Source of the DNA: Eubacterium sp. | GTDB lineage: Bacteria > Bacillota > Clostridia > Lachnospirales > Lachnospiraceae | Direction of reading: 5' to 3' | Length of the DNA: 64,000 bases | Assembly (NCBI GenBank): GCA_017619835.1 | Contig: JAFZRN010000008.1 | Coordinates: 89,490 to 153,489, forward strand | Shown: piece by piece, positions 1-64,000 of the stretch | How positions within the stretch are numbered: position 1 is the stretch's first letter | Layout: each line of letters begins with the position of its first letter | Notes under the pieces: model-generated | Seen by the model: the letters and a program-made list of their open reading frames with translations, nothing else | What the model was told of the DNA's origin: nothing | Database searches by the model: none | Made by a program: the position numbers and the translations under genes

Positions 1-257
1 ATGTCCAGGGAGTAAGCTTCGGAATAGAGAATCTTATGTATTCGGCGATGGAGAATGACTGCGATATCGCGCTTTACGGGCATACGCATATTCCGTTTGA
101 CGAGACATTTGAAGGCTTCGGCGATACTGCCGGAAGCGGCGTAAGGATATTGAATCCGGGAAGCATCTCGCTTCCGAGAGCCAGAAACCCGAAAAGCTAC
201 ATGGTTATGACCTTTGATGATGAATCTGATTATGAGGTCGAGTTAAAGAATCTTTAA
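1..257 (+). CDS. Metallophosphoesterase, YfcE/MJ0936-like (3' end only)
   Basis: The reading frame is open from the left edge of the window (first complete codon at base 3), so this is the C-terminal part of a gene that starts upstream. The visible 85 or so residues contain the YGHTHIPF motif, the last metal-binding motif (GHTH) of calcineurin-like phosphoesterases, followed by NPGSISLPR, which is typical of the YfcE/MJ0936 phosphodiesterase family. These are small cytoplasmic enzymes that hydrolyse phosphodiesters at a two-metal centre; the natural substrate is generally uncertain. The stop lies 10 nt before the next gene, so the two are probably co-transcribed. The family is clear; the exact substrate cannot be told. 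Confidence 0.85.
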   Translation, partial: VQGVSFGIENLMYSAMENDCDIALYGHTHIPFDETFEGFGDTAGSGVRILNPGSISLPRARNPKSYMVMTFDDESDYEVELKNL

Positions 258-267
258 GGAGAAAAAC

Positions 268-1566
268 GTGAAGTACTTTAAGGATGAAAATGTAAGAAAG
301 AATCTTTTCACCGGAGGATGTCTGATCCTTTTGTTTTTCCTGATATATAACATTAAATATATCTGGAATGCAGCCGGCAGACTCCTGGATGTTTTTGTGC
401 CTTTTATCGTGGGCGCAGCCATAGCATTTGTGCTGAATGTTCCCATGAGATGGATTGAAAAGGGACTGTTTAAAAACAGGGAAAAGTATTCCGGTCCGAA
501 ATGGGATTCGGCCAGAAGAGTATTGGCTATAATCATTACCCTGCTGCTTACATTTCTTATCATGGCTCTGCTTTTATATGCAGTGATCCCTCAGCTGGCA
601 GATACCATCGCACAGCTTGTAAAACAGATTCCCGAGGGAATCAGACAGATCACGGCCTGGGCAAATAAACAGTTCAGTGAAGAACCATTTATCCAGCAGA
701 CTATAAATGATCTGGCAAAGGATTGGCAGAATATCCTTCAGAAAGTTTTCGGTATTTTAAGAAATATGGTCAATTCCATGCTTGAAGGCGGGATAAATGT
801 TATCACAGGCGTGGTTTCCGGAGTGCTGAATTTCTTTATAGGATTCATCTTTTCCATTTATGTTTTAATGAATAAGGAAAAGCTGGCAGATCAGGCTAAG
901 AAGATCATATATGCAATGTTTAACAGAAAACGTGCTGATGAGATCATGGCTGTGGGAAGACTCACATCGAAGACATTTGCAAACTTCATATCAGGACAGT
1001 GTGTGGAAGCAGTCATACTTGCCAGCATGTTTATCGTGACTATGTCAATCCTTGGTTTTCCGTATGCAATGCTGATCGGAACATTGATCGGTGTTATGAA
1101 CCTTATACCGATAGCGGGTGCATTTATAGGATGTTTTATCGGAGTATTGCTGATCATCCTTGTGGATCCGATCAAGGCACTTTTGTTCTTTGTTTTATTC
1201 ATCGTTCTCCAGCAGATAGAGAATAATCTCATCTATCCGAAGGTGGTCGGAAATTCGGTCGGACTTCCGGGCCTCTGGGTACTTATGTCAGTAACGGTCG
1301 GCGGCAGTCTGTTCGGAGTGAAGGGCATGGTCTGCTTCATCCCGCTTATTTCGGTCTGCTACAGTCTGTTCAGACGTTATATCTATACAAGACTCAGAAA
1401 TAAGAAACTTGTGGATCCCGAGGGCTATGAGCTAACGCCGGGAATCGGAGATGTTCAAGAAATTGAGACTCACCGTCCGGAGGAAGACGAGGAGCTTAAG
1501 AAGAGGGGCTTCAAGCTAAAACTGAGAAGAAAAGATCCGGACCAGAATAATGAGCAGAACATTTAA
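268..1566 (+). CDS. AI-2E family transporter (membrane protein)
   Basis: A 432-residue integral membrane protein of the AI-2E/UPF0118 family (TqsA, YtvI, PerM relatives). Hydrophobic helices lie near residues 10-30 and 40-60, at 85-110, and in a dense C-terminal bundle between about 180 and 375, with the conserved segment NLIPIAGAFIG near residue 275 and a QQIENNLIYPKVVG segment near 320. The tail is charged and cytoplasmic. The start is GTG at 268, with an AAGGAG ribosome site at 256-261. Members export small molecules or act as Na+/H+ antiporters. The substrate cannot be inferred, and autoinducer-2 transport should not be assumed. It sits between a phosphoesterase and rlmD with short gaps, consistent with one operon. 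Confidence 0.88.
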   Translation: MKYFKDENVRKNLFTGGCLILLFFLIYNIKYIWNAAGRLLDVFVPFIVGAAIAFVLNVPMRWIEKGLFKNREKYSGPKWDSARRVLAIIITLLLTFLIMALLLYAVIPQLADTIAQLVKQIPEGIRQITAWANKQFSEEPFIQQTINDLAKDWQNILQKVFGILRNMVNSMLEGGINVITGVVSGVLNFFIGFIFSIYVLMNKEKLADQAKKIIYAMFNRKRADEIMAVGRLTSKTFANFISGQCVEAVILASMFIVTMSILGFPYAMLIGTLIGVMNLIPIAGAFIGCFIGVLLIILVDPIKALLFFVLFIVLQQIENNLIYPKVVGNSVGLPGLWVLMSVTVGGSLFGVKGMVCFIPLISVCYSLFRRYIYTRLRNKKLVDPEGYELTPGIGDVQEIETHRPEEDEELKKRGFKLKLRRKDPDQNNEQNI

Positions 1567-1593
1567 TCCATTTATAAGAAGGAGAAGAGTGAT

Positions 1594-3321
1594 TTGAAGA
1601 AGGGCGATATTATAGAAGGGGTAATTGAACATTTAAGCTTCCCAAATAAGGGAAGCTTTGTTCATATAGAAGAAAATCCGAGTGCGCCGGGCGGCCAGAT
1701 CAAAAGGACGATAAACGTTAAGGGTGCGCTTCCGGGACAGACCGTAAAGGTCCGCATTAAGAAAAAGAAGGAAGGCAGTGCGGAAGCTATCTTAGTGGAT
1801 ACGGTGAGGAAGTCATCTGCCGAAACCAAGAAACCGATGTGCAACCATTTCTATGAGTGCGGTGGCTGCACCTATCAGACTCTGCCGTATACTGGCCAGC
1901 TTAAGCTGAAGGAGCAGATGGTTAAGGAGCTTCTTAAGGATGAGCTTCCGGAAAATGATTTCGTATGGGAAGGGATCCTGGCATCTCCATCCCAGTTCAG
2001 ATATCGTAACAAGATGGAATTCACTTTCGGCGACGCCGAGAAGGACGGACCGCTTACATTGGGACTTCACAGGCAGTATTCGACGCATGATATCATCAGT
2101 ATCGACTCCTGTGCTATAGTCAGTCCGACATGGAATGCCATTTTAAAATATACCCAGAAGTTCTATCGTGATCTTGGCGTTCCGCATTATAACAAATTCA
2201 CTCACACGGGTGTTCTCAGAAATCTGGTCATAAGACAGTCGGCTACAGATGGAAGCATAATCGTAAATCTTGTCACGACCACTCATCACAGCATAGATGA
2301 ATATACGAGAAATATCCCCTGGAATGAGAAGAGAAGTGAGACTGTGGATGAACTGCATCTTCCTGAATATGTGGCGGGACTTCTTTCTCTCGGAGAGCAG
2401 GAGCCGGTGGGACTGGATGCATATACTTCTCATGGTTATGACAGGATAAATACAAAAAAGAAGATCGTAAGAGATTATAAGGGAAAACTTCAGAGAGTAA
2501 ACGGAAGCTTTGAGGATAATGTGGGAAACGGAGAGTTTGAATCGCTGTCATATTATAACAGGATAGTTGGAGTTCTTTATACTGAATGCGATACTCTGGC
2601 AGATGCCATTATCCCCGATTCGGTTACCCTTCTTTATGGAGAGGACTTCCTGATGGAAGAGGTGCTGGGTCTTAAGTTTAAGATATCTCCGTTCTCATTC
2701 TTCCAGACCAATACGAAGGGCAGTGAGGTGCTTTACGGTAAGGTAAGAGATTATGTACTGGAAGCGCTGGCTTCTAAAGATGGTGTCGGAGAAAGTGTTA
2801 AAACTGGCGTTATCTATGACCTTTACAGCGGAACAGGAACAATAGCCCAGCTTATGTCTCCGGTTGCCGAAAAGGTATATGGAATAGAGATAATTGAAGA
2901 GGCTGTAGAAGCTGCCCGTGAGAATGCAAAGCTTAACCGACTGACAAATTGTGAATTCATAGCCGGCGACGTTCTGAAGAAGCTGGACGAGCTTGAAGAA
3001 AAACCGGATATGATCATTCTCGATCCTCCGCGTGATGGGATAAATCCCAAAGCATTACAGAAGATATTATCATATGGTGTCGACCATATGGTTTACATAA
3101 GTTGCAAACCAACATCTCTTGCAAGAGACCTGGAAGTATTCAGAACTAACGGATACATCCCTGTAAAAGGCTGCTGCGTGGATATGTTCCCCAACACCCA
3201 GCATGTGGAAGTCTGTTGTCTTCTTGAACAACAAAAAAGAGCGAAAGATTTTATTGAGATTGGCATAGATGCCGAGGAGTATTATAGGATCAAGGATTCG
3301 GAGAAGAAAGCGGATGAATAA
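1594..3321 (+). CDS. rlmD: 23S rRNA (uracil-C5)-methyltransferase, RlmD/RumA family
   Basis: A SAM-dependent RNA m5U methyltransferase of 575 residues. In order: an N-terminal TRAM-like beta-barrel (about residues 1-70); a 4Fe-4S cysteine set (CNHFYECGGC near residues 83-92); a central domain; and a Rossmann domain with DLYSGTGTIAQ, ILDPPRDG and the catalytic-cysteine motif YISCKPTSLARD (Cys near 504). It is longer than the usual 450-480 residues because of an insertion of roughly 80 residues at about 235-315. The start is TTG, preceded by AAGGAG at about 1579-1584. The last 40 residues (from HVEVCCLLEQ to the stop) recur three times downstream as orphan fragments, marking this 3' end as a recombination hotspot. 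The next gene overlaps its stop. The symbol is by family; RlmD versus RlmCD specificity is not resolved. Confidence 0.9.
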   Translation: MKKGDIIEGVIEHLSFPNKGSFVHIEENPSAPGGQIKRTINVKGALPGQTVKVRIKKKKEGSAEAILVDTVRKSSAETKKPMCNHFYECGGCTYQTLPYTGQLKLKEQMVKELLKDELPENDFVWEGILASPSQFRYRNKMEFTFGDAEKDGPLTLGLHRQYSTHDIISIDSCAIVSPTWNAILKYTQKFYRDLGVPHYNKFTHTGVLRNLVIRQSATDGSIIVNLVTTTHHSIDEYTRNIPWNEKRSETVDELHLPEYVAGLLSLGEQEPVGLDAYTSHGYDRINTKKKIVRDYKGKLQRVNGSFEDNVGNGEFESLSYYNRIVGVLYTECDTLADAIIPDSVTLLYGEDFLMEEVLGLKFKISPFSFFQTNTKGSEVLYGKVRDYVLEALASKDGVGESVKTGVIYDLYSGTGTIAQLMSPVAEKVYGIEIIEEAVEAARENAKLNRLTNCEFIAGDVLKKLDELEEKPDMIILDPPRDGINPKALQKILSYGVDHMVYISCKPTSLARDLEVFRTNGYIPVKGCCVDMFPNTQHVEVCCLLEQQKRAKDFIEIGIDAEEYYRIKDSEKKADE

Positions 3322-4351
3322 TAGTACTTTGAAAGACTTTGATAAACAGATGGAGATGGTTCTCTATCATTCCGATGAGGGGGATGTTTCTGTAGATGCA
3401 TACATAATGAATGATAGTTTGTGGATTACTCAAAAGGCTATGGCTGAATTGTTTGGGATTGATAAATCCGGCATCAGCAGGCATCTGAAGAAGATATTTG
3501 AAAGTGGAGAACTTGATGAAAAAGTGGTTGTTGCAAAAATTGCAACAACCAGTCCACACGGTGCAATCCCCGGGAAAACACAGGATAATGAGTCTATGTT
3601 TTATAATCTGGACGCAATCATTTCTGTTGGATATCGTGTAAATTCAATTAAAGCGACAAAATTCCGCATATGGGCAACTACGGTTCTAAAAGAATACATG
3701 ACAAAAGGTTTTGTTCTTGATGATGATCGCCTAAAGCAAGGAAAAACAGCTTTCGGAAAAGACTATTTCCGCGAATTGTTGGAACGTGTTCGTTCAATCC
3801 GCGCAAGTGAGCGACGTATCTGGCAACAGATCACCGATATTTTTGCCGAGTGCAGTATTGACTACACAAAGGATTCTGAAGTTGCATACCATTTTTATGC
3901 AACAATCCAGAATAAATTTCATTATGCAATTACAAATCATACTGCAGCAGAGATAGTATATGAATCGGCTGACCATGAGAAGGAGCATATGGGACTTACA
4001 ACATGGAAGAATGCTCCGGATGGACGAATCCTGAAATCTGATGTTTCTGTTGCGAAGAATTATCTGGATGAGAAACAAATCCGCCAATTGGAGCGTGCGG
4101 TTACCGGATATTTTGATTATATAGAAGATCTTATTGAGCGTGAAAATGTATTCACAATGGAGGAGTTTGAAAAGAGTGTGAATGCGTTTCTTGAATTCCG
4201 TCAGTACAAGATACTTAATGATAATGGAAAGATATCTCACAAGCAGGCGCTGGATAAGGCCAATGCTGAATATGATATATTTAATAGGACTCAGCCGATA
4301 GAATCTGATTTTGACAAGGCTGTAAAGAAAATGATTGAAGATCAGAAATAA
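3314..4351 (+). CDS. RhuM family protein (virulence RhuM-like)
   Basis: A 345-residue protein of the RhuM family, first named in a Salmonella pathogenicity island and widespread in mobile and accessory regions. The N-terminal half has the family segments DSLWITQKAMAELFG and GISRHLKKIF (an HTH-like fold) and FYNLDAIISVGYRVNS around residues 100-115. The C-terminal part has an alpha-helical region ending FDKAVKKMIEDQK. The molecular function is not established. The ATG at 3314 overlaps the rlmD stop by 8 nt; an upstream in-frame codon at 3269 would lie inside rlmD and is unlikely. It is the first gene of the accessory region and is followed after 26 nt by a broken SAP-domain gene. An echo of this gene's 3' end is found near 8058-8107. 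Confidence 0.85.
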   Translation: MNNSTLKDFDKQMEMVLYHSDEGDVSVDAYIMNDSLWITQKAMAELFGIDKSGISRHLKKIFESGELDEKVVVAKIATTSPHGAIPGKTQDNESMFYNLDAIISVGYRVNSIKATKFRIWATTVLKEYMTKGFVLDDDRLKQGKTAFGKDYFRELLERVRSIRASERRIWQQITDIFAECSIDYTKDSEVAYHFYATIQNKFHYAITNHTAAEIVYESADHEKEHMGLTTWKNAPDGRILKSDVSVAKNYLDEKQIRQLERAVTGYFDYIEDLIERENVFTMEEFEKSVNAFLEFRQYKILNDNGKISHKQALDKANAEYDIFNRTQPIESDFDKAVKKMIEDQK

Positions 4352-4377
4352 TAAGAATTTTGGATGGATTGCTATAA

Positions 4378-4890
4378 ATGGACAGACCCGAATTTGATGA
4401 TATAAAGGATTATGCGGAGTTCAGCAAGTATTACTGGTACAGAGATGAACTAAAAAATATGCAAGGCACATGGTCTTAAAGCACCAAGTGGAAAGATAGA
4501 ACTTAACGAAGTAATCGAATAATATTTTTCCGGAGAGAAGATATTACCCGACAGGAAAGTGAAAACCGGGAAAAGAAAAATTGTTGTTACAGAGCTTACG
4601 TTGCAGACAGGTCTGATAGAGTGTGGCTTTACTTTCGGTAACAGATTTCGAGAGTTCTTTAGACAGCAGACTGGAGAAGAAAACTTCAAATTCAATGTCG
4701 ATATGGTGGCGACAGCAAAGGCTGTAAAAGAAACCGAAGATGAGAGTTTCACGTTGGGTGATCTGCTGGACATTTATTATGGTAAAAAGACCTATGCTGT
4801 TTATGACAAGTCCGCACTTCAGTGGAATAGATTTGTGAAGGATTTCTGCGATGATGAGGCGACGAACGTTTTTAAAGAACGTTTGAAGGC
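4378..4890 (+). pseudogene. SAP-domain-like protein, broken by frameshift, stop and 3' truncation
   Basis: The reading begins with ATG at 4378 (MDRPEFDDIKDYAEF...), runs to ELKN, and then shifts by one base in the A-run at 4452-4457. In the new frame it continues as KAHGLKAPSGKIELNEVIE, which resembles a SAP-type helix-extension-helix segment. An in-frame TAA follows at 4520-4522, and the reading resumes as YFSGEKIL and KRKIVVTELTLQTG through FKERLKA near 4890. There the sequence passes abruptly into a GNAT gene fragment. The intact protein would probably be a small SAP-domain DNA/RNA-binding-like protein paired with RhuM. At least one frameshift, one nonsense codon and a lost 3' end make it non-functional. 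The SAP family call is by resemblance. Confidence 0.65.
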
Positions 4891-5682
4891 GGAAAAATGG
4901 TCGGATTCCTTTGCAGTGTGGAACCATTTGAGAATGCTTTTCGTTCCACTGATGTGAGAGGCGTTTTTTCGCCCATGGGTGCGAACGGTGCTGTGATGGA
5001 AAATCACAGCAGGATCTATGCGGTATTGTATCAGGCGGCCGCAAAAAAGTGGGTAAAAGCCGGAGCGGTCTCCCATGCCATTTGTCTGTATGAACATGAT
5101 GAAGAAGCCAAACAGCAGCTCTTTCGGTATGGATTTGGCATGAGGTGCGCAGACGCCATTCGTCCGATGGAAACAATCGAATGCGTTGCATGCGGCGGAT
5201 ATGAGTTTTTGGAATTGCCCAGGGAAGATTATGCATCCGTTTATCCGCTGCATCTGGCGCTCAATGAGCATTACTGCTCCAGCCCTTTCTTTATGAATCG
5301 AAAGCCGAATACACAGGAAGCGTTTTTGACTGTTTCTGAAAGGAATAAGGAACGTTTCTTTGCAGCGAAGAAAGGCGGAGAACTCTGCGCCTATCTAGAA
5401 GTGTCAGACACAGGCGAAACATTTGTCGCATCCGGAGACTTTTACCGTCATATCATGGGGGCATATTGTCTGCCGGAACACAGAGGCAGGGGTGTATACA
5501 GGGACCTGTTGAATTATGCTATCAACATCTTGAAAGCCGAGGGATATACCAGACTGGGCGTTGATTTTGAAAGCATCAATCCGTCAGGCTGCGGATTTTG
5601 GCATAAGTATTTTCACGCCTATACCAACAGCGTTGTGCGCAGGATAGATGAGCGGATTATGCAGAGAGTTTCTCTGATATAA
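4891..5682 (+). pseudogene. GNAT N-acetyltransferase, 5'-truncated
   Basis: An open frame starting GKMVGFLCS directly at the junction with the SAP pseudogene and running to 5682; the first ATG in frame is at 4897 (261 residues). It matches the pattern of large GNAT proteins with two acetyltransferase-fold halves. A canonical acetyl-CoA loop is visible in the C-terminal half (LPEHRGRGVYRDLLNYA, about residues 190-205), followed by GVDFESINPSGCGFWHKYF. The N-terminal start region expected before GFLCS is missing. There is no ribosome site at 4897, and the upstream sequence belongs to another gene. The C-terminal GNAT domain is intact, so a partial product is possible, but I read it as a remnant. 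Confidence 0.6.
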
Positions 5683-5702
5683 TCTCACAGGATTGTTATT
5701 TT

Positions 5703-5863
5703 CGGACATATTCCGGTTTCTCGGCCTGTTCCCGCAAATGGGCCACGTCGAGACCTGTTGTTTGCTTGAACAACTAAAATCTGCGAAGGAACATATTGAG
5801 ATTACAATTGACGCAGAGGATTATTACAGGATAAAGGATTCCGAAAAGAAAACGGATAAATAA
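5703..5863 (+). pseudogene. Orphan rlmD 3'-end fragment (copy B)
   Basis: From about 5726 to the TAA at 5861-5863 the sequence reads LFPQMGHVETCCLLEQ and continues to DYYRIKDSEKKTDK. This is a clear match to the last 45 residues of the full rlmD gene (DMFPNTQHVEVCCLLEQ through YYRIKDSEKKADE). Weaker similarity reaches back to about 5703 (GHIPV against GYIPV) with an 11-nt deletion that breaks the frame. There is no start codon or catalytic region. The copy differs from the native 3' end throughout, so it is not a recent tandem duplication of it; it looks like the 3' end of a related strain's rlmD carried in with neighbouring cargo. Confidence 0.85.
5745..5796 (+). repeat. 52-nt perfect direct repeat, unit 1 (within rlmD fragment B)
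   Basis: These 52 bases are identical to 7307-7358. Both units lie in the rlmD-derived fragments, starting at the HVET codons and ending inside the AKEHIE codons. The native rlmD gene at about 3204-3255 is related but has many mismatches. The two units are 1562 bp apart and bracket the GNAT and aminoglycoside-phosphotransferase-like genes in direct orientation. Confidence 0.95.
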
Positions 5864-5873
5864 GTAATTAATT

Positions 5874-6383
5874 ATGGAACTTTTGACGAAGAATCTGATA
5901 CTTAGAATTCTAATCGCGGATGATCTGGACGAAATAGCAAGGATGTGGAATTATCCTGTGGGTGTAACTAATGAAGAGGCGGCAGAGATTCTGAAGGGAA
6001 TGCAGGATAATCTTAAAAAAAATAAGTCCGGAGCAATATACCATCTGTGTTTGGGTGTATTTGAAAAGAATGATCCGAAGCATATCATCGGCTGGTGCGG
6101 GCTCGATGGTACTGCTGCACCCGGACAGACTGTTATGTTTTACATCATCGATGAAAAGTTTCGCAACAAAGGCTACGCGACGCAGTGTGCCGTTGAATTG
6201 TTAAGATATGCCTTTGAAGATATGGGCTATGAAAGCATTCATAGCGGTTGTGCCAGGGATAACATTGCTTCATATCGTGTCATGGAAAAAGCAGGGATGA
6301 GGCTTATATCAAGAACAAAGCACGGCGGATACAATTTTGAAATCAGCAAAGATGTTTTTTTGACAGACGTTGAGAGTTTATGA
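5874..6383 (+). CDS. GNAT family N-acetyltransferase (RimJ/RimL-like)
   Basis: A 169-residue acetyltransferase of the GNAT superfamily. The family order is visible: LLTKNLILRILIADDLDEIARMW at the N terminus, a central strand IIGWCGLDG near residue 78, the acetyl-CoA-binding region IIDEKFRNKGYATQCAVELLRYAF at about 95-118, and the C-terminal motif NIASYRVMEKAGM. Its substrate is unknown; relatives acetylate ribosomal proteins, small amines or antibiotics. It starts 10 nt after the stop of rlmD fragment B and ends in a 4-nt overlap region with the following phosphotransferase-like gene, so the two probably form one cargo unit. Confidence 0.88.
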   Translation: MELLTKNLILRILIADDLDEIARMWNYPVGVTNEEAAEILKGMQDNLKKNKSGAIYHLCLGVFEKNDPKHIIGWCGLDGTAAPGQTVMFYIIDEKFRNKGYATQCAVELLRYAFEDMGYESIHSGCARDNIASYRVMEKAGMRLISRTKHGGYNFEISKDVFLTDVESL

Positions 6384-6394
6384 GGGGTGTGTAT

Positions 6395-7276
6395 ATGGAT
6401 GTGAAAGCATTTCTTGCGGGATTTGATAAGGCAGAGAAGATAGCACGCGGAATGGCCGGCGATGAGAAGTATCACTGTGTTCGCGGCGACAAAGAGTTTC
6501 TTTTGCGAATAGCCGATGGCGAGGACTATGAGGAAAAGAAAAGGGAATTTGAGCATCTTAAAAAGCTTGGAGAGGTCGGACTTACGGTTCCAAAGTGCAT
6601 AGAGCTGACTAAGAGCGATGATGGCAAGGTATTCACATTGATGTCCTGGATTCCCGGGGAAGAAGCGGAGAAACTCATTCCTGATATGAGCCGGGAAGAA
6701 CAGTATGAACTGGGCGAGCAGGCAGGCCGCATCCTCAGAAGTATTCATGATGCTGCACCGGTAACGGACGATTCAAAGAGCTGGTATGAGAGATACTTTG
6801 AAGTGATCACACCGCGAATCGATTCTTATAAAACCGAGGGTATCTCTTTTGAAGGCTCCGACAGGATTTTGAACTATATTGAAGAAAACAAGCATTTGAT
6901 GAGATCGCGTCCGCTGTGTCGGCATCACGGTGACTATCATACAGGCAATCTTATCGTAAATGATGGCAAACTTTGGGTGATCGACTGGCATACGATGGAT
7001 TTCGACAGCATAGGCGATCCCTGGTATGAGTTTAACAGGCTCGACACCAAATATCCGGAGTTTGCAAAAGGACAGATTGACGCATATTTTGAAAGCCGTG
7101 TGCCGGATGAGTTCTGGCGACTGTTTGCATTGTACATTTCCGCAAGTGCCATAACATCAATTGTCTGGGCTAAATACTGGGCACCGGATAAACTCGATGA
7201 GATCTTGGGATTAAACCGAAGTGTATTAAAGTTGTTTAATAATATGGATAATCCTATCCCTAAGTGGTATCGATGA
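6395..7276 (+). CDS. Aminoglycoside phosphotransferase-like kinase (APH family)
   Basis: A 293-residue protein with the aminoglycoside phosphotransferase/choline-kinase fold. It has an N-lobe nucleotide region with LLRIADGEDYEEKKREFEHL, a hinge (FTLMSWIPGEEAE), the catalytic loop HHGDYHTGNLIV near residue 190 (Brenner-type HGDxxxxN) and the metal-binding segment VIDWHTMDFDSIGDPWYEF near 205. The start is taken as ATG 6395, which has AGGGG 7 nt upstream; an ATG at 6380 would overlap the previous stop. Such proteins phosphorylate aminoglycosides, macrolides or small metabolites. Real drug resistance cannot be claimed from sequence. It is followed by rlmD fragment C and co-travels with the GNAT gene upstream. 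Confidence 0.85.
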   Translation: MDVKAFLAGFDKAEKIARGMAGDEKYHCVRGDKEFLLRIADGEDYEEKKREFEHLKKLGEVGLTVPKCIELTKSDDGKVFTLMSWIPGEEAEKLIPDMSREEQYELGEQAGRILRSIHDAAPVTDDSKSWYERYFEVITPRIDSYKTEGISFEGSDRILNYIEENKHLMRSRPLCRHHGDYHTGNLIVNDGKLWVIDWHTMDFDSIGDPWYEFNRLDTKYPEFAKGQIDAYFESRVPDEFWRLFALYISASAITSIVWAKYWAPDKLDEILGLNRSVLKLFNNMDNPIPKWYR

Positions 7277-7306
7277 ATCCGATTGTTTTATTGTTCACGT
7301 GACCGA

Positions 7307-7358
7307 ACGTCGAGACCTGTTGTTTGCTTGAACAACTAAAATCTGCGAAGGAACATAT
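7307..7358 (+). repeat. 52-nt perfect direct repeat, unit 2 (within rlmD fragment C)
   Basis: Identical to 5745-5796, in the same orientation. Homologous recombination between the two units would excise or duplicate a 1562-bp segment carrying the GNAT and phosphotransferase-like genes while restoring one rlmD tail. Confidence 0.95.
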
Positions 7359-7419
7359 CGAGATAGGCATCGATGCGAAGGATTACTATAGAATAAAGGA
7401 TTCCGATAAGGAGGAATAA
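7307..7419 (+). pseudogene. Orphan rlmD 3'-end fragment (copy C)
   Basis: The sequence from 7307 to the TAA at 7417-7419 reads VETCCLLEQLKSAKEH, then IEIGIDAKDYYRIKDSDKEE. This is again the C-terminal tail of RlmD with its own stop codon and no start or catalytic part. It is nearly identical to copy B over the first 52 nt and then diverges, ending in a different tail. The similarity begins abruptly at 7307; upstream is the end of the phosphotransferase-like gene plus about 30 nt without match. Confidence 0.85.
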
Positions 7420-7486
7420 TCCGTCATATTGGGTCAAATAAGAAAGGCGAATGGACTATCAATTGCCAGAGAATAAATAGGTGAGG

Positions 7487-7561
7487 TATGAAAACGCCGG
7501 ATACAACAGCAGTGATAAGACGGCTTTCATACAGTGGATCGGGATGGATAAGAATCAGTAA
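7487..7561 (+). pseudogene. Possible acetyltransferase C-terminal remnant
   Basis: This short frame reads YENAGYNSSDKTAFIQWIG and ends at TAA 7559-7561. It resembles the end of small GNAT acetyltransferases (a YEKxGF step followed by a final beta strand) but has no upstream coding region. The rest of the 306-nt space between 7276 and 7583 holds rlmD fragment C and no other recognisable gene. The assignment is tentative because the match is only about 24 residues. Confidence 0.35.
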
Positions 7562-7582
7562 AATAAAGGAGAAGACCGCCAT

Positions 7583-8005
7583 ATGATACGATATACAAAT
7601 GATATCACGCCTGAAGAATACCTGGAACTTCGAAAGATGGTCGGGTGGATGCAGTTTCCGGTCGAAGAAGCAAAAAACTGTATCGAGAACGCATATCTGA
7701 TCATCTGCGTCAGGGATGATGACCGGGCGATCGGCATCGTACGTCTTCTTTGGGACGGTGGCTATGTTGCATTCCTGTCGGATGTGATCATCGATCCCGC
7801 ATACCAGCGTCAAGGTATCGGAAAGCACCTGGTTGAAGAGGTCATAAAGCGGATCAAAACCGACATGAAGCCGGGATGGAAGGTCACCCTCAATTTGAAT
7901 TCGGCAAAAGGCAAGGAACCGTTTTATAAAAAGCTCGGATTCAGGGAACGTCCGAACGATGATGCAGGCGCTGGCATGAGTCAATGGCTGATGGCAGACG
8001 AATAA
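7583..8005 (+). CDS. GNAT family N-acetyltransferase (small)
   Basis: A 140-residue single-domain GNAT acetyltransferase. It has an N-terminal ITPEEYLELRKMVGW segment, a beta strand with AIGIVRLLWDGG, and the acetyl-CoA-binding core DVIIDPAYQRQGIGKHLVEEVI at about residues 67-88 (the Q-x-x-G-x-G/A loop is QRQGIG). It ends with NSAKGKEPFYKKLGFRERP, the usual C-terminal strand-turn. A purine-rich AAAGGAGAAG ribosome site lies about 10 nt upstream of the ATG. The substrate is unknown. It is the last intact cargo gene of the rlmD-associated accessory region. Confidence 0.87.
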   Translation: MIRYTNDITPEEYLELRKMVGWMQFPVEEAKNCIENAYLIICVRDDDRAIGIVRLLWDGGYVAFLSDVIIDPAYQRQGIGKHLVEEVIKRIKTDMKPGWKVTLNLNSAKGKEPFYKKLGFRERPNDDAGAGMSQWLMADE

Positions 8006-8057
8006 ACGCCGGAAAGGCTTGGAACGGATCGGTAAACACGGGTAAGCAAGAAAAGAG

Positions 8058-8107
8058 AATCTGATTGAAGAGCAGAAATAAAAAGAAATTTGGAGGATTG
8101 TTGAGAT
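8058..8107 (+). pseudogene. Echo of the RhuM gene 3' end and intergenic junction
   Basis: The bases 8058-8081 read ENLIEEQK followed by TAA, matching KKMIEDQK and the stop of the RhuM gene (4328-4351). The following 26 nt up to ATG at 8105 resemble the 26-nt spacer and ATG after the real RhuM gene. This suggests that a second RhuM module once lay here and was deleted except for its tail. The match is short and imperfect, so confidence is moderate. Confidence 0.45.
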
Positions 8108-8133
8108 GGAAAAAGTGGATAATCAACGAAAAC

Positions 8134-8169
8134 AACGTTGAGACAGTTGTGTTGATGACAAGAGTGTAA
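8134..8169 (+). pseudogene. Third orphan RlmD-type C-terminus (copy D, short-tail form)
   Basis: The frame at 8134-8169 reads NVETVVLMTRV and ends in TAA. HVETVVLL/M followed by one or two basic residues is the common end of RlmD/TrmA-type methyltransferases, distinct from the long YYRIK tail of copies A to C. It sits at the right boundary of the accessory region, 25 nt before the symporter gene. Only 11 codons match, so this rests on motif recognition and position. Confidence 0.5.
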
Positions 8170-8194
8170 TATTGCAAATGAGGAATCGTGTATT

Positions 8195-9142
8195 ATGAAA
8201 AAAATATCTGACTTTATAGGAAAATACATGGCAGTTATTGTTCTTGCTGTCAGTGTGCTTGCGTTGTTTATGCCAGTTACCTGTTTATGGATCCAGACCG
8301 GATGGATTAATTATCTGCTGATGATCGTGATGTTCGGTATGGGATTAACGATGAAGGCAGAGGATTTTGCTGTTGTTTTTACCAGACCGAGAGATGTGAT
8401 CATTGGATGTATGGCACAGTATCTTATTATGCCTGCACTTGCCTTTGGACTGGGAAGAATATTTGGCTTGCCTGAGGAACTTCTTGTCGGTGTGATCCTG
8501 GTGGGCACATGCCCCGGCGGAACGTCAAGTAATGTAATAACATATCTGTCAAAAGGCGATACAGCACTGTCAGTCGGAATGACAAGTATCAGTACCCTGC
8601 TTGCACCGATTCTTACACCGGCACTGACATATCTGTACCTGAGGACATCTGTGGAAGTGGATATAAAATCAATGTTCATATCTATTATTCAGGTAGTTCT
8701 GGTCCCAATCGGACTTGGGATGCTCGCTAATAAGATTTTTGCAAAATATACGACAAAGCTGAAGGATGTACTTCCTGTAGTTTCGATTACTGCAATATGT
8801 TTCATAGTAGCTGCAGTTGTATCTCATAACAGTGAGAATATTAAGACAACAGGTGCAGTGATAATTATCATAGTTATTCTCCATAATCTTCTGGGATATC
8901 TCCTTGGATATCTGACAGGAACTGTATTTAAGATGGATATATCCAGAAAGAAAGCAATCTCGATTGAGATAGGGATGCAGAATTCGGGACTTGCCACTAC
9001 GCTTGCAGCAAGTTCTTTTCCCAATCTGGCCATGGCAACAGTTCCGGGTGCGATGTTCTCTGTCTGGCATAATATTTCCGGAGCTATCCTTGCAGGTGTA
9101 TTTCGGAGAATAGATCAGGAACGAGAGAAAACATCCACATAA
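8195..9142 (+). CDS. Bile acid:sodium symporter family transporter (BASS)
   Basis: A 315-residue polytopic membrane protein of the BASS/SBF family, which couples Na+ to uptake of bile acids or small organic anions such as pyruvate and pantothenate. About nine or ten hydrophobic helices are visible. The diagnostic central segment is GTCPGGTSSNVITYLSKGD at about residues 107-125, followed by ALSVGMTSISTLLAPILTP. The C-terminal half has IEIGMQNSGLATTLA near 260, the second discontinuous-helix motif of the family. The substrate is unknown. It is a single gene, bounded on the left by the rlmD accessory region and on the right by a terminator at 9152-9179. Confidence 0.9.
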   Translation: MKKISDFIGKYMAVIVLAVSVLALFMPVTCLWIQTGWINYLLMIVMFGMGLTMKAEDFAVVFTRPRDVIIGCMAQYLIMPALAFGLGRIFGLPEELLVGVILVGTCPGGTSSNVITYLSKGDTALSVGMTSISTLLAPILTPALTYLYLRTSVEVDIKSMFISIIQVVLVPIGLGMLANKIFAKYTTKLKDVLPVVSITAICFIVAAVVSHNSENIKTTGAVIIIIVILHNLLGYLLGYLTGTVFKMDISRKKAISIEIGMQNSGLATTLAASSFPNLAMATVPGAMFSVWHNISGAILAGVFRRIDQEREKTST

Positions 9143-9151
9143 GGATTTGGT

Positions 9152-9179
9152 AGGGATACTTAAAAGGTATCCCTTTTTT
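9152..9179 (+). terminator. Rho-independent terminator after the BASS gene
   Basis: An 8-bp stem (9152-9159 with 9167-9174; AGGGATAC paired with GTATCCCT) encloses a 7-nt loop and is followed by a T-run to 9179. It lies 10 nt after the stop codon and separates the transporter from the LacI operon. Confidence 0.85.
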
Positions 9180-9302
9180 GTTGCTGGATAATATTATGTT
9201 AATCGTTAAACAACAAATTTTATTAAAAAGGCCTATATTATATAAAATTACATAAGCAGAAAGGCGCATTATGTTAATTTTATATGCAAAATATAAAAAT
9301 TA

Positions 9303-9331
9303 TTGACAAATCTGCATAATTGACGTATATT
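9303..9331 (+). promoter_or_regulatory. Sigma-A type promoter of the LacI-sugar ABC operon
   Basis: A consensus -35 TTGACA at 9303-9308 and a -10 TATATT at 9326-9331 are separated by exactly 17 nt, in an AT-rich stretch 49 nt before the LacI gene start. Transcription would begin near 9338. Confidence 0.8.
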
Positions 9332-9339
9332 TTTTTGTA

Positions 9340-9355
9340 GGTTTATCGATTTACC
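9340..9355 (+). promoter_or_regulatory. Candidate LacI-family operator
   Basis: The 16-base imperfect palindrome GGTTTATCGATTTACC has the central CG step typical of LacI-family operators and pairs at 12 of 16 positions. It lies just downstream of the predicted transcription start, where a bound repressor would block the promoter, which suggests autoregulation by the adjacent LacI protein. A weaker similar site (GTTAATCGTTAAAC) is at 9198-9211. Confidence 0.5.
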
Positions 9356-9379
9356 ATTTGAGACTAGTAAGGAGAAAAG

Positions 9380-10453
9380 ATGGTAACTCTTAAAGAAATA
9401 GCACAGTTATGCGATGTTTCACCTACGACAGTATCTAATGTTATCAACGGAAAAGCAAAGACCAGCGAAGAAACCAGACAAAAGATACTGCAGGTAATAG
9501 ATGAAACAGGATTTAAGCCGAATATTATGGCAAAAGGACTTAGGATCAAAAGTTCCAGGACGATTGCGATAATTGCTGAAGACCTGGCACAGTTCACCTC
9601 GCCTCCGATCATTGAAAGCATTATGGAGGCTTGTGAACAGAAGGATTACAGAGTCATTGTTCATAATCTTCGCCTTTATGACAGATGGCAGGATACATGG
9701 TACAACAAAAAAGGTGATTATAATTCTGTTATAAGTCCTGTTATCAATGATATTCTTTCGGCTCAGATAGATGGTGTTATATATGTTGCCGGTCATGCAA
9801 GAGTGATCAAAACATTTAATGATAACTTTGAATTGCCGGTAGTCATGTGCTATGCCTTCTCGGAATCAAGTGATATTCCGTCTGTCGTAATAGATGACGA
9901 AAAGGGTTCCTATGATATGGTCTCTTATCTGATAAGTAAAGGTCATAAGAGAATAGGATTCGTAGGAGGAAGAATGGATAATCTTCATACCGTACAGCGT
10001 CTGATGGGATACCAGAAGGCTATGTTTGAAAACGGTCTGTTGTTTGATCCGAATCTGGTATATTACGGTGACTGGTCAAGACAGTCGGGTTATGACGGTG
10101 CCAGCGTTCTGATAAAACAAAATGTTTCTGCTTTTTTTGGAATAGCAGATCGTATGACCGGTGGTATATATGATTATCTTTATGAGAATGAAATTGAGAT
10201 AGGCAGAGGTATATCGGTTGCAAGCTTTGATAATGAAAATATCTCTGAATATTTCAAACCGAGACTGACAACAACAGAACTGCCTCTCAGAGAAATCGGT
10301 AAAAGATCTGCTGAACTGTTGTTAAATAAACTTGAAAAGAAAAATGCTGATGGAATCGAAGAATCTTCTGATGAATCTGAAGACAGTAACGGTATTGACG
10401 TTATAAAAGTTCCCTGCAGATTAGTTATCAGAGATTCGGTTACATCTTTGTGA
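9380..10453 (+). CDS. LacI family transcriptional regulator
   Basis: A 357-residue regulator. The N terminus is a classic LacI helix-turn-helix with hinge (TLKEIAQLCDVSPTTVSNVING, ending in a PNIMAKGLR hinge helix near residue 55). A periplasmic-binding-protein-like effector domain follows, containing VVIDDEKGSYDMVSYLISKGHKRIGFVGG near 175-200 and the C-terminal dimer region with LTTTELPLREIGKRSAELLL near 300-320. The sugar effector is unknown. It heads the operon with two sugar permeases and a solute-binding protein, with only 47 nt to the first permease, so it most likely controls that import system and itself through the palindrome at 9340-9355. A negatively charged insertion (EESSDESEDSN) occurs near residue 335. 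Confidence 0.93.
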   Translation: MVTLKEIAQLCDVSPTTVSNVINGKAKTSEETRQKILQVIDETGFKPNIMAKGLRIKSSRTIAIIAEDLAQFTSPPIIESIMEACEQKDYRVIVHNLRLYDRWQDTWYNKKGDYNSVISPVINDILSAQIDGVIYVAGHARVIKTFNDNFELPVVMCYAFSESSDIPSVVIDDEKGSYDMVSYLISKGHKRIGFVGGRMDNLHTVQRLMGYQKAMFENGLLFDPNLVYYGDWSRQSGYDGASVLIKQNVSAFFGIADRMTGGIYDYLYENEIEIGRGISVASFDNENISEYFKPRLTTTELPLREIGKRSAELLLNKLEKKNADGIEESSDESEDSNGIDVIKVPCRLVIRDSVTSL

Positions 10454-10500
10454 TTAGGTTTTCTTCAGTATCATAAAAAAAATTAAGGGGGAGAAAAAGG

Positions 10501-11409
10501 GTGTCTAAGAAGAAGAAAAAATCATTTCAACTATTCTTGATGATTTTACCATTTCTCATTCTGGTTATCATATTCAGCTACTATCCGCTGTATGGATGGC
10601 GTTATGCTTTTTATGATTACAAACCACCAAAATCTCTGGCAAATTGTAATTTTGTAGGTTTCAAATGGTTTGCTTCTCTTGTGAACAGCAAAACAAAGCT
10701 TGAACAGTTAGGTCAGGTTTTGAAGAATACTTTCGCAATGAGTGGTATTACCGTAGGAACAAGCTGGCTTCCAATGCTTTTTGCGGTATTCCTTAACGAG
10801 ATTAGAAACAGCAAGTTCCGTAAGGTCATTCAGACAATGACCACATTACCGAACTTTGTAAGCTGGGTTATGGTTTACTCTATAGCATTTTCGATGTTCA
10901 ACAGTACAGGTATGATGAATTCACTGCTCATGAAGATGAACCTTATTCAGGAGCCAATCTTATTCCTGCAGCAGTCAAATCATGTCTGGTTCACACAGTG
11001 GCTATGGCTTACATGGAAGAACCTCGGATGGGCTGCGATCATGTATGTTGCAGCTATATCTAATATTGATCATGAAATGATTGAGGCTGCCATGGTTGAT
11101 GGGGCGTCAAGAATGCAGATCATCAGACATATTACTATTCCAAGTCTTCTGCCTACATACTTTGTACTTCTGATACTTAGTGTTGCAAACTTCCTGAACA
11201 ATGGTATGGAGCAGTACTACGTGTTCCAGAATGCATTCAACAAACAGTATATTCAGGTGCTTGACCTTTATGTTTATAACATTGCCATGGGTAGTGGTGG
11301 ATATCCTGTTTCCGTTGCGATAAGTATGCTGAAGAGTCTTGTCAGTGTCGTTTTGCTTCTTGGTGTTAATGGATTATCCAAGCTGATCAGAGGCGAGAGT
11401 ATTTTGTAG
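10501..11409 (+). CDS. Sugar ABC transporter permease, LplB-like
   Basis: A 302-residue inner-membrane permease of the binding-protein-dependent ABC importer class (MalF/LplB type). Six hydrophobic helices are visible, with the first at about residues 12-30. The EAA loop that docks the ATPase is IEAAMVDGASRMQIIRHITIPSL near 195-217. The N-terminal sequence YYPLYGWRYAFYDYKP is typical of the LplB subgroup associated with complex oligosaccharide import. The start is GTG at 10501 with a strong GGGGGAG ribosome site. It forms an operon with the second permease (14-nt gap) and the solute-binding lipoprotein. No ATPase gene is present; such systems share an MsmX-like ATPase encoded elsewhere. Confidence 0.92.
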   Translation: MSKKKKKSFQLFLMILPFLILVIIFSYYPLYGWRYAFYDYKPPKSLANCNFVGFKWFASLVNSKTKLEQLGQVLKNTFAMSGITVGTSWLPMLFAVFLNEIRNSKFRKVIQTMTTLPNFVSWVMVYSIAFSMFNSTGMMNSLLMKMNLIQEPILFLQQSNHVWFTQWLWLTWKNLGWAAIMYVAAISNIDHEMIEAAMVDGASRMQIIRHITIPSLLPTYFVLLILSVANFLNNGMEQYYVFQNAFNKQYIQVLDLYVYNIAMGSGGYPVSVAISMLKSLVSVVLLLGVNGLSKLIRGESIL

Positions 11410-11422
11410 TAGGGAGGAAGCG

Positions 11423-12349
11423 ATGAGTAAGAGTAAAAAAGGCGGATCCAAAGTCAAAATTGGTATTGGAGACCGTACACTGGAAGTATTCTGCTACGTT
11501 TTCTTTATAATAGTTGCATTCATATGCATGTATCCGTTCTATTATGTAATCATAAACAGTATCAGTGCCAATGATGTCAGTGCTCGAGGTGATGTAATCT
11601 TTTGGCCGATAAAGATGCATTTCCATAATTATACTTCTGCATTTCAGATAGAAGGACTTTTGAGAGCATTTATCATATCTGTTCTCAGAACAGTTATAGG
11701 TACAACTTTTACGGTTTTGGCTTCAGCATATCTCGGATATATGTTTACACTTGAGAAGATGTGGCTTAGAAAAGTATGGTATAGAATGATCGTTGCAACA
11801 ATGTACTTCAGTGCCGGAATCATACCATTATATGTTGTGATCATGAATATGCATCTGACTAATAATTTCTGGGTTTATATACTTCCGGTTATTGTTTCGC
11901 CATTCAATCTGGTTCTGACGAAAACCTTTGTTGAATCGGTACCGAAGGAAATAATGGAAGCGGCCGAGATAGACGGTGCGGGAACCATGAGAACCTTTGT
12001 ATCTATAGTAATTCCCGTTATAAAGCCTATTATGGCAACAGTTGCCATATTTTCTGCGGTTGCACAGTGGAATGCTTTCCAGGATGTTCTTCTGTTTATT
12101 ACAGATTCCAAGCTTTATCCGCTGCAGTTTGTGCTTTATCAGTATCTGAATCAGGCTAGTTCGCTTGCATCTCTGGCTCAGAGTACAACCAGTACACAGT
12201 CTCTTGCTGCAGCAGCAGCAACCTCACAGACTACAACAAGTGTACGTATGACTATAACCGTTATAGTGGTATTACCTATCATGCTTATATATCCTATTTT
12301 CCAGAAATACTTTGAAAAGGGTATCATGATCGGTGCTGTAAAAGGTTAA
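11423..12349 (+). CDS. Carbohydrate ABC transporter permease, LplC/YtcP-like
   Basis: A 308-residue partner permease (MalG/LplC type) with a first helix near residues 25-50 (FIIVAFICMYPFYYVIINS) and six predicted helices. The EAA loop is IMEAAEIDGAGTMRTFVSIVIPV near 175-197. The family-typical C-terminal end YFEKGIMIGAVKG is present. A low-complexity stretch rich in Ser/Thr/Ala/Gln (around residues 245-272, SLAQSTTSTQS and AAAAATSQTT) lies in the loop before the last helix and is longer than usual. It follows the LplB-like gene by 14 nt and is followed by an 87-nt gap with a hairpin before the binding protein. Confidence 0.92.
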   Translation: MSKSKKGGSKVKIGIGDRTLEVFCYVFFIIVAFICMYPFYYVIINSISANDVSARGDVIFWPIKMHFHNYTSAFQIEGLLRAFIISVLRTVIGTTFTVLASAYLGYMFTLEKMWLRKVWYRMIVATMYFSAGIIPLYVVIMNMHLTNNFWVYILPVIVSPFNLVLTKTFVESVPKEIMEAAEIDGAGTMRTFVSIVIPVIKPIMATVAIFSAVAQWNAFQDVLLFITDSKLYPLQFVLYQYLNQASSLASLAQSTTSTQSLAAAAATSQTTTSVRMTITVIVVLPIMLIYPIFQKYFEKGIMIGAVKG

Positions 12350-12383
12350 TTTTTCATAGTAACCATGTAACCAATATAAGCGT

Positions 12384-12401
12384 TTCCTGGTGCGCCGGGA
12401 A
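12384..12401 (+). promoter_or_regulatory. Intercistronic hairpin upstream of the solute-binding protein gene
   Basis: A 7-bp stem (12384-12390 with 12395-12401, TTCCTGG against CCGGGAA with one GU pair) and a 4-nt loop lie in the 87-nt gap between permease and binding-protein genes. There is no T-run, so it is not a simple terminator. Such hairpins often stabilise the downstream message, so that the binding protein exceeds the permeases. Confidence 0.45.
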
Positions 12402-12436
12402 GGGATTTAAAGGTATATAAAAAAGGAGGACAAAAA

Positions 12437-14224
12437 ATGAAGTCTAAGAAACTCGTTTCACTTGCACTTTCTGCAGCTATTGCAGCAACACTTTTAAGTG
12501 GATGCGGCGGTGGATCATCAAATAATAGTTCAAGTGGAACAACAGAGACAGCAGTAAGCTCTTCTGATTCAAGTTCTGATACGAGCTCTGATTCAGGTAG
12601 CGAATCTGCAAGTAGTGGAGAAGTAAACCATGATGAAACGTACACGGTTGATTTCTACAATGTAGCAGCTAACTTCCAGGGCGTTCAGCCGGGATGGTAT
12701 GGCAAGATAGTAAAAGATAAGTTCAATATGGAACTTAATATTATCGCGCCTCAGGTTGCAGGTGACAACGGAGCTCTCTATCAGACACGTTGTGCAGCAG
12801 GAAACCTTGGTGACCTTATTATTCTTGATAATGGCCCTGCATCAGAGTGTGTAGAGTCAGGACTCATTATGGATCTTACTGACATAATCAAGAATTATCC
12901 TAATCTTATGAAATTCCAGTCTCAGATTGAGCAGTTTAATTCACAGATTGGTGATGGTTCTAAGATTTATTGTATTCCTCTTGAGATGAATAACAATGGA
13001 CCTACAGATTATAAGCAGCAGCATGTTTATACATATCCACGTATGGGATGGGATATGTACACAGAAGCCGGTGCACCTGATCTTAAGAATACTGACGATC
13101 TTCTTGATTGCCTTAAGAAGATTCAGGATGCACATCCTACAAATGAGAATGGTGATCCTGCATATGCGATCAGCCTTTGGAAAGACTGGGACAGCCAGTT
13201 CAGCGAGAATGTTGCTCAGGTTACAAAGTGGTATGGACAGGAAGTTAATGGTTCTGTTCTTATAGGAACAGATAATTCAATCAAGCCTCTTACCGATAAG
13301 GACAGTGCATATTATAAGATGCTCAAGTTCTTCTATAAGGCTAATCAGATGGGCCTTGTAGATCCTGACTCAGCTACACAGGATTGGAATGAAATCGTTG
13401 CTAAGATGCAGGATAAGAGAATCTACCTCTATTGGTACAGCTGGCAGTATGGTTTCTGGAACAGCCCTGCAAGAGGTGAAGAGGGTGTTAACTATGTAGA
13501 GATTCCGGTAGCTGACACAAATCTTTATCAGCCATCAGATACATATTATGGTGATGGACGTGTTCTCTGTGTTGGTTCTCAGGTAAGTGATGAGAATTTA
13601 CTTAGACTTATGGAGTTCCTTGACTGGTATGCTTCACCGGAAGGTGTTCAGATTCAGCATGCAGGTACAGAAGGACTTACATATACAGTTGGTGATGATG
13701 GAAAATATGTTCCTACAGAAGATGGTCTTAACAGATTTTCAGCAGAAGTTGCAGTTCCTGAAGACATGGGTGGTGGAAACTGGAATGATGGTAACAATAT
13801 GATCAACCAGTGGATCGTTGCTTCATGTGATATCAACCCTAATACAGGCGAAGCTTACAGTGATCAGCTTTGGTCATCAACAATAGCTATGAACCAGACA
13901 AAGACTACAAAAGAATGGTCAGAGAAGTTTGGTGCAGCTGATGATGTTGAATATCTTAAAAAGAACAATATGATGACAGTAGTTCCCAGTATCAATATGA
14001 GTCTTGCTGTTGATACTACAGATATCAGCCTTGCCCGTGAGCAGTGCGGTAATGCGATTAAGGATGCATCTTGGAGAATGTTCTTCGCTTCAAACGATGA
14101 TGATTTCGAAGCTCAGTGGGATGCTATGGTTGAAGAGCTTAACGGACTTGGATGGGAAGATCTTGTAGCATTTGATACAGAAAAGTATCAGCCTGTTATC
14201 GAAGCAAGAAAAGATGCTCAGTAA
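12437..14224 (+). CDS. Extracellular solute-binding lipoprotein, LplA-like
   Basis: A 595-residue lipoprotein that captures substrate for the two upstream permeases. The signal peptide ends in the lipobox LLSGC with the lipidated cysteine at about residue 23, followed by a long Ser/Gly/Asp-rich linker (about residues 24-60). The mature part is a large bilobed sugar-binding domain of the LplA type, with aromatic-rich segments (YWYSWQYGFWN near 335; MEFLDWYASPEGVQIQ near 395) expected for carbohydrate stacking. It starts at ATG 12437 behind AAAAGGAGGA. Relatives bind complex oligosaccharides; the actual ligand is unknown. Transcription ends at the hairpin at 14267-14306. Confidence 0.92.
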   Translation: MKSKKLVSLALSAAIAATLLSGCGGGSSNNSSSGTTETAVSSSDSSSDTSSDSGSESASSGEVNHDETYTVDFYNVAANFQGVQPGWYGKIVKDKFNMELNIIAPQVAGDNGALYQTRCAAGNLGDLIILDNGPASECVESGLIMDLTDIIKNYPNLMKFQSQIEQFNSQIGDGSKIYCIPLEMNNNGPTDYKQQHVYTYPRMGWDMYTEAGAPDLKNTDDLLDCLKKIQDAHPTNENGDPAYAISLWKDWDSQFSENVAQVTKWYGQEVNGSVLIGTDNSIKPLTDKDSAYYKMLKFFYKANQMGLVDPDSATQDWNEIVAKMQDKRIYLYWYSWQYGFWNSPARGEEGVNYVEIPVADTNLYQPSDTYYGDGRVLCVGSQVSDENLLRLMEFLDWYASPEGVQIQHAGTEGLTYTVGDDGKYVPTEDGLNRFSAEVAVPEDMGGGNWNDGNNMINQWIVASCDINPNTGEAYSDQLWSSTIAMNQTKTTKEWSEKFGAADDVEYLKKNNMMTVVPSINMSLAVDTTDISLAREQCGNAIKDASWRMFFASNDDDFEAQWDAMVEELNGLGWEDLVAFDTEKYQPVIEARKDAQ

Positions 14225-14266
14225 ACTTTGATTTAATGAGTCGAAATAGTTAAAAGATAAACCTAT

Positions 14267-14306
14267 GTGTGACAAGGAGATTGATTCTTCTTGTCACACT
14301 TTTTTG
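14267..14306 (+). terminator. Strong rho-independent terminator of the sugar ABC operon
   Basis: The arms GTGTGACAAG (14267-14276) and CTTGTCACAC (14290-14299) pair perfectly and extend inward by four more pairs. A run of Ts follows at 14300-14305. It lies 43 nt after the binding-protein stop. Confidence 0.9.
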
Positions 14307-14307
14307 T

Positions 14308-14335
14308 TTGGATAATATAAATAATAGTATATAAT
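14308..14335 (+). promoter_or_regulatory. Predicted promoter of the enzyme cluster 14402-19563
   Basis: TTGGAT at 14308-14313 and TATAAT at 14330-14335 are 16 nt apart, just after the terminator. The stretch is very AT-rich, so other -10 boxes are possible. Confidence 0.5.
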
Positions 14336-14401
14336 ATAGTAAGATGACAGCTGGTAAGGGCAGATATCATAGTGTTGAAGCGATTCAAGGAGGAGCTTAT
14401 T

Positions 14402-15409
14402 TTGTCAGACAGAACATTTCGTGGTGTCGATATTGATGACGGATTAAAAATCAAGGATATAAAAGGTTATGGAGTAAGTGCGGCTGTTTTCGGGAGCGGC
14501 ACTTTGGAAACATATTGTTCGGGCAGCGGCCGCTATGGACAGGACTTTCCGGTGAACCCGGATATGCTTTTTCAGGCGGGCTCGGTCAGTAAACCTGTCT
14601 TTGCTTTAACTCTACTCAGATATGTGGATAAAGGGATAATAGATCTTGAAGCTGATCTTTCTGATGTGCTTTCGGATTTCATCAAGATTCCGATGACTTT
14701 TTCTGCACTGTTATCTCATACGGCAGGATTTAATGTGCATGGTTTCCCGGGATATCCGGCTGATACACCGCAAATGTCCCTTGAGGATGTACTCTTAGGA
14801 AAGGGTAATACACCTAAGCTTCGCAGGATCAAACCATACGGAGAACAGTTCTGGTATTCAGGTGGCGGCATCACACTTGCTGAACTCGCGTTTACGAGGA
14901 TAACAGATATAACTTTGCCGGAAGCTTTTATGAAGGAAGTTGCAAAACCACTTAATCTGACACGAAGCGGATATTTTCAACCTTTAGATAAAGATAAGGT
15001 GGATAACGCAGCTTTTGGTGGAAGACTTGGGATTAAAGAGAATCCTGAACTCGGATTTCATTATTATCCTGAACATGGTGCGGCAGGTTTCTGGTCAACA
15101 CCAACTGAGCTTGCACTGATCGGCAAGGAACTTAGCAGAAGTTACCGAAGGGGAGGGCTCATCAGTAAGAAGAGTGCCAGACGTATGATGACCCCGGTAA
15201 AAGGAAATTACGGACTTTGCATGTTCCTTGGTGATGAAAACCATCCCGAATTGGCCAGTCACGGAGGATGGAATGAGGGATTTCTGACGGACTTTAGATT
15301 CTCTCTTAAAAAAGATATTTGTACGGTAGTAATGATTAACAGAGCAAATTTTCCGACAGCAAAAGCTTCAGCGGATATCGGTATTATGCTCTATGACAGT
15401 TTGAAGTAA
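14402..15409 (+). CDS. Serine hydrolase, class C beta-lactamase fold
   Basis: A 335-residue protein of the beta-lactamase/penicillin-binding-protein-like esterase family (PF00144). The nucleophile motif is SVSK (Ser61-Lys64), the tyrosine motif region is WYSGGG near 158, and HGGWNEG near 285 corresponds to the third conserved motif. I place the start at TTG 14402 because AAGGAGG at 14387-14393 sits 8 nt upstream; an earlier in-frame TTG at 14372 lacks such a site. There is no signal peptide, so it acts in the cytoplasm, probably as an esterase or peptidase and not as a drug-inactivating enzyme. It is the first gene of a seven-gene run with short gaps. Confidence 0.85.
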   Translation: MSDRTFRGVDIDDGLKIKDIKGYGVSAAVFGSGTLETYCSGSGRYGQDFPVNPDMLFQAGSVSKPVFALTLLRYVDKGIIDLEADLSDVLSDFIKIPMTFSALLSHTAGFNVHGFPGYPADTPQMSLEDVLLGKGNTPKLRRIKPYGEQFWYSGGGITLAELAFTRITDITLPEAFMKEVAKPLNLTRSGYFQPLDKDKVDNAAFGGRLGIKENPELGFHYYPEHGAAGFWSTPTELALIGKELSRSYRRGGLISKKSARRMMTPVKGNYGLCMFLGDENHPELASHGGWNEGFLTDFRFSLKKDICTVVMINRANFPTAKASADIGIMLYDSLK

Positions 15410-15425
15410 ATTGGATGAGACAGAA

Positions 15426-15998
15426 ATGATTACTGATAAAGCTATCGAATATATAACTGAACTATTCATGGGAAATTCCGGCGGACATGATAAAGAGCAT
15501 ACACTTCGGGTGTATCATAATGCCATGCAGATAGCAGATGGTGAGGCGGAGTGTGATAGAGAAATAGTAGCACTTGCTGCATTACTTCATGATGCAGATG
15601 ATCATAAACTTTTTAATACAGAAAACGATCAGAATGCCAGAGCATTTCTTAAAGAAAATAATGTTCCTGATGATAGGATAGATAGAATCTGCGAAGCTAT
15701 AAATTCTGTATCATTCAGCAAGAATCAGGGAAAGATTCCGGAGACGATTGAGGGGAAGATTGTACAGGATGCAGACAGGCTTGATGCGATGGGAGCTATC
15801 GGGATAGCAAGAACATTTGCATATGGTGGAGAACATGGACGTTCAATATCGGAATCTGTTCAGCACTTTCATGAAAAGTTACTTCTCTTAAAGGATTTGA
15901 TGAATACTGAGACGGCAAAGAGACTTGCTTTAAGCAGACATGAATTTCTTGAGAGTTACATAAACGAATTGGATGCAGAAATAGGTGAAGAAGGATAG
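15426..15998 (+). CDS. HD domain phosphohydrolase (YedJ/YpgQ-like)
   Basis: A 190-residue metal-dependent phosphohydrolase. The HD signature is spread in the family order: GGHDKEHTLRVYHNA (about residues 19-33), ALLHDADDHKLF near 60, and a later metal ligand in VQDADRLDAMGAIGIART near 110. This pattern matches the YedJ/YpgQ group, proposed nucleotide pyrophosphatases or phosphatases; the substrate is uncertain. The ATG at 15426 has GGATGAG upstream; a TTG at 15411 is possible but has no ribosome site. It follows the serine hydrolase by 16 nt and is followed 7 nt later by GrpB. Confidence 0.8.
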   Translation: MITDKAIEYITELFMGNSGGHDKEHTLRVYHNAMQIADGEAECDREIVALAALLHDADDHKLFNTENDQNARAFLKENNVPDDRIDRICEAINSVSFSKNQGKIPETIEGKIVQDADRLDAMGAIGIARTFAYGGEHGRSISESVQHFHEKLLLLKDLMNTETAKRLALSRHEFLESYINELDAEIGEEG

Positions 15999-16005
15999 AA
16001 ACGGT

Positions 16006-16533
16006 ATGAGTATTGGTCTTCAGCGTGGAACTGTCGCTGTAGAAAAACATAATAGTGAATGGGAAGAAGCTGCAAAGCGGACTATTGAAAAATTGGATGC
16101 TCTGCTGCAGGGAGTAGCTGTAGATATACAGCATGTAGGCAGCACAGCTATAAGAGGTATCTGTGCTAAACCTATTATTGATATTGTTGTGGGTGTTTCT
16201 GATTTTGATGAGATCCTAAACCTAAGTGATATTCTTGAAGAAAATGGTTTTATATATCGTGGACAGGATCAGCCGGATCAACATCTTTATGTATGCGGTG
16301 ATGAAGAGATAAGAACTCATCATATACATGTCGTGATATATGATTCCGAGGCATGGAATAATTATTTGAACATGAGAGATTATCTGAACAGTCATGAAGA
16401 GGATGCGAAAGCATATTCTGAGTTGAAAGAAAAGTTAGCTGAGCAATATGCAGAAGATAGAATAATTTACACTGAAAAGAAAAGTGATTTTATAAAAGAT
16501 ATACTCATAAAGGCGAACAGGGAGAAAGAGTAA
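16006..16533 (+). CDS. GrpB family protein (nucleotidyltransferase fold, UPF0157)
   Basis: A 175-residue GrpB-type protein of the nucleotidyltransferase superfamily. The family hallmarks are QHVGSTAIRGICAKPIIDIVVGV at about residues 38-60 (the G-S-T and D-x-D positions of the fold) and HHIHVV near 107. Some members are fused to dephospho-CoA kinase, but the reaction of stand-alone members is unknown. The start at 16006 is preferred over an upstream in-frame ATG at 15985 because the family's N terminus matches here. It is in the same operon-like run, with 22 nt to the next gene. Confidence 0.85.
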   Translation: MSIGLQRGTVAVEKHNSEWEEAAKRTIEKLDALLQGVAVDIQHVGSTAIRGICAKPIIDIVVGVSDFDEILNLSDILEENGFIYRGQDQPDQHLYVCGDEEIRTHHIHVVIYDSEAWNNYLNMRDYLNSHEEDAKAYSELKEKLAEQYAEDRIIYTEKKSDFIKDILIKANREKE

Positions 16534-16555
16534 AAGATGATAAAGAGGAGAAAAA

Positions 16556-17077
16556 ATGCCGGTATATAAGATTAAAACTGAACGATTACTACTTCGACCA
16601 CTAACGATTGAAGATGCGGATGCAGTCTGGAAGTGGGTCAGCGATGAACGTGTGGCAATGTATATGATCTATCCAACATATACAGATAAAGAAAAACTGA
16701 TCGAATGGCTTCAGTCTATTCAGGAATTTGACGGTGAATATCTTTTTGGATATGAGAGACTATCTGATGGAGAACTGATCGGAAGCGGAAGTATAGGTCC
16801 AGATAAAAAAGAAGGATTCTGGGGTTTTGGATATAACCTTCGATACGATTGCTGGGGACTTGGTTATGCAACAGAGGCTGCAAAGGCCATGATCGATTTT
16901 GCTAAGAATGTATTTGGGATTACGCATTTTCGTTCTCGACATGCTGAACCAAATACTGCTTCAGGCCATGTGATGGAAAAGTGTGGACTGCATTTTGTTG
17001 GATATGGTGAGTTTAAGAAATTGGACGGAAGCTCTAAGATGCGTTCAAAGGAATATGAGGGAATAATAAATGTTTGA
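16556..17077 (+). CDS. GNAT family N-acetyltransferase (RimJ/RimL-like)
   Basis: A 173-residue acetyltransferase. The N terminus IKTERLLLRPLTIEDADAVWKWVSD is the standard RimL-type opening. The central WGFGYNLRYDCWGLGYATEAAKAMIDFAK (about residues 90-118) carries the acetyl-CoA loop, and HAEPNTASGHVMEKCGL near 135-150 is the closing motif. The substrate is unknown. It is preceded by a GAGGAG ribosome site and overlaps the next gene by 8 nt, implying translational coupling. Confidence 0.88.
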   Translation: MPVYKIKTERLLLRPLTIEDADAVWKWVSDERVAMYMIYPTYTDKEKLIEWLQSIQEFDGEYLFGYERLSDGELIGSGSIGPDKKEGFWGFGYNLRYDCWGLGYATEAAKAMIDFAKNVFGITHFRSRHAEPNTASGHVMEKCGLHFVGYGEFKKLDGSSKMRSKEYEGIINV

Positions 17078-17750
17078 ACTTAAGAAATTGACAGAGCATA
17101 TATGGTATATGCCTCATGAAGAAGAAAGAGATCGCCCGAATCTTGGCTATGTTAAGGGTGATAAATGGAGTCTTGCAATTGATGCAGGGCATTCTGAAGC
17201 TCATGTAAAGGAATTCTATGCTCTTTTGGAAAAAGAAAACTTACCATTACCTAGTCTTACAGTTCTGACTCATTGGCACTGGGATCACACCTTTGGAATG
17301 CACGTGGTGAGTGGGCTTTGTATAGCTAATGAAAGAACGAATAAGTATTTAGCAGAGTGGAAAGAGAAAATAGAAACGAATGGACCGGATGAGTTCTTAG
17401 GTATAAATGAGAGTATCAGAAAAGAATATGCAGATAATCGTGAGGTTATTGTTAGTCTTGCTGATATTATTTATTCGGGTGAGATGACTCTTGATCTCGG
17501 CGGGTGCAAGGTTAAGATTTTGCAGGCAGAGGCACCCCATACCGATGATTCTACTCTGGTTTATGTAATGGATGATAAAACACTTTTCCTTGGAGATTCG
17601 ACGTGTACAGATTATTACACTGGGATTAAGAGTAAGGAACTCTGCGAAAAGCTTGCAGATACGATTAAAGAGATCAATCCGGAAATTTGTGTGGAGGGAC
17701 ATTGGGTACCTGTAGAAACAGAAGATACACTTTCAGATTTGCAGAGCTGA
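17070..17750 (+). CDS. MBL fold metallo-hydrolase
   Basis: A 226-residue metallo-beta-lactamase-fold hydrolase. The zinc-binding motif is HWHWDH (His68, His70, Asp72, His73), with a further histidine in APHTDDSTLVYV near 152, Asp in LFLGDSTC near 175 and a final His in VEGHWVPVE near 210. The arrangement fits the broad glyoxalase II/quinoprotein-like branch that hydrolyses esters, thioesters or lactams. There is no signal peptide. The first codon overlaps the end of the GNAT gene. The substrate is unknown; a role in detoxification is only a guess from the neighbourhood. Confidence 0.85.
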   Translation: MFELKKLTEHIWYMPHEEERDRPNLGYVKGDKWSLAIDAGHSEAHVKEFYALLEKENLPLPSLTVLTHWHWDHTFGMHVVSGLCIANERTNKYLAEWKEKIETNGPDEFLGINESIRKEYADNREVIVSLADIIYSGEMTLDLGGCKVKILQAEAPHTDDSTLVYVMDDKTLFLGDSTCTDYYTGIKSKELCEKLADTIKEINPEICVEGHWVPVETEDTLSDLQS

Positions 17751-17764
17751 GGATTCAGATATGA

Positions 17765-18916
17765 GTGACAACCCTTGCTCTTTTGATGGGAAAAGACGAA
17801 AAAGGTAATCCCTATTCTTATGATCAGATTATGGATGCTAAAGGTCTTCTTCCGGAAAAACAGAAGATAAGGGACGATGGAATTGAAAGTCTTGATATGA
17901 TGTCATTTGAAAAGGAGATTGTAGTGACTAAGGAAGAACTTTATAAGAAGGTAATCCTAAGCACCGGAAATGAAAGCAATATTCGTCAGATATATGCAAT
18001 GAAAGATGGTGTAAAGGTATATGAAGAAAACTGGCATGGATATAAGAGTGAGGATGCGGTACATGTCATGTCGGTTACAAAGGGAGTCATGGCACTCCTG
18101 ACAGGAATTGCTATAGATCAGGGGTATATAAAAAGCGTGGATCAGAAGGTTCTAGAATTCTTTCCCGATTACGCGGTAAAGCGTGGAGAGAAGACAATCT
18201 ATGATGTTTCTTTGAAACATCTTCTGACCATGACAGCTCCGTATAAGTACCGTTCGGAACCGTGGACCAAGGTCTGTACTTCTGACGACTGGACGAAGGC
18301 GGCGCTTGATCTTCTGGGCGGACGTGCCGGGATCACCGGCGAATTCAAATATGCAACTCTCGGAATTCAGATCCTTTCCGGAATAATAGAGAGTGCAACA
18401 GGAGAAAAATGCATAGACTTTGCTAATAGCTTTCTCTTTAAACCGCTCGGAATTCCGGAGCATGTGATCCATGGTGACAGCGATAAAGAAGATCAGCTGA
18501 ACTATGTGATGGATAAGAAGCCGAGAAAGAATGAGTGGTACTCAGATCCTAAGGATACGGTTACTGCGGGCTGGGGACTCTGCTTTTCGGCCGAGGCACT
18601 TGCTAAGCTTGGAATGCTTGTTCTGGGTAAAGGAACAGTAGATGATAAGCAGATCGTATCCGAAGCCTGGATAAATGATATGATAACACCGAAACAGAAG
18701 CTTGGCGAACGTTTCGGGTATATGGAGTATGGCTATCTCTGGTATAAGCCTTTTGAAGAAAAGAATGTATATGCCGCTATAGGGGATGGCGGAAATGTAA
18801 TATATGCCAACTTTGATAAAGATATAGCTGTTGGCGTGACCGCAGTATTTAAACCGCAGGTATATGACAGAGTTCAGTTTATAGAAAAAAATGTACTACC
18901 GATAATAGAAAGTTAG
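17765..18916 (+). CDS. Serine hydrolase, beta-lactamase fold (second copy)
   Basis: A PF00144-type serine hydrolase of up to 383 residues. The nucleophile motif is SVTK (Ser103-Lys106 counted from GTG 17765), and the domain continues with LLTMTAPYKYRSEPW near 155 and YATLGIQILSGIIE near 198 (the tyrosine motif). The start is unsure: GTG 17765 and ATG 17786 are both in frame, and neither has an ideal ribosome site. It has no secretion signal. It is related to but clearly distinct from the hydrolase at 14402, so this run holds two non-identical members of the fold. Confidence in the family is high; the substrate is unknown. Confidence 0.83.
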   Translation: MTTLALLMGKDEKGNPYSYDQIMDAKGLLPEKQKIRDDGIESLDMMSFEKEIVVTKEELYKKVILSTGNESNIRQIYAMKDGVKVYEENWHGYKSEDAVHVMSVTKGVMALLTGIAIDQGYIKSVDQKVLEFFPDYAVKRGEKTIYDVSLKHLLTMTAPYKYRSEPWTKVCTSDDWTKAALDLLGGRAGITGEFKYATLGIQILSGIIESATGEKCIDFANSFLFKPLGIPEHVIHGDSDKEDQLNYVMDKKPRKNEWYSDPKDTVTAGWGLCFSAEALAKLGMLVLGKGTVDDKQIVSEAWINDMITPKQKLGERFGYMEYGYLWYKPFEEKNVYAAIGDGGNVIYANFDKDIAVGVTAVFKPQVYDRVQFIEKNVLPIIES

Positions 18917-18927
18917 GGGGTATTATC

Positions 18928-19563
18928 ATGGATGTTTCAAAGATTACAGTAAATGCACAGAACAGTATTCGTATAGATGCCGGAAAGGTGATCTATATCG
19001 ATCCGTTTGAGATTAAAGAAAGTAATAATGATGCGGATTACATCTTTATCACGCATGATCACTATGATCATTTCTCGCCCGAATCGATAGAAAAGATTAT
19101 AAAGGCTGACACGGTGATCGTGGTTCCGGAGCCCATGGCCAAGAAGCTTGATAAAAAGGTTAATGCGGCAGAAACTATTCTGGTTAAACCGGATCAGACC
19201 TATCAGACAAAGGATTTTTCTTTTGAGACCGTGAAGGCATATAATAACATGAAGCCGTTTCATGTAAAGGGTGCCGGATGGGTAGGATATATCCTCATTA
19301 TTGATGGTCAGAGAGTATATATTGCGGGTGATACCGATGCTACAAAGGATGCCGAAGAAGTAAAATGTGATATCGCACTTATACCGATTGGCGGCTTCTA
19401 TACAATGAATTATAAAGAAGCAGCAGAGCTTATCAACAAGATAAAGCCTCGATTTGTTATTCCGACTCATTATGGAAAAGTTGTCGGAAAGCCGACAGAT
19501 GGTGAAGATTTCAAAGAGCTGGTGGACGATGATATAATTGTAGAGATAAAGCTTAACGCATAA
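18928..19563 (+). CDS. MBL fold metallo-hydrolase, UlaG-like
   Basis: A 211-residue metallo-beta-lactamase-fold protein of the short UlaG-like group. The motif THDHYDHFSPES (about residues 45-56) gives the first zinc ligands. The second His/Asp positions are in YIAGDTDATKD near 130 and VIPTHYGKVVG near 180. UlaG itself is a lactonase, and other members hydrolyse cyclic phosphodiesters or are of unknown role. A GGGGG ribosome-like run precedes the ATG. It is the last gene of the enzyme run, followed by a terminator at 19626. Confidence 0.87.
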   Translation: MDVSKITVNAQNSIRIDAGKVIYIDPFEIKESNNDADYIFITHDHYDHFSPESIEKIIKADTVIVVPEPMAKKLDKKVNAAETILVKPDQTYQTKDFSFETVKAYNNMKPFHVKGAGWVGYILIIDGQRVYIAGDTDATKDAEEVKCDIALIPIGGFYTMNYKEAAELINKIKPRFVIPTHYGKVVGKPTDGEDFKELVDDDIIVEIKLNA

Positions 19564-19625
19564 AATAGTTGATTTTTCCAACTGATTGTTTTATTCTAAA
19601 TTTTAGAAATGAAAGTAACGGCAAT

Positions 19626-19658
19626 GGCGTCGATACCTTAGGGTATTGGCGCCTTTTT
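19626..19658 (+). terminator. Rho-independent terminator after the enzyme run
   Basis: A 12-bp stem with two GU pairs (19626-19637 with 19642-19653), a TTAG loop and a T-run to 19658. It separates the UlaG-like gene from the PEP/pyruvate-binding protein. Confidence 0.8.
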
Positions 19659-19696
19659 GTATTGTTTCGGGGAAAACAAGAGAAGGGAGAATTATT

Positions 19697-22309
19697 ATGG
19701 CAGCTTTTGAAGAAACAAAATCAGGAATTCCTATGATGGACGAGGCTCTGCAGTATATACGTCTCGGTGATAATGTTGTGTGGCAGGTTCCGTCGCTTGA
19801 AGAGTTCAAGGTGGTGGCAGAACGTTTTGTGGATCAGGCGATAGCCGACCACAGAAATCTTATATATATCAGATTTGCGCAGCATGAACCTATTCTGACC
19901 CCGCGCGAGGGCCTCAAGATAGAGCATGTAAAACTTTCTCACCGCTTCGAGACCTTCACTGTGGATATTCACAATCTGATAGAGCGTGAGGGGAAGGATG
20001 CGTTCTATGTGTTCGACTGTCTGTCTGAACTGGAGGCGGCATGGGCAACGGATCTTATGATGGGTAACTTCTTCCATCTGACCTGTCCTTATCTTTTCAT
20101 TCTGGATACGGTTGCCTTTTTCCCAATCATCAGAGGAAGGCATTCTTTCGATGCGATCGCCACGATAAGAGACACGACGCAGCTTTTCCTGGACGTATAT
20201 TCCGAAAAAGCTTTATCCGAAAATGACTCCGCCCCGGAAAACATTTCAGATACAGGCAATATCTACGTTCGTCCGATGAAGGTCTGGAAGCGATATTCAC
20301 CGACCATGTTCCAGCCCCACTGCCTTAATCCCGAAAACCTAAGCTTTAAGGTATTGTCAGATGGAACCGAGGTAAGTCACTTCTACAGCATAATGAATAA
20401 GTCGACCTTCAGCGATGTCGATCAGAACCAGGACAGCTGGGAAAGATTCTTCAAATCCACCCGCCGCAAGTATGAATCCGGTCAGGATGTCACGGAAGAA
20501 TGCTCTCGCATGTGCAACATTATGTTAACCAGAGATGAGAGGATGAGAAAGCTTATAAAGAATAATTTCAGGCCCGAGGATTATTTCGAGGTTCATTCGA
20601 GAATGGTAGGTACCGGAATGATAGGCGGTAAAGCCTGTGGTATGCTCCTTTCGAGAAAGATCGTGGAGAACCACCGACCGGACATCTTTGCAAGGATCGA
20701 ACCCCATGACTCCTATTACATCGGCTCCGATGTCTTCTATGCTTTCATAGTTGATAACGGCTTCTGGGATTTGAGGCTTCAGCAGCGAACCGAAGAAGGC
20801 TACTTTTCCCTTGCCGATGACTTTGCAGAGAAGATAATGTCCGGCAGGTTCTCGGGCCGCATTGAAAATGAGCTGAGAAGGATAGTAGACTACTACGGCA
20901 ATGACCCGTTCATATGCCGCTCCAGCTCCATCCTTGAAGATGGTTTCGGAAATGCCTTCGCAGGCAAATATGAATCGGTATTCTGCGGCAACATGGGAAC
21001 ACCGGAAGAAAGACTTGAAGAGTTTGAAAATGCGATAAAAGAAGTATATGCAAGTACGATGAGTGAGTCGGCTCTTGACTACAGAAAGAGGCGAGGACTC
21101 GATAAGAGAGATGAGCAGATGTCGATCCTGGTTCAGAGAGTTTCGGGCTCGAGATATGACGGCTTCTTCATGCCATGCGCAGCAGGCGTAGGTTATTCGA
21201 TGAGCCCATACAGAATTGGAAATGTAAAATCCGAATCCGGAATGCTGAGACTCGTAATGGGCCTCGGAACAGCTGCCGTAGACAGGAGGACCGGCTCGTA
21301 TCCGAGGATGGTCTCTCTGGATGCGCCTTCCAAGATAATCCATTCCACTATGGCCGACAGACAGCAGTATTCTCAGAGAATAGTAGATGGCATCAGCCTT
21401 GAGACAGGAAAACTGGAAGGCTTTGATCCGCTTAAGATAAGCGACAAATTCCCATATTATCAGAAGAAGCTGGTATATTCCCATAACTCTGATACAGAGA
21501 GAATGTTCAGGGAGCGGGGCGAAAGACGTGAGATACTCTATGTGTCATGCGAAGGACTTACAAAAAATGAGTCTCTGATGAAGGATATGAAAGAGATACT
21601 TGAGCTTATTCAGGAGCACTACGAATATCCGGTTGATACGGAATATACGATAAATATCGCTCAGGACGGAAGCTATGTTATAGACCTTCTTCAGTGCCGT
21701 CCGCTTCAGCTAACGAAGGACGGAGAAAAGGTCGACTTCCCCGAGAATGTGGATAATGAGAAGACTCTGCTTGAAACTACCGGAGTTTCCATGGGCTTTT
21801 CGAGAAAGATAAAGCTGGATGCTGTAGTCTACATCGATCCTATCAAGTATTACAACATGCCATATAAGAAAAAGTATGATATCAAAAAGGCTCTGTCGGA
21901 TGTTAACTGGTACTATAAAGGAAAGGGTAAAAAGCTGCTTCTCCTTACCCCGGGAAGGATATGTACTTCGTCTCCGGAGCTTGGCGTTCCGTCGGCATTT
22001 GCGGATATCAGTGAATTCACTGTGATAGCGGAGGTTTCCGAATCAAAGGCCGGATACATCCCCGAGCTGAGCTACGGAAGCCATATCTTCCAGGATCTGG
22101 TCGAAGCAGGCATCCTTTATACCGCAGTATTCGAGGGAAAGAATACCATAGCCTATCATCCGGAGCTTCTAGAGGCACGCGATGATATAACATCAGCCAT
22201 AACTGAACTTTCCGAAGAAAATGAAGGGATATTGCGAGTATATGATGTATCGGAGTCAGACATTTATCTTTATTATGACCTGACGGCCGAAAGGCTCCTT
22301 ATTCATTAA
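19697..22309 (+). CDS. PEP/pyruvate-binding domain protein without a phosphohistidine domain
   Basis: An 870-residue protein. The first 200 or so residues resemble a degenerate RecA/KaiC-like region (SGIPMMDEALQYIRLGDNVVWQ). The middle is the ATP-grasp domain of pyruvate phosphate dikinase/PEP synthase (GMIGGKACGMLLSRKIV near 325; FICRSSSILEDGFGNAFAGKYESVF near 410-434; the closing YVIDLLQCRPLQL near 665). A C-terminal domain of about 170 residues follows (SSPELGVPSAFADISEF, then ELSYGSHIFQDLVEAGILY). No swivelling phosphohistidine domain or PEP-binding barrel is seen, so it cannot perform the full dikinase reaction. The ATG at 19697 follows AGAAGGGAG. The function is unknown; an ATP-dependent phosphorylation or ligation is a guess. 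Confidence 0.75.
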   Translation: MAAFEETKSGIPMMDEALQYIRLGDNVVWQVPSLEEFKVVAERFVDQAIADHRNLIYIRFAQHEPILTPREGLKIEHVKLSHRFETFTVDIHNLIEREGKDAFYVFDCLSELEAAWATDLMMGNFFHLTCPYLFILDTVAFFPIIRGRHSFDAIATIRDTTQLFLDVYSEKALSENDSAPENISDTGNIYVRPMKVWKRYSPTMFQPHCLNPENLSFKVLSDGTEVSHFYSIMNKSTFSDVDQNQDSWERFFKSTRRKYESGQDVTEECSRMCNIMLTRDERMRKLIKNNFRPEDYFEVHSRMVGTGMIGGKACGMLLSRKIVENHRPDIFARIEPHDSYYIGSDVFYAFIVDNGFWDLRLQQRTEEGYFSLADDFAEKIMSGRFSGRIENELRRIVDYYGNDPFICRSSSILEDGFGNAFAGKYESVFCGNMGTPEERLEEFENAIKEVYASTMSESALDYRKRRGLDKRDEQMSILVQRVSGSRYDGFFMPCAAGVGYSMSPYRIGNVKSESGMLRLVMGLGTAAVDRRTGSYPRMVSLDAPSKIIHSTMADRQQYSQRIVDGISLETGKLEGFDPLKISDKFPYYQKKLVYSHNSDTERMFRERGERREILYVSCEGLTKNESLMKDMKEILELIQEHYEYPVDTEYTINIAQDGSYVIDLLQCRPLQLTKDGEKVDFPENVDNEKTLLETTGVSMGFSRKIKLDAVVYIDPIKYYNMPYKKKYDIKKALSDVNWYYKGKGKKLLLLTPGRICTSSPELGVPSAFADISEFTVIAEVSESKAGYIPELSYGSHIFQDLVEAGILYTAVFEGKNTIAYHPELLEARDDITSAITELSEENEGILRVYDVSESDIYLYYDLTAERLLIH

Positions 22310-22378
22310 ATCCGTTCTTTTAATACACCCGAATCTATGGTAAGATTAAACTCCAAGGTTTTATTGGGGAGGTGTTAC

Positions 22379-23008
22379 ATGAACGAGAATATTATTAAGA
22401 GAAATGAGCTTCTTGCCCAGAAGGTCATCAAGGGGCTTGAGTCTCGTAACATGAGCGGATACTATGCCGCAACGAAGGAGGAGGCTCTCAAAAAAGCGCT
22501 GGAGCTTATTCCGGAGGGTTCATCGGTTACTATGGGCGGGGCTATGAGTGCTCATGAGATCGGATTGGTCGATGTGATGAAGTCCGGTAATTATGATTTT
22601 ATAGATCGTGATCAGTATGAGGATAAAAGAGCAGCCATGCTGGCTGCATATGATGCGGATGTTTTCCTCGTAAGTGCAAATGCCATGACGGATGACGGCG
22701 TTATCGTAAGTATAGACGGAAATGCCAACAGAGTATCGGCTATTGCGCAGGGTCCGAAGAAGGTAGTATTCATTGTCGGAATGAATAAGATCTGTAACGA
22801 TGTGGATGCTGCAATGAAGAGAGCGAGAAATGTTGCCGCACCGATAAATGCCCAGCGTTTCGGACTTTCGACACCTTGCAGCAAGACCGGAGCATGCTTT
22901 AACTGCAAGTCCCCGGATACCATCTGCTGCCAGATTCTCATAACAAGATTTTCAAAGCATGAAGGACGAATTCATGTGATCCTTGTTAATGATAATCTCG
23001 GATTTTAA
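22379..23008 (+). CDS. LUD domain protein (lactate-utilisation family)
   Basis: A 209-residue single-domain protein of the LUD/LutC superfamily. Recognisable segments are VTMGGAMSAHEIGL near residue 47, DVFLVSANAMTDDGVIVSIDG near 100 and KVVFIVGMNKI near 130. A cysteine cluster (STPCSKTGACFNCKSPDTICC near 160-180) is characteristic of the stand-alone Clostridia version and may bind metal. LutC-type proteins act with iron-sulfur partners in lactate oxidation, but no LutA or LutB gene is adjacent, so the role is unclear. The start at 22379 has GGGGAGG upstream. It lies 69 nt after the PEP/pyruvate-binding protein gene. Confidence 0.82.
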   Translation: MNENIIKRNELLAQKVIKGLESRNMSGYYAATKEEALKKALELIPEGSSVTMGGAMSAHEIGLVDVMKSGNYDFIDRDQYEDKRAAMLAAYDADVFLVSANAMTDDGVIVSIDGNANRVSAIAQGPKKVVFIVGMNKICNDVDAAMKRARNVAAPINAQRFGLSTPCSKTGACFNCKSPDTICCQILITRFSKHEGRIHVILVNDNLGF

Positions 23009-23149
23009 ACTGAATATCACGACCATAGCAAAAAAAAGCGAAAAATATAAAAAACCTGTATGAATTTCCCGCAAAAAGTAGTATTATATACACATGCAGC
23101 ATTTTGACACTAGAAGTAAGGACATGATGTATTAAGGGTTTACAAAGTA

Positions 23150-24220
23150 GTGGGAATAGTTAGTTTAATCAACAGGGATATTGCAGCAGAAAACGAAACT
23201 AAAAGAGTCATAGTAGCTCTGCGTATACTACTTATAGTTGTTTTCATTGCGTTTACCGTGGATACGCTGCTTGCCGGCCCCGGTGCGGTACAGATGTATC
23301 CATATAGGATATTTGGTCTTCTCGGAGCAAATATATTTATTTTTGTGCTTACATATCATTCAAAAACAAGAACAGCACTATGGTCTTTTGTGCTGTTCTT
23401 ATTTCTTTGGACTATTCTTATGATCCCGGTTTACGGCTGGAGTGCAGGAATGCAGAACTACTACATCATCATCCTGATGCTCACGTTTTTCGCCAGCCAC
23501 AGCAGCAGTCTGAAGAAGTTTATCTATGCGGGATTTGTGCTTGTGTTCAGGATCCTTACTATCCTGATCTATGGCGGAATGAATTCCGAGATCGTTACCA
23601 GTCCTTTTTTAAACAAATGTATTCAGATATCCAATATATCAGCTGTTTTTATTTCCATCATTCTCATATCCTACATTTTCAGTAAGAAAGAGTCTGACGA
23701 AGAAAACAAGCTGATGAAATATAATGACCGCCTCAAAAAAGAGGCGAATACAGACAGGCTCACAGGTCTTTTCAACAGAAGAAGAGCCGAAGAGTATCTT
23801 AAACAGGTTACCCAGGACAGTGAGTCTCATGCCGTCAGTGTTGCCATTGGTGATATCGACTTCTTTAAGAAGGTAAATGATACCTATGGCCATGATGTAG
23901 GAGACGAGGTCCTTAAGTTTGTCGCCAACAAAATGAGAGAAAGCTGCGGAAGCGAAACATTTCTGGCAAGATGGGGCGGAGAAGAGTTTCTGCTGGTATT
24001 TCCCAATAGTAACGGTGACGACGCATACATTGCTCTGGAAAAGCTCAGAAATGAGCTGGAAGAGAGCGAGATAAAGGTAAAGGACATAGTGATCAGGCTG
24101 ACTATGACTTTCGGTCTCTCGGAATTCTCATTCAACAAGGGTGAGAAACATACCGTAAAGGAAGCTGATGAAAAGCTGTACATGGGTAAAGCAAACGGCA
24201 GGAATCAGGTCGTTTATTAA
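23150..24220 (+). CDS. Membrane diguanylate cyclase (GGDEF)
   Basis: A 356-residue protein with an N-terminal membrane module of about six helices (residues 20-185), a short linker (EENKLMKYNDRLKKEANTDRLTGLFNRRRAEEYL) and a C-terminal GGDEF domain. The active-site motif is intact as RWGGEEFLLVF near residue 275, preceded by GDIDFFKKVNDTYGHDVGD near 240. It therefore likely makes cyclic di-GMP in response to a membrane signal. The position five residues upstream of GGEEF lacks RxxD, so there is no canonical product-inhibition site. The start is GTG at 23150. It stands alone between the LUD gene and the EF-G paralogue. Confidence 0.88.
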   Translation: MGIVSLINRDIAAENETKRVIVALRILLIVVFIAFTVDTLLAGPGAVQMYPYRIFGLLGANIFIFVLTYHSKTRTALWSFVLFLFLWTILMIPVYGWSAGMQNYYIIILMLTFFASHSSSLKKFIYAGFVLVFRILTILIYGGMNSEIVTSPFLNKCIQISNISAVFISIILISYIFSKKESDEENKLMKYNDRLKKEANTDRLTGLFNRRRAEEYLKQVTQDSESHAVSVAIGDIDFFKKVNDTYGHDVGDEVLKFVANKMRESCGSETFLARWGGEEFLLVFPNSNGDDAYIALEKLRNELEESEIKVKDIVIRLTMTFGLSEFSFNKGEKHTVKEADEKLYMGKANGRNQVVY

Positions 24221-24270
24221 TAAGACGGTGGTTACATTACTATATTACTTAAAGACGAGGAGGTATAAGC

Positions 24271-26349
24271 ATGAATGTATTCACAACGGATAAGATCCGT
24301 AACGTAGTCCTTCTTGGACATGGAGGCGCAGGAAAAACTTCGCTTGTTGAGGCGATGGCTTATCTTGCAGGCATGACTAATCGTATGGGAACAGTTGAGA
24401 ACGGAAATACGATCAGTGATTATGACAAGGAGGAGATCAAGAGAAAGATCTCTCTGAAGACCGCTGTGGTTCCGATAGTATGGGATGACTGCAAAGTCAA
24501 CATCCTTGATACTCCCGGATTCCCCGACTTTATAGGAGAGGCTGAAGAAGCTGCTGCAGTAGCTGATGCGGCAATCATCGTTATCTCCGGCAAGACCGGA
24601 ATCGAGGCCGGTACAAGACGTGCATGGGAGCTTTGCGAAAAGAGAAATCTCCCCAGAATGTTCTTCGTAACGGATATGGATATCGATAAAGCAAGCTTCC
24701 GTGACGTAGTTCAGTCACTTCAGGATATGTACGGCAAGAGAATTGCTCCGTTCCACCTTCCCATCAGAGAGAACGAGCAGTTTGTTGGCTATGTAAATGT
24801 TATCCAGCAGAAAGCTAAGCGCTGGAATGACAAGGGTACGGTAGATAAGTTTGATGTTCCCGAGTATTCTCAGGAAAATCTCAATATCTGCAGAGACGCT
24901 CTTGTTGAGGCAGTTGCCGAGACAAGTGAAGAGTTCATGGAGAGATTCTTCGACGGCGGCGAGTTCTCAGAGGATGAGATCCGTCAGGCACTTCGTGTAA
25001 GTGTTCACGATGGCTCCATAGTTCCCGTACTCATGGGATCAAATACTCTCGCAAGAGGTATGTTCACTCTGATGGTTGATATCATCAAGTACTTCCCGAG
25101 CCCTGATAAATGTAAATGTGCCGGCATCAATACTATCAACAACGAAGTATTTGAGGCTGATTATGATTTCTCAAAGCCGAAATCAGCTTACATTTTCAAG
25201 ACTATAGCCGATCCGTATATTGGTAAATATTCTCTGATCAAGGTAAATTCAGGTGTGCTTAAACCTGACGATGTGCTTTATAACTATCATCGTGACGCAG
25301 AAGAAAGACTCGGCAAGCTGTATGTTATCTGCGGAAGCAAGGTAGAAGAAGTTAAGGAGCTTCATGCAGGTGATATCGGAGCTCTCGCTAAGCTTGCAGT
25401 GAGCCAGACCACCGATTCACTTTCAACAAAGAAGAACCCTATAACCTATATCCGTACACCGATCTCAAAGCCTTACGTTTACAGACGTTACAGAGCTGTT
25501 AAGAAGGGTGACGAGGATAAGATCTCACAGGCACTTTCAAAGCTGCTTATGGAAGACCTTACTCTTGAGACCGTAAATGACGGCGCAAACGGCCAGACAC
25601 TTCTTTACGGAATCAGTGAGCAGCATCTTGATACAGTAAGATGCATCCTTGAATCCAGATATAAGGTTGAGATGGAACTCTTAAGACCTAGGATCGCATT
25701 TAAAGAGACCATAACCAAGAAGGTTGATACAGAATACAAGTATAAGAAGCAGTCCGGCGGACATGGTCAGTATGGTCACGTTAAGATCACTATGGAGCCT
25801 CTTGGCGATACAGATACACCTTATGTGTTCGAGCAGATAGTAGTCGGCGGTGCAGTTCCGAAGAATTACTTCCCTGCAGTTGAAAAGGGTATTGACGAAG
25901 CCGTAAAGGCAGGCCCTCTTGCCAAGTATCCGGTTACAGGCGTAAAGGTAGTTCTCTATGATGGTAGCTATCACCCTGTTGATTCTTCCGAGCTTGCATT
26001 CAAGGTTGCTACAAAGCAGGCCTTTGTAAATGGCTTCATGGACGCAAGACCCGTACTTCTCGAGCCTATCGCTTCCCTTAAGGTTGTTGTACCGAGTGAG
26101 TTCACCGGTGATGTAATGGGCGATCTTAATAAGAGAAGAGCAAGAGTTAACGGAATGAATCCTCTTGATAACGGATATCAGGAAGTTCTTGCAGACATTC
26201 CTTATCTTGAGCTTTATGAGTATGATACAAAACTCTTCTCGATGACGAGAGGAAGCGGTGTATTCTCATACGAGTTCGCAAGATATGAGCAGGCACCCGA
26301 TGAGGTAGCTAAGAAAGAAATAGCAGAAGCAAACAAAGACAAAGAATAG
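24271..26349 (+). CDS. EF-G-like translational GTPase paralogue
   Basis: A 692-residue protein collinear with elongation factor G: G domain (P-loop GHGGAGKTS at about residues 16-24, DTPGFPDF near 77), domain II, domain III, domain IV (KKQSGGHGQYGHVKI near 490) and domain V. It differs from canonical FusA at key sites. The switch-I region reads DYDKEEIKRKISLK, DTPGH is DTPGF, and the guanine-specificity motif NKxD is TDMD (134-137). This places it in the EF-G-II/FusA2-like branch, whose translocation role is uncertain. The ATG follows GAGGAGG. It is unlikely to be the sole EF-G. It is transcribed alone or with glgC. Confidence 0.85.
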   Translation: MNVFTTDKIRNVVLLGHGGAGKTSLVEAMAYLAGMTNRMGTVENGNTISDYDKEEIKRKISLKTAVVPIVWDDCKVNILDTPGFPDFIGEAEEAAAVADAAIIVISGKTGIEAGTRRAWELCEKRNLPRMFFVTDMDIDKASFRDVVQSLQDMYGKRIAPFHLPIRENEQFVGYVNVIQQKAKRWNDKGTVDKFDVPEYSQENLNICRDALVEAVAETSEEFMERFFDGGEFSEDEIRQALRVSVHDGSIVPVLMGSNTLARGMFTLMVDIIKYFPSPDKCKCAGINTINNEVFEADYDFSKPKSAYIFKTIADPYIGKYSLIKVNSGVLKPDDVLYNYHRDAEERLGKLYVICGSKVEEVKELHAGDIGALAKLAVSQTTDSLSTKKNPITYIRTPISKPYVYRRYRAVKKGDEDKISQALSKLLMEDLTLETVNDGANGQTLLYGISEQHLDTVRCILESRYKVEMELLRPRIAFKETITKKVDTEYKYKKQSGGHGQYGHVKITMEPLGDTDTPYVFEQIVVGGAVPKNYFPAVEKGIDEAVKAGPLAKYPVTGVKVVLYDGSYHPVDSSELAFKVATKQAFVNGFMDARPVLLEPIASLKVVVPSEFTGDVMGDLNKRRARVNGMNPLDNGYQEVLADIPYLELYEYDTKLFSMTRGSGVFSYEFARYEQAPDEVAKKEIAEANKDKE

Positions 26350-26380
26350 TGATTTTATGTTTCATTAATCAGTCATTAGT

Positions 26381-26388
26381 GGTATAAT
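26381..26388 (+). promoter_or_regulatory. Extended -10 promoter before glgC
   Basis: TGGTATAAT (TG at 26380-26381, -10 box at 26383-26388) is an extended -10 element 46 nt before the glgC start. No good -35 is visible, which fits an extended -10 promoter. Confidence 0.5.
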
Positions 26389-26433
26389 TAAGTAGACTTG
26401 TAACATATGATTTTGCATTAAAGGAGTGACAAT

Positions 26434-27705
26434 ATGGTTAAGAAGGAAATGATCGCAATGCTTCTTGCTGGTGGCCAGGGCTCGCGTCTTGGTGTTCTTA
26501 CCTCAAAGCTTGCAAAACCTGCAGTTGCTTTCGGTGGAAAGTACAAAATCATAGACTTCCCGCTCAGTAACTGTATCAATTCTGGTATTGATACCGTAGG
26601 TGTGCTTACACAGTACAGGCCTCTTCGTTTGAATCAGCATATCGGTATTGGTATGCCCTGGGATTTGGACAGGAATTTCGGAGGCGTTACGGTTCTTCCA
26701 CCATATGAGAGTTCAGATAATGCATCCTGGTATACCGGCACGGCAAATGCCATATATCAGAATCTGGAATTCATGGAATACTATAATCCTGATTATGTGC
26801 TCATCCTTTCAGGAGATCATATATACAAAATGGATTATGAGGTAATGCTTGATTTTCATAAGAGCTCTCATGCAGATGTAACTATTGCAACCTATCAGGT
26901 TCCGATGGAAGAGGCTAGTAGATTCGGCGTTGTCATTACTGATGATAATAATGTAATCCAGGAGTTCGAGGAGAAACCCGAGCATCCGAGAAGCAATAAA
27001 GCTTCAATGGGTATCTACATATTCAACTGGAAGCTTCTGAAGGATAAGCTTATTGAGATGAAGGACACACCTTCATGCGACTTCGGTAAGCACGTTATCC
27101 CTTCATGTCATGCTGAAGGAAAGAAGATAGTAGCTTATGATTATAAGGGCTATTGGAAGGATGTAGGAACTCTCGGATCATATTGGGAGTCCAATATGGA
27201 GCTTGTGGATATCATTCCCGAATTTAACCTCTATGAGGAATTCTGGAGAATCTATACCAAGAGTGATAATCTTCCGCCTCAGTATATTGCACCCGGCAGC
27301 AACGTTATCAAAAGTATTATTGGAGAAGGTACTGAAATATATGGAAATGTCGAGAAATCCGTTATCGGATCGGCAGTCCGCATCGGTAAGGGTGCTGTTG
27401 TAAAGGATTCCATCATCATGAACAATGTTGAGATTGGTGACGGAGCCGTGATCGATAAAGCAATACTCGCTGAAGGTGTTAAGATCGGTAAGAATGCCGT
27501 TCTTGGTGTAGGTGAGCCTGCAGAGAATGACTATAAGCCTGCAGTCTACGCATTTGACCTTGTAACTATAGGAGAGAATTCTATTGTTCCGGAAAATGTA
27601 AAGATTGGAAAGAACACTGCTATTCTCGGAGAGACCACTTTGGAGGATTATCCCGGAGGAGAACTTCCAAGCGGCGGATCTATAATCAGAGAGGCAGGTG
27701 AGTAA
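26434..27705 (+). CDS. glgC: Glucose-1-phosphate adenylyltransferase, catalytic subunit
   Basis: A 423-residue ADP-glucose pyrophosphorylase that makes ADP-glucose from ATP and glucose-1-phosphate, the committed step of glycogen synthesis. The N-terminal nucleotidyltransferase domain begins [22 protein letters not shown], with [11 protein letters not shown] near 48, [10 protein letters not shown] near 128 and EEKPEHPRS near 178. The C-terminal part has left-handed beta-helix hexapeptide repeats (from about 290). It overlaps glgD by 8 nt, giving a heteromeric GlgC-GlgD enzyme as in Bacillus and Geobacillus. It is expressed from the extended -10 promoter at 26383. Confidence 0.96.
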
Positions 27706-28831
27706 GATGAGAGCTATAGGAATTATTCTGGCAGGTGGTAACAGCAGCAGAATGGGCGATCTCTCGGCAAAGCGTGCTACGGCAGCTATGCCTATGGCAG
27801 GATGCTACAGAGCGATTGATTTCTCACTTTCAAATATGTCTAATTCACATATTCAGAAGGTGGCTGTGTACACACAGTATAACTCAAGATCCCTTAATGA
27901 ACATCTTAATTCATCCAAGTGGTGGGATTTTGGCAGAAAACAGGGTGGACTGTATATATTCACTCCTACTATAACGGCAACGAACAGCTATTGGTATAAG
28001 GGTACCGCCGATGCACTGTATCAGAACATCGGATTCCTGAAAGATGCTCACGAGCCATATGTGGTTATCGCATCCGGTGACGGAGTATACAAGATGGATT
28101 ACAACAAGGTACTTGAGGACCACATATCCAAGAATGCCGATATAACCATTGTAACCAAAGAAATCAGAGCAGATGAGGACGACATCTCAAGATTCGGAGT
28201 AGTGAAGGTTGGAGAAAACGGCCGTGTACTCGATTTTGAAGAGAAGCCTCTGGTTGCTGAAACATCTACCGCATCCATAGGGGTGTATGTGGTAAGACGT
28301 CGTCAGCTGATTGAACTTCTTGAGACATGTGCTTCAGAAGGAAGAACAGACTTTGTTAAGGATATTCTTATCAGATATAAGAATGTAAAGAGGATCAATG
28401 CTTACAGTCTTGATTCATACTGGAGAAATATCGGATCCATCGATTCATATTTCAGGACCAATATGGATTTCCTTAAGTCTGAGGTTAGAGATCATTTCTT
28501 CCGTACAACACCGGGAGTTTATACAAAGGTTGAGGATCTTCCTCCTGCAAAGTTTAACGGAGAAGCTGTTACATCAAATTCGCTTATCGCAAGCGGATGT
28601 ATCATAAACGGATCTGTTGAAAATTCAGTTTTGTTCAAGAAGGTCTATGTAGGTAATAACTGTGTAATAAAGAACTCGATCATCTTGAATGATGTACATA
28701 TCGGTGATAACTGCTACATCGAGAATTGTATTGTAGAAAGCAGAGATACAATTAAGGCCAATACAGTTCATACCGGTGAAGCATCTAATCCAAAGATAGT
28801 AATCGAGAAGAGCTTTAGATATACACTGTAG
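27698..28831 (+). CDS. glgD: Glucose-1-phosphate adenylyltransferase, GlgD subunit
   Basis: A 377-residue GlgC paralogue that forms the regulatory or enhancing subunit of ADP-glucose pyrophosphorylase in Firmicutes. It keeps the nucleotidyltransferase fold ([37 protein letters not shown] near 127) and a shorter beta-helix tail ([15 protein letters not shown] near 298). The SGDG in place of the SGDH of GlgC is typical of the weakly active subunit. The start overlaps the glgC end. The next gene, spoVG, begins 24 nt downstream. Confidence 0.95.
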
Positions 28832-28855
28832 ATTTGTTTTTGGAGGGTCACATAT

Positions 28856-29128
28856 ATGGAAATCACAGATGTAAGAGTAAGAAGAGTTACCAAAGAAGGT
28901 AAAATGAAGGCAGTTGTTTCTATAACTATCGATAACGAGTTCGTTATCCATGATATCAAGGTTATAGAAGGTGAGAAGGGACTGTTCATTGCTATGCCGA
29001 GCCGCAAATCTTCGGACGGTGAGTATAGGGATATTGCACATCCTATCAATTCCGATACCAGGAAGAAGATTCAGGAGCTTATCCTTGAAAAGTACGCAGA
29101 GACACCTGAAGAGGAGCCATCATTCTAG
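28856..29128 (+). CDS. spoVG: Septation/sporulation regulator SpoVG
   Basis: A 90-residue SpoVG protein, a small RNA- and DNA-binding regulator of cell division, envelope and virulence genes in Firmicutes. It opens with [11 protein letters not shown], has the family core [25 protein letters not shown] (residues 31-55) and ends in a helical segment ([13 protein letters not shown]). The ATG follows TTTGGAGGGTC. In many Firmicutes spoVG precedes glmU, as here. Its message ends at the terminator 29163-29190. Confidence 0.96.
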
Positions 29129-29162
29129 AGAGGCTTGGTATGTTACAACTTAATAGATAAGA

Positions 29163-29190
29163 AAGAGGCAGGAAAGAATCCTGCCTTTTT
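29163..29190 (+). terminator. Rho-independent terminator after spoVG
   Basis: The arms AGGCAGGA (29166-29173) and TCCTGCCT (29179-29186), with a 5-nt loop, are followed by TTTTTC. The stem is flanked by A-rich sequence upstream, so it may act in both directions. Confidence 0.88.
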
Positions 29191-29216
29191 CTTATTTTAC
29201 GAGCTTTATAAACAGC

Positions 29217-29245
29217 TTGTAAATTATCCTTTCTTCTGTTATATT
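29217..29245 (+). promoter_or_regulatory. Promoter of the glmU-pth-mfd transcript
   Basis: TTGTAA at 29217-29222 and TATATT at 29240-29245 are exactly 17 nt apart, about 50 nt before the glmU start and just after the spoVG terminator. Confidence 0.6.
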
Positions 29246-29296
29246 AGGTTAGCTGTATAAATCAGCGCATAAATGCATGTTTAGAAGGAGTACATC

Positions 29297-30040
29297 ATGG
29301 ATAAGTTTAAAGCGGTTATTCTTGCGGCCGGAAAGGGTACGCGTATGGAGTCAGACCTTCCCAAGGTTCTGCACAAGGTATGTGACCAGACCATGGTTCA
29401 TTATACCATCGCAGCAGCTAAGGAGGCCGGAGCTACAGATGTAATCGTTATAGTAGGCTATCAGGGGCAGCTTGTTAAAAGAGAGATCATCGACTACGTG
29501 GAATATGCGGAGCAGCATGAACAGCTTGGAACAGGACACGCAGTAATGTGTGCAAAGGACAAGATCGGAACAGAGGGTGACACTGTGATCCTCTGCGGTG
29601 ACACACCTCTTATTACGGCAGAAACAATAAAGAAGCTTCGTGAAAAGCATAAGCATGAATCTAACGGAGTTACCGTTCTTTCGGCAATAATAGATGATCC
29701 TACGGGATACGGACGTATCATAAGAGATGCTGACGGAAACTTCCTTAAGATAACAGAGCATAAGGACTGTACAGAGGAAGAGCTTAAGGTAAATGAGATC
29801 AATTCCGGAATGTATGTCTTTAATTCGGAGGCACTTTCCTTCAGCCTTGATAAGCTTACCAATGATAATGCTCAGGGAGAATATTACCTGACAGATACAG
29901 TTCAGATAATAAAGAGTACCGGTCTTAAGGTTAATGCCATGCCGGTAGATGATGTAACCGAGATCCTCGGAGTCAATACCAAGGCACAGCTTGCCGAGGC
30001 CGAGGCGATAATGAAACAGAGATTGGGAATAGAAGAATAA
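29297..30040 (+). CDS. GlmU-type N-acetylglucosamine-1-phosphate uridyltransferase (N-domain only)
   Basis: A 247-residue sugar nucleotidyltransferase that matches the first domain of GlmU. It opens FKAVILAAGKGTRMESDLPKVLHKV, has QLGTGHAV near 75, ILCGDTPL near 97, GYGRIIRD near 135, NEINSGMYVF near 165 and NAQGEYYLTD near 193. It ends at residue 247 with no left-handed beta-helix acetyltransferase domain, which in bifunctional GlmU (about 455 residues) acetylates glucosamine-1-phosphate. Either the acetylation is done by another enzyme or the full GlmU is elsewhere. The stop is followed at once by pth (no gap), so this is a natural end and not a frameshift. It lies in the spoVG-glmU-pth-mfd neighbourhood. 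Confidence 0.85.
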   Translation: MDKFKAVILAAGKGTRMESDLPKVLHKVCDQTMVHYTIAAAKEAGATDVIVIVGYQGQLVKREIIDYVEYAEQHEQLGTGHAVMCAKDKIGTEGDTVILCGDTPLITAETIKKLREKHKHESNGVTVLSAIIDDPTGYGRIIRDADGNFLKITEHKDCTEEELKVNEINSGMYVFNSEALSFSLDKLTNDNAQGEYYLTDTVQIIKSTGLKVNAMPVDDVTEILGVNTKAQLAEAEAIMKQRLGIEE

Positions 30041-30598
30041 ATGAAGATAATAGTCGGGCTTGGCAATCCGGGACTTAAGTATGCGGGAAGCCGTCACAAT
30101 ATGGGCTTTTCCGCGATCACTGCTCTCTCGGACAAGCATGGGATCAAACTGAATAAGAAGGAACTGAAATCCATCACCGGCCACGGCTTTATCGAAGGAG
30201 AGAAGGTTGTGCTGGCAGAACCTCAGACCTATATGAATCTGAGCGGTGAGGCAGTACGTGCTCTCATAGATTTTTACAAATGTACCGCAGAGGATCTCAT
30301 TATCATTTATGATGATGCGGATATCGATGTGGGCAGGATACGTATCAGAAAGCAGGGCAGTGCAGGTGGCCATAATGGTATCAAGAATATAATCGAGCAC
30401 CTGGGCACCGATACATTTGACCGTATCAAGATAGGTATCGGAAAGAGACCCGATGAATGGGAAATGATGGACTATGTTCTGTCTCGTCCTGCAAAAGAGG
30501 ATCTTCCCACTATCAGGGATGCAGTAAACAGGGCGGCCGATGCCGTAAGTGAGATAATAAGGTCAGATGCCGATTCGGCAATGAACCTTTACAATTAG
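30041..30598 (+). CDS. pth: Peptidyl-tRNA hydrolase
   Basis: A 185-residue bacterial Pth, which releases tRNA from prematurely dropped peptidyl-tRNA. Hallmarks are VGLGNPGLKYAGSRHNMGF at residues 4-22 (catalytic His near 19), PQTYMNLSGEAV near 64, IYDDADIDVGRIRIRKQGSAGGHNGIKNI near 88-116 (catalytic Asp and the GGHNG loop) and FDRIKIGIGKRP near 126. It begins immediately after the glmU-like stop and is 36 nt before mfd, so the three form one transcript. Confidence 0.96.
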   Translation: MKIIVGLGNPGLKYAGSRHNMGFSAITALSDKHGIKLNKKELKSITGHGFIEGEKVVLAEPQTYMNLSGEAVRALIDFYKCTAEDLIIIYDDADIDVGRIRIRKQGSAGGHNGIKNIIEHLGTDTFDRIKIGIGKRPDEWEMMDYVLSRPAKEDLPTIRDAVNRAADAVSEIIRSDADSAMNLYN

Positions 30599-30634
30599 CA
30601 ATATATAAACCTGAAGATTCTTATCAGAGGAGAT

Positions 30635-33600
30635 ATGGAAACACTTAAAAAAGCATTTTCGGAGGTGTCCGTTCTCGGTACACTGGATAAGGACCTTTGT
30701 CCCGCTAATCTGTGGGGCATTACGAGAAGTGCAAGGCCGCTTGCGGCAGAGTCGATAAGAGGTGACAGCAAGTTTGCCCTTATCATCACCTATGATGCGG
30801 CAAGAGCCGAAAAGATTTATGCGGATTACAAGTTTTATGATAAGGATGTATATCTTTATCCCGCTAAGGATGCACTTTTTTATTACGCAGATGTACATGG
30901 GAATCTGACATCAACGAAGCGGCTGGAGATTCTGAAAAGAATATATAAGGAAGAACCGACGGTGATCATAACCACCATTGACGGTGTCATGGATAAGCTT
31001 CCGGATATGATCTACTTTAAGCGTCATGCCTTTACCCTTGAGGTTGGGCAGGAGGCTGAGTTAAAGGATATCACGGCAAAGCTTACGATGCTGGGTTATG
31101 AGAATACTGCGATTGTTGAAAGAAGAGGGCAGTTTTCCGTAAGGGGAGGTATACTTGATATATACCCCCTGACGGAAGAGTGCCCTTGTCGTGTTGAGTT
31201 TTTCGGAGATGAGATCGATTCGATCCGCTTCTTTGATGAAGGCTCTCAGCGTTCCATAGAAAAGATCGATTCCTTCGAAGTCCTGCCCGCAACCGAATAT
31301 GTCCTGAGTCAGGAAAGAACGAGCAGGGGAATAAAAAAGATTGAAGAAGAGACTGAAAAGGTGGCCGGCGCATTTAAAAAGAACTTTAAGACAGAATGCT
31401 ATGCAAGGCTGACCTCATATATAAGACATATCAAGGAAGAGGTAACGGAGTATAACTCAACCTCGGGACTTGATAACTTTGTGGATTATTTCTTCGGGAC
31501 CACAGTTTCCTTCACGGACTATCTTCCGGAAGGAACACCCGTTTTCGTTGATGAACCGGCGCATGTATTGGAGCGTGCCGTGGGCTATGCCAAGGAATTC
31601 GCCATATCCATGGAAGCAAGGATCGAGAGTGGATATATCCTTCCCGGTCAGGCAGGTGTTCTTTATACTGCCGAAGAGACAGTGGCAAGGCTTTCCATGA
31701 TGAAGCTTTTCATGTTTTCCGAATTCTACCGTAAGGAGCCGGAGTGGAACGAGAAAAGCTCATATCATATAGAGGCAAAAAGAACAGAGGACTATCTCGG
31801 TAATACCGACAGGCTTATTAAGGATATTAAAAAATGGCGTTCTGACGATTATCGTATCGTCATAGTTTCTCCCTCCAGAACGAGAGCAAAAAGAATAGCC
31901 GATTCATTTATGGAAGAAGGGCTTCCTGCATTCTTCTCGGAAAACAGATCGAGAGAACTTAATGCAAGGGAGGTAATGGTCACCACCGGCAATCTTCCCG
32001 AGGGCTGGATCATTCCCGAAGCTAAAGAGGTTCTTATAAGCGAAGGCGAGATCTTCGGCAAGGATAAGGATGCAAAGAAGAAGAGACTTCCCAAGAAATA
32101 CGAGGGTGAACGTTTCAACACTCTTGATGAGATCGGAGTCGGAGATTACGTGGTTCATGAGCGTCACGGAATCGGAATCTATAAAGGAATAGAAAAGGTA
32201 AAGACCTCTGACGGAAGAGTCAGGGATTATATCAATATCGATTATGCCGGCGGCGGAAGGCTCTTCATCCCCGTTGAGCAGCTCAGTCTTATCGGCAAAT
32301 ATTCGAGCAAGGATTCACGTCCCCCGAAGCTTAATAAGCTGGGCGGCGAAACCTGGAATAAGACCAGGAGCAGAGTTAAGACTCATATAGATGATCTGGC
32401 TGACGAGCTGATAAAACTCTACGCGATAAGATCAAGCAAAAAGGGCTACAGCTTTTCCGAGGATACCGTATGGCAGAGAGAGTTCGAGGAGCTTTTCCCC
32501 TATACGGAAACACCCGACCAGATACATGCCATCGAGGATACAAAGCGTGACATGGAAAGCGATAAGATAATGGACAGGCTTATCTGCGGAGATGTGGGCT
32601 TCGGCAAGACCGAGGTGGCGATAAGAGCGGCATTTAAGGCAGTCCAGGACGGAAAGCAGGTGGCTTATCTCGTGCCGACCACTATCCTTGCAGAACAGCA
32701 TTTCCAGACCTTCGAAGACAGAATGAAGGGATATCCGATAAATGTGAGGATGCTTTCGAGATTCTGTTCCACGAAGGAAAAGAAGGAAATCCTTGAGGGA
32801 CTTAAAAAGGGCTCTGTGGATATCGTCATCGGAACCCATAGACTGCTTTCGAAGGATGTAGGCTACAAGTCGCTCGGACTTCTCATAATCGATGAGGAAC
32901 AGAGATTCGGTGTCAAACATAAGGAGACTATCAAACAGCTGAAGAATACTGTGGACGTTCTTACGCTTACCGCAACACCTATTCCGAGAACGCTTCATAT
33001 GAGCCTTATCGGTATCAGGGACATGAGTCTTCTTGAGGAGCCTCCCGTGGACAGACGCCCTATCCAGACCTATGTCATGGAATACGACAGGGAGATCGTT
33101 AAAGAAGCCGTAAGCCGTGAGCTGGCAAGAGGCGGCCAGGTCTACTATGTTTATAACAGGGTTGATGATATATCAAGGATAACCTTAGAACTTCGCCAGC
33201 TCCTTCCCGATGCGACGATAGAATTCGCACACGGAAAGATGAACGGCCGTGAGCTCGAAGATATCATGCATTCCTTTATCGCAAAAGAGATAGATGTCCT
33301 GGTTTCGACCACGATAATCGAGACCGGTCTTGATATCCCGAACGTTAATACGATAATCATCCATAATGCGGATAATTTCGGACTCGCCCAGCTTTATCAG
33401 CTGAGAGGACGTGTCGGAAGAAGTGACAGATCCAGCTATGCCTTTCTTATGTACCGTAGGGATAAAGTAATAAGAGAGGTTGCCGAAAAGAGGCTTTCCG
33501 CGATCAGAGAGTTTACAGAACTGGGTTCCGGTTATAAAATATCCATGAAGGATCTGGAGATAAGAGGAGCGGGAAATCTTCTTGGCTCTAGTCAGTCGGG

Positions 33601-34144
33601 TCATATGGAGGAGATAGGATATGACCTCTATGTGAAGCTCCTTAATAAGTCGATCCGTTCAAAACTCGGAGAGACCGAGGAAGCTGATTTTGATACTTCG
33701 GTCGATATTCCGGTGGATGCATTCATCCCTGATGAATATGTAAGAAACGAGTATCTTAAGCTCGAGCTCTACAAGAGGATATCTCATGTGGAAAATGAAG
33801 AGGATACGGATGATATCCTTATGGAGATAGAGGACAGATTCGGAAATGTTCCGAAAGCGGTCCATGCGCTTCTTGAGGTTGCGCTTATCAGAGCCGATGC
33901 GCACAGGGCATATCTTTCCGCAATCAGGTATAGAGACGGCTGGGCTTACTATATAATCCAGGATACCTCGAAGTATCAGGTTGAGAAGATTGATGCCTTC
34001 ATAAAGAAGTATAAGGGCGATATGCGCATTGTTGCCACAAAAGAATCCGGATTTTCCGTAAAAACTTCGAGCCTGATCCAGGAAAATATGTTAAAATCCA
34101 TAAGGGACACTATAAAAGACATTTATGAAACTCTGGTAAAGTAA
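30635..34144 (+). CDS. mfd: Transcription-repair coupling factor Mfd
   Basis: A 1169-residue ATP-dependent DNA translocase that removes stalled RNA polymerase and recruits UvrA. Domains in order: a UvrB-like N-terminal module (RRGQFSVRGGILDIYPLTEE near 165); the RNA-polymerase interaction domain (IGVGDYVVHERHGIGIYKGIE near 500); the RecG-like helicase core with Walker A (GDVGFGKTEVAI near 655), DEEQ box (IIDEEQRFGVKHKE near 753), TATPIPRTLHMSL near 782 and motif VI region QLRGRVGRSDRSSYAF near 925; then the C-terminal TRCF domain (from about 1005). The length is normal. It is the third gene of the glmU-pth-mfd transcript, followed 1 nt later by a foldase gene. Confidence 0.97.
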   Translation: METLKKAFSEVSVLGTLDKDLCPANLWGITRSARPLAAESIRGDSKFALIITYDAARAEKIYADYKFYDKDVYLYPAKDALFYYADVHGNLTSTKRLEILKRIYKEEPTVIITTIDGVMDKLPDMIYFKRHAFTLEVGQEAELKDITAKLTMLGYENTAIVERRGQFSVRGGILDIYPLTEECPCRVEFFGDEIDSIRFFDEGSQRSIEKIDSFEVLPATEYVLSQERTSRGIKKIEEETEKVAGAFKKNFKTECYARLTSYIRHIKEEVTEYNSTSGLDNFVDYFFGTTVSFTDYLPEGTPVFVDEPAHVLERAVGYAKEFAISMEARIESGYILPGQAGVLYTAEETVARLSMMKLFMFSEFYRKEPEWNEKSSYHIEAKRTEDYLGNTDRLIKDIKKWRSDDYRIVIVSPSRTRAKRIADSFMEEGLPAFFSENRSRELNAREVMVTTGNLPEGWIIPEAKEVLISEGEIFGKDKDAKKKRLPKKYEGERFNTLDEIGVGDYVVHERHGIGIYKGIEKVKTSDGRVRDYINIDYAGGGRLFIPVEQLSLIGKYSSKDSRPPKLNKLGGETWNKTRSRVKTHIDDLADELIKLYAIRSSKKGYSFSEDTVWQREFEELFPYTETPDQIHAIEDTKRDMESDKIMDRLICGDVGFGKTEVAIRAAFKAVQDGKQVAYLVPTTILAEQHFQTFEDRMKGYPINVRMLSRFCSTKEKKEILEGLKKGSVDIVIGTHRLLSKDVGYKSLGLLIIDEEQRFGVKHKETIKQLKNTVDVLTLTATPIPRTLHMSLIGIRDMSLLEEPPVDRRPIQTYVMEYDREIVKEAVSRELARGGQVYYVYNRVDDISRITLELRQLLPDATIEFAHGKMNGRELEDIMHSFIAKEIDVLVSTTIIETGLDIPNVNTIIIHNADNFGLAQLYQLRGRVGRSDRSSYAFLMYRRDKVIREVAEKRLSAIREFTELGSGYKISMKDLEIRGAGNLLGSSQSGHMEEIGYDLYVKLLNKSIRSKLGETEEADFDTSVDIPVDAFIPDEYVRNEYLKLELYKRISHVENEEDTDDILMEIEDRFGNVPKAVHALLEVALIRADAHRAYLSAIRYRDGWAYYIIQDTSKYQVEKIDAFIKKYKGDMRIVATKESGFSVKTSSLIQENMLKSIRDTIKDIYETLVK

Positions 34145-34145
34145 A

Positions 34146-35231
34146 ATGATTAAGTTAAAGACATCAAAAAAATATATAGCGGCAGCAATGATCTTTGCTT
34201 TTCTGCTTCCTTTAATGGCATGTGGGAAGGAGGAAGAGATAGTTGCTTCTCCCAAGGATACCGTATTTACCTTTGCGGGTGAGAATATACCGCTTGGTGA
34301 GGTTTATCTCTATGCGATAACCGTTAAAGAGGACTATGAAGAGACCTACGGAAAGGATATCTGGAAGACAGATATATCCATAGCAAGAGATGCGAGTGCC
34401 AACATGGAGGATGTCACAAGACGTGATATCATCGATGACATAGTTCATGTCAAGCTTCTCGACTCAAGAGCCAATGAATATAAATGTGCTCTTACCGAGG
34501 AGGAGATGAACCAGGTCAGCAGCGAGACGGACGCTTTCTATGAAAAGCTTACCGATGATCAGATAGAATCCATGGACTTAAGCTATGAGCTTGTTCAGAG
34601 AGTCATGCAGGAAAATGCTTTGGCAAAAAAAGTGTATGACCTGATAATAGATGAGGCAGGGATAGAGGTTTCCGATGAGGATGCGAGAGAGACGACATTT
34701 TACGATCTCTATTTCGAGTGCTATGCGGTCGCATCAAGCGGAGATGTTACGAAGTTCTCCGAGGATGAGAGGGAGGCTCAGTATGAAAGAGCGCTCCAGG
34801 CCTACAATACTCTGATCAATCCTATAGAAAGTACCTTTAATGACGGAACCTCGGGTTCGAATTCCAACAGTACGAATATCGAGGGACTTGCGGAATATTA
34901 CGGGCTTCACAATGCGGCCTACTATACCATGACTCCTTCGGAGATCGAGGGTATATATGGAAAAGATATTATGGAAAGCCTCTATAACCTGGATGATGAG
35001 TCCTACAGCCTCGTTACAGAATCAGAGTACGGATATCACATATTCTACATGAAGGCGCTTACCGACAGAGATGCAACGAACAAAAGGAAAAGCGAGCTCA
35101 TCGTAAGTAAGCGAAGGAATTATATGCAGACCCACTATACAGAGTGGCAGAAAGAAACAGATCCCAAGTTCACCTATGAAGACAGTGTTGACTTCAAGGT
35201 TTTCGGGACCATAAAGTTTCTTGATGAATGA
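34146..35231 (+). CDS. Peptidyl-prolyl isomerase-like foldase lipoprotein (SurA/PrsA type)
   Basis: A 361-residue secreted lipoprotein. The N terminus is a positively charged signal peptide (MIKLKTSKKY, hydrophobic to FLLPLMAC), with the lipobox cysteine near residue 26. A helical SurA-N-like chaperone region follows. Near residue 295 there is a parvulin-like end (YSLVTESEYGYHIFYMKAL), the GYH motif being typical of PpiC-type isomerases; the parvulin core seems shortened or divergent. Such proteins help fold exported proteins at the outer face of the membrane. The mfd stop is adjacent, and mfd-foldase pairs are common in Firmicutes. Its stop and that of the opposite-strand hydrolase are only 7 nt apart. 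Confidence 0.8.
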   Translation: MIKLKTSKKYIAAAMIFAFLLPLMACGKEEEIVASPKDTVFTFAGENIPLGEVYLYAITVKEDYEETYGKDIWKTDISIARDASANMEDVTRRDIIDDIVHVKLLDSRANEYKCALTEEEMNQVSSETDAFYEKLTDDQIESMDLSYELVQRVMQENALAKKVYDLIIDEAGIEVSDEDARETTFYDLYFECYAVASSGDVTKFSEDEREAQYERALQAYNTLINPIESTFNDGTSGSNSNSTNIEGLAEYYGLHNAAYYTMTPSEIEGIYGKDIMESLYNLDDESYSLVTESEYGYHIFYMKALTDRDATNKRKSELIVSKRRNYMQTHYTEWQKETDPKFTYEDSVDFKVFGTIKFLDE

Positions 35232-35238
35232 TAGATGA

Positions 35239-36528
35239 TCATTGACTTTCGGCCAGTTCGCCGAGATATTCGGCGAGCGGCTCGAGAGAAGCCATATCCG
35301 ATGGGATATCGGTACAGATAGATATTAAGTATGGAGAGGAGTTCTTCGGATAGATTATACCTGCGTCCGTTGTACTCCTGTATCCGTCTTCACAGATCCA
35401 CCCGGCCTTTGACTGGGTTTTTATTATTTTAGAGCCGTGAGGGCTGTCCGGTCCGAGAACAGAGTGGATGGCGGAGGCGTTGGGATTTTCCAGCCAGGTG
35501 CCGATAAGTGCTCCGGTCTCATCGGTGTTGTAATAAAAGTAGGCATGAACCCAGAACTTCGCCAGTTCTTCGGCAGTTATCCTGGGATAGTTATAGATAC
35601 ATACGTCGGTATTTACTCCGCATTCTTTACACCACGTTATGAATTCATTCCTTCCGTGACTTTGTCTTAAGTTGCTGTATTTTTCGTTATCGGATTCCAC
35701 GATTATGATTTTTAGTGTATTAGACATGTAATCAAGGACTTCGGGTCTTCCAACAATAAGGGAAGTGATGTAAGGAGCCTTGATACAGCTTGCGGAATAG
35801 TATTCTTTATCCACGTTATAAGAGATCCCGTTTCCGGAATTAAGATCCATCAAAACGAAGCTTATATTATATGCTCCGTTTCGAGAAGTGTCTTCAATTA
35901 TCTTATTCAGACGGCCACTTTGAGGACCGGTTAGATCAAAGGAACCGATCTTATTAAGAGTGTCCGGTGAGATATCAGAATCCGGACCATACTCCGATGA
36001 GATCGAGTTAACTCTCTCCATCAGATAATTCTCATCTCTGAGAGCTCCTTCGTTATCAAAGAGATAATAGGTATCTCCCATTTTGGTAAGACCGACTGAG
36101 GGCTCGCCGTTTTCCTTTATATAATATCTTTCCCCCTTATATTCCAGCCAGCCGGGGTCCGGACTTCCGTCTTTTCCGAGATAGAGACGGGTATTTTCAT
36201 ATTCTGCCCAGCCACTCATAAGATTACCTTCTTCATCAAAGTAACAGGTCTTTCCGTCTATCTCGTTTTTCCCTTTTACGTATGTTCCGTCTTCGTTAAA
36301 AAAGTAGGTCTTTCCATCCAGCTCCATCCATCCGGAGGCGGGGGTATGATCTTCGAGGATATATACTTCCTTTCCGTCCTCTATAAGCCAGCCGGTCGGA
36401 AGCTCCACAAGAAGAGTCTTTTTATATCCGGAAGACAATTTAAGCTGATTAAAAATGACAATAAAAACACCGGTACAAAGTACCAGCAGAATTATGATAA
36501 CAAACCATTTTAAACGTCTTAAAAACAT
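35239..36528 (-). CDS. Membrane-anchored serine hydrolase with GW-type wall-binding repeats
   Basis: A 429-residue protein and the only clear minus-strand gene of the window. One transmembrane helix lies near the N terminus (residues 9-26). Next come about five repeats of the choline-binding/GW type (GWLIEDGKEVYIL, GWMELDGKTYFF, GWAEYENTRLYL, GWLEYKGERYYI) at about residues 45-165. The C-terminal domain is a class A beta-lactamase-like serine hydrolase with the SCIK motif near 250. It probably acts at the cell wall. The ATG at 36528 is chosen because GTGAGG lies 9 nt upstream; GTG 36543 has no site. It is convergent with the foldase gene and divergent from the JetA operon. Confidence 0.82.
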   Translation of the reverse strand: MFLRRLKWFVIIILLVLCTGVFIVIFNQLKLSSGYKKTLLVELPTGWLIEDGKEVYILEDHTPASGWMELDGKTYFFNEDGTYVKGKNEIDGKTCYFDEEGNLMSGWAEYENTRLYLGKDGSPDPGWLEYKGERYYIKENGEPSVGLTKMGDTYYLFDNEGALRDENYLMERVNSISSEYGPDSDISPDTLNKIGSFDLTGPQSGRLNKIIEDTSRNGAYNISFVLMDLNSGNGISYNVDKEYYSASCIKAPYITSLIVGRPEVLDYMSNTLKIIIVESDNEKYSNLRQSHGRNEFITWCKECGVNTDVCIYNYPRITAEELAKFWVHAYFYYNTDETGALIGTWLENPNASAIHSVLGPDSPHGSKIIKTQSKAGWICEDGYRSTTDAGIIYPKNSSPYLISICTDIPSDMASLEPLAEYLGELAESQ

Positions 36529-36606
36529 ATCTTGGAACCTCACAATATAATTTATATTGCCATAGTCGAAAAATCAATACAAATCTTTAATCTCGCGGCA
36601 AATTGT

Positions 36607-36614
36607 GGTACAAT
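36607..36614 (+). promoter_or_regulatory. Extended -10 promoter of the Jet operon
   Basis: TGGTACAAT (TG at 36606-36607, -10 box TACAAT at 36609-36614) lies 41 nt before the jetA start in the 126-nt divergent region shared with the minus-strand hydrolase. The -35 region (TTTAAT at 36586-36591) is weak. Confidence 0.45.
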
Positions 36615-36654
36615 AATGAAGTCTATGTGATGTGAATAAAATGAGAGGCTCAAA

Positions 36655-38169
36655 ATGGCAGAAGAGTATATATTATTAGACGATATAATTAAAAATCATA
36701 CCGAGAGAATGATGAGTCTCAGGAAGTATTATCCATTCTTTTCCATCATGGACGGTTCGCTGAATCAGTTCAGGGGCGGAGAGTTTAAGAATGTCGATAT
36801 GGGTTACACGGTTCTTGCCATCTTAAGGTTCTTTATCAATGAAAACAGCTTCAATGATAAGCCTGTAACCTATAAGGAATATGAGACCTTCGTGAAGGGG
36901 ATATTAAGGGACGGCTTCGGGCTTGTCGAGGATACCGAGGAGCTTATCCGTTTTATCTTCGATAAGATACGTAATAACGGCCGCGCATTTGAGATGCCCT
37001 TCTATGATCCCGTTAATAAAGAGATGAAGCTCGCCCGTGTCAGACTGATAGACAGCGTTGTAAAAGAAGAGGATGTAGTCTACTCCATAACCGAGGAAGG
37101 AATAGAGTTTTATCTTTCCACGAAGGAGGTTAAGGATAAGAGCAACATTACTACCGAGCAGCTGCTTCTTGAAAAGCTTATCCGTTCGGAAAACTTCCGC
37201 GGAAGTATCGATGTTATCGAGAGGATAAATATCGAGGTAAGCCAGCTTGAAAAGGAGAGACGCGAAGTTATGCAGCTTCTTCTGAGTGATGTTCATGCCG
37301 GGGCCAAAGCAGTCGATGAATATATGGATAAGACCTCTGTATGGTTCAGTGAAGAGAGGAAATCATTTGCCAAAAACAGAGAGCTTGTGGATAAGGCTGT
37401 AAAGAAGGCGTCCTACTCGGGAGGTTCTCAGACCATAAAGGATGTGAACAGGCTGCAGAACATGCTGAAGCTTACGATAGAGAATCACAGCATGCTGATT
37501 GTAAGAGCAGCTGAGCTTTCCAAATTCTCCGACGAGATGATAAGAAGGAGCAGGACCAGAAGCTTAAAGAACTCATTTGACTTTGAAGGACTGTTAAGAA
37601 GATCCATGGATTCGGACAGACCGGACATCATGTCGTGGATTGTTGAACCCTTCCTGCAGATCAGAAGAGACAAAAGTCTTCCGATCTCCATTATAGACAG
37701 CATAGCGGTATCAACGCTGGATGACGGACTTAAGGGTGAAAGGAAGGAAGAGCTTAAGGCTGATCTGAATTACAGATACGATGATGAGATCTTAAGTGAG
37801 AATATCGGACAGAACTTTGCCAAGCTTTTCCTTGAACTTCTTAAAAGGATCAGAAAGTGGAAAAAGGTTACGCTCGAGGAATATCTTGCGATCCTCGAGG
37901 TTAAGTTCGGAAAGGATATATATAAGAACAGGGACCTCTATTCGTTCCTTATCCATCTTGCCGAAAAGGAGCATTATGATATAGGCGTCATGATCGAAAG
38001 TCAGGAGACCTTCCTTGAGGAGATCGTGGTTCATTATCTTGAGCCGGAGCTTTCGGATTATAAGGAGCTAAGCTTCAGGGTTGAATATGGCGAGAAGGAA
38101 ATAGAACTCACATTCGGTGAGGATGAGGTTGCGGCTCTCAGTGAGCTTACATTTGTTGAAGGAGACTGA
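36655..38169 (+). CDS. jetA: JetA-like subunit (Wadjet/MksF-type)
   Basis: A 504-residue protein resembling the JetA family of Wadjet systems (the kleisin-like MksF role). Near the N terminus, FFSIMDGSLNQFRGGEFKNVDMGYTVLAILRFF (residues 23-55) matches the winged-helix start of JetA. Long amphipathic helices follow (about 180-290), and a second helical domain ends in an acidic C terminus. There is no enzymatic motif. It is the first of four genes with tight spacing (jetB starts 2 nt after the stop), typical of JetA-JetB-JetC cassettes. Wadjet recognises and cleaves small circular plasmids with JetD, while chromosomal Mks complexes organise DNA. The family call is by resemblance and gene order. 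Confidence 0.75.
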   Translation: MAEEYILLDDIIKNHTERMMSLRKYYPFFSIMDGSLNQFRGGEFKNVDMGYTVLAILRFFINENSFNDKPVTYKEYETFVKGILRDGFGLVEDTEELIRFIFDKIRNNGRAFEMPFYDPVNKEMKLARVRLIDSVVKEEDVVYSITEEGIEFYLSTKEVKDKSNITTEQLLLEKLIRSENFRGSIDVIERINIEVSQLEKERREVMQLLLSDVHAGAKAVDEYMDKTSVWFSEERKSFAKNRELVDKAVKKASYSGGSQTIKDVNRLQNMLKLTIENHSMLIVRAAELSKFSDEMIRRSRTRSLKNSFDFEGLLRRSMDSDRPDIMSWIVEPFLQIRRDKSLPISIIDSIAVSTLDDGLKGERKEELKADLNYRYDDEILSENIGQNFAKLFLELLKRIRKWKKVTLEEYLAILEVKFGKDIYKNRDLYSFLIHLAEKEHYDIGVMIESQETFLEEIVVHYLEPELSDYKELSFRVEYGEKEIELTFGEDEVAALSELTFVEGD

Positions 38170-38170
38170 A

Positions 38171-38896
38171 ATGGAAAAAAGCCTTGAAAAAGCTTTGAAT
38201 ATATATACGGTACTTGCGACGGGAAAGAGTATATCTTCCGCCGACAAGGAGACCAGTGAACTTTATAATGCATTCTATGCCGATTCCGAGGTATATGACA
38301 TCACAATGTCCATAATCGATAAGCTGGGTCTTAAGCTTTATGAGCACAGTGATTCGATATTCGTGACAGCCGGTCACGGAAACAAGGTATTCGGTTATAC
38401 AAATGATGATCTTAAGAAGCGTCTCGGCTTAAGGCTTAACAGGGAGCTTTATCTCGTTTACTTCATCATTTACGAGGCACTGCTTCAGTTCTACAGATCT
38501 TCCGATACCTATCAGATCAAGGATTATATCAGGATAGATGAGCTTATCGAAGCCGTGACAAATGACTTGAAAAGCTTTACGACCAGTGTGACCACAGCAG
38601 GTGAGGATGAAGATGAAAAGGAGAAGGGCTCCTTCAGAGAGATAGCTATTCTCTGGGACAGTCTTCCTCCGATGATATCCGAGGATAAGGACAGGAACAA
38701 GGCATCCCGTGGTTCCAGGATGGGTTATACAAAGCTTGCCTCGAACTTTATGGGAAGCGAAGGCATATTCACCGCTGTTGATGACAGGCTTTATCCCACA
38801 CAGCGTTTCCATGCAATAGCAGAGAATTATTTTGAAGATAACGGAAGTCTTATCTATGAACAGTTAAGCGGAGGTAAAGAGGATGCCGAGCATTAA
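38171..38896 (+). CDS. jetB: JetB-like subunit (MksE/KITE-type)
   Basis: A 241-residue protein in the JetB position. It is a mostly helical winged-helix type protein with LYNAFYADSEVYDITMSIIDKLGLKLYEHSDSIFVTAGHG near the N terminus (about 28-65), a central region YLVYFIIYEALLQFY near 95-110 and a C-terminal segment KLASNFMGSEGIFTAVDDRLYPTQRF near 195-220. In Wadjet/Mks complexes this subunit dimerises on JetA. The ATG at 38171 has AAGGAGA upstream. It overlaps jetC by 14 nt, so translation is coupled. I recognise it mainly from context, with weak sequence signature. Confidence 0.7.
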   Translation: MEKSLEKALNIYTVLATGKSISSADKETSELYNAFYADSEVYDITMSIIDKLGLKLYEHSDSIFVTAGHGNKVFGYTNDDLKKRLGLRLNRELYLVYFIIYEALLQFYRSSDTYQIKDYIRIDELIEAVTNDLKSFTTSVTTAGEDEDEKEKGSFREIAILWDSLPPMISEDKDRNKASRGSRMGYTKLASNFMGSEGIFTAVDDRLYPTQRFHAIAENYFEDNGSLIYEQLSGGKEDAEH

Positions 38897-41800
38897 TCGT
38901 ATAAGAGTGAATAATGTTAAGTATAATTTCGGCACTCAGGGCTATGACGATTTTTCAATGAGAATGTACGGCCGTAACACACTCTACGACCTTGCCAACG
39001 GAGGTGGTAAGAGTGTTCTTATGCTGCTTCTGATGCAGAATCTGATTCCCAACTGTACTCTGGATGATAAGCAACCTATCGAGAAGCTGTTCAGGGATAA
39101 CAGCAATACAGTCATTCACTCACTGATCGAGTGGAAGCTGGATGATACCGATATCAAGGACGGTCTCAGATACATGACCACCGGCTTTGCCGCTAAGAAG
39201 GCCTCCGGCTCTGATGAGGAAAGAGAAGACGGCACTGCCCAGATCGAATACTTTAACTATGTTCTCTTCTACAGGGATTATAACAAAAACGATATAGTGA
39301 ACCTTCCGCTTGAGAAGGATAAGGAGCATATATCCTATAAAGCACTCAAAAATTATCTGCATGACCTTTCGAGAAATGATAAGAACATGCTTGTATATAT
39401 CTTTGACAGAAAGGGTGAGTATCAGAAGTTCATTGCCGAGTACGGACTTTTCGAAAGTCACTGGGAGATAATACGAGGCATCAATAAGACCGAGGGTCAT
39501 GTAAGAACATATTTTGAATCCAATTACAGGACCACGCGCCGCGTGATCGAGGATCTTCTCATAGAGGAGATAATCGAGAAGGCTTATATAACAAAGACCA
39601 GCCGCGAGACGGGAAAGACCGAAAGCACGGCAAAGCTTCTGCTTACCATTCAGGAAGAGCTTAAGACTCTCTCCGAAAAGAAGAAGGATATCAGGGTCTA
39701 CGATTATGAGAAGGAGCTGCTTTCACTTCTTACCGAGCGTATCGACTCCTTCATGGATCTTTATCAGAAAAAGGATGAGCTTTCGAAGGAGTTCGGCAGG
39801 ATATATGTAACGCTTGAAAGCGAGAAAAAGGGCAGGGAAGATAAGCTTACCCTTATGAGAGAAAAGCTTGATGAAGCCGAGACCGGAGTCAGCGAGGGCG
39901 AGATCAGACTCGAACTGATGAAGCTTCTTAAGGATATATATGAGAGCGAGGAGCTTGAGGAAAAACTTACTCTTAAAAAGGCCGAAGAGGCTGAGCTTAA
40001 GTCAAATATATCCATGCAGGATGCGCATCTTAGAGAAAAGATGGCGATAAGGGAATATCTGATCCTTAAGGATGCCGAAAATGAGCTTAAACGGCTTGAT
40101 GCATCGAGAGAGGCTGACAGAAAGGATGCCGATATCTATTCGGTTGTCGCAGGACTAAAGAGTCTGATATTCGGTGAGATCGAGAAGAATAATGCCGAGA
40201 TAGAGAAGACTTCGAAAACTCTTGAAGAGCTTACAACAGAGCATGATCTTAAGGATAAGGAGCGGTCCGAGGCATTTACCGAGATGGCCATCCTTGATAA
40301 CAGACGTGAATATATCGATGCCGACCTTAAGGGCCTCGATGAGAAATATAATGAGCTTCAGGACTCCATGTCCCGCCCGATTTTGGGAAATGCCGTCGAT
40401 ATCATTTCAAATCTTCAGAAGGAGATCGGTGGTCTCGAGGAGGATATCAGGGATAAGGAAGAGGAGATAAAGGGTCTTACCGAGAATATACAGAACCTTG
40501 AGAAGAATCTGGATTCTCTCAGGAACGAAAGAGAAAAGGCAGAGCTTCGCGATAAGGAGCTTTCCGAACTTCTCGTGGATTATGATGAGCTTAAGGAAAA
40601 GAAGAAGGCGGTAAGCCTTATCTATACACAAAGTCCCGATTCGGCGCTCTACGATGTGGAGGACAGCCTGATCGAGAGAAATGCTTCTCTTATAGTTAAA
40701 CTTCATGAGATGAAGCAGAGACTCGGTGAGTTTGAGAAGCGAGAGAATGATATAAGAAACGGAAGGCTTATGGCTCCAACCAAAGGAGTCGAAAAGCTTC
40801 AGGAGTATTTCACGACAAGGCACGGCGCAAGCTCCATGTTCGGAATGGACTATGTTTCAAGTCTTCCCGAAGATATGAAAAAGGAGCTTCTGACAAGACT
40901 TCCCGGAATCGCTTACGGTCTCGTGGTGGATGATCTTGATATACTCATGCAGGATCCCGGGCTCAGCGAGCTTGATATTGATGAGGAAGTCATCCTTTAC
41001 GATAAGGAGAGCCTTAATGAAGCAAGGATCGGCGATGAGGAAGGGATCGGTTATGTAAGGCATGATAAGAACTTCTATCTTGATCTTTCTACAAGACAGT
41101 CGAGACTGAATCTTTTGGGTGATGAAATGAGTCTTCTTACGGAAGATATCAGAAGCACCGAGTCCATGCTGGATACACTGAAAGAGGATATGGACTTTAT
41201 CCACCTCTACATAGATAAGGGCTATGACAGTCTGGAAGAGGATCTTGCCCGGACGAAGGATAAGCTTAAGACTCTTGATAAGGATATTGAAAAAGCCGAG
41301 AAGCTCAGGAATGAGTATTCGGCAAAGCTTTCATCCTCAAAGGATATGGTTGAGGAATATACCGGTGAGATAGAAGTAAGGCTGAAGGATATATCAGTAC
41401 TTCATGAGATAGCCGGAGCTGACGACGACATTTCCAGACTTAAAAAGGAAAAGATAGAGATATCCGAAAAGAGAAAGAGGCTGGAAGCTCTTCTTAAAAA
41501 TGCAGAGGATAAGCTGCAATCACTCGAAATGACGAGACTTACTCTTCAGGATAAGATAAGATCGCTTGAGGCTTCTTCCGCTTCTCTTAATGCAAAATGG
41601 GAAAATAGATATGCTATGTACTATGTCGAGGGTACTCACTTTGAAAAAATGAGTGGCGACATGGGTGAGCTGGAGGCAATGTTCGAAAGATCTCTCGGAG
41701 ATGTATCCGAAGGCAGGATGTCGCTTGAAAAAGAGAAGCTCTTAAGAGACACTCTTACCGGTACCATCGAGAGACAGAAGAGATCGATAGGTGAGCTTGG

Positions 41801-43295
41801 TATTGCGCTTGAAGATCTTGACGAGCAGGATGAAAACGGTACTCTGGTGAGTCCGGGTGATGAGCTTATCGAAGAGATAAGACGTAACCTTAAAGCGCTT
41901 CAGGATAAGAGCATATCGCTGGATAAAAACGTCCGTGAGAGCGAGGCATCGCTTTCGAGGATAGCAGGAAGCATAGATTATGCGAGAAGAAGATTTGCCG
42001 AAAGATTCGGAGAAGAAAAGCTTTCGCTTCTTGAAGATATAAAGGCAGAGATGGAGGCCCGCAGCGAAAAGGGAATCGAGGAACATATAAGAGAGGCTTC
42101 CCAGATACTTTCTCATAAGAAAGAAGAGAGAGATACTCTTAAGGATAAGCTGAGTCAGTTCCTCAGCGAAGAAAAGGGTAATGAAGATATCTTAAGACTT
42201 TCGGAGAGGATAGTTGAATCTGATAAGGTCGATCTTAAGGAGCTCACCTCACTTGATGATGTGAAGCAGCTTAGAGAAAACTTTGACCAGATGCTCCTCA
42301 GCCACGATAAGCTTCTTAAGGATATCGACAGGGCTAAGGCTGACATGACTAAGGTTAAGCTCAAGGTTTATGAATCGCTTACCGAGATGAACCGTAATGA
42401 GCTTGCCGCATCCGTAAGGGATGACGTATACAGTCCGGGAACTCTGGAGGAGGCCCAGTCTCTTACAGAGAGACTGAGAGAGGTTATAGATATTATAACA
42501 CTCGAAAAGGACAGGCTCGAGAAGAGTCTCGTAAGCATGCAGCAGCTTAAGGATAACTTTATCGAGGAATGTATCGAGAGATGCCTGGATGTAAGAAGTG
42601 AGCTTGATAAGCTTACCAAGCTTTCAGAGATCACGATGGATAATGATAAGGTCCAGATGATCAGACTTACCATCCCGTACGTTAAGGACGAATTCATCAA
42701 GGACAGAATGTCCGAATACATCGATCAGATAGTAGCCGAGATGGATTCCAAGGAAACCGATAACGAGATGCAGAAGTTCCTGAATGCGAGCCTTTCCATG
42801 AAGAAGCTTTTCTCGGTCATCGTAACCGATATGTCCAAGATAAAACTCTTGCTTTATAAGAGAGAAAGAATAAAGGAACAGAGCAGGTATCTGAAATATG
42901 AGGAGGCGGTAGGAAGTACCGGCCAGTCCCAGGGTATCTATATTCAGTTCCTGATATCCATAATCAATTATATTGCGGGAATGTATTCCACAGCTGATAC
43001 CGAAAAACGTTCGAAGACACTTTTCATCGATAACCCATTTGGTGCAGCGAAGGATATCTATATATGGGAGCCGATATTCGGGCTTCTTAAAGAGAACAAC
43101 TGTCAGCTCATCGTACCTGCCCGTGGCGCTACGCCTGAGATAACGGGACGATTCGATATCAATTATGTGCTTGGTCAGCAGATGACCGGCAAGAGGACGA
43201 CTACGGTTGTTACAAGCTTTACCAGCAGGACAAAGGGTGAAGAGCTTGAGTATAAGGAACTTGATTACGAGCAGCAGTCCTTTGATTTCATCTGA
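38883..43295 (+). CDS. jetC: JetC-like SMC ATPase (MksB-type)
   Basis: A 1470-residue SMC-like ATPase. The N-terminal head has RIRVNNVKYNFGT and Walker A ANGGGKSV (residues 38-45). Long coiled coils rich in Glu/Lys/Leu run from about 265 to 590 and again from 700 to 1300, separated by a hinge-like segment near 600-680. The C-terminal head has the ABC-signature-like GSTGQSQGIYIQFL near 1340 and Walker B KTLFIDNPFG near 1378. A DN at the Walker B position is seen where canonical SMC proteins have DE. The length and layout fit JetC/MksB, which forms a DNA-extruding complex with JetA and JetB. It overlaps jetB by 14 nt. Confidence 0.85.
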   Translation: MPSINRIRVNNVKYNFGTQGYDDFSMRMYGRNTLYDLANGGGKSVLMLLLMQNLIPNCTLDDKQPIEKLFRDNSNTVIHSLIEWKLDDTDIKDGLRYMTTGFAAKKASGSDEEREDGTAQIEYFNYVLFYRDYNKNDIVNLPLEKDKEHISYKALKNYLHDLSRNDKNMLVYIFDRKGEYQKFIAEYGLFESHWEIIRGINKTEGHVRTYFESNYRTTRRVIEDLLIEEIIEKAYITKTSRETGKTESTAKLLLTIQEELKTLSEKKKDIRVYDYEKELLSLLTERIDSFMDLYQKKDELSKEFGRIYVTLESEKKGREDKLTLMREKLDEAETGVSEGEIRLELMKLLKDIYESEELEEKLTLKKAEEAELKSNISMQDAHLREKMAIREYLILKDAENELKRLDASREADRKDADIYSVVAGLKSLIFGEIEKNNAEIEKTSKTLEELTTEHDLKDKERSEAFTEMAILDNRREYIDADLKGLDEKYNELQDSMSRPILGNAVDIISNLQKEIGGLEEDIRDKEEEIKGLTENIQNLEKNLDSLRNEREKAELRDKELSELLVDYDELKEKKKAVSLIYTQSPDSALYDVEDSLIERNASLIVKLHEMKQRLGEFEKRENDIRNGRLMAPTKGVEKLQEYFTTRHGASSMFGMDYVSSLPEDMKKELLTRLPGIAYGLVVDDLDILMQDPGLSELDIDEEVILYDKESLNEARIGDEEGIGYVRHDKNFYLDLSTRQSRLNLLGDEMSLLTEDIRSTESMLDTLKEDMDFIHLYIDKGYDSLEEDLARTKDKLKTLDKDIEKAEKLRNEYSAKLSSSKDMVEEYTGEIEVRLKDISVLHEIAGADDDISRLKKEKIEISEKRKRLEALLKNAEDKLQSLEMTRLTLQDKIRSLEASSASLNAKWENRYAMYYVEGTHFEKMSGDMGELEAMFERSLGDVSEGRMSLEKEKLLRDTLTGTIERQKRSIGELGIALEDLDEQDENGTLVSPGDELIEEIRRNLKALQDKSISLDKNVRESEASLSRIAGSIDYARRRFAERFGEEKLSLLEDIKAEMEARSEKGIEEHIREASQILSHKKEERDTLKDKLSQFLSEEKGNEDILRLSERIVESDKVDLKELTSLDDVKQLRENFDQMLLSHDKLLKDIDRAKADMTKVKLKVYESLTEMNRNELAASVRDDVYSPGTLEEAQSLTERLREVIDIITLEKDRLEKSLVSMQQLKDNFIEECIERCLDVRSELDKLTKLSEITMDNDKVQMIRLTIPYVKDEFIKDRMSEYIDQIVAEMDSKETDNEMQKFLNASLSMKKLFSVIVTDMSKIKLLLYKRERIKEQSRYLKYEEAVGSTGQSQGIYIQFLISIINYIAGMYSTADTEKRSKTLFIDNPFGAAKDIYIWEPIFGLLKENNCQLIVPARGATPEITGRFDINYVLGQQMTGKRTTTVVTSFTSRTKGEELEYKELDYEQQSFDFI

Positions 43296-43311
43296 CATTT
43301 GAAGGAAGAGT

Positions 43312-44178
43312 ATGTACAGAATAGAAAGTTCGACAATTTTAACACCTCAGAACGGGCTGAATATATATAGGGGACGCACGCATGACTCTGTCACACTGAC
43401 GGAGATCCGGGGGCATGATCCTATGGATATCGGCATTAAATATGATGCGCCCGAGCTTCTTGAAGGAACTCTGAGGACAAGGCGTTCGACCTGTATGATC
43501 CTTATGGGCAATCTGGGAGATCCTTATAACGATATCGAAAAAGAACTCGAGCTTACCAGAAGCTGCCTTAAGATAATCGAGAATAATGATTACGGTGTCT
43601 GCATCAGCACTCATCAGTCGCTTATCTTAAGAGATATGGATGTTCTTTCGGGTATTGCGGCCAAGACAAAATGCGTTGTTGATATACCGATTCCGACTCT
43701 TGATGAAATAATACTTGAGAAGCTTGAAGGAAGTGATACAATATCTGTCGGTGACAGATTAGGTCTTGTAAAGAATTTGAGTGAAAAAGGGATCGATGTT
43801 GTCGTGGATATATATCCGGTGATCCCATTTGTAAATGACTCTCTGAAGGATTTAAATAGCCTTGTGAAAACTATTCTCGAATATGATATCCGGGCGATAG
43901 ATCTAAGAGACTTAAGGCTCAGCATATCCAAAAACACGAAGCGTTTCTTTGAAACGGCTTTTGAAGAGAGATTCCCGGAACAATTTAAGGAATATATGGA
44001 TTCGGGCTTAAACGAAAGCAGTGACATCACTGCACGAAATGATAAACAGATGATCCGTGACCTTGACAAAATGATAAAACCCCACAAGGTCATGTATGAT
44101 ACAAGACAGATAAAACTGTGGAGACGACAATATGAGAATAAGACCACAGGAAAACAAATGACTATTCCATTTGAATAA
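43312..44178 (+). CDS. Spore-photolyase-like radical-SAM homologue lacking cluster cysteines
   Basis: A 288-residue protein collinear with SPL-family radical-SAM proteins of Clostridia: N-terminal STILTPQNGLNIYRG, then DAPELLEGTLRTRRS near 45, MGNLGDPYNDIEKELELTR near 64-82, LILRDMDVL near 105, KCVVDIPIPTLDE near 120 and a C-terminal tail ending MTIPFE. In the family the next bases encode a C-x3-C-x2-C cluster motif. Here the corresponding residues are Arg22, Ser26 and Leu29, so no 4Fe-4S/SAM centre can form. The frame is intact. It follows jetC by 17 nt, where Wadjet systems usually have jetD, and shows no Toprim or DUF2220/DUF3322 signature. The function is unknown. Confidence 0.7.
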   Translation: MYRIESSTILTPQNGLNIYRGRTHDSVTLTEIRGHDPMDIGIKYDAPELLEGTLRTRRSTCMILMGNLGDPYNDIEKELELTRSCLKIIENNDYGVCISTHQSLILRDMDVLSGIAAKTKCVVDIPIPTLDEIILEKLEGSDTISVGDRLGLVKNLSEKGIDVVVDIYPVIPFVNDSLKDLNSLVKTILEYDIRAIDLRDLRLSISKNTKRFFETAFEERFPEQFKEYMDSGLNESSDITARNDKQMIRDLDKMIKPHKVMYDTRQIKLWRRQYENKTTGKQMTIPFE

Positions 44179-44189
44179 AGGAGGAAAAA

Positions 44190-45362
44190 ATGGACTACAA
44201 TCAGGCAAGCTTAAAGATGCATGAGGAAAATCAGGGAAAACTCGAGGTAAACCTCAAGGTTCCCGTAGAGACAAAAGAGGATCTTTCCACCGCCTATACC
44301 CCGGGCGTAGCAGAGCCCTGCAGGAAGATCGCAGAGAATCCGGATGATGTGTATAAATACACTCTTAAGGCCAACACGGTAGCGGTAGTATCAGACGGAA
44401 CAGCTGTTCTCGGACTCGGAGACATCGGTCCCCTTGCGGCCATTCCGGTAATGGAAGGTAAATCAGTATTATTCAAGAGATTCGGAAACGTGGATGCATT
44501 TCCAATCTGCATTGACACAAAGGATACAGACGAGATAGTTGAGACCGTAAAGAGACTTGCTCCTTCCTTCGGAGGAATCAATCTTGAGGATATATCCGCT
44601 CCCAGATGCTTCGAGGTAGAGGCAAGACTTAAGGAAGAACTGGATATCCCCGTATTCCATGATGACCAGCATGGAACGGCAATCGTTGTTGCCGCAGGTC
44701 TTACAAATGCACTCAAGATAGTTAAGAAAGAGTGGAAGGATGTAAGTGCCGTGATAAGCGGTGCAGGTTCTGCCGGCATCTCGATCTGTAAGCTCCTTCA
44801 GAGCTTTGGTATCGGAAATGTTGTCCTTGTCGACAGTCAGGGAGCGCTTGTGGATGGTGATCCGAGACTTAATCCCGCCAAGCAGGAGATCGCAGCTGTT
44901 ACGAATAAAGATAAAGAGAGCGGAAGCCTTGCCGATGTAATAAAGGGTAAGGATGTATTCATTGGTGTATCCGCTCCCGGAATCGTTACCTCCGAGATGG
45001 TAAGAAGCATGGCTTCCGATCCTATCGTATTTGCCATGGCTAATCCCACACCCGAGATCATGCCGGATGAGGCAAAGGCAGGCGGTGCAAGGATAATCGC
45101 AACAGGCCGTTCGGATTTCCCTAATCAGATCAATAACGTACTTGTATTCCCGGGAATCTTCAGAGGTGCCCTCGATGCAAGAGCAAGAGCTATAACCGAA
45201 CCGATGAAGGAAGCTGCTGCAAGAGCTATAGCTTCCATCGTTACGGAAGATGAGCTTTCAGAGGAATACATCATCCCCGATGCATTTAACGAGAAGGTTG
45301 CAAAGGTGGTTGCAAAGGCAGTTGCCGATGAGGCACGCCGCAGTAATGTAGCAAGAGTTTAA
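44190..45362 (+). CDS. NAD(P)-dependent malic enzyme
   Basis: A 390-residue malic enzyme of the short bacterial type, converting malate to pyruvate and CO2 with reduction of NAD or NADP. The N-terminal domain has the catalytic tyrosine segment DLSTAYTPGVAEPC near 34 and NTVAVVSDGTAVLGLGDIGPLA near 59-80. The metal-binding part is EDISAPRCFEVE near 133 and VFHDDQHGTAIV near 155. The Rossmann domain begins at VISGAGSAGISICKLL near 190. The ATG follows AAAGGAGG, only 11 nt after the preceding gene, so it could be read through from the Jet operon. The next gene starts 11 nt later. Coenzyme choice cannot be told. Confidence 0.94.
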   Translation: MDYNQASLKMHEENQGKLEVNLKVPVETKEDLSTAYTPGVAEPCRKIAENPDDVYKYTLKANTVAVVSDGTAVLGLGDIGPLAAIPVMEGKSVLFKRFGNVDAFPICIDTKDTDEIVETVKRLAPSFGGINLEDISAPRCFEVEARLKEELDIPVFHDDQHGTAIVVAAGLTNALKIVKKEWKDVSAVISGAGSAGISICKLLQSFGIGNVVLVDSQGALVDGDPRLNPAKQEIAAVTNKDKESGSLADVIKGKDVFIGVSAPGIVTSEMVRSMASDPIVFAMANPTPEIMPDEAKAGGARIIATGRSDFPNQINNVLVFPGIFRGALDARARAITEPMKEAAARAIASIVTEDELSEEYIIPDAFNEKVAKVVAKAVADEARRSNVARV

Positions 45363-45373
45363 AGGAAAGTTTT

Positions 45374-47416
45374 ATGTCATTAGAATTATATGAGAAAGCA
45401 CGAAAGATGGGCGTCAAAGCCTATAAGAGCAGTGTCTCGCAGGGACGCTACCCTTATCTTCCCGTGCTTGACGATATACTGGATAAGGACTCGGTGTCGA
45501 GTGATGTTTCCCTCGGTCTCGTGGATATACCTCTTGACCGCATAGTGGGAACATGTACCAAAGGAAGGACCAGAGCATTTGCATCTAACTTCATGCCTCT
45601 TATGGAAGAAGGGACGGAGTTCTGTGCCAAATGGTCCGTACTTTGTGATGCCCATCTTTCGGAAGGCATCAGAGATGCCATTAAAGTATATGAATATCTG
45701 AATAATTATTACGTTGTAGAAGGCAATAAAAGAGTGAGTGTCCTCAAGTATTTTGAGGCTGACTCCATTCCGGCATTTGTCACAAGAAAGGTTCCGAAGC
45801 TTACCGATGATCCCGAGATCCGTATCTATTATGAATATATGGATTTCAACAGGAAGACCGGTCTTAACTTCATATTCTTCTCGAGGGAGGGGAGCTATAA
45901 AAGGCTGATAGATGAAGTAAATAATGCAATGAAGACAGATGAGATATCGGAGGACTCCACGGATATAAGCACAGTCAGCGGAGCGGCCGATACCGCGGAT
46001 GGTTCCGGCATGGTGATAAGAGCCGTGTCTTCAAAGATATGGGACGAGGATATACTTCTCGAGCTGAAGGCGGCTTACAGACGTTTTGCAGTTGCCTATA
46101 AGACAAAGGGTGGAGAACATCTCGAAGATATCACGACGGGAGATGCGTTCCTTGCCTTCGTGGAACTGTCGGGCTTTGATAAGGTCTGCGATATGGGAAT
46201 CGATGAGATTGAAAATGGTATCGCATCCATGTGGCAGGAGTTTCTTGTTATGAACGAGCAGTCCGAGGTTGAGGTTTCCCTTAATCCGCCCGAGACCAAG
46301 AAGAGTGTGATATCACAGCTTATCAGTAAAAAGCCTTCTGCGGATAATCCGCTCAAGGTAGCATTTATCTATGATAAGGACCCTGTTCAGTCTGACTGGC
46401 TTTATTCACATGAGCTGGGAAGAAATCATATAAAGGAAGTCTTCGGAGATACCATAAGCACGCTTAAGATAACTGCTGCTTCCACTGAAGAGGAAGCAAT
46501 CGAAGCAATGGAAGAGCTTATCGAAAAAGAGAAGGTGGAAGTTATCTTCACTACTACCACGAATCTTGTTGATGCCAGTCTTAAGGTTGCGATCAAGCAT
46601 CCTGATGTGAAGATACTGAACTGTTCACTGAACACTTCGCATAGATATATAAGAACCTACAGTGCACGTCTGTATGAAGCAAAGTTCCTTTCGGGAATGA
46701 TAGCGGGTGCGCTTACAAAGACCAACCGTATAGGATATCTTGCGGATTATCCTATCTTCGGCGTTATCGCAAATATCAATGCATTTGCCCAGGGAGTCCG
46801 TATGGTGAATCCCTATGCGGTAATCGAGCTTAAGTGGAGTACTCTTAAGGACAGTGAAGGAAGGGGAAACATATATAGATCCTTCTATGAAAACGGAATA
46901 GATTTTGTTTCCGATCAGGACATGATAACACCGAGCAAGGCTTCGCGCCGTTTCGGTCTTTATCAGGTTACTGATACCGATATTATCAACATTACAATGG
47001 CTACCTATAACTGGGGCAAGATGTATGAGAAGATAATCGACATCATTATGAACGGAAACTGGGGAAGTGCCGACGCCGAGAGCGAGAGCAAGCCCATCAA
47101 TTACTGGTGGGGACTTTCGACGGGAGTCGTGGATCTGATCCTTTCCGATAAGATTCCCAAGGCAACTGTCAGAATGATAGAAGCCATGAAAAGTATGGTA
47201 ATAGATGAAAAGCTTCATGTGTTTGATGGTGAGATCATCGACCAGAACGGAAATACTATCAGCAGCGAAGATGAAGGAATGATCATAGATGACATCATCA
47301 AGATGGACTGGCTTCTCTGTAATGTCGAGGGAACCATCCCCGCAAAAGAGGAATTAAGAGAAGATGCACAGTCGATCGTTGAACTTCGTGGTGTCAAGAA
47401 GGAGTCGGAAGAGTGA
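45374..47416 (+). CDS. ParB-like/BMP-type substrate-binding fusion, no signal peptide
   Basis: A 680-residue protein with two parts. The N-terminal 300 residues include a ParB/Srx-like segment (YYVVEGNKRVSVLKYFEAD near 113-131) and helical regions. The C-terminal part (from about 325, LKVAFIYDKDPVQSDWLYSHELGRNHI, to about 640) is a BmpA/Med-type periplasmic-binding-protein fold, with VEVIFTTTTNLVDASLKVA near 390-410, AKFLSGMIAGALTKTNRIGYLADYPIFGVIANINAFAQG near 435-475 and INYWWGLSTGVVDL near 575. There is no signal peptide or lipobox, so it is cytoplasmic and may be a ligand-sensing regulator. The next gene overlaps by 4 nt. Confidence 0.75.
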   Translation: MSLELYEKARKMGVKAYKSSVSQGRYPYLPVLDDILDKDSVSSDVSLGLVDIPLDRIVGTCTKGRTRAFASNFMPLMEEGTEFCAKWSVLCDAHLSEGIRDAIKVYEYLNNYYVVEGNKRVSVLKYFEADSIPAFVTRKVPKLTDDPEIRIYYEYMDFNRKTGLNFIFFSREGSYKRLIDEVNNAMKTDEISEDSTDISTVSGAADTADGSGMVIRAVSSKIWDEDILLELKAAYRRFAVAYKTKGGEHLEDITTGDAFLAFVELSGFDKVCDMGIDEIENGIASMWQEFLVMNEQSEVEVSLNPPETKKSVISQLISKKPSADNPLKVAFIYDKDPVQSDWLYSHELGRNHIKEVFGDTISTLKITAASTEEEAIEAMEELIEKEKVEVIFTTTTNLVDASLKVAIKHPDVKILNCSLNTSHRYIRTYSARLYEAKFLSGMIAGALTKTNRIGYLADYPIFGVIANINAFAQGVRMVNPYAVIELKWSTLKDSEGRGNIYRSFYENGIDFVSDQDMITPSKASRRFGLYQVTDTDIINITMATYNWGKMYEKIIDIIMNGNWGSADAESESKPINYWWGLSTGVVDLILSDKIPKATVRMIEAMKSMVIDEKLHVFDGEIIDQNGNTISSEDEGMIIDDIIKMDWLLCNVEGTIPAKEELREDAQSIVELRGVKKESEE

Positions 47417-48003
47417 GGATTCTAACTTTAGCAGACATGGAATCTAAATATTTGTGGGACTTCTTCGAGAAGAGTAAGCTGGAGGGGATAGACCTTATCC
47501 TGTCCGCAGGTGATCTCGCTCATGAGTATCTGGAGTTTCTTGCGACCTATTCCAAAGCGCCGGTACTCTATATACACGGGAACCATGACACAAAGTATAT
47601 CGACGATCCCCCTCTCGGATGTATATGCATAGATGATGATATTTATGTATATAATGGCGTGAGAATTATGGGACTCGGCGGCAGTATGTGTTATAATTAT
47701 GGTTCCTTCCAGTATACCGAGAAGGATATGTACATGAGATACCTTAAGCTTAAGCCGAAGCTCTGGAGAAGAAAAGGGATAGATATCCTGCTTACCCATG
47801 CACCTGCATACGGCCTGAATGACGGAACCGATCTTCCGCATATGGGCTTTAAGTGTTTCAACAAGATCATGGATAAGTATGAACCGAGTCTTTTTGTTCA
47901 CGGCCATGTTCACCTTAACTACGGCAGGGAGCATAAGAGAGAAGATACATATAATAAGACCAGAGTAATCAATGCTTTTGAAAGATATATAGTTGAGCTT
48001 TAG
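47413..48003 (+). CDS. Metallophosphoesterase
   Basis: A 196-residue calcineurin-like phosphoesterase. The metal-binding motifs in order are an N-terminal ILTLADMES (replacing the usual D-x-H), SAGDLAHEYL near 33 (GD), IHGNHDTKYI near 55 (GNHD), LLTHAPAYGLNDG near 124 and VHGHVHLNYG near 158 (GHxH). The first motif lacks its histidine, which could alter metal site 1. The start is GTG overlapping the BMP-fusion stop, which indicates translational coupling. It is cytoplasmic with unknown substrate, and tied by coupling to the BMP-like protein. Confidence 0.85.
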   Translation: MRILTLADMESKYLWDFFEKSKLEGIDLILSAGDLAHEYLEFLATYSKAPVLYIHGNHDTKYIDDPPLGCICIDDDIYVYNGVRIMGLGGSMCYNYGSFQYTEKDMYMRYLKLKPKLWRRKGIDILLTHAPAYGLNDGTDLPHMGFKCFNKIMDKYEPSLFVHGHVHLNYGREHKREDTYNKTRVINAFERYIVEL

Positions 48004-48018
48004 GGGAAGGAGACTTAA

Positions 48019-49377
48019 TTGAACGATTTTTCAGAGTTCCGTGATCTTACGGAAAAATACGTTGAAAGATATAGTAACGGTACGATAGATAAGTCTCTTT
48101 ACACGAAGTATGATGTAAAGAGAGGCTTAAGAGATGCCGACGGCCGAGGAGTCCTGACGGGACTTACGGAGATATCGGATGTATCGGGCTTTCGTGTTGA
48201 GAAAGATAAGAGAATCCCGATCCCGGGCGAGCTTTACTATCAGGGCTATGATGTAAGGCAGCTTGTAAATGGTTTCAATGGCTCGAAACACGGCTTTGAG
48301 GAAGTTATATTCCTGCTTCTCTTCGGAGAGCTTCCCACAAGAGAAGAGCTGGATGAGTTTATAGAGATCCTGGGGATTTTAAGACCGCTTCCGGAAAACT
48401 TTAACAGAGATGTCATTATGAAGCAACCGAGTCGTAATATAATGAATGTGCTTCAGAGATGCGTGCTTACGCTTTATACCTATGACGATAATCCGGACGA
48501 TATCAGCATAAGACATGTGCTTGCACAATCCTTAAGTCTTATCGCAAGATTTCCGGTAATTGCAGCATACGGCTATCAGAGCTACAGACACCGCTACATG
48601 GATTCGAGTCTTGTGGTACATAGACCGAAGCCGGAACTTTCCACAGCGGAGAACATATTGAGGCTTCTAAGACCCGATCCTTCCTTTACGGACCTGGAGG
48701 CCCAGGTTCTGGATGTCTGTCTTACGCTTCATGCTGAGCACGGCGGTGGTAACAACTCCACCTTTACGACTCACGTAATAACCACTACGGGTACAGATAC
48801 CTATTCAACGGTTGCCGGCTCCCTCGGTTCTCTTAAGGGTCCGAGACACGGTGGTGCCAATCTCAAGGTTCAGCAGATGGTTGCGGATCTTAAGGCAAAT
48901 GTCGAGGATACCGAAAATGATGCCCAGGTCAAGGCTTACCTCACAAAGCTTCTTAATAAGCAGGCCTTTGACAAGGCGGGACTGATATATGGGATGGGAC
49001 ATGCAATCTATACACTGTCAGACCCCAGAGCGGAGATACTTAAGGAATATGCCCGCAAGCTTTCCGAGGCTGAAGGCTATGTTAAGGAATTCGAGCTTTA
49101 TGACAGGATAGAAAGACTTGCAAAGGATCTTATCTCCAAGAACAGGGATGTTCAGAAGCCGGTTTGTGCAAATGTGGATCTTTACAGCGGTTTCGTTTAT
49201 TCCGTTTTAAAGATTCCGACAGAGCTCTTTACGCCGATGTTCGCCATTGCCCGTATCGCAGGCTGGTCGGCTCACAGGATAGAAGAAGTAGTTAATAACG
49301 GAAAGATCATTCGTCCGGCATACAAATACGTGGGTACCCATAGAGAGTACCTTCCGATCGAAGAGAGGAATTGGTAA
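48019..49377 (+). CDS. Citrate synthase
   Basis: A 452-residue citrate synthase that condenses acetyl-CoA and oxaloacetate. The large-domain part PGELYYQGYDVRQLVNGF near 75 is conserved. LHAEHGGGNNSTFTTHVITTTGTD near 235 carries a catalytic histidine region, LKGPRHGGANLKV near 278 the second, and GMGHAIYTLSDPR near 325 the third histidine with its arginine. The length fits the bacterial type I/II-like Clostridia form. The start is TTG 48019 behind GGGGAAGGAG. Together with malic enzyme upstream it suggests a local group for C4/C6 carbon flow toward 2-oxoglutarate. Confidence 0.93.
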   Translation: MNDFSEFRDLTEKYVERYSNGTIDKSLYTKYDVKRGLRDADGRGVLTGLTEISDVSGFRVEKDKRIPIPGELYYQGYDVRQLVNGFNGSKHGFEEVIFLLLFGELPTREELDEFIEILGILRPLPENFNRDVIMKQPSRNIMNVLQRCVLTLYTYDDNPDDISIRHVLAQSLSLIARFPVIAAYGYQSYRHRYMDSSLVVHRPKPELSTAENILRLLRPDPSFTDLEAQVLDVCLTLHAEHGGGNNSTFTTHVITTTGTDTYSTVAGSLGSLKGPRHGGANLKVQQMVADLKANVEDTENDAQVKAYLTKLLNKQAFDKAGLIYGMGHAIYTLSDPRAEILKEYARKLSEAEGYVKEFELYDRIERLAKDLISKNRDVQKPVCANVDLYSGFVYSVLKIPTELFTPMFAIARIAGWSAHRIEEVVNNGKIIRPAYKYVGTHREYLPIEERNW

Positions 49378-49382
49378 AGATT

Positions 49383-51473
49383 ATGGATATATTGTCAATA
49401 TTACAGCTTTTCGGAGGAATCGGACTGTTCCTCTTCGGAATGAGCAACATGAGCTCATCGCTGGAGAAGCTGACAGGATCCGGTCTCGAAAGACTTCTTG
49501 AAAAGGTTACAACAAGTAAGAAAAAAGGAGTAGGACGCATCAAGGGATGGGCCTTCGGTGCAGGAGTTACTGCAATCATACAGAGTTCCGCAGCGACCAC
49601 GATCATGCTTGTCGGTTTCGTAAATGCCGGCATCATGAAGGTTGCTCAGGCAATGCCGGTTGTATTCGGTTCAAACCTGGGTAGTACGATCACCGCACAG
49701 ATCCTCCGTCTCGGAGATATCGGTTCCGACAACATTGTACTCCAGCTCCTTAAACCCGCATCCTTCGCACCCATACTGGTGGGAATCGGTGCATTCATAA
49801 TAGTATTTACGAAGAGTAAGAACTCCAAGAATATCGCGGGTATCATGGTAGGCCTCGGAATGCTTTTCTATGGTATGACCCTTATGGAAAATGTCTTCGC
49901 CCCGCTTAAGGAATCAGCGAAGTTCCAGTCCTTCTTCACATCCTTTGAGAATCCGCTTATCGGAATCCTGACAGGAATAGTGATAACAGTCATACTTCAG
50001 AGCTCAAATGCATCCGTTGGTATCCTGCAGGCCCTTTCTTCCTCGGGTTCCATCTCATTTGCAGTGGCTATCCCGATAATCATCGGACAGAACATCGGTA
50101 AGTGTTCGACCACCATCATGGGCGGTATCGGAGCAAATAAAAAATCCAAGAGACTGGTCGTAGGCTATGTATTCTTCAATGTATTCGGAGCAGTATTCTT
50201 CGCAGTCATCATTTATCTGCTTCATTACACGATCGGACTGCCTTTCATGGCTAAGCTGGTTAACCGAGGCAGCATAGCTACAATCCACCTTCTCTTCAAC
50301 CTTATCACAGGTCTCATCCTGCTTCCTTTCTCGGATAAGGTTACAGAGTTTACCGAAAAGGTGATCCGTGAGGAAGAAAACGATGATATAGATAAAGAAT
50401 TTGCAAAGCTTGATGACATGCTCCTCAATACTCCGACCATTGCTCTTGAACAGTGCAAGGCACTCATCAACAAGATGGGAGAGGCAATTCTTGAGAACTA
50501 CAAGCTGGCAACCGATATGATATATCAGTACAACGAGGAAATGCTTCCTAAGATGGAGGAGAATGAATCTTTTATAGATAAATGTGAGACAAATCTTTCT
50601 GCCTACATAGTAAGGATCGACAGAAAGAGACTTACGAATGACGATAAGCTGACGTCTTATGAGATACTTAATTCCATAGGTGATTTCGAGAGAATGGGTG
50701 ACTACTGTATGAACATCGCTTATGTTGCTAAGGAAAAGAATGAGAAAGGAATACATTTCTCACCTTCCGGCCATAAGGAGACGGAAAGCATCATATCTGC
50801 CGTAAGATATACGATAGAAACAGCAATTAATTCCTTTATCAAGGATGATATATATCTCGCAGTCAGGGTTGAACCTCTTTCGGAGGCAATCGATGAGCTG
50901 AAGGAGATAATAAAGTCGCATCACGTTGAACGTCTTCAGGAAGGAATCTGCAGTATCGAGGGCGGTGTATCACTTTTCGATCTTGTTAACAGCTTCGAGA
51001 GGATAGCATCCCATGCGGCAAATGTTTCTCTTCATGTAATAAAGAAGGTAAGACGTGATAACGAATTCGATGAGATGCACGGTCATGCAAATGATAACCA
51101 GGCTGAGGAATATAAGGCTCTGTATCATTACTATGAATCACAGTATATCCAGCCAATCCTGGTACATGAGGGTGACTTATCCTATGAGACTGCTATCGAC
51201 TCGATAGATAAGACTCTTGAGAAGAAGGAGAAAGAGGCTAAGGCAAAGGCTGATGCCAAGAAGAAGTCTCAGTCCAAGGATAAAGCTTCCAAGAGCTCCA
51301 AGAAGCCTTCCGATAAGTCTGATAAGAATATTCAGAAGGGTTCTGATAAGAATGTTCAGAAGAACGATAAGAACGTTCAGAAGTCCTCTGACAAGAATGA
51401 CAAGAATGCTTCCAAGGATACATCCAAGGACAGCAAGAATAAAAACAGTAACAAGAAAAAGGGCAGTAAATAG
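49383..51473 (+). CDS. Na/Pi cotransporter family protein with PhoU domain
   Basis: A 696-residue protein of the NptA/YjbB type. Two inverted Na/Pi-cotransport repeats carry the QSS motifs (IQSSAATTIMLVGFVNAG near 65 and LQSSNASVGILQALSSSG near 205) in about nine membrane helices (residues 1-310). A cytoplasmic PhoU-like helical domain follows (about 340-560). The last 75 residues are a low-complexity Lys/Ser/Asp/Asn tail with imperfect DKNVQK-type repeats. It imports or exports phosphate with sodium. The start is taken at ATG 49383; a TTG at 49371 overlapping citrate synthase is also possible. It is followed 27 nt later by the MoxR operon. Confidence 0.88.
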   Translation: MDILSILQLFGGIGLFLFGMSNMSSSLEKLTGSGLERLLEKVTTSKKKGVGRIKGWAFGAGVTAIIQSSAATTIMLVGFVNAGIMKVAQAMPVVFGSNLGSTITAQILRLGDIGSDNIVLQLLKPASFAPILVGIGAFIIVFTKSKNSKNIAGIMVGLGMLFYGMTLMENVFAPLKESAKFQSFFTSFENPLIGILTGIVITVILQSSNASVGILQALSSSGSISFAVAIPIIIGQNIGKCSTTIMGGIGANKKSKRLVVGYVFFNVFGAVFFAVIIYLLHYTIGLPFMAKLVNRGSIATIHLLFNLITGLILLPFSDKVTEFTEKVIREEENDDIDKEFAKLDDMLLNTPTIALEQCKALINKMGEAILENYKLATDMIYQYNEEMLPKMEENESFIDKCETNLSAYIVRIDRKRLTNDDKLTSYEILNSIGDFERMGDYCMNIAYVAKEKNEKGIHFSPSGHKETESIISAVRYTIETAINSFIKDDIYLAVRVEPLSEAIDELKEIIKSHHVERLQEGICSIEGGVSLFDLVNSFERIASHAANVSLHVIKKVRRDNEFDEMHGHANDNQAEEYKALYHYYESQYIQPILVHEGDLSYETAIDSIDKTLEKKEKEAKAKADAKKKSQSKDKASKSSKKPSDKSDKNIQKGSDKNVQKNDKNVQKSSDKNDKNASKDTSKDSKNKNSNKKKGSK

Positions 51474-51500
51474 ATATAAGATATAGGAGAACATGACAAA

Positions 51501-52523
51501 ATGGAAAACTATAATGCAAACACAAAGGTTCCGGGTCAGGAGGGGGCCATCACTCAGGAAGAATTCAATTATGCTCAGGAAGTCATAAAGAGACTTTCCG
51601 ATTACTATGACAGAAAGGTAGTAGGACAGCAGAATCTTAAGTTCGCGCTTGTTTCATCGATAATCGCCGACGGACATATCCTTATAGAGTCCGTTCCCGG
51701 CCTTGCCAAGACCACGGCTGCTAAGACCATATCGGATGCTGTTAACGGAAAGTTCTCACGTATCCAGTGTACACCGGATCTTCTTCCCAGTGATATCATC
51801 GGAACAGTAGTTTATAACCAGGCTACAGGTCAGTTTGATACGACACTCGGACCGGTATTCGCTAACTTCGTACTTCTCGATGAGATCAACCGTTCAAGTG
51901 CAAAGACACAGAGTGCGATGCTCGAGGCCATGCAGGAAAGACAGGTTACTATCGGCGGATCTACCTACACAATGCCCGGTGATGTATTTATAGTTATCGC
52001 TACACAGAACCCGATCGAGCAGGAAGGAACATATCTTCTTTCCGAGGCTCAGACAGACCGTTTCCTTATAAAGGAGAAGATCACCTATCCTACACCTGAA
52101 GAGGAGGCTGAGATCCTTAACAGGATAGAGTCAGGCGTTATCAAGAAGACTCCGGCAGTCCTTTCAATTGAGGATATAGACAGGATCCAGGATATTGCCG
52201 CAAAGGTTTATGTGGATGCATCCATTAAAAAATATATATCCTTTATCGTTGATGCGACAAGACACTGCGATAAGGTGCTTCCCGAAGAGCTTTCCCGTTA
52301 TGTGAAAATGGGTGCCAGCCCGAGAGCTTCGATAGCATTTATGAAGATAGCAAAGGCAGTTGCACTTATATACGGAAGAACCTATGTTACTCCGGATGAT
52401 GTTAAGCTTCTTCGCCATCAGGTACTGAGACACAGAGTTGCGCTTAACTATGCCGCAATCGCAGACGGTGTTTCGGAAGAGACTATTATAGACAGGATCG
52501 TAGGGGCTATTCAGACGCCTTAG
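51501..52523 (+). CDS. MoxR family AAA+ ATPase
   Basis: A 340-residue AAA+ ATPase of the MoxR group. Walker A is VPGLAKTTAAK near 62-72, Walker B and sensor 1 region LLDEINRSSAKTQSAMLEAMQE near 128-149, the sensor motif VIATQNPIEQEGTYLLSEAQTDRF near 170-193, and the C-terminal lid includes YVKMGASPRASIAFMKIAKA near 267. MoxR proteins act as chaperones that activate or assemble vWA-domain partners, and two such partners lie in the same operon. It is the first of six genes with gaps or overlaps of at most 10 nt. Confidence 0.93.
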   Translation: MENYNANTKVPGQEGAITQEEFNYAQEVIKRLSDYYDRKVVGQQNLKFALVSSIIADGHILIESVPGLAKTTAAKTISDAVNGKFSRIQCTPDLLPSDIIGTVVYNQATGQFDTTLGPVFANFVLLDEINRSSAKTQSAMLEAMQERQVTIGGSTYTMPGDVFIVIATQNPIEQEGTYLLSEAQTDRFLIKEKITYPTPEEEAEILNRIESGVIKKTPAVLSIEDIDRIQDIAAKVYVDASIKKYISFIVDATRHCDKVLPEELSRYVKMGASPRASIAFMKIAKAVALIYGRTYVTPDDVKLLRHQVLRHRVALNYAAIADGVSEETIIDRIVGAIQTP

Positions 52524-52533
52524 GAGCAGCATA

Positions 52534-53409
52534 ATGGATTATGATTATTTATCACGTATAAAAGCTTCCATATCGTTATATACGAGGAAGAAAACCTCCA
52601 ATATTCTCGACGGAGAGTTTGGTTCCATTTACAGGGGACGAAGCTTTGATTTTGATGACTTAAGAGAGTATGTATATGGTGACAGTGTTCGTGATATAGA
52701 CTGGAAATCTTCCTCCAAAACGGGAAGAGTACTTATAAGGAGATATATAGCTGACAAGAAGCATAACATCCTCTTCATCGGCGATTCCGGTAAGAAGATG
52801 TTCGGAGATACGGATGCCGGAGAGGCAAAGGCGGATATAGCCTTAAATGTCCTGGGCACGATAAGCTATCTTGTCAACAACCACAGTGACGACTACGCAC
52901 TTCTTACCAATACAGATCAGGGTTATGATTTTACTTACTTCAGATCGGGCAATCAGCATCTTGAGAATCTTATCATGAGATATGAAAAATGTCTCAAAAG
53001 TGAAGAGTCAAACTCCATATCCGATACACTGGAGTATGTTGCGGAGCATCTGAAGAGGAAGATGATAATCTTCATCATAACCGACATGCAGGGTGAGGAC
53101 AGTCTTTCCGAAGACCTGCTTAAGAAGCTGACAGTCAGAAATGATGTAATGGTTGTAAATATAAATGACGCATTTCTCACAGGCTCGAGACTTTTCGATC
53201 TCGAAAATGATTCCTATGAGAGAGATTATATGTTAAATGATAAAAAGCTCCATCAGGCAGAGCTTCGTGACAGAGAAAAACGAAGAAAAAGAGCCGATGA
53301 ACTCTACAAGAGATACCAGATAAGTCAGGTTAGTATCTCCAGAGAGTCGGAGGTAGTGGATAAGATAGTCGAGCTTTTTGAAAAACATAAGAATGAGAGT
53401 GGAAAATAA
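52534..53409 (+). CDS. DUF58 domain protein
   Basis: A 291-residue DUF58 protein. The family signature is visible as YRGRSFDFDDLREYVYGDSVRDIDWKSSSKTGRVLIRRY at about residues 30-68 (GxGxDFxxxRxYxxGDxxRxIDWKxxAR pattern). A vWA-like core follows, with ILFIGDSGKKMF near 80 replacing a full metal site. DUF58 proteins are regular partners of MoxR ATPases and vWA membrane proteins. It starts 10 nt after MoxR and its stop overlaps the next ATG (TAATG). The biochemical role is unknown. Confidence 0.9.
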   Translation: MDYDYLSRIKASISLYTRKKTSNILDGEFGSIYRGRSFDFDDLREYVYGDSVRDIDWKSSSKTGRVLIRRYIADKKHNILFIGDSGKKMFGDTDAGEAKADIALNVLGTISYLVNNHSDDYALLTNTDQGYDFTYFRSGNQHLENLIMRYEKCLKSEESNSISDTLEYVAEHLKRKMIIFIITDMQGEDSLSEDLLKKLTVRNDVMVVNINDAFLTGSRLFDLENDSYERDYMLNDKKLHQAELRDREKRRKRADELYKRYQISQVSISRESEVVDKIVELFEKHKNESGK

Positions 53410-53888
53410 TGCAAACACAGGTTCAACTGCAGGGCCCGTTTATGTATCTGATAATATGGCCGATCCTCGTTATACTTTTTATAGCGGGAGTTGTGGCTGC
53501 TCAGATCATTCTCAGGAAAAAACTCGGAGACAGGCTTAAGAAAGCCAAGCAGATAAGGCTTAAGAAGATATCCGAGGCAACCCTGGAGGGCAAGAAGAAA
53601 AAATATATCGGTGAGCTGATATACATAGAGTCAGACCTTATGAAGAACAGGATAACCGTAAGGAAGGCTTATCACAGGATGAGCAAATGTATTCGCGGCT
53701 TTGTGCGTGACGTTACAGGTCTTAACGTGGACAAGTATTCTCTTTATGAGATATCGGCCATAGGAATACCCCAGCTTACCAATCTGGTAAGGGAATACTA
53801 TGAGCCGGAATTTGCCCGTGAGGCAAGAGTCGATGCAAGAAGCTCTCTGATGAAGACAAGAATGACTATTGAAGGATGGAGGAAGTAA
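53409..53888 (+). CDS. Small membrane protein of the MoxR/Bat operon
   Basis: A 159-residue protein with one N-terminal transmembrane helix (LIIWPILVILFIAGVVAAQIIL, about residues 14-35) and a basic cytoplasmic domain of about 120 residues (ending ARSSLMKTRMTIEGWRK). By place it corresponds to the DUF4381-like membrane protein often found between DUF58 and vWA genes, but the sequence match is weak and no motif is recognised. Start and stop overlap or nearly touch the neighbours, so its product probably belongs to the same membrane assembly. Confidence 0.75.
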   Translation: MQTQVQLQGPFMYLIIWPILVILFIAGVVAAQIILRKKLGDRLKKAKQIRLKKISEATLEGKKKKYIGELIYIESDLMKNRITVRKAYHRMSKCIRGFVRDVTGLNVDKYSLYEISAIGIPQLTNLVREYYEPEFAREARVDARSSLMKTRMTIEGWRK

Positions 53889-53889
53889 G

Positions 53890-54993
53890 ATGCATCTTAT
53901 ACATCCTAATGTGCTGCGTATAGGACTTATAGTCCTGGCGGTGCTTGTGGTTTTAATGCATATATTAAAACGTACAATCAAATATAAGGGTGGAATCAAG
54001 GCGGCCAACACTCACTACGTAAAGAATCTTCCCGAATACCAGTCGAGAAAGAAGCTTTATCTGGTGACATCCATCGTGCTTGAGGCATGCATCATCTTAA
54101 GTATCGCCATGACGCTTGTCCTCTGTGCCAGACCTGCAAAGAAGGAGACTGTCAACAACGGAACTAAGAAGAGGGATATATTCCTCTGTATGGATGTTTC
54201 CTATTCCCTCTATGATCTGAATTATGATCTTGTGGAAAGTCTTGAGGGAGTTGTATCCGGACTGGACGGAGACAGATTCGGCATCTGTATCTACAATACC
54301 TCTTCCGTACTCTATGTTCCAATGACGGATGATTATGATTTCATCAATACCAAGCTTGAGGAGATAAAGGAATATTTCCGTCTCCAGAAAGAATATATGG
54401 ATTCTTACTATGATCCCCAGACGGGATATATCAAGTATGACTATGATGATTATGATGCATATATCGAACTCAGGGATAAGCTTGATTATTATGATGCGGG
54501 AACCCTTGTCAATAACTACATAAAGGGAAGCTCGCTTATAGGAGAGGGACTGGCTTCATGCATGTATTCCTTCCCGAGGCTGGATGACGAGGACAGGACA
54601 AGGATCATCATAATGTCCACGGATAACTCTCAGGAGAATTTGTCCAAGCCACTTGTAGAGCTTGATGAGGCCGCCCAGATCTGTAAAAAGAATGACATTA
54701 AGATCTTCGGTATCTTCCCGAATCAGGATAACTGGAGCTGGCTCAATACGACCGATTATACGCAGGATGAGCAGGAATTTAAGAAGGCTGTCGAGGGTAC
54801 GGGCGGAAAGTATTATAAGCAGAGCGAAAGTCTCTCCGTAAATGATATCGTAAGCGATATCGAAAGAGAAGAGGCTCTGGAGGTTGAGGAGATAACAATT
54901 ACCAAGGTTAATGATCAGCCTAAAATTTTCGTATGTATCTTATGCGGAACAATACTGCTAATGCTTGTTATGGGACTGGTGATGAAAGTATGA
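53890..54993 (+). CDS. vWA domain membrane protein (BatA-like)
   Basis: A 367-residue protein with a helix near residues 5-22, a second near 55-75, a vWA domain from about 92 with an intact MIDAS motif (DIFLCMDVSYSLYD; D-x-S-x-S), a long Tyr/Asp-rich insert (about 160-210, containing DYDDYDAYIEL) and a C-terminal transmembrane helix (IFVCILCGTILLMLVMGLVM). The ATG at 53890 follows GGAGGAAG. It is likely membrane-bound, with the vWA domain outside, and is the probable client of the MoxR ATPase. The stop overlaps the next start (ATGA). Confidence 0.88.
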   Translation: MHLIHPNVLRIGLIVLAVLVVLMHILKRTIKYKGGIKAANTHYVKNLPEYQSRKKLYLVTSIVLEACIILSIAMTLVLCARPAKKETVNNGTKKRDIFLCMDVSYSLYDLNYDLVESLEGVVSGLDGDRFGICIYNTSSVLYVPMTDDYDFINTKLEEIKEYFRLQKEYMDSYYDPQTGYIKYDYDDYDAYIELRDKLDYYDAGTLVNNYIKGSSLIGEGLASCMYSFPRLDDEDRTRIIIMSTDNSQENLSKPLVELDEAAQICKKNDIKIFGIFPNQDNWSWLNTTDYTQDEQEFKKAVEGTGGKYYKQSESLSVNDIVSDIEREEALEVEEITITKVNDQPKIFVCILCGTILLMLVMGLVMKV

Positions 54994-55946
54994 TAACTAA
55001 ACCGATCATTCCTCTTTTTGTGGTGATACCGGTACTTCTGATACTACTGGTGTTATATGCGATAAGAGTATATAAAAAAGATGACAAATTAATATTCAAG
55101 ATATTAACTATGCTTAGGATCATCATCATAGCTGTCCTTATCTTCCTCGTAAACTTAAGGATCATGGATAAAAAGTATGATTCCACGATAGAGATGAAGA
55201 ATCTGGATGTGCTTTTCGTTGTTGATACAACGATAAGTATGTGGGCACAGGATTATGATGGAAATGACCCCCGTATGGAGGGCGTTCTGAAGGATGCCGA
55301 ATATATAATCGATGAACTATCGGGAAGTAATTTTGGTCTTATAAGATTTGATAACCGGGGCCAGATACTTGCTCCCTTTACTCAGGATCATGAGACCGTA
55401 AAGGACGCATTTTCAACCATAAAGATGCCCGACAGATATTATGCAAAGGGAAGCTCTCTCAATAATTCCTATGATGAGATGAAGAGCCTTCTCGATTCCT
55501 CTAATCAGAAGAAGGAAAGGATGACAGTTCTTTTCTTCATAAGTGACGGAGAGATAACCGATGGTTCCACGCTTATGTCCTTTAAGGAACTTGAACCGCT
55601 TATCGATACCGGTGCAGTCCTGGGCTACGGAACCGATAAAGGCGGACGTATGAAGGATACCTACGGCGGTTATATGTATGACAGTGAAACCGGCGGGGAT
55701 GCACTTTCAGTGATAGATGAAAATAATCTTAAGGCCATCGCAAATGAGATGGATATCGAATATATCCATATGAAGAGTACGGCAAATGTCAAGTACCTTG
55801 TGGAATCCATTAAGAACGGAAGCTCGCTTACCGTTGAGAAAGCGGATTCGGTAAGCTATGAAGACACATATTATAAATATGCCATAGCGCTTCTGATATT
55901 CCTGGCGCTTGAGATAGTTCTTTTCATAAGAAGAGGTAGACTGTAA
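54990..55946 (+). CDS. vWA domain membrane protein (BatB-like)
   Basis: A 318-residue protein built like its neighbour: two N-terminal helices (residues 5-25 and 38-58), a vWA domain with a MIDAS (DVLFVVDTTISMW; D-x-T-x-S near 78), a second metal ligand region in FFISDGEITDGS near 190, and a C-terminal helix (YAIALLIFLALEIVLFI). The two vWA proteins probably act as a pair. The ATG overlaps the previous stop by 4 nt, and the stop overlaps the next start (TAATG), so all are translationally coupled. Confidence 0.88.
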   Translation: MITKPIIPLFVVIPVLLILLVLYAIRVYKKDDKLIFKILTMLRIIIIAVLIFLVNLRIMDKKYDSTIEMKNLDVLFVVDTTISMWAQDYDGNDPRMEGVLKDAEYIIDELSGSNFGLIRFDNRGQILAPFTQDHETVKDAFSTIKMPDRYYAKGSSLNNSYDEMKSLLDSSNQKKERMTVLFFISDGEITDGSTLMSFKELEPLIDTGAVLGYGTDKGGRMKDTYGGYMYDSETGGDALSVIDENNLKAIANEMDIEYIHMKSTANVKYLVESIKNGSSLTVEKADSVSYEDTYYKYAIALLIFLALEIVLFIRRGRL

Positions 55947-56827
55947 TGACGAAGAGTGAACTTCGGGCTGAAAAACGTAATAAGAAGAAGGAAGAAAAGC
56001 TTAAGGATAAGGAACGTATAAGAGCCGAGAAGAAGAAGGACCGCGAAGAGTTTTTCAAGGTTGAGGACCCCATCGGATTTATGAGGATAATAAACATAAT
56101 CAGCGTCGTCCTCCTGGTCTGTTCTCTGTTTCTTGGTATAAGATACCTTATCAACAGTGTTTTTGTATTTAACTATACCCACGAACGTTATGTCGCGGGC
56201 TCTTATAATGCGAAGATAGAGGAGTTCCTTACCAAGCTGAATATCCCCGAGGGCTATGTTCCATACTATAATGCTGGAAATGCCCACTATATGAACGGTG
56301 ACTATGATAATGCAATCTCGGATTACAAGGCTGCCCTTGAATCGCATCCTACAGAGAAGAAGGAATGTGATATAAGAGTCAACCTTGCTCTTGCAATGCT
56401 TCACAAGATCGACTTCGATCATCTTGATACAGAAAAGCAGAAATCAAATGCTATAAGACAGCTTCAGTCGGCACGAAATGTTCTGGTTGAAAAAGGCTGT
56501 GCGGACCCCTATGGTACTGACGGACATGATCCCGAGGCTGAGCAGCTGAAGCAGGATATCGACAAGATGCTTGAAGAGCTCGGGGCAGAACCCGAGGATC
56601 CTCAGGGCGATCAGGAAGAGCAGGATGAGCAGCAGGGCGGCGAAGGCGAAGAAAAGCAGAAATCCTATAGAGAGCAGCAGCTTGAAAAGGATCTGAATAA
56701 GCAGAAGGAAGACGCCATGGAGGAAAGAAGAGAAGCTGATAATAAGAAGCAGTACAATGAAGATAACTCCTCCAACAATTCCGGTGGTTCCGGCGCAGAT
56801 TATGACGATAACAAGAAAAACTGGTAG
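55946..56827 (+). CDS. TPR repeat membrane protein (BatC-like)
   Basis: A 293-residue protein with a very basic N-terminal segment (residues 1-45, Lys/Glu-rich), one transmembrane helix (IINIISVVLLVCSLFLGIRYL, about 49-70), a tetratricopeptide-like region (YYNAGNAHYMNGDYDNAISDYKAALESHP near 110-138) and a highly acidic Gln/Glu/Gly-rich C-terminal tail (about 215-293). It completes the MoxR-DUF58-vWA-vWA-TPR set comparable to the Bat (Bacteroides aerotolerance) operon and likely scaffolds the complex. No catalytic motif is seen. Confidence 0.82.
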   Translation: MTKSELRAEKRNKKKEEKLKDKERIRAEKKKDREEFFKVEDPIGFMRIINIISVVLLVCSLFLGIRYLINSVFVFNYTHERYVAGSYNAKIEEFLTKLNIPEGYVPYYNAGNAHYMNGDYDNAISDYKAALESHPTEKKECDIRVNLALAMLHKIDFDHLDTEKQKSNAIRQLQSARNVLVEKGCADPYGTDGHDPEAEQLKQDIDKMLEELGAEPEDPQGDQEEQDEQQGGEGEEKQKSYREQQLEKDLNKQKEDAMEERREADNKKQYNEDNSSNNSGGSGADYDDNKKNW

Positions 56828-56842
56828 GATGTTAAACAGACG

Positions 56843-58126
56843 ATGTTTAAAAACAGAAACTATAACTTAAAATGGGATAAGCTTGATAACACAGCCCAGA
56901 TATTTCCCGTTATAGCAAGAGAGGGAATGAGTAATGTCTACAGGGTTTCTGTTATCCTGAATGAAGATATAGACGGGACAGCTCTGCAGGTGGCACTTGA
57001 AAAAGTGCTGCCTCATTTTGATGTTTTCAGATGCTGTATGAAGATAGGACTTTTCTGGTATTACTTTGAGGAAAACAAAAGACCGGTACCTCAGGTAAAA
57101 GAAGAATATACCTATCCATGCATGTATATCAATCCTTACAGCAATAATCATTATCTCTTCAGACTGAATTATTACAAAAACAGGATCAATCTCGAGGTTT
57201 TCCATGCACTTACCGATGGAAACGGTGCCTTCAGTTTTCTTAAAGAGATAACCTATCAGTACCTGAGGCTTAAGCATCCCGAGGAATATAAGGATGTAAA
57301 GGACAGCCTTGGAGCGGAGACTTCACTTGATACTTCGGACAGCTATCTCAGCAATTATAAGAAGAAGCAGAAGAAGACCTATAAGACCAAGAGGGCGGTA
57401 TGCATTAAGGGTGAAAAGCTTCCGGTCAATCAGTTTGCGATCATTCATGGAATGATGTCGCTTCAGGATATCAAAAAGGCTGCCAAATCCTATGATGTCA
57501 CGATCAATCAGTATCTGGTCGGAGTTTATACATGGGCGATATATACGGCTTATCTTAACAAAAGACAGTCGGAAAAACCGATCACCGCATGTGTACCTGT
57601 AAATTTAAGACCGTATTTCGGTTCCGATACCAATAAGAACTTCTTCGTCGTTGTCACATCAGTATTTGAACCCGAGAAAGAGAATTATACTTTTGAGGAA
57701 GTTCTGGGGATAGTAAAGGAAAGCCTTTCCAAACAGATCACAAAGGAGAATCTGGAAAAGCTTTTCTCCTATAATGTATCCAATGAGATGAATGTACTGC
57801 TTCGTGCCATCCCGCTTTTTTTAAAAAAGATAGCAATGAAGCAGGTATATAATGCATCAGCCAAGGCTAATACGACTACTCTTACCAATCTCGGTATCAT
57901 AGGAGCAAGTGAGCCGTATACTGATCATATAGACAGATTTGAAGCAGTCCTTTCCATGTCGAAGGGACAGAATATAAAACTTACTGCAGTTTCCTTCAAA
58001 GATATTATTACACTTACCTTCAGTGCCTGCATAAGAGATAATAATATCCAGAAAGCATTTTTCAGAAAACTGAGTGAGGATGGGATAGATATCAGGATAG
58101 AAACCAACGGAGTTTATTATGACTAG
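56843..58126 (+). CDS. Condensation/alcohol-acetyltransferase-like acyltransferase
   Basis: A 427-residue protein of the CoA-dependent acyltransferase (condensation-domain/AATase) superfamily. The active-site motif H-x-x-x-D-G is FHALTDGNGAF near residue 120. The later domain has KPITACVPVNLRPYFG near 250, which corresponds to the second conserved region of the fold. No carrier-protein or adenylation domain is attached, so it is a stand-alone acyltransferase; acceptor and donor are unknown. The start is ATG 56843, 15 nt after the TPR gene, and its stop overlaps the next gene by 8 nt. With the two genes after it, it forms a three-gene unit that may modify a lipid or glycan. Confidence 0.72.
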   Translation: MFKNRNYNLKWDKLDNTAQIFPVIAREGMSNVYRVSVILNEDIDGTALQVALEKVLPHFDVFRCCMKIGLFWYYFEENKRPVPQVKEEYTYPCMYINPYSNNHYLFRLNYYKNRINLEVFHALTDGNGAFSFLKEITYQYLRLKHPEEYKDVKDSLGAETSLDTSDSYLSNYKKKQKKTYKTKRAVCIKGEKLPVNQFAIIHGMMSLQDIKKAAKSYDVTINQYLVGVYTWAIYTAYLNKRQSEKPITACVPVNLRPYFGSDTNKNFFVVVTSVFEPEKENYTFEEVLGIVKESLSKQITKENLEKLFSYNVSNEMNVLLRAIPLFLKKIAMKQVYNASAKANTTTLTNLGIIGASEPYTDHIDRFEAVLSMSKGQNIKLTAVSFKDIITLTFSACIRDNNIQKAFFRKLSEDGIDIRIETNGVYYD

Positions 58127-58811
58127 AAGATGCATAAGATGCAATGTGAATATAGCAGATGATGCCATCAAGTGTCCGCTCTGCCACGGCGTTCTCGAGG
58201 TTGAGGAGGGAGACTCTCATTCTATTGAGCAGGAGTCCGTATCCCTGACTTATCCCGATGTTTCGGCATCCCTGAAGCTGATGCAGTTTATTGTAAGGCT
58301 TATTATCTTTATAGCGATAGTTGCCCAGATAACGGTACTGATAATCAATTACTTTACTTTTAAGGGAGTATACTGGTCGCTGATAGTGGGACTCGGGATA
58401 TGGTATGGAGTAGCGACTCTTTTATATTCCTTCAGAGAAAGAAAGAGTCTTCAGAAGATCATTTCCGTCCAGATGTTTCTGGGTATAGTACTCCTTATAC
58501 TTCTTGACAGGATGACCGGCGGACTGGGATGGTCCTTCAGATATGCGCTTCCGATCCTTTTTATCGGAGTTGATGCTGCGGCACTTATACTTATGATCGT
58601 CGGAATAGACGGATGGCAGAATTATATAATTACGGAGATAGTAACATTTGTTCTCTCCGCTGTACTTCTGATACTTCATTTTACAAAGATAGTCAGCACT
58701 TCGGCACTTTCGATCATTGCGGCAGGTGTAACAGGACTGATACTTCTCGGAACAGTTATGCTTGGACCGAAGATGGTATCAAATGAATTAAAGAGAAGAT
58801 TTAAGATTTAG
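58119..58811 (+). CDS. Zinc-ribbon membrane protein (DUF6320-like)
   Basis: A 230-residue protein with an N-terminal zinc ribbon (RRCIRCNVNIADDAIKCPLCHGVLE, two CxxC pairs at about residues 4-7 and 18-21) and six hydrophobic helices from about residue 52 to the end. This combination is found in several Clostridia next to acyltransferase and alpha/beta hydrolase genes; I recall the DUF6320 label but cannot confirm it. Its first codons overlap the acyltransferase gene and its stop is 7 nt before the hydrolase gene. Function unknown. Confidence 0.7.
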   Translation: MTRRCIRCNVNIADDAIKCPLCHGVLEVEEGDSHSIEQESVSLTYPDVSASLKLMQFIVRLIIFIAIVAQITVLIINYFTFKGVYWSLIVGLGIWYGVATLLYSFRERKSLQKIISVQMFLGIVLLILLDRMTGGLGWSFRYALPILFIGVDAAALILMIVGIDGWQNYIITEIVTFVLSAVLLILHFTKIVSTSALSIIAAGVTGLILLGTVMLGPKMVSNELKRRFKI

Positions 58812-58818
58812 GTGACTT

Positions 58819-59724
58819 ATGGAAGAAGCGCTCAGCAGAAAAAGCAAGATCATAAAGGCTCTGGTGGCAGAGTTCAACAGCAATAAATACTTTGCGGATA
58901 AGCATTCCGCAGAAGTTGTCGGTGTGAGTGAACTGGAAAGTGACTTTACTTATCCGGAGCATCTTGAATCCGAGATAGTTGAGATGGATAACTTCAAGAT
59001 GGAAGTCTTAAGGTGGAAGGAATCCGATAGTAAATGGGTCATCCTTATGTTTCATGGCGGAGGCTATGTCGGAGCATTCAGAAAGCATTATAAGCATATG
59101 GCGGCACTTTACAGTGAAGTCGGTAAAGGAGCTACGGTGGTTTCGGTTGATTACAGGGTTGCTCCCGAGCATCCGTTTCCTGCGGCTCTTGAAGACGCAA
59201 CGGCTGCCTATGACTGGGTTCTTGATCAGGGCTGGAATAATGATCAGATAGTCCTGGCCGGAGATTCGGCAGGAGGGGGACTGGCTATGGCTCTCTGCCA
59301 TACGCTTAAGTCCAGATGGAGAAAGCTCCCTGCCGGAATAATCGCCATGTCTCCGTGGACCGATCTTACGCTTAGCGGAAGCTCCTATAAAGATAATTAT
59401 GATATAGATCCGGTTTTCGGAAACGAACGTTCGGAGCTTATATATGATAATCCATATGTTAAAGATGCGGATCCGAGGGATCCCAGGATATCGCCTGCAT
59501 TCGGCGATTTCACGGGCTTTCCTCCGATGCTTATCCAGGTGGGAACAGATGAAATGCTGCTCAGTGATTCGGAGATGGTTGCGGCCAAAGCGCATGCTGC
59601 CGGAGTGAAGGTGAGATTCACAAAATATAACGGAATGTTCCATGTTTTTCAGATAGCCGGAACCCTTATGGATGAGTCCAAACATGCATGGGCTGAGGTG
59701 AAACGTTTTCTTGAAGAAATATGA
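58819..59724 (+). CDS. Alpha/beta hydrolase (hormone-sensitive-lipase-like esterase)
   Basis: A 301-residue serine esterase of the alpha/beta-hydrolase-3/HSL group. The oxyanion motif is HGGGYVGAF near residue 78. The nucleophile elbow is GDSAGGG (Ser near 154), the acid is in VGTDEMLLSDSE near 240, and the catalytic histidine is in GMFHVFQ near 275. There is no signal peptide. It follows the zinc-ribbon membrane protein by 7 nt. Such enzymes hydrolyse short acyl esters, so with the acyltransferase upstream it could remove or exchange an acyl group; this pairing is an inference. Confidence 0.88.
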   Translation: MEEALSRKSKIIKALVAEFNSNKYFADKHSAEVVGVSELESDFTYPEHLESEIVEMDNFKMEVLRWKESDSKWVILMFHGGGYVGAFRKHYKHMAALYSEVGKGATVVSVDYRVAPEHPFPAALEDATAAYDWVLDQGWNNDQIVLAGDSAGGGLAMALCHTLKSRWRKLPAGIIAMSPWTDLTLSGSSYKDNYDIDPVFGNERSELIYDNPYVKDADPRDPRISPAFGDFTGFPPMLIQVGTDEMLLSDSEMVAAKAHAAGVKVRFTKYNGMFHVFQIAGTLMDESKHAWAEVKRFLEEI

Positions 59725-59739
59725 TATTTAATGTATTAT
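59711..59739 (+). promoter_or_regulatory. Promoter candidate for the HD-GYP gene
   Basis: TTGAAG at 59711-59716 (inside the end of the hydrolase gene) and TATTAT at 59734-59739 are 17 nt apart and 46 nt before the HD-GYP start. Confidence 0.45.
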
Positions 59740-59785
59740 ATTAGGATAAGGTATTTTAAAGATTACTATATATGGGAGGTACTAA

Positions 59786-61036
59786 ATGGAGAAGAAATTT
59801 ACCAATATGCGGGACATTGCAAGAAGCTTTTCAAACGCCATGAATCTTCTTCGTCCCGAAACGGAAAACCATCATCAGCGTGTCGCTTATCTGGCATATC
59901 ATATCGCCGATGAGATGGATTATGATGATGAGGATAAAAAGGATATTTTGTATGCCAGCGTGCTGCACGATATCGGAATCGTGCTGATGCCGGAGCTTAC
60001 CGATAAAAGCAAGAGATATTATTTTAAAGATGTTGCTTCGGCAGGCCTTGGCATAATAGGTGATGTCCAGAGGCTTAAGCCCGTTTGTGAGATATTCAAG
60101 GCGGCTTCACCGGACGGAGGTTTTGACAGAGCTATCTTCGGATCTGACAGATATGTGGACTTTGCCGAGATAATCAACCTTTCGGACAGAGTATCTTCCA
60201 TGCTCGATCCCAAGGATGCTGCTTTGAATCAGGTTTCCGATATCTGTGATACCGTATCCGATCTTGCGGGTGAGGAGATCAGTAATCAGGTTATAGATGC
60301 ATTCCTCAGATTTGCTGCCAAGGAATATGTATGGATGGAAGTTCTTCATCAGCCGGAGATTTTCCTCAATTATATCCCTGCAGTAAATGATGTGACTCTG
60401 GATGACATGATCGAGATGGCAAGATTCATGTCACGTATCATCGACTTCAGAAGTTCATATACGGCAATGCACTCTTCGGGAGTTGCCGCTACGGCTGTAA
60501 GACTTGCCGAGATAATGGGTCTTTCCGAGGACGAATGTAAGATGATGTGCGTAGCAAGCTATCTTCATGATATCGGAAAGCTTAAGGTTCCTAAGAGCGT
60601 TCTCGAAAAGAGTGAGAAGCTTACCGATGCTGAGTTCAATATAGTTAAGGAATATGCATATTATACACATCTGCTTCTTAAGGATATGACAGGCTTTGAA
60701 CAGATAGGAAGATGGGCATCCCTCCATCATGAGAGACTGAATGGCGGTGGTTATCCTTTCAGACTTTCTGCAGATGACATACCTATGGGAGCAAGAATAA
60801 TCGCAATAGCCGATATATTCTCAGCTGTTGCCGAGATAAGATCCTATCGTAAAGGTCTTACCAAGGAAGAGGTTGTGGCAATCTTAAGAGATAATGTCGA
60901 TAACGGAGCAATGTCCGGATATATCGTTGAAACTCTTATAAATAATTATGACAATATCAATTCCATTCGTGAGAAGGAAGTAACAAAAGAAGGTGCACGC
61001 TATTTTGCTGCAGCTGTTGATGCGGAGGAGGCATAA
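59786..61036 (+). CDS. HD-GYP-type phosphohydrolase with two HD domains
   Basis: A 416-residue protein. The first HD region has NHHQRVAYLAYHIADEMDYD near 30-49 and YASVLHDIGIVLMP near 55. The second, near 225-350, has MHSSGVAATAVRLAEIMG, ASYLHDIGKLKVPKSVLEKSEKLT and HHERLNGGGYPFRL, the last matching the HHExxxGxGYP part of HD-GYP proteins with a small change (GGGYP). HD-GYP enzymes typically hydrolyse cyclic di-GMP; a diguanylate cyclase gene is also in this window (23150). No receiver or sensor domain is attached. The next gene starts 7 nt later. Substrate specificity is inferred from the family only. Confidence 0.85.
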   Translation: MEKKFTNMRDIARSFSNAMNLLRPETENHHQRVAYLAYHIADEMDYDDEDKKDILYASVLHDIGIVLMPELTDKSKRYYFKDVASAGLGIIGDVQRLKPVCEIFKAASPDGGFDRAIFGSDRYVDFAEIINLSDRVSSMLDPKDAALNQVSDICDTVSDLAGEEISNQVIDAFLRFAAKEYVWMEVLHQPEIFLNYIPAVNDVTLDDMIEMARFMSRIIDFRSSYTAMHSSGVAATAVRLAEIMGLSEDECKMMCVASYLHDIGKLKVPKSVLEKSEKLTDAEFNIVKEYAYYTHLLLKDMTGFEQIGRWASLHHERLNGGGYPFRLSADDIPMGARIIAIADIFSAVAEIRSYRKGLTKEEVVAILRDNVDNGAMSGYIVETLINNYDNINSIREKEVTKEGARYFAAAVDAEEA

Positions 61037-61042
61037 GGGGAT

Positions 61043-61978
61043 ATGAAAAAAAGACTTGTTACAAGAAGTGATTTTGACGGACTGGTTTGTGCCATGCTCC
61101 TTAAAGAGATGGACATGATCGATGATATCAAGTTTGTTCATCCAAAGGATGTTCAGGACGGAAAGGTTGAGCTTTCCGAAAATGATATCACAACCAACCT
61201 TCCTTTTGATCCCAGGGTAGGGATGGCATTTGATCACCATGAGAGTGAGCTTAAGCGTATCAAGAAGGAAGATTACGAAGGTAAATATATAATCGACGGA
61301 AATGCCAAGTCTGCTGCAAGAGTAGTTTATGACTATTATGGCGGAAAAGAGAAATTCACAAGAGTTTCCGATGATATAATCATTGCCGTTGATAAGGGTG
61401 ACAGTGCTGACTTTACAAAGGATGAGATCCTTAATCCCGATGGATGGGTTCTGATGAACTTCATCATGGACGCACGTACGGGACTCGGAAGATTCCATGA
61501 TTTCAGAATATCTAATTATGATCTCATGATGGAACTTATCGACTACTGTGTTGATCACAGCATTGATGAGGTTCTTGCTCTTCCGGATGTAAAAGAAAGA
61601 GTGGATCTTTACTTTGAGCAGCAGGAGCTTTTCAAGGCTCAGCTTGAAAAGATAACGAGGATCGAAGATAAGGTTGCCGTTATCGATTTGAGAAATGAAG
61701 AGACCATTTACGCGGGAAACCGTTTTATGATATATGCAATGTGGCCTGAGATAGAAATCTCTGTTCATGTTGCCTGGGGATTCCAGAAGCAGAATACTGC
61801 TGTTATGATCGGAAAATCCATAATCAATAAAAACTCCGACTTTAATATCGGAGAGCTCTGCCTTACATACGGTGGAGGCGGTCATGCAAACGCAGGAACA
61901 TGTCAGCTTGATAATGATAAGATAGACAGTGAACTTCCTGTCATTCTTGATAAGCTGAATGGAAAGCTTCCCGTTTAA
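61043..61978 (+). CDS. DHH family phosphoesterase (exopolyphosphatase-like)
   Basis: A 311-residue DHH/DHHA1 protein. The N-terminal metal motif is RSDFDGLVCAMLL (residues 8-20), the DHH motif is FDHHESEL near 71-78, a later acidic motif is AVDKGDSAD near 115, and the C-terminal DHHA1 part has YGGGGHANAGTC near 275. These enzymes cleave phosphodiesters or phosphoanhydrides, such as oligoribonucleotides, cyclic di-AMP products or polyphosphate; the exact class is not determined. It is translated just after the HD-GYP gene and ends with a hairpin at 61977. Confidence 0.85.
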   Translation: MKKRLVTRSDFDGLVCAMLLKEMDMIDDIKFVHPKDVQDGKVELSENDITTNLPFDPRVGMAFDHHESELKRIKKEDYEGKYIIDGNAKSAARVVYDYYGGKEKFTRVSDDIIIAVDKGDSADFTKDEILNPDGWVLMNFIMDARTGLGRFHDFRISNYDLMMELIDYCVDHSIDEVLALPDVKERVDLYFEQQELFKAQLEKITRIEDKVAVIDLRNEETIYAGNRFMIYAMWPEIEISVHVAWGFQKQNTAVMIGKSIINKNSDFNIGELCLTYGGGGHANAGTCQLDNDKIDSELPVILDKLNGKLPV

Positions 61979-62013
61979 AAACAAGGTTAAGTTGTACTAA
62001 CCAACTTGTTTTT
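61977..62013 (+). terminator. Terminator-like hairpin before the hydrogenase operon
   Basis: A 9-bp stem (AAAAACAAG at 61977-61985 with CTTGTTTTT at 62005-62013) overlaps the phosphoesterase stop. The T-tract is part of the stem, so it could work in both directions. Confidence 0.5.
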
Positions 62014-62015
62014 AG

Positions 62016-62021
62016 TATAAT
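62016..62021 (+). promoter_or_regulatory. -10 box of the hydrogenase operon promoter
   Basis: A perfect TATAAT at 62016-62021 lies 39 nt before the hydC-like gene. The best -35 candidate (TTGTAC at 61992-61997, 18-nt spacer) is weak. Confidence 0.45.
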
Positions 62022-62060
62022 GGCTATATCTGATTTTTAATTACTAAAGGAGGTCGACAC

Positions 62061-62546
62061 ATGGCTAAGCTTAATGCCGCTGCGGCGGCAAAAATCGAGG
62101 AAATATGTGCCAGATATAAGGATGAAAAGACTCCTCTCATGATGATTCTCAGTGATATTCAGAATGAGTATGGCTACATTCCCCTTGAAGTTCAGGAAAT
62201 TGTTTCAAAGAACACAGGCATTTCCGTTGCCGAGATTTACGGAGTAGTTACATTCTATTCGTTCTTCTCACTTACTCCAAAGGGTAAGTACGTTATCGGA
62301 TGCTGTCTGGGTACAGCCTGTTATGTTAAAGGTGCACAGCAGGTTATCGATAAGTTCTCAGAGTTGATCGGTATCAAACCGGGAGAGACATCAGAAGATG
62401 GACTCTTTACTCTTGATGCTCTTAGATGCATAGGTGCTTGTGGTATAGCACCGGCAGTTAGTATAAATGGAAAGGTTTATCCCAAGGTTGAGGTAAATCA
62501 GGTTTCAGAGATCATTGAATCCTACAGAAAGGAGGCATCAGCATGA
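62061..62546 (+). CDS. NADH-dependent hydrogenase subunit, NuoE-like (HydC/HndA)
   Basis: A 161-residue NuoE/24-kDa-type subunit with a thioredoxin-like 2Fe-2S fold. The iron-sulfur ligands are in GCCLGTACYVKGAQQV near 87-101 and LRCIGACGIAPAVSING near 127-143. The N terminus holds the helical ILSDIQNEYGYIPLEVQ and ISVAEIYGVVTFYSFF. It transfers electrons between the flavin subunit (next gene) and the rest of a soluble [FeFe] hydrogenase or NADH:ferredoxin complex. The ATG follows AAAGGAGGTCGAC. It overlaps the next gene by 4 nt (ATGA). Confidence 0.92.
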   Translation: MAKLNAAAAAKIEEICARYKDEKTPLMMILSDIQNEYGYIPLEVQEIVSKNTGISVAEIYGVVTFYSFFSLTPKGKYVIGCCLGTACYVKGAQQVIDKFSELIGIKPGETSEDGLFTLDALRCIGACGIAPAVSINGKVYPKVEVNQVSEIIESYRKEASA

Positions 62547-64000
62547 GTAAGATAAATACAGTTGCAGAGCTGGACAGCAAAGTTGCTGCTTGTACAAAGT
62601 GTCTTGATGACAAGCTTGCAGGTGCAGACGATAAGCGTCATATAGTTCTCTGCGGTGGTACAGGATGTCTCTCAAGTAATTCAAAAGAGATCACGGATAA
62701 ATTTGTTGAGGTTCTTGAAGCAAAAGGACTTTCTGATAAGGCTACAGTTAATCAGGTAGGATGCTTCGGATTCTGTTCACAGGGACCTTTCGTAAAGATC
62801 TATCCCGAAGATACACTTTATCGTATGGTTTCCATCGATGATGTTGAGGAGATCGTTGAGAAGGATATCGCAAATGGCGAGATCGTAGAGAGACTTCTCT
62901 ATGTTGATCCGGCTACAAGCGAGAAGAAGACAAAGCAGGAGGATATCAACTTCTATAAGAAGCAGCGTCGTGTTGCTCTTCATGGATGTGGTGTTATCAA
63001 TCCCGAAGATATCAATGAAGCACTTGGAATGGGAGCATTCCAGGGACTTAAGAAAGCTCTTTCAATGACACAGCAGGAAGTTCTTGATGAAGTACTTGCT
63101 TCAGGACTTCGTGGACGTGGCGGCGGCGGCTTCCCTACAGGAAGAAAATGGCAGTTCGCTTACAACGTTGAAGCTGATCAGAAATATGTTGTATGTAATG
63201 GTGATGAGGGTGATCCGGGTGCATTCATGGATCGTTCTATCCTTGAGGGTAATCCGCTCGGAGTTATCGAGGGTATGATGATCGCAGGTTATGCTTTCGG
63301 TGCTTCGGAAGGTTACTTCTATGTACGCGCTGAGTATCCTATCGCTGTTAACAGACTTAAGATAGCTATAGCTCAGGCTCGTGAGATGGGTCTCCTAGGT
63401 GAGAACATCATGGGAACAGGCTTCAGCTTTGATTGTCACATCAGACTTGGTGCAGGTGCATTCGTTTGTGGTGAGGAGACAGCTCTCCTTAACTCTATCG
63501 AAGGTAAACGTGGTATGCCCAGACCTAGACCTCCTTTCCCTGCAGTTAAGGGACTTTGGGGCAAGCCAACCTGCGTTAACAACGTAGAGACACTTGCATG
63601 TGTACCTTACATTCTTCGTGAAGGCGCAGCTGAGTTTGCAGCAGTTGGTACTGAGAAGTCAAAGGGTACTAAGGTATTCGCTCTCGGTGGTAAAGTTAAT
63701 AACGTTGGTCTCGTTGAGGTTCCTATGGGAACAACTCTCCGCGAGCTTATATATGATATCGGTGGCGGAATTCCTAACGGAAAGAAGTTCAAGGCTATCC
63801 AGACAGGTGGACCTTCAGGCGGATGTCTTACAGAAGAGTTCCTTGATGAGCCTATCGATTTTGATAACTTAGTTCAGAAGGGATCTATGATGGGTTCCGG
63901 TGGAGCTATCGTTATGGATGAAGATAACTGTATGGTTGACGTTGCTAAGTTCTACATGGAGTTCATCTGTGATGAGTCATGTGGTAAATGTTCACCATGT
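62543..64000 (+). CDS. NADH-dependent hydrogenase flavin subunit, NuoF-like (HydB/HndC), 3' end outside window
   Basis: The frame is open from ATG 62543 to the right edge, 486 codons, so the end is missing. An N-terminal thioredoxin-like 2Fe-2S domain (HIVLCGGTGCLSSNS near 33; VGCFGFCSQGP near 72) is followed by the NuoF core: GLRGRGGGGFPTGRKW near 190 (NADH), CNGDEGDPGAFMDRSILEGNP near 217 (FMN), GAFVCGEETALLNSIEGKRG near 308 and, just at the edge, ESCGKCSPC (4Fe-4S cluster). The full family protein is about 600 residues with more ferredoxin-like clusters. With the NuoE-like gene this is the start of an electron-bifurcating [FeFe] hydrogenase operon, a hydrogen- or NADH-balancing system of fermenters; the catalytic hydA would be expected downstream. 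Confidence 0.93.
   Translation, partial: MSKINTVAELDSKVAACTKCLDDKLAGADDKRHIVLCGGTGCLSSNSKEITDKFVEVLEAKGLSDKATVNQVGCFGFCSQGPFVKIYPEDTLYRMVSIDDVEEIVEKDIANGEIVERLLYVDPATSEKKTKQEDINFYKKQRRVALHGCGVINPEDINEALGMGAFQGLKKALSMTQQEVLDEVLASGLRGRGGGGFPTGRKWQFAYNVEADQKYVVCNGDEGDPGAFMDRSILEGNPLGVIEGMMIAGYAFGASEGYFYVRAEYPIAVNRLKIAIAQAREMGLLGENIMGTGFSFDCHIRLGAGAFVCGEETALLNSIEGKRGMPRPRPPFPAVKGLWGKPTCVNNVETLACVPYILREGAAEFAAVGTEKSKGTKVFALGGKVNNVGLVEVPMGTTLRELIYDIGGGIPNGKKFKAIQTGGPSGGCLTEEFLDEPIDFDNLVQKGSMMGSGGAIVMDEDNCMVDVAKFYMEFICDESCGKCSPC

Follow-up and report, generated by a model that had tools for sequence, protein, structure and literature searches.

A JetD-less Wadjet type III-like SMC operon followed by a cysteine-less spore photoproduct lyase homologue in Lachnospiraceae: a candidate accessory chromosomal SMC complex

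Introduction

What does a Wadjet-like SMC operon do when it has no JetD and a different gene follows jetC? This question was raised by a locus in the window, that is, the whole stretch of 64,000 nucleotides from Eubacterium sp. analysed here. In this locus, homologues of jetA, jetB and jetC are followed by a fourth gene for a protein with the fold of spore photoproduct lyase (SPL) in which the cysteines of the radical-SAM cluster are missing. The origin and relationships of defence SMCs and housekeeping condensins are described as unresolved in a review (PMC10586767). An earlier note on this DNA had offered two readings of the operon, a nuclease-free SMC complex for chromosome organisation and a new defence system in which the fourth protein takes the place of JetD.

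In this study, we favoured a form of the first reading, at a probability of roughly 0.42: JetABC would be an accessory SMC complex without JetD that works on the cell's own DNA, the fourth protein would be non-catalytic and would help JetABC, and both would dock on the beta sliding clamp (DnaN).

Genes of the Operon

The coordinates of the operon and its motifs are listed in Table 1. PADLOC assigned the first three genes to JetA3, JetB3 and JetC3, in the same order as in Wadjet type III, and the jetA-jetB-jetC set described in the earlier note was thus recovered as type III-like. Wadjet type III has JetD, whereas in the window operon it is absent and an SPL-fold gene follows jetC instead. The missing jetD, also claimed before, was borne out: there was no JetD_C (PF09983) match in the operon or anywhere in its own assembly, which is 93% complete. 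The fourth gene was confirmed as an intact, Cys-less SPL homologue.

Table 1. Features of the operon in the window and its downstream neighbour.
Feature	Position	Strand	Remarks
jetA3-like kleisin gene	36655..38169	+	504 aa; PADLOC JetA3, E 1e-168
jetB3-like KITE gene	38171..38896	+	PADLOC JetB3, E 2.8e-82; Pfam DUF6063, 4.1e-42; ATG start is our own reading
jetC3-like SMC gene	38883..43295	+	1470 aa; PADLOC JetC3, 1450.7 bits
Walker A of JetC, NGGGKS	38997..39014	+	seen when 32 JetC proteins were aligned
C-terminal QQSFDF of JetC, clamp-binding-motif-like	43272..43289	+	loose pattern only; not the published form
Cys-less SPL-fold (pseudo-radical-SAM) gene, the fourth gene	43312..44178	+	288 aa
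Degenerate CX3CX2C of the fourth protein	43375..43398	+	positions 22, 26 and 29 are R, S and L
C-terminal QMTIPF of the fourth protein, clamp-binding-motif-like	44155..44172	+	relaxed pattern; I at position 4
Malic enzyme gene	44190..45362	+	Pfam malic, 7e-34; syntenic downstream neighbour, possibly on the same transcript

The structure model of JetA was of low confidence (pLDDT 74.0, pTM 0.33), and its best PDB match was MukF (E 2.6e-4, with low TM-scores). A sequence search of the PDB gave no match for JetC and only chance-like matches for the fourth protein. A degenerate Walker B in JetC was considered and ruled out, because DNPF is common to the JetD-linked homologues. A consensus scan from jetC to the malic enzyme gene found no plus-strand terminator, which proves little. 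Upstream of jetA, a divergent gene (35239-36543, minus strand) encodes choline-binding repeats and a Beta-lactamase2 domain.

The MksBEF and MukBEF condensins are kleisin-KITE-SMC sets without a nuclease, as is the set in the window; the differences are that the window JetC is of the JetC3 type by PADLOC and that an extra SPL-like gene is present. A true Smc is also encoded in the window's own genome (1085 bits). The complex fits an MksBEF-like course: no nuclease, core-genome neighbours, frequent occurrence in the genus, and a place beside true Smc.

Distribution of JetC and JetD

JetC was searched for in 150 genera, and 34 genomes matched, 22 of them at more than 400 bits, the cut-off that we set for close loci. 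JetD_C was found on the JetC contig in none of these 22 genera. Nine of the 22 close loci follow dnaX-ybaB-recR (two of the nine with one ORF between; one of the sets was typed by NCBIfam). Ten of the 12 weaker matches were examined (one of the 12 is a match of 95 residues), and at all ten of these distant loci the gene immediately upstream of jetA belongs to one and the same cluster; the three members of the cluster that were tested were all JetD3. In the order, 33 of 295 genomes matched JetC, and, beyond the window, 400 bits were exceeded in three genomes from the window's family and in G212, from a different one. Carriage of JetC by plasmids or phages was rejected: a search of 72,556 plasmids gave one weak match (27.5% identity over 14%), and a search of 50,697 phages gave no match.

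The JetD-free close loci, with nine beside dnaX-ybaB-recR, set against the JetD-type genes at the distant loci, favour a chromosomal accessory SMC over plasmid defence. The nuclease-free part of the earlier chromosome reading and its core-gene context therefore stand, and this reading, with a putative chromosome role, fits best. That note had also held that a jetD elsewhere in related genomes, complementing the operon, would speak against its proposal. JetD_C matches do occur in 11 of the 61 genomes surveyed in the window's genus, but never beside this jetC: they lie on another contig or, in G155, 1.4 Mb from jetC.

The proposal that the fourth gene stands in for jetD was not supported. An SPL gene follows jetC at only three of the 22 close loci (the window, G040 and G129); one other locus, that of G115, is truncated at the end of jetC, and that of G092 just upstream of jetB. 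In other genera the slot holds an enzyme with its cysteines intact, and within the genus the Cys-less gene is kept in five genomes that have no jetC match. Because of this persistence, it is not a strict JetD substitute.

At 14 of the 22 close loci (L086-L099), a protein of 732-1159 aa is encoded within two genes after jetC. Pfam gave TPR repeats, and TPR only, in the two that were tested, whereas by eye we read a degenerate AAA-like C-terminus. This protein is a candidate partner of the JetD-free complex; in the window's genus, a search for it gave weak partial matches only.

The Fourth Gene in the Genus

SPL-type matches were present in 59 of the 61 genomes of the genus, and JetC matches in 54. 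Of the 58 regions fetched, two contained a canonical SPL and no fourth gene, and a third contained a fragment at the end of its contig, so that with the window 56 full-length fourth genes were available. The CX3CX2C motif was absent from all 56. In 51 of the 56 genomes jetC lies directly upstream (for L176 and L189 as judged from match coordinates), and 38 of the 48 gaps measured were no longer than 60 nt. Named records matching these genomes are rumen Lachnospiraceae, for example LC2019, NE2001, AC2031 and AC2029.

Five genomes (G152, G166, G184, G185 and G208) carry the fourth gene with no JetC match, and there it adjoins the malic enzyme gene or another gene; in G152 the genes upstream encode a PP-loop protein, a glycosidase, an aldolase and PEP carboxykinase. 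G181, G200 and G209 gave partial JetC matches only, and a full linked fourth gene was not found in them. JetC is missing from seven of the 61 genomes and is therefore not essential. Between the SPL gene and the malic enzyme gene, sister genera and part of the genus encode a protein of about 91 aa (L081:6051-6326, L083:11360-11635, L195:6848-7123); the one tested had no Pfam match.

These distributions bear on the reading that the operon is a new plasmid- or phage-defence system with the pseudo-SPL protein as effector or sensor replacing JetD. The homology of JetABC to a defence system and the jetC-linked position of the fourth gene speak for it, but the operon is near-universal and syntenic in the genus with core-genome neighbours, and its patchiness, at seven of 61 genomes without JetC, is milder than expected of defence. 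Most JetD-less relatives have no fourth gene, the gene is kept without jetC, and no catalytic site was recognised in its protein. We therefore consider defence improbable, and the earlier proposal of it is disfavoured by the synteny, the core neighbours and the retention without jetC.

A more serious competitor, which we hold to be quite possible although short of even odds, is that the SMC complex is a nuclease-free condensin and the fourth gene has a separate role, for example as a descendant of a repair enzyme that binds DNA or nucleotides, being merely co-transcribed with jetABC and the malic enzyme gene. Such a role would explain the five genomes that keep the Cys-less gene without jetC, one pair of which has a dN/dS of 0.032, and it agrees with the three of 22 close loci that have the gene, most other genera being without it. 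Canonical SPLs without jetC also have similar tails (14 of 21; see below). Against it stands the linkage: the SPL gene comes directly after jetC in the 51 genomes above and at seven named loci with intact motif, usually within 60 nt, a closer coupling than two unrelated functions would lead one to expect. The joint function of JetABC and the fourth protein is in turn unproven, because the fourth gene outlives jetC in five genomes and JetC occurs mostly without the fourth gene elsewhere.

Fold, Residues and Selection of the Fourth Protein

The structure model supports an SPL fold for the fourth protein. At the cluster cysteine positions, the window protein has R22, S26 and L29. In an alignment of 22 proteins, 20 of them Cys-less, 27 columns were invariant, including G66, D70-P71-Y72, G95, R107, D108 and the C-terminal R-x-Y-x-N-x-x-x-G-x-Q. 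The fold, G66, DPY and the R107-D108 core are shared with spore photoproduct lyase and the PA0069-type radical SAM proteins; the fourth protein differs from these in having no CX3CX2C across the genus, in its linkage to jetC, and in the family-specific C-terminal RxYxNxxxGxQ. K101 and S102, which we take to be SAM-site residues, are invariant in 21 canonical SPLs and lost in the Cys-less proteins.

Purifying selection was evident. In 23 chosen close pairs, the dN/dS of the fourth gene was 0.016-0.137 in 21, and two pairs, including the window's own, were saturated; many dS values exceed 1 and pairs share members, and the nine pairs with dS below 1 give 0.053-0.137. JetC values were of like order in the same pairs. 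The 0.032 mentioned above came from the sole jetC-less pair with a value. The notion that the fourth gene is what remains of an SPL enzyme in decay, to which the loss of the cluster cysteines and of many canonical residues might have pointed, is hardly credible given a full frame in 56 copies, these ratios and the 27 invariant columns, and decay was ruled out. The Cys-less protein is therefore maintained for a function independent of the cluster, and, since K101 and S102 are lost, this function probably needs no SAM either.

The protein might still be an enzyme with a chemistry that requires no Fe-S cluster. The invariance of DPY 70-72, G95, R107 and D108 is more than a bare scaffold may need; however, of the columns invariant in canonical SPLs, the Cys-less set keeps only three of the 20 that lie within the cluster loop and 31 of the 89 outside it, with K101 and S102 among the losses, and we judged this alternative quite improbable. 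A concentration of residue loss in the cluster loop was not significant within the Cys-less set (3/20 vs 31/89, p 0.11).

Between L190 and L192 (G163 and G194), dS was 0.03 for JetA and 0.02 for JetB, and 0.89 for the fourth gene. This contrast hints at possible recombination inside the operon.

Clamp-Motif-Like C-Terminal Tails

The clamp-binding motif is given as Q-phi-x-[LM][FL] or Q-phi-x-[LM]-x-[FL] in a review (PMC11139829). Tails were scored in the last 14 residues, in the published form, in a relaxed pattern that also allows I or F at position 4, and in a looser pattern; the patterns beyond the published form were set after the tails had been seen, and the rows are related. The published form was found in 17 of 54 Cys-less fourth proteins, two of 66 close JetC and four of ten JetD-linked JetC, and neither window tail, of JetC or of the fourth protein, matches it. 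With the relaxed pattern the counts were 40 of 54 Cys-less fourth proteins, 0 of two Cys-intact sisters, 14 of 21 canonical SPLs, two of 66 close JetC, 0 of ten distant JetC and 0 of 545 control ORFs. The looser pattern matched 46 of 54, 0 of two, 19 of 21, 65 of 66, 10 of 10 and eight of 545 in the same sets, and none of 68 JetA or 71 JetB. Among 27 clusters of at least five members, only JetC (79/81) and SPL (53/64) reach one half with this pattern. In the model of the fourth protein, the tail is the least ordered end (pLDDT 59).

The type III-like JetC of other families of the order (L308, L311, L312, L327, L334-L353), taken as the longest ORF at each of 24 loci, several being near-copies, ends in tails such as QLSLF, QLDLF, QLNLF, QMDLF and QIGLF. 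Across all 24 loci the published form was present in 15 and the looser one in 20; among the 20 longest ORFs with both Walker motifs, the counts were 14 and 19. The motif therefore stands out most clearly beyond the window's clade, and it is present in JetD-linked JetC as well, so that such tails are no marker of a housekeeping role. Cys-intact SPL-like proteins also often end in QLSLF-like tails (L110, L115, L008, L009, L012, L021 and others). A DinB-like protein of the same genome was set aside as a yardstick for the motif, its internal QYDIF being an unverified reading by eye.

In the open-access literature, Wadjet was not found together with DnaN, nor MksB with the beta clamp. Wadjet and the sliding clamp were found together in a virus-host study, and among the papers listed for Wadjet with pseudoenzyme or radical SAM nothing on this operon was seen. 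As described in one study (PMC4929162), archaeal NreB-SplB pairs place an SplB-like gene beside a family with a possible clamp (PCNA) motif; that case differs in being archaeal, in having PCNA where DnaN is proposed here and in its unrelated partner, and the passages on it mention no cysteine loss.

Proposed Mechanism

We propose that a complex of the Wadjet III or MksBEF type, having no JetD, became a fixed part of the chromosome in a lineage of Lachnospiraceae, where it would act, alongside the ordinary Smc, on DNA of the cell itself. The SPL fold is kept in the fourth protein, which is unable to bind a radical-SAM cluster; selection retains it, most likely as a non-catalytic DNA-binding or adaptor protein. 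The tails of JetC and the fourth protein may dock on DnaN; our best guess, from the tail sequences, is that such docking would give the two a shared site of action, and the lack of the published form in both window tails lowers its odds slightly. The docked complex might then work on DNA that has just been replicated, helping to fold, segregate or repair it, and the fourth protein would assist JetABC where both are present.

A broader proposal, which we regard as rather unlikely, is that type III Wadjet systems as a whole use a C-terminal QLxLF-type peptide of JetC to dock on the bacterial sliding clamp, which would couple these SMC motors to replication, and that in Lachnospiraceae a plasmid-cutting system that had lost JetD thereby turned into a replication-coupled chromosomal condensin, with a clamp-binding but catalytically dead SPL protein as its adaptor. 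Clamp docking, if real, would tie Wadjet-type SMC machines to the copying of DNA. With a JetD-free clade often near replication and recombination genes and with the JetC tails at hand, how Wadjet finds its DNA and the turnover from defence system to condensin become directly testable.

Origin of the Cysteine Loss

A scan of named loci yielded 77 SPL ORFs; it is biased, since a single QNG pattern served as its seed and the best 80 of 171 loci were retained. Seven follow jetC with the motif intact (UBA1760, RUG655, Eubacterium sp. MSJ-21, UBA5902, RGIG6709, RGIG5011 and RGIG3763; G040 is a further case) and 34 follow jetC without the motif, while 32 intact and four Cys-less ORFs are not placed after jetC. 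Because other Lachnospiraceae have the jetC-SPL arrangement with the motif intact, the cysteine loss is derived. In a tree of 78 proteins, rooted for drawing only, the Cys-intact proteins of G040 and G129 grouped with canonical SPLs (support 90/72, which is not strong), apart from the Cys-less ones. Most likely, the slot was first occupied by an intact SPL-type enzyme, from which the fourth protein of this genus arose as a pseudoenzyme. The genus-wide Cys-less SPL, with Cys-intact relatives in the same slot, makes a clear case of an enzyme turned pseudoenzyme. In an SPL-like protein of Fusobacterium naviforme (L291:2864-3742), whose three upstream ORFs do not include jetC, two of the three cluster cysteines are also lost, perhaps independently.
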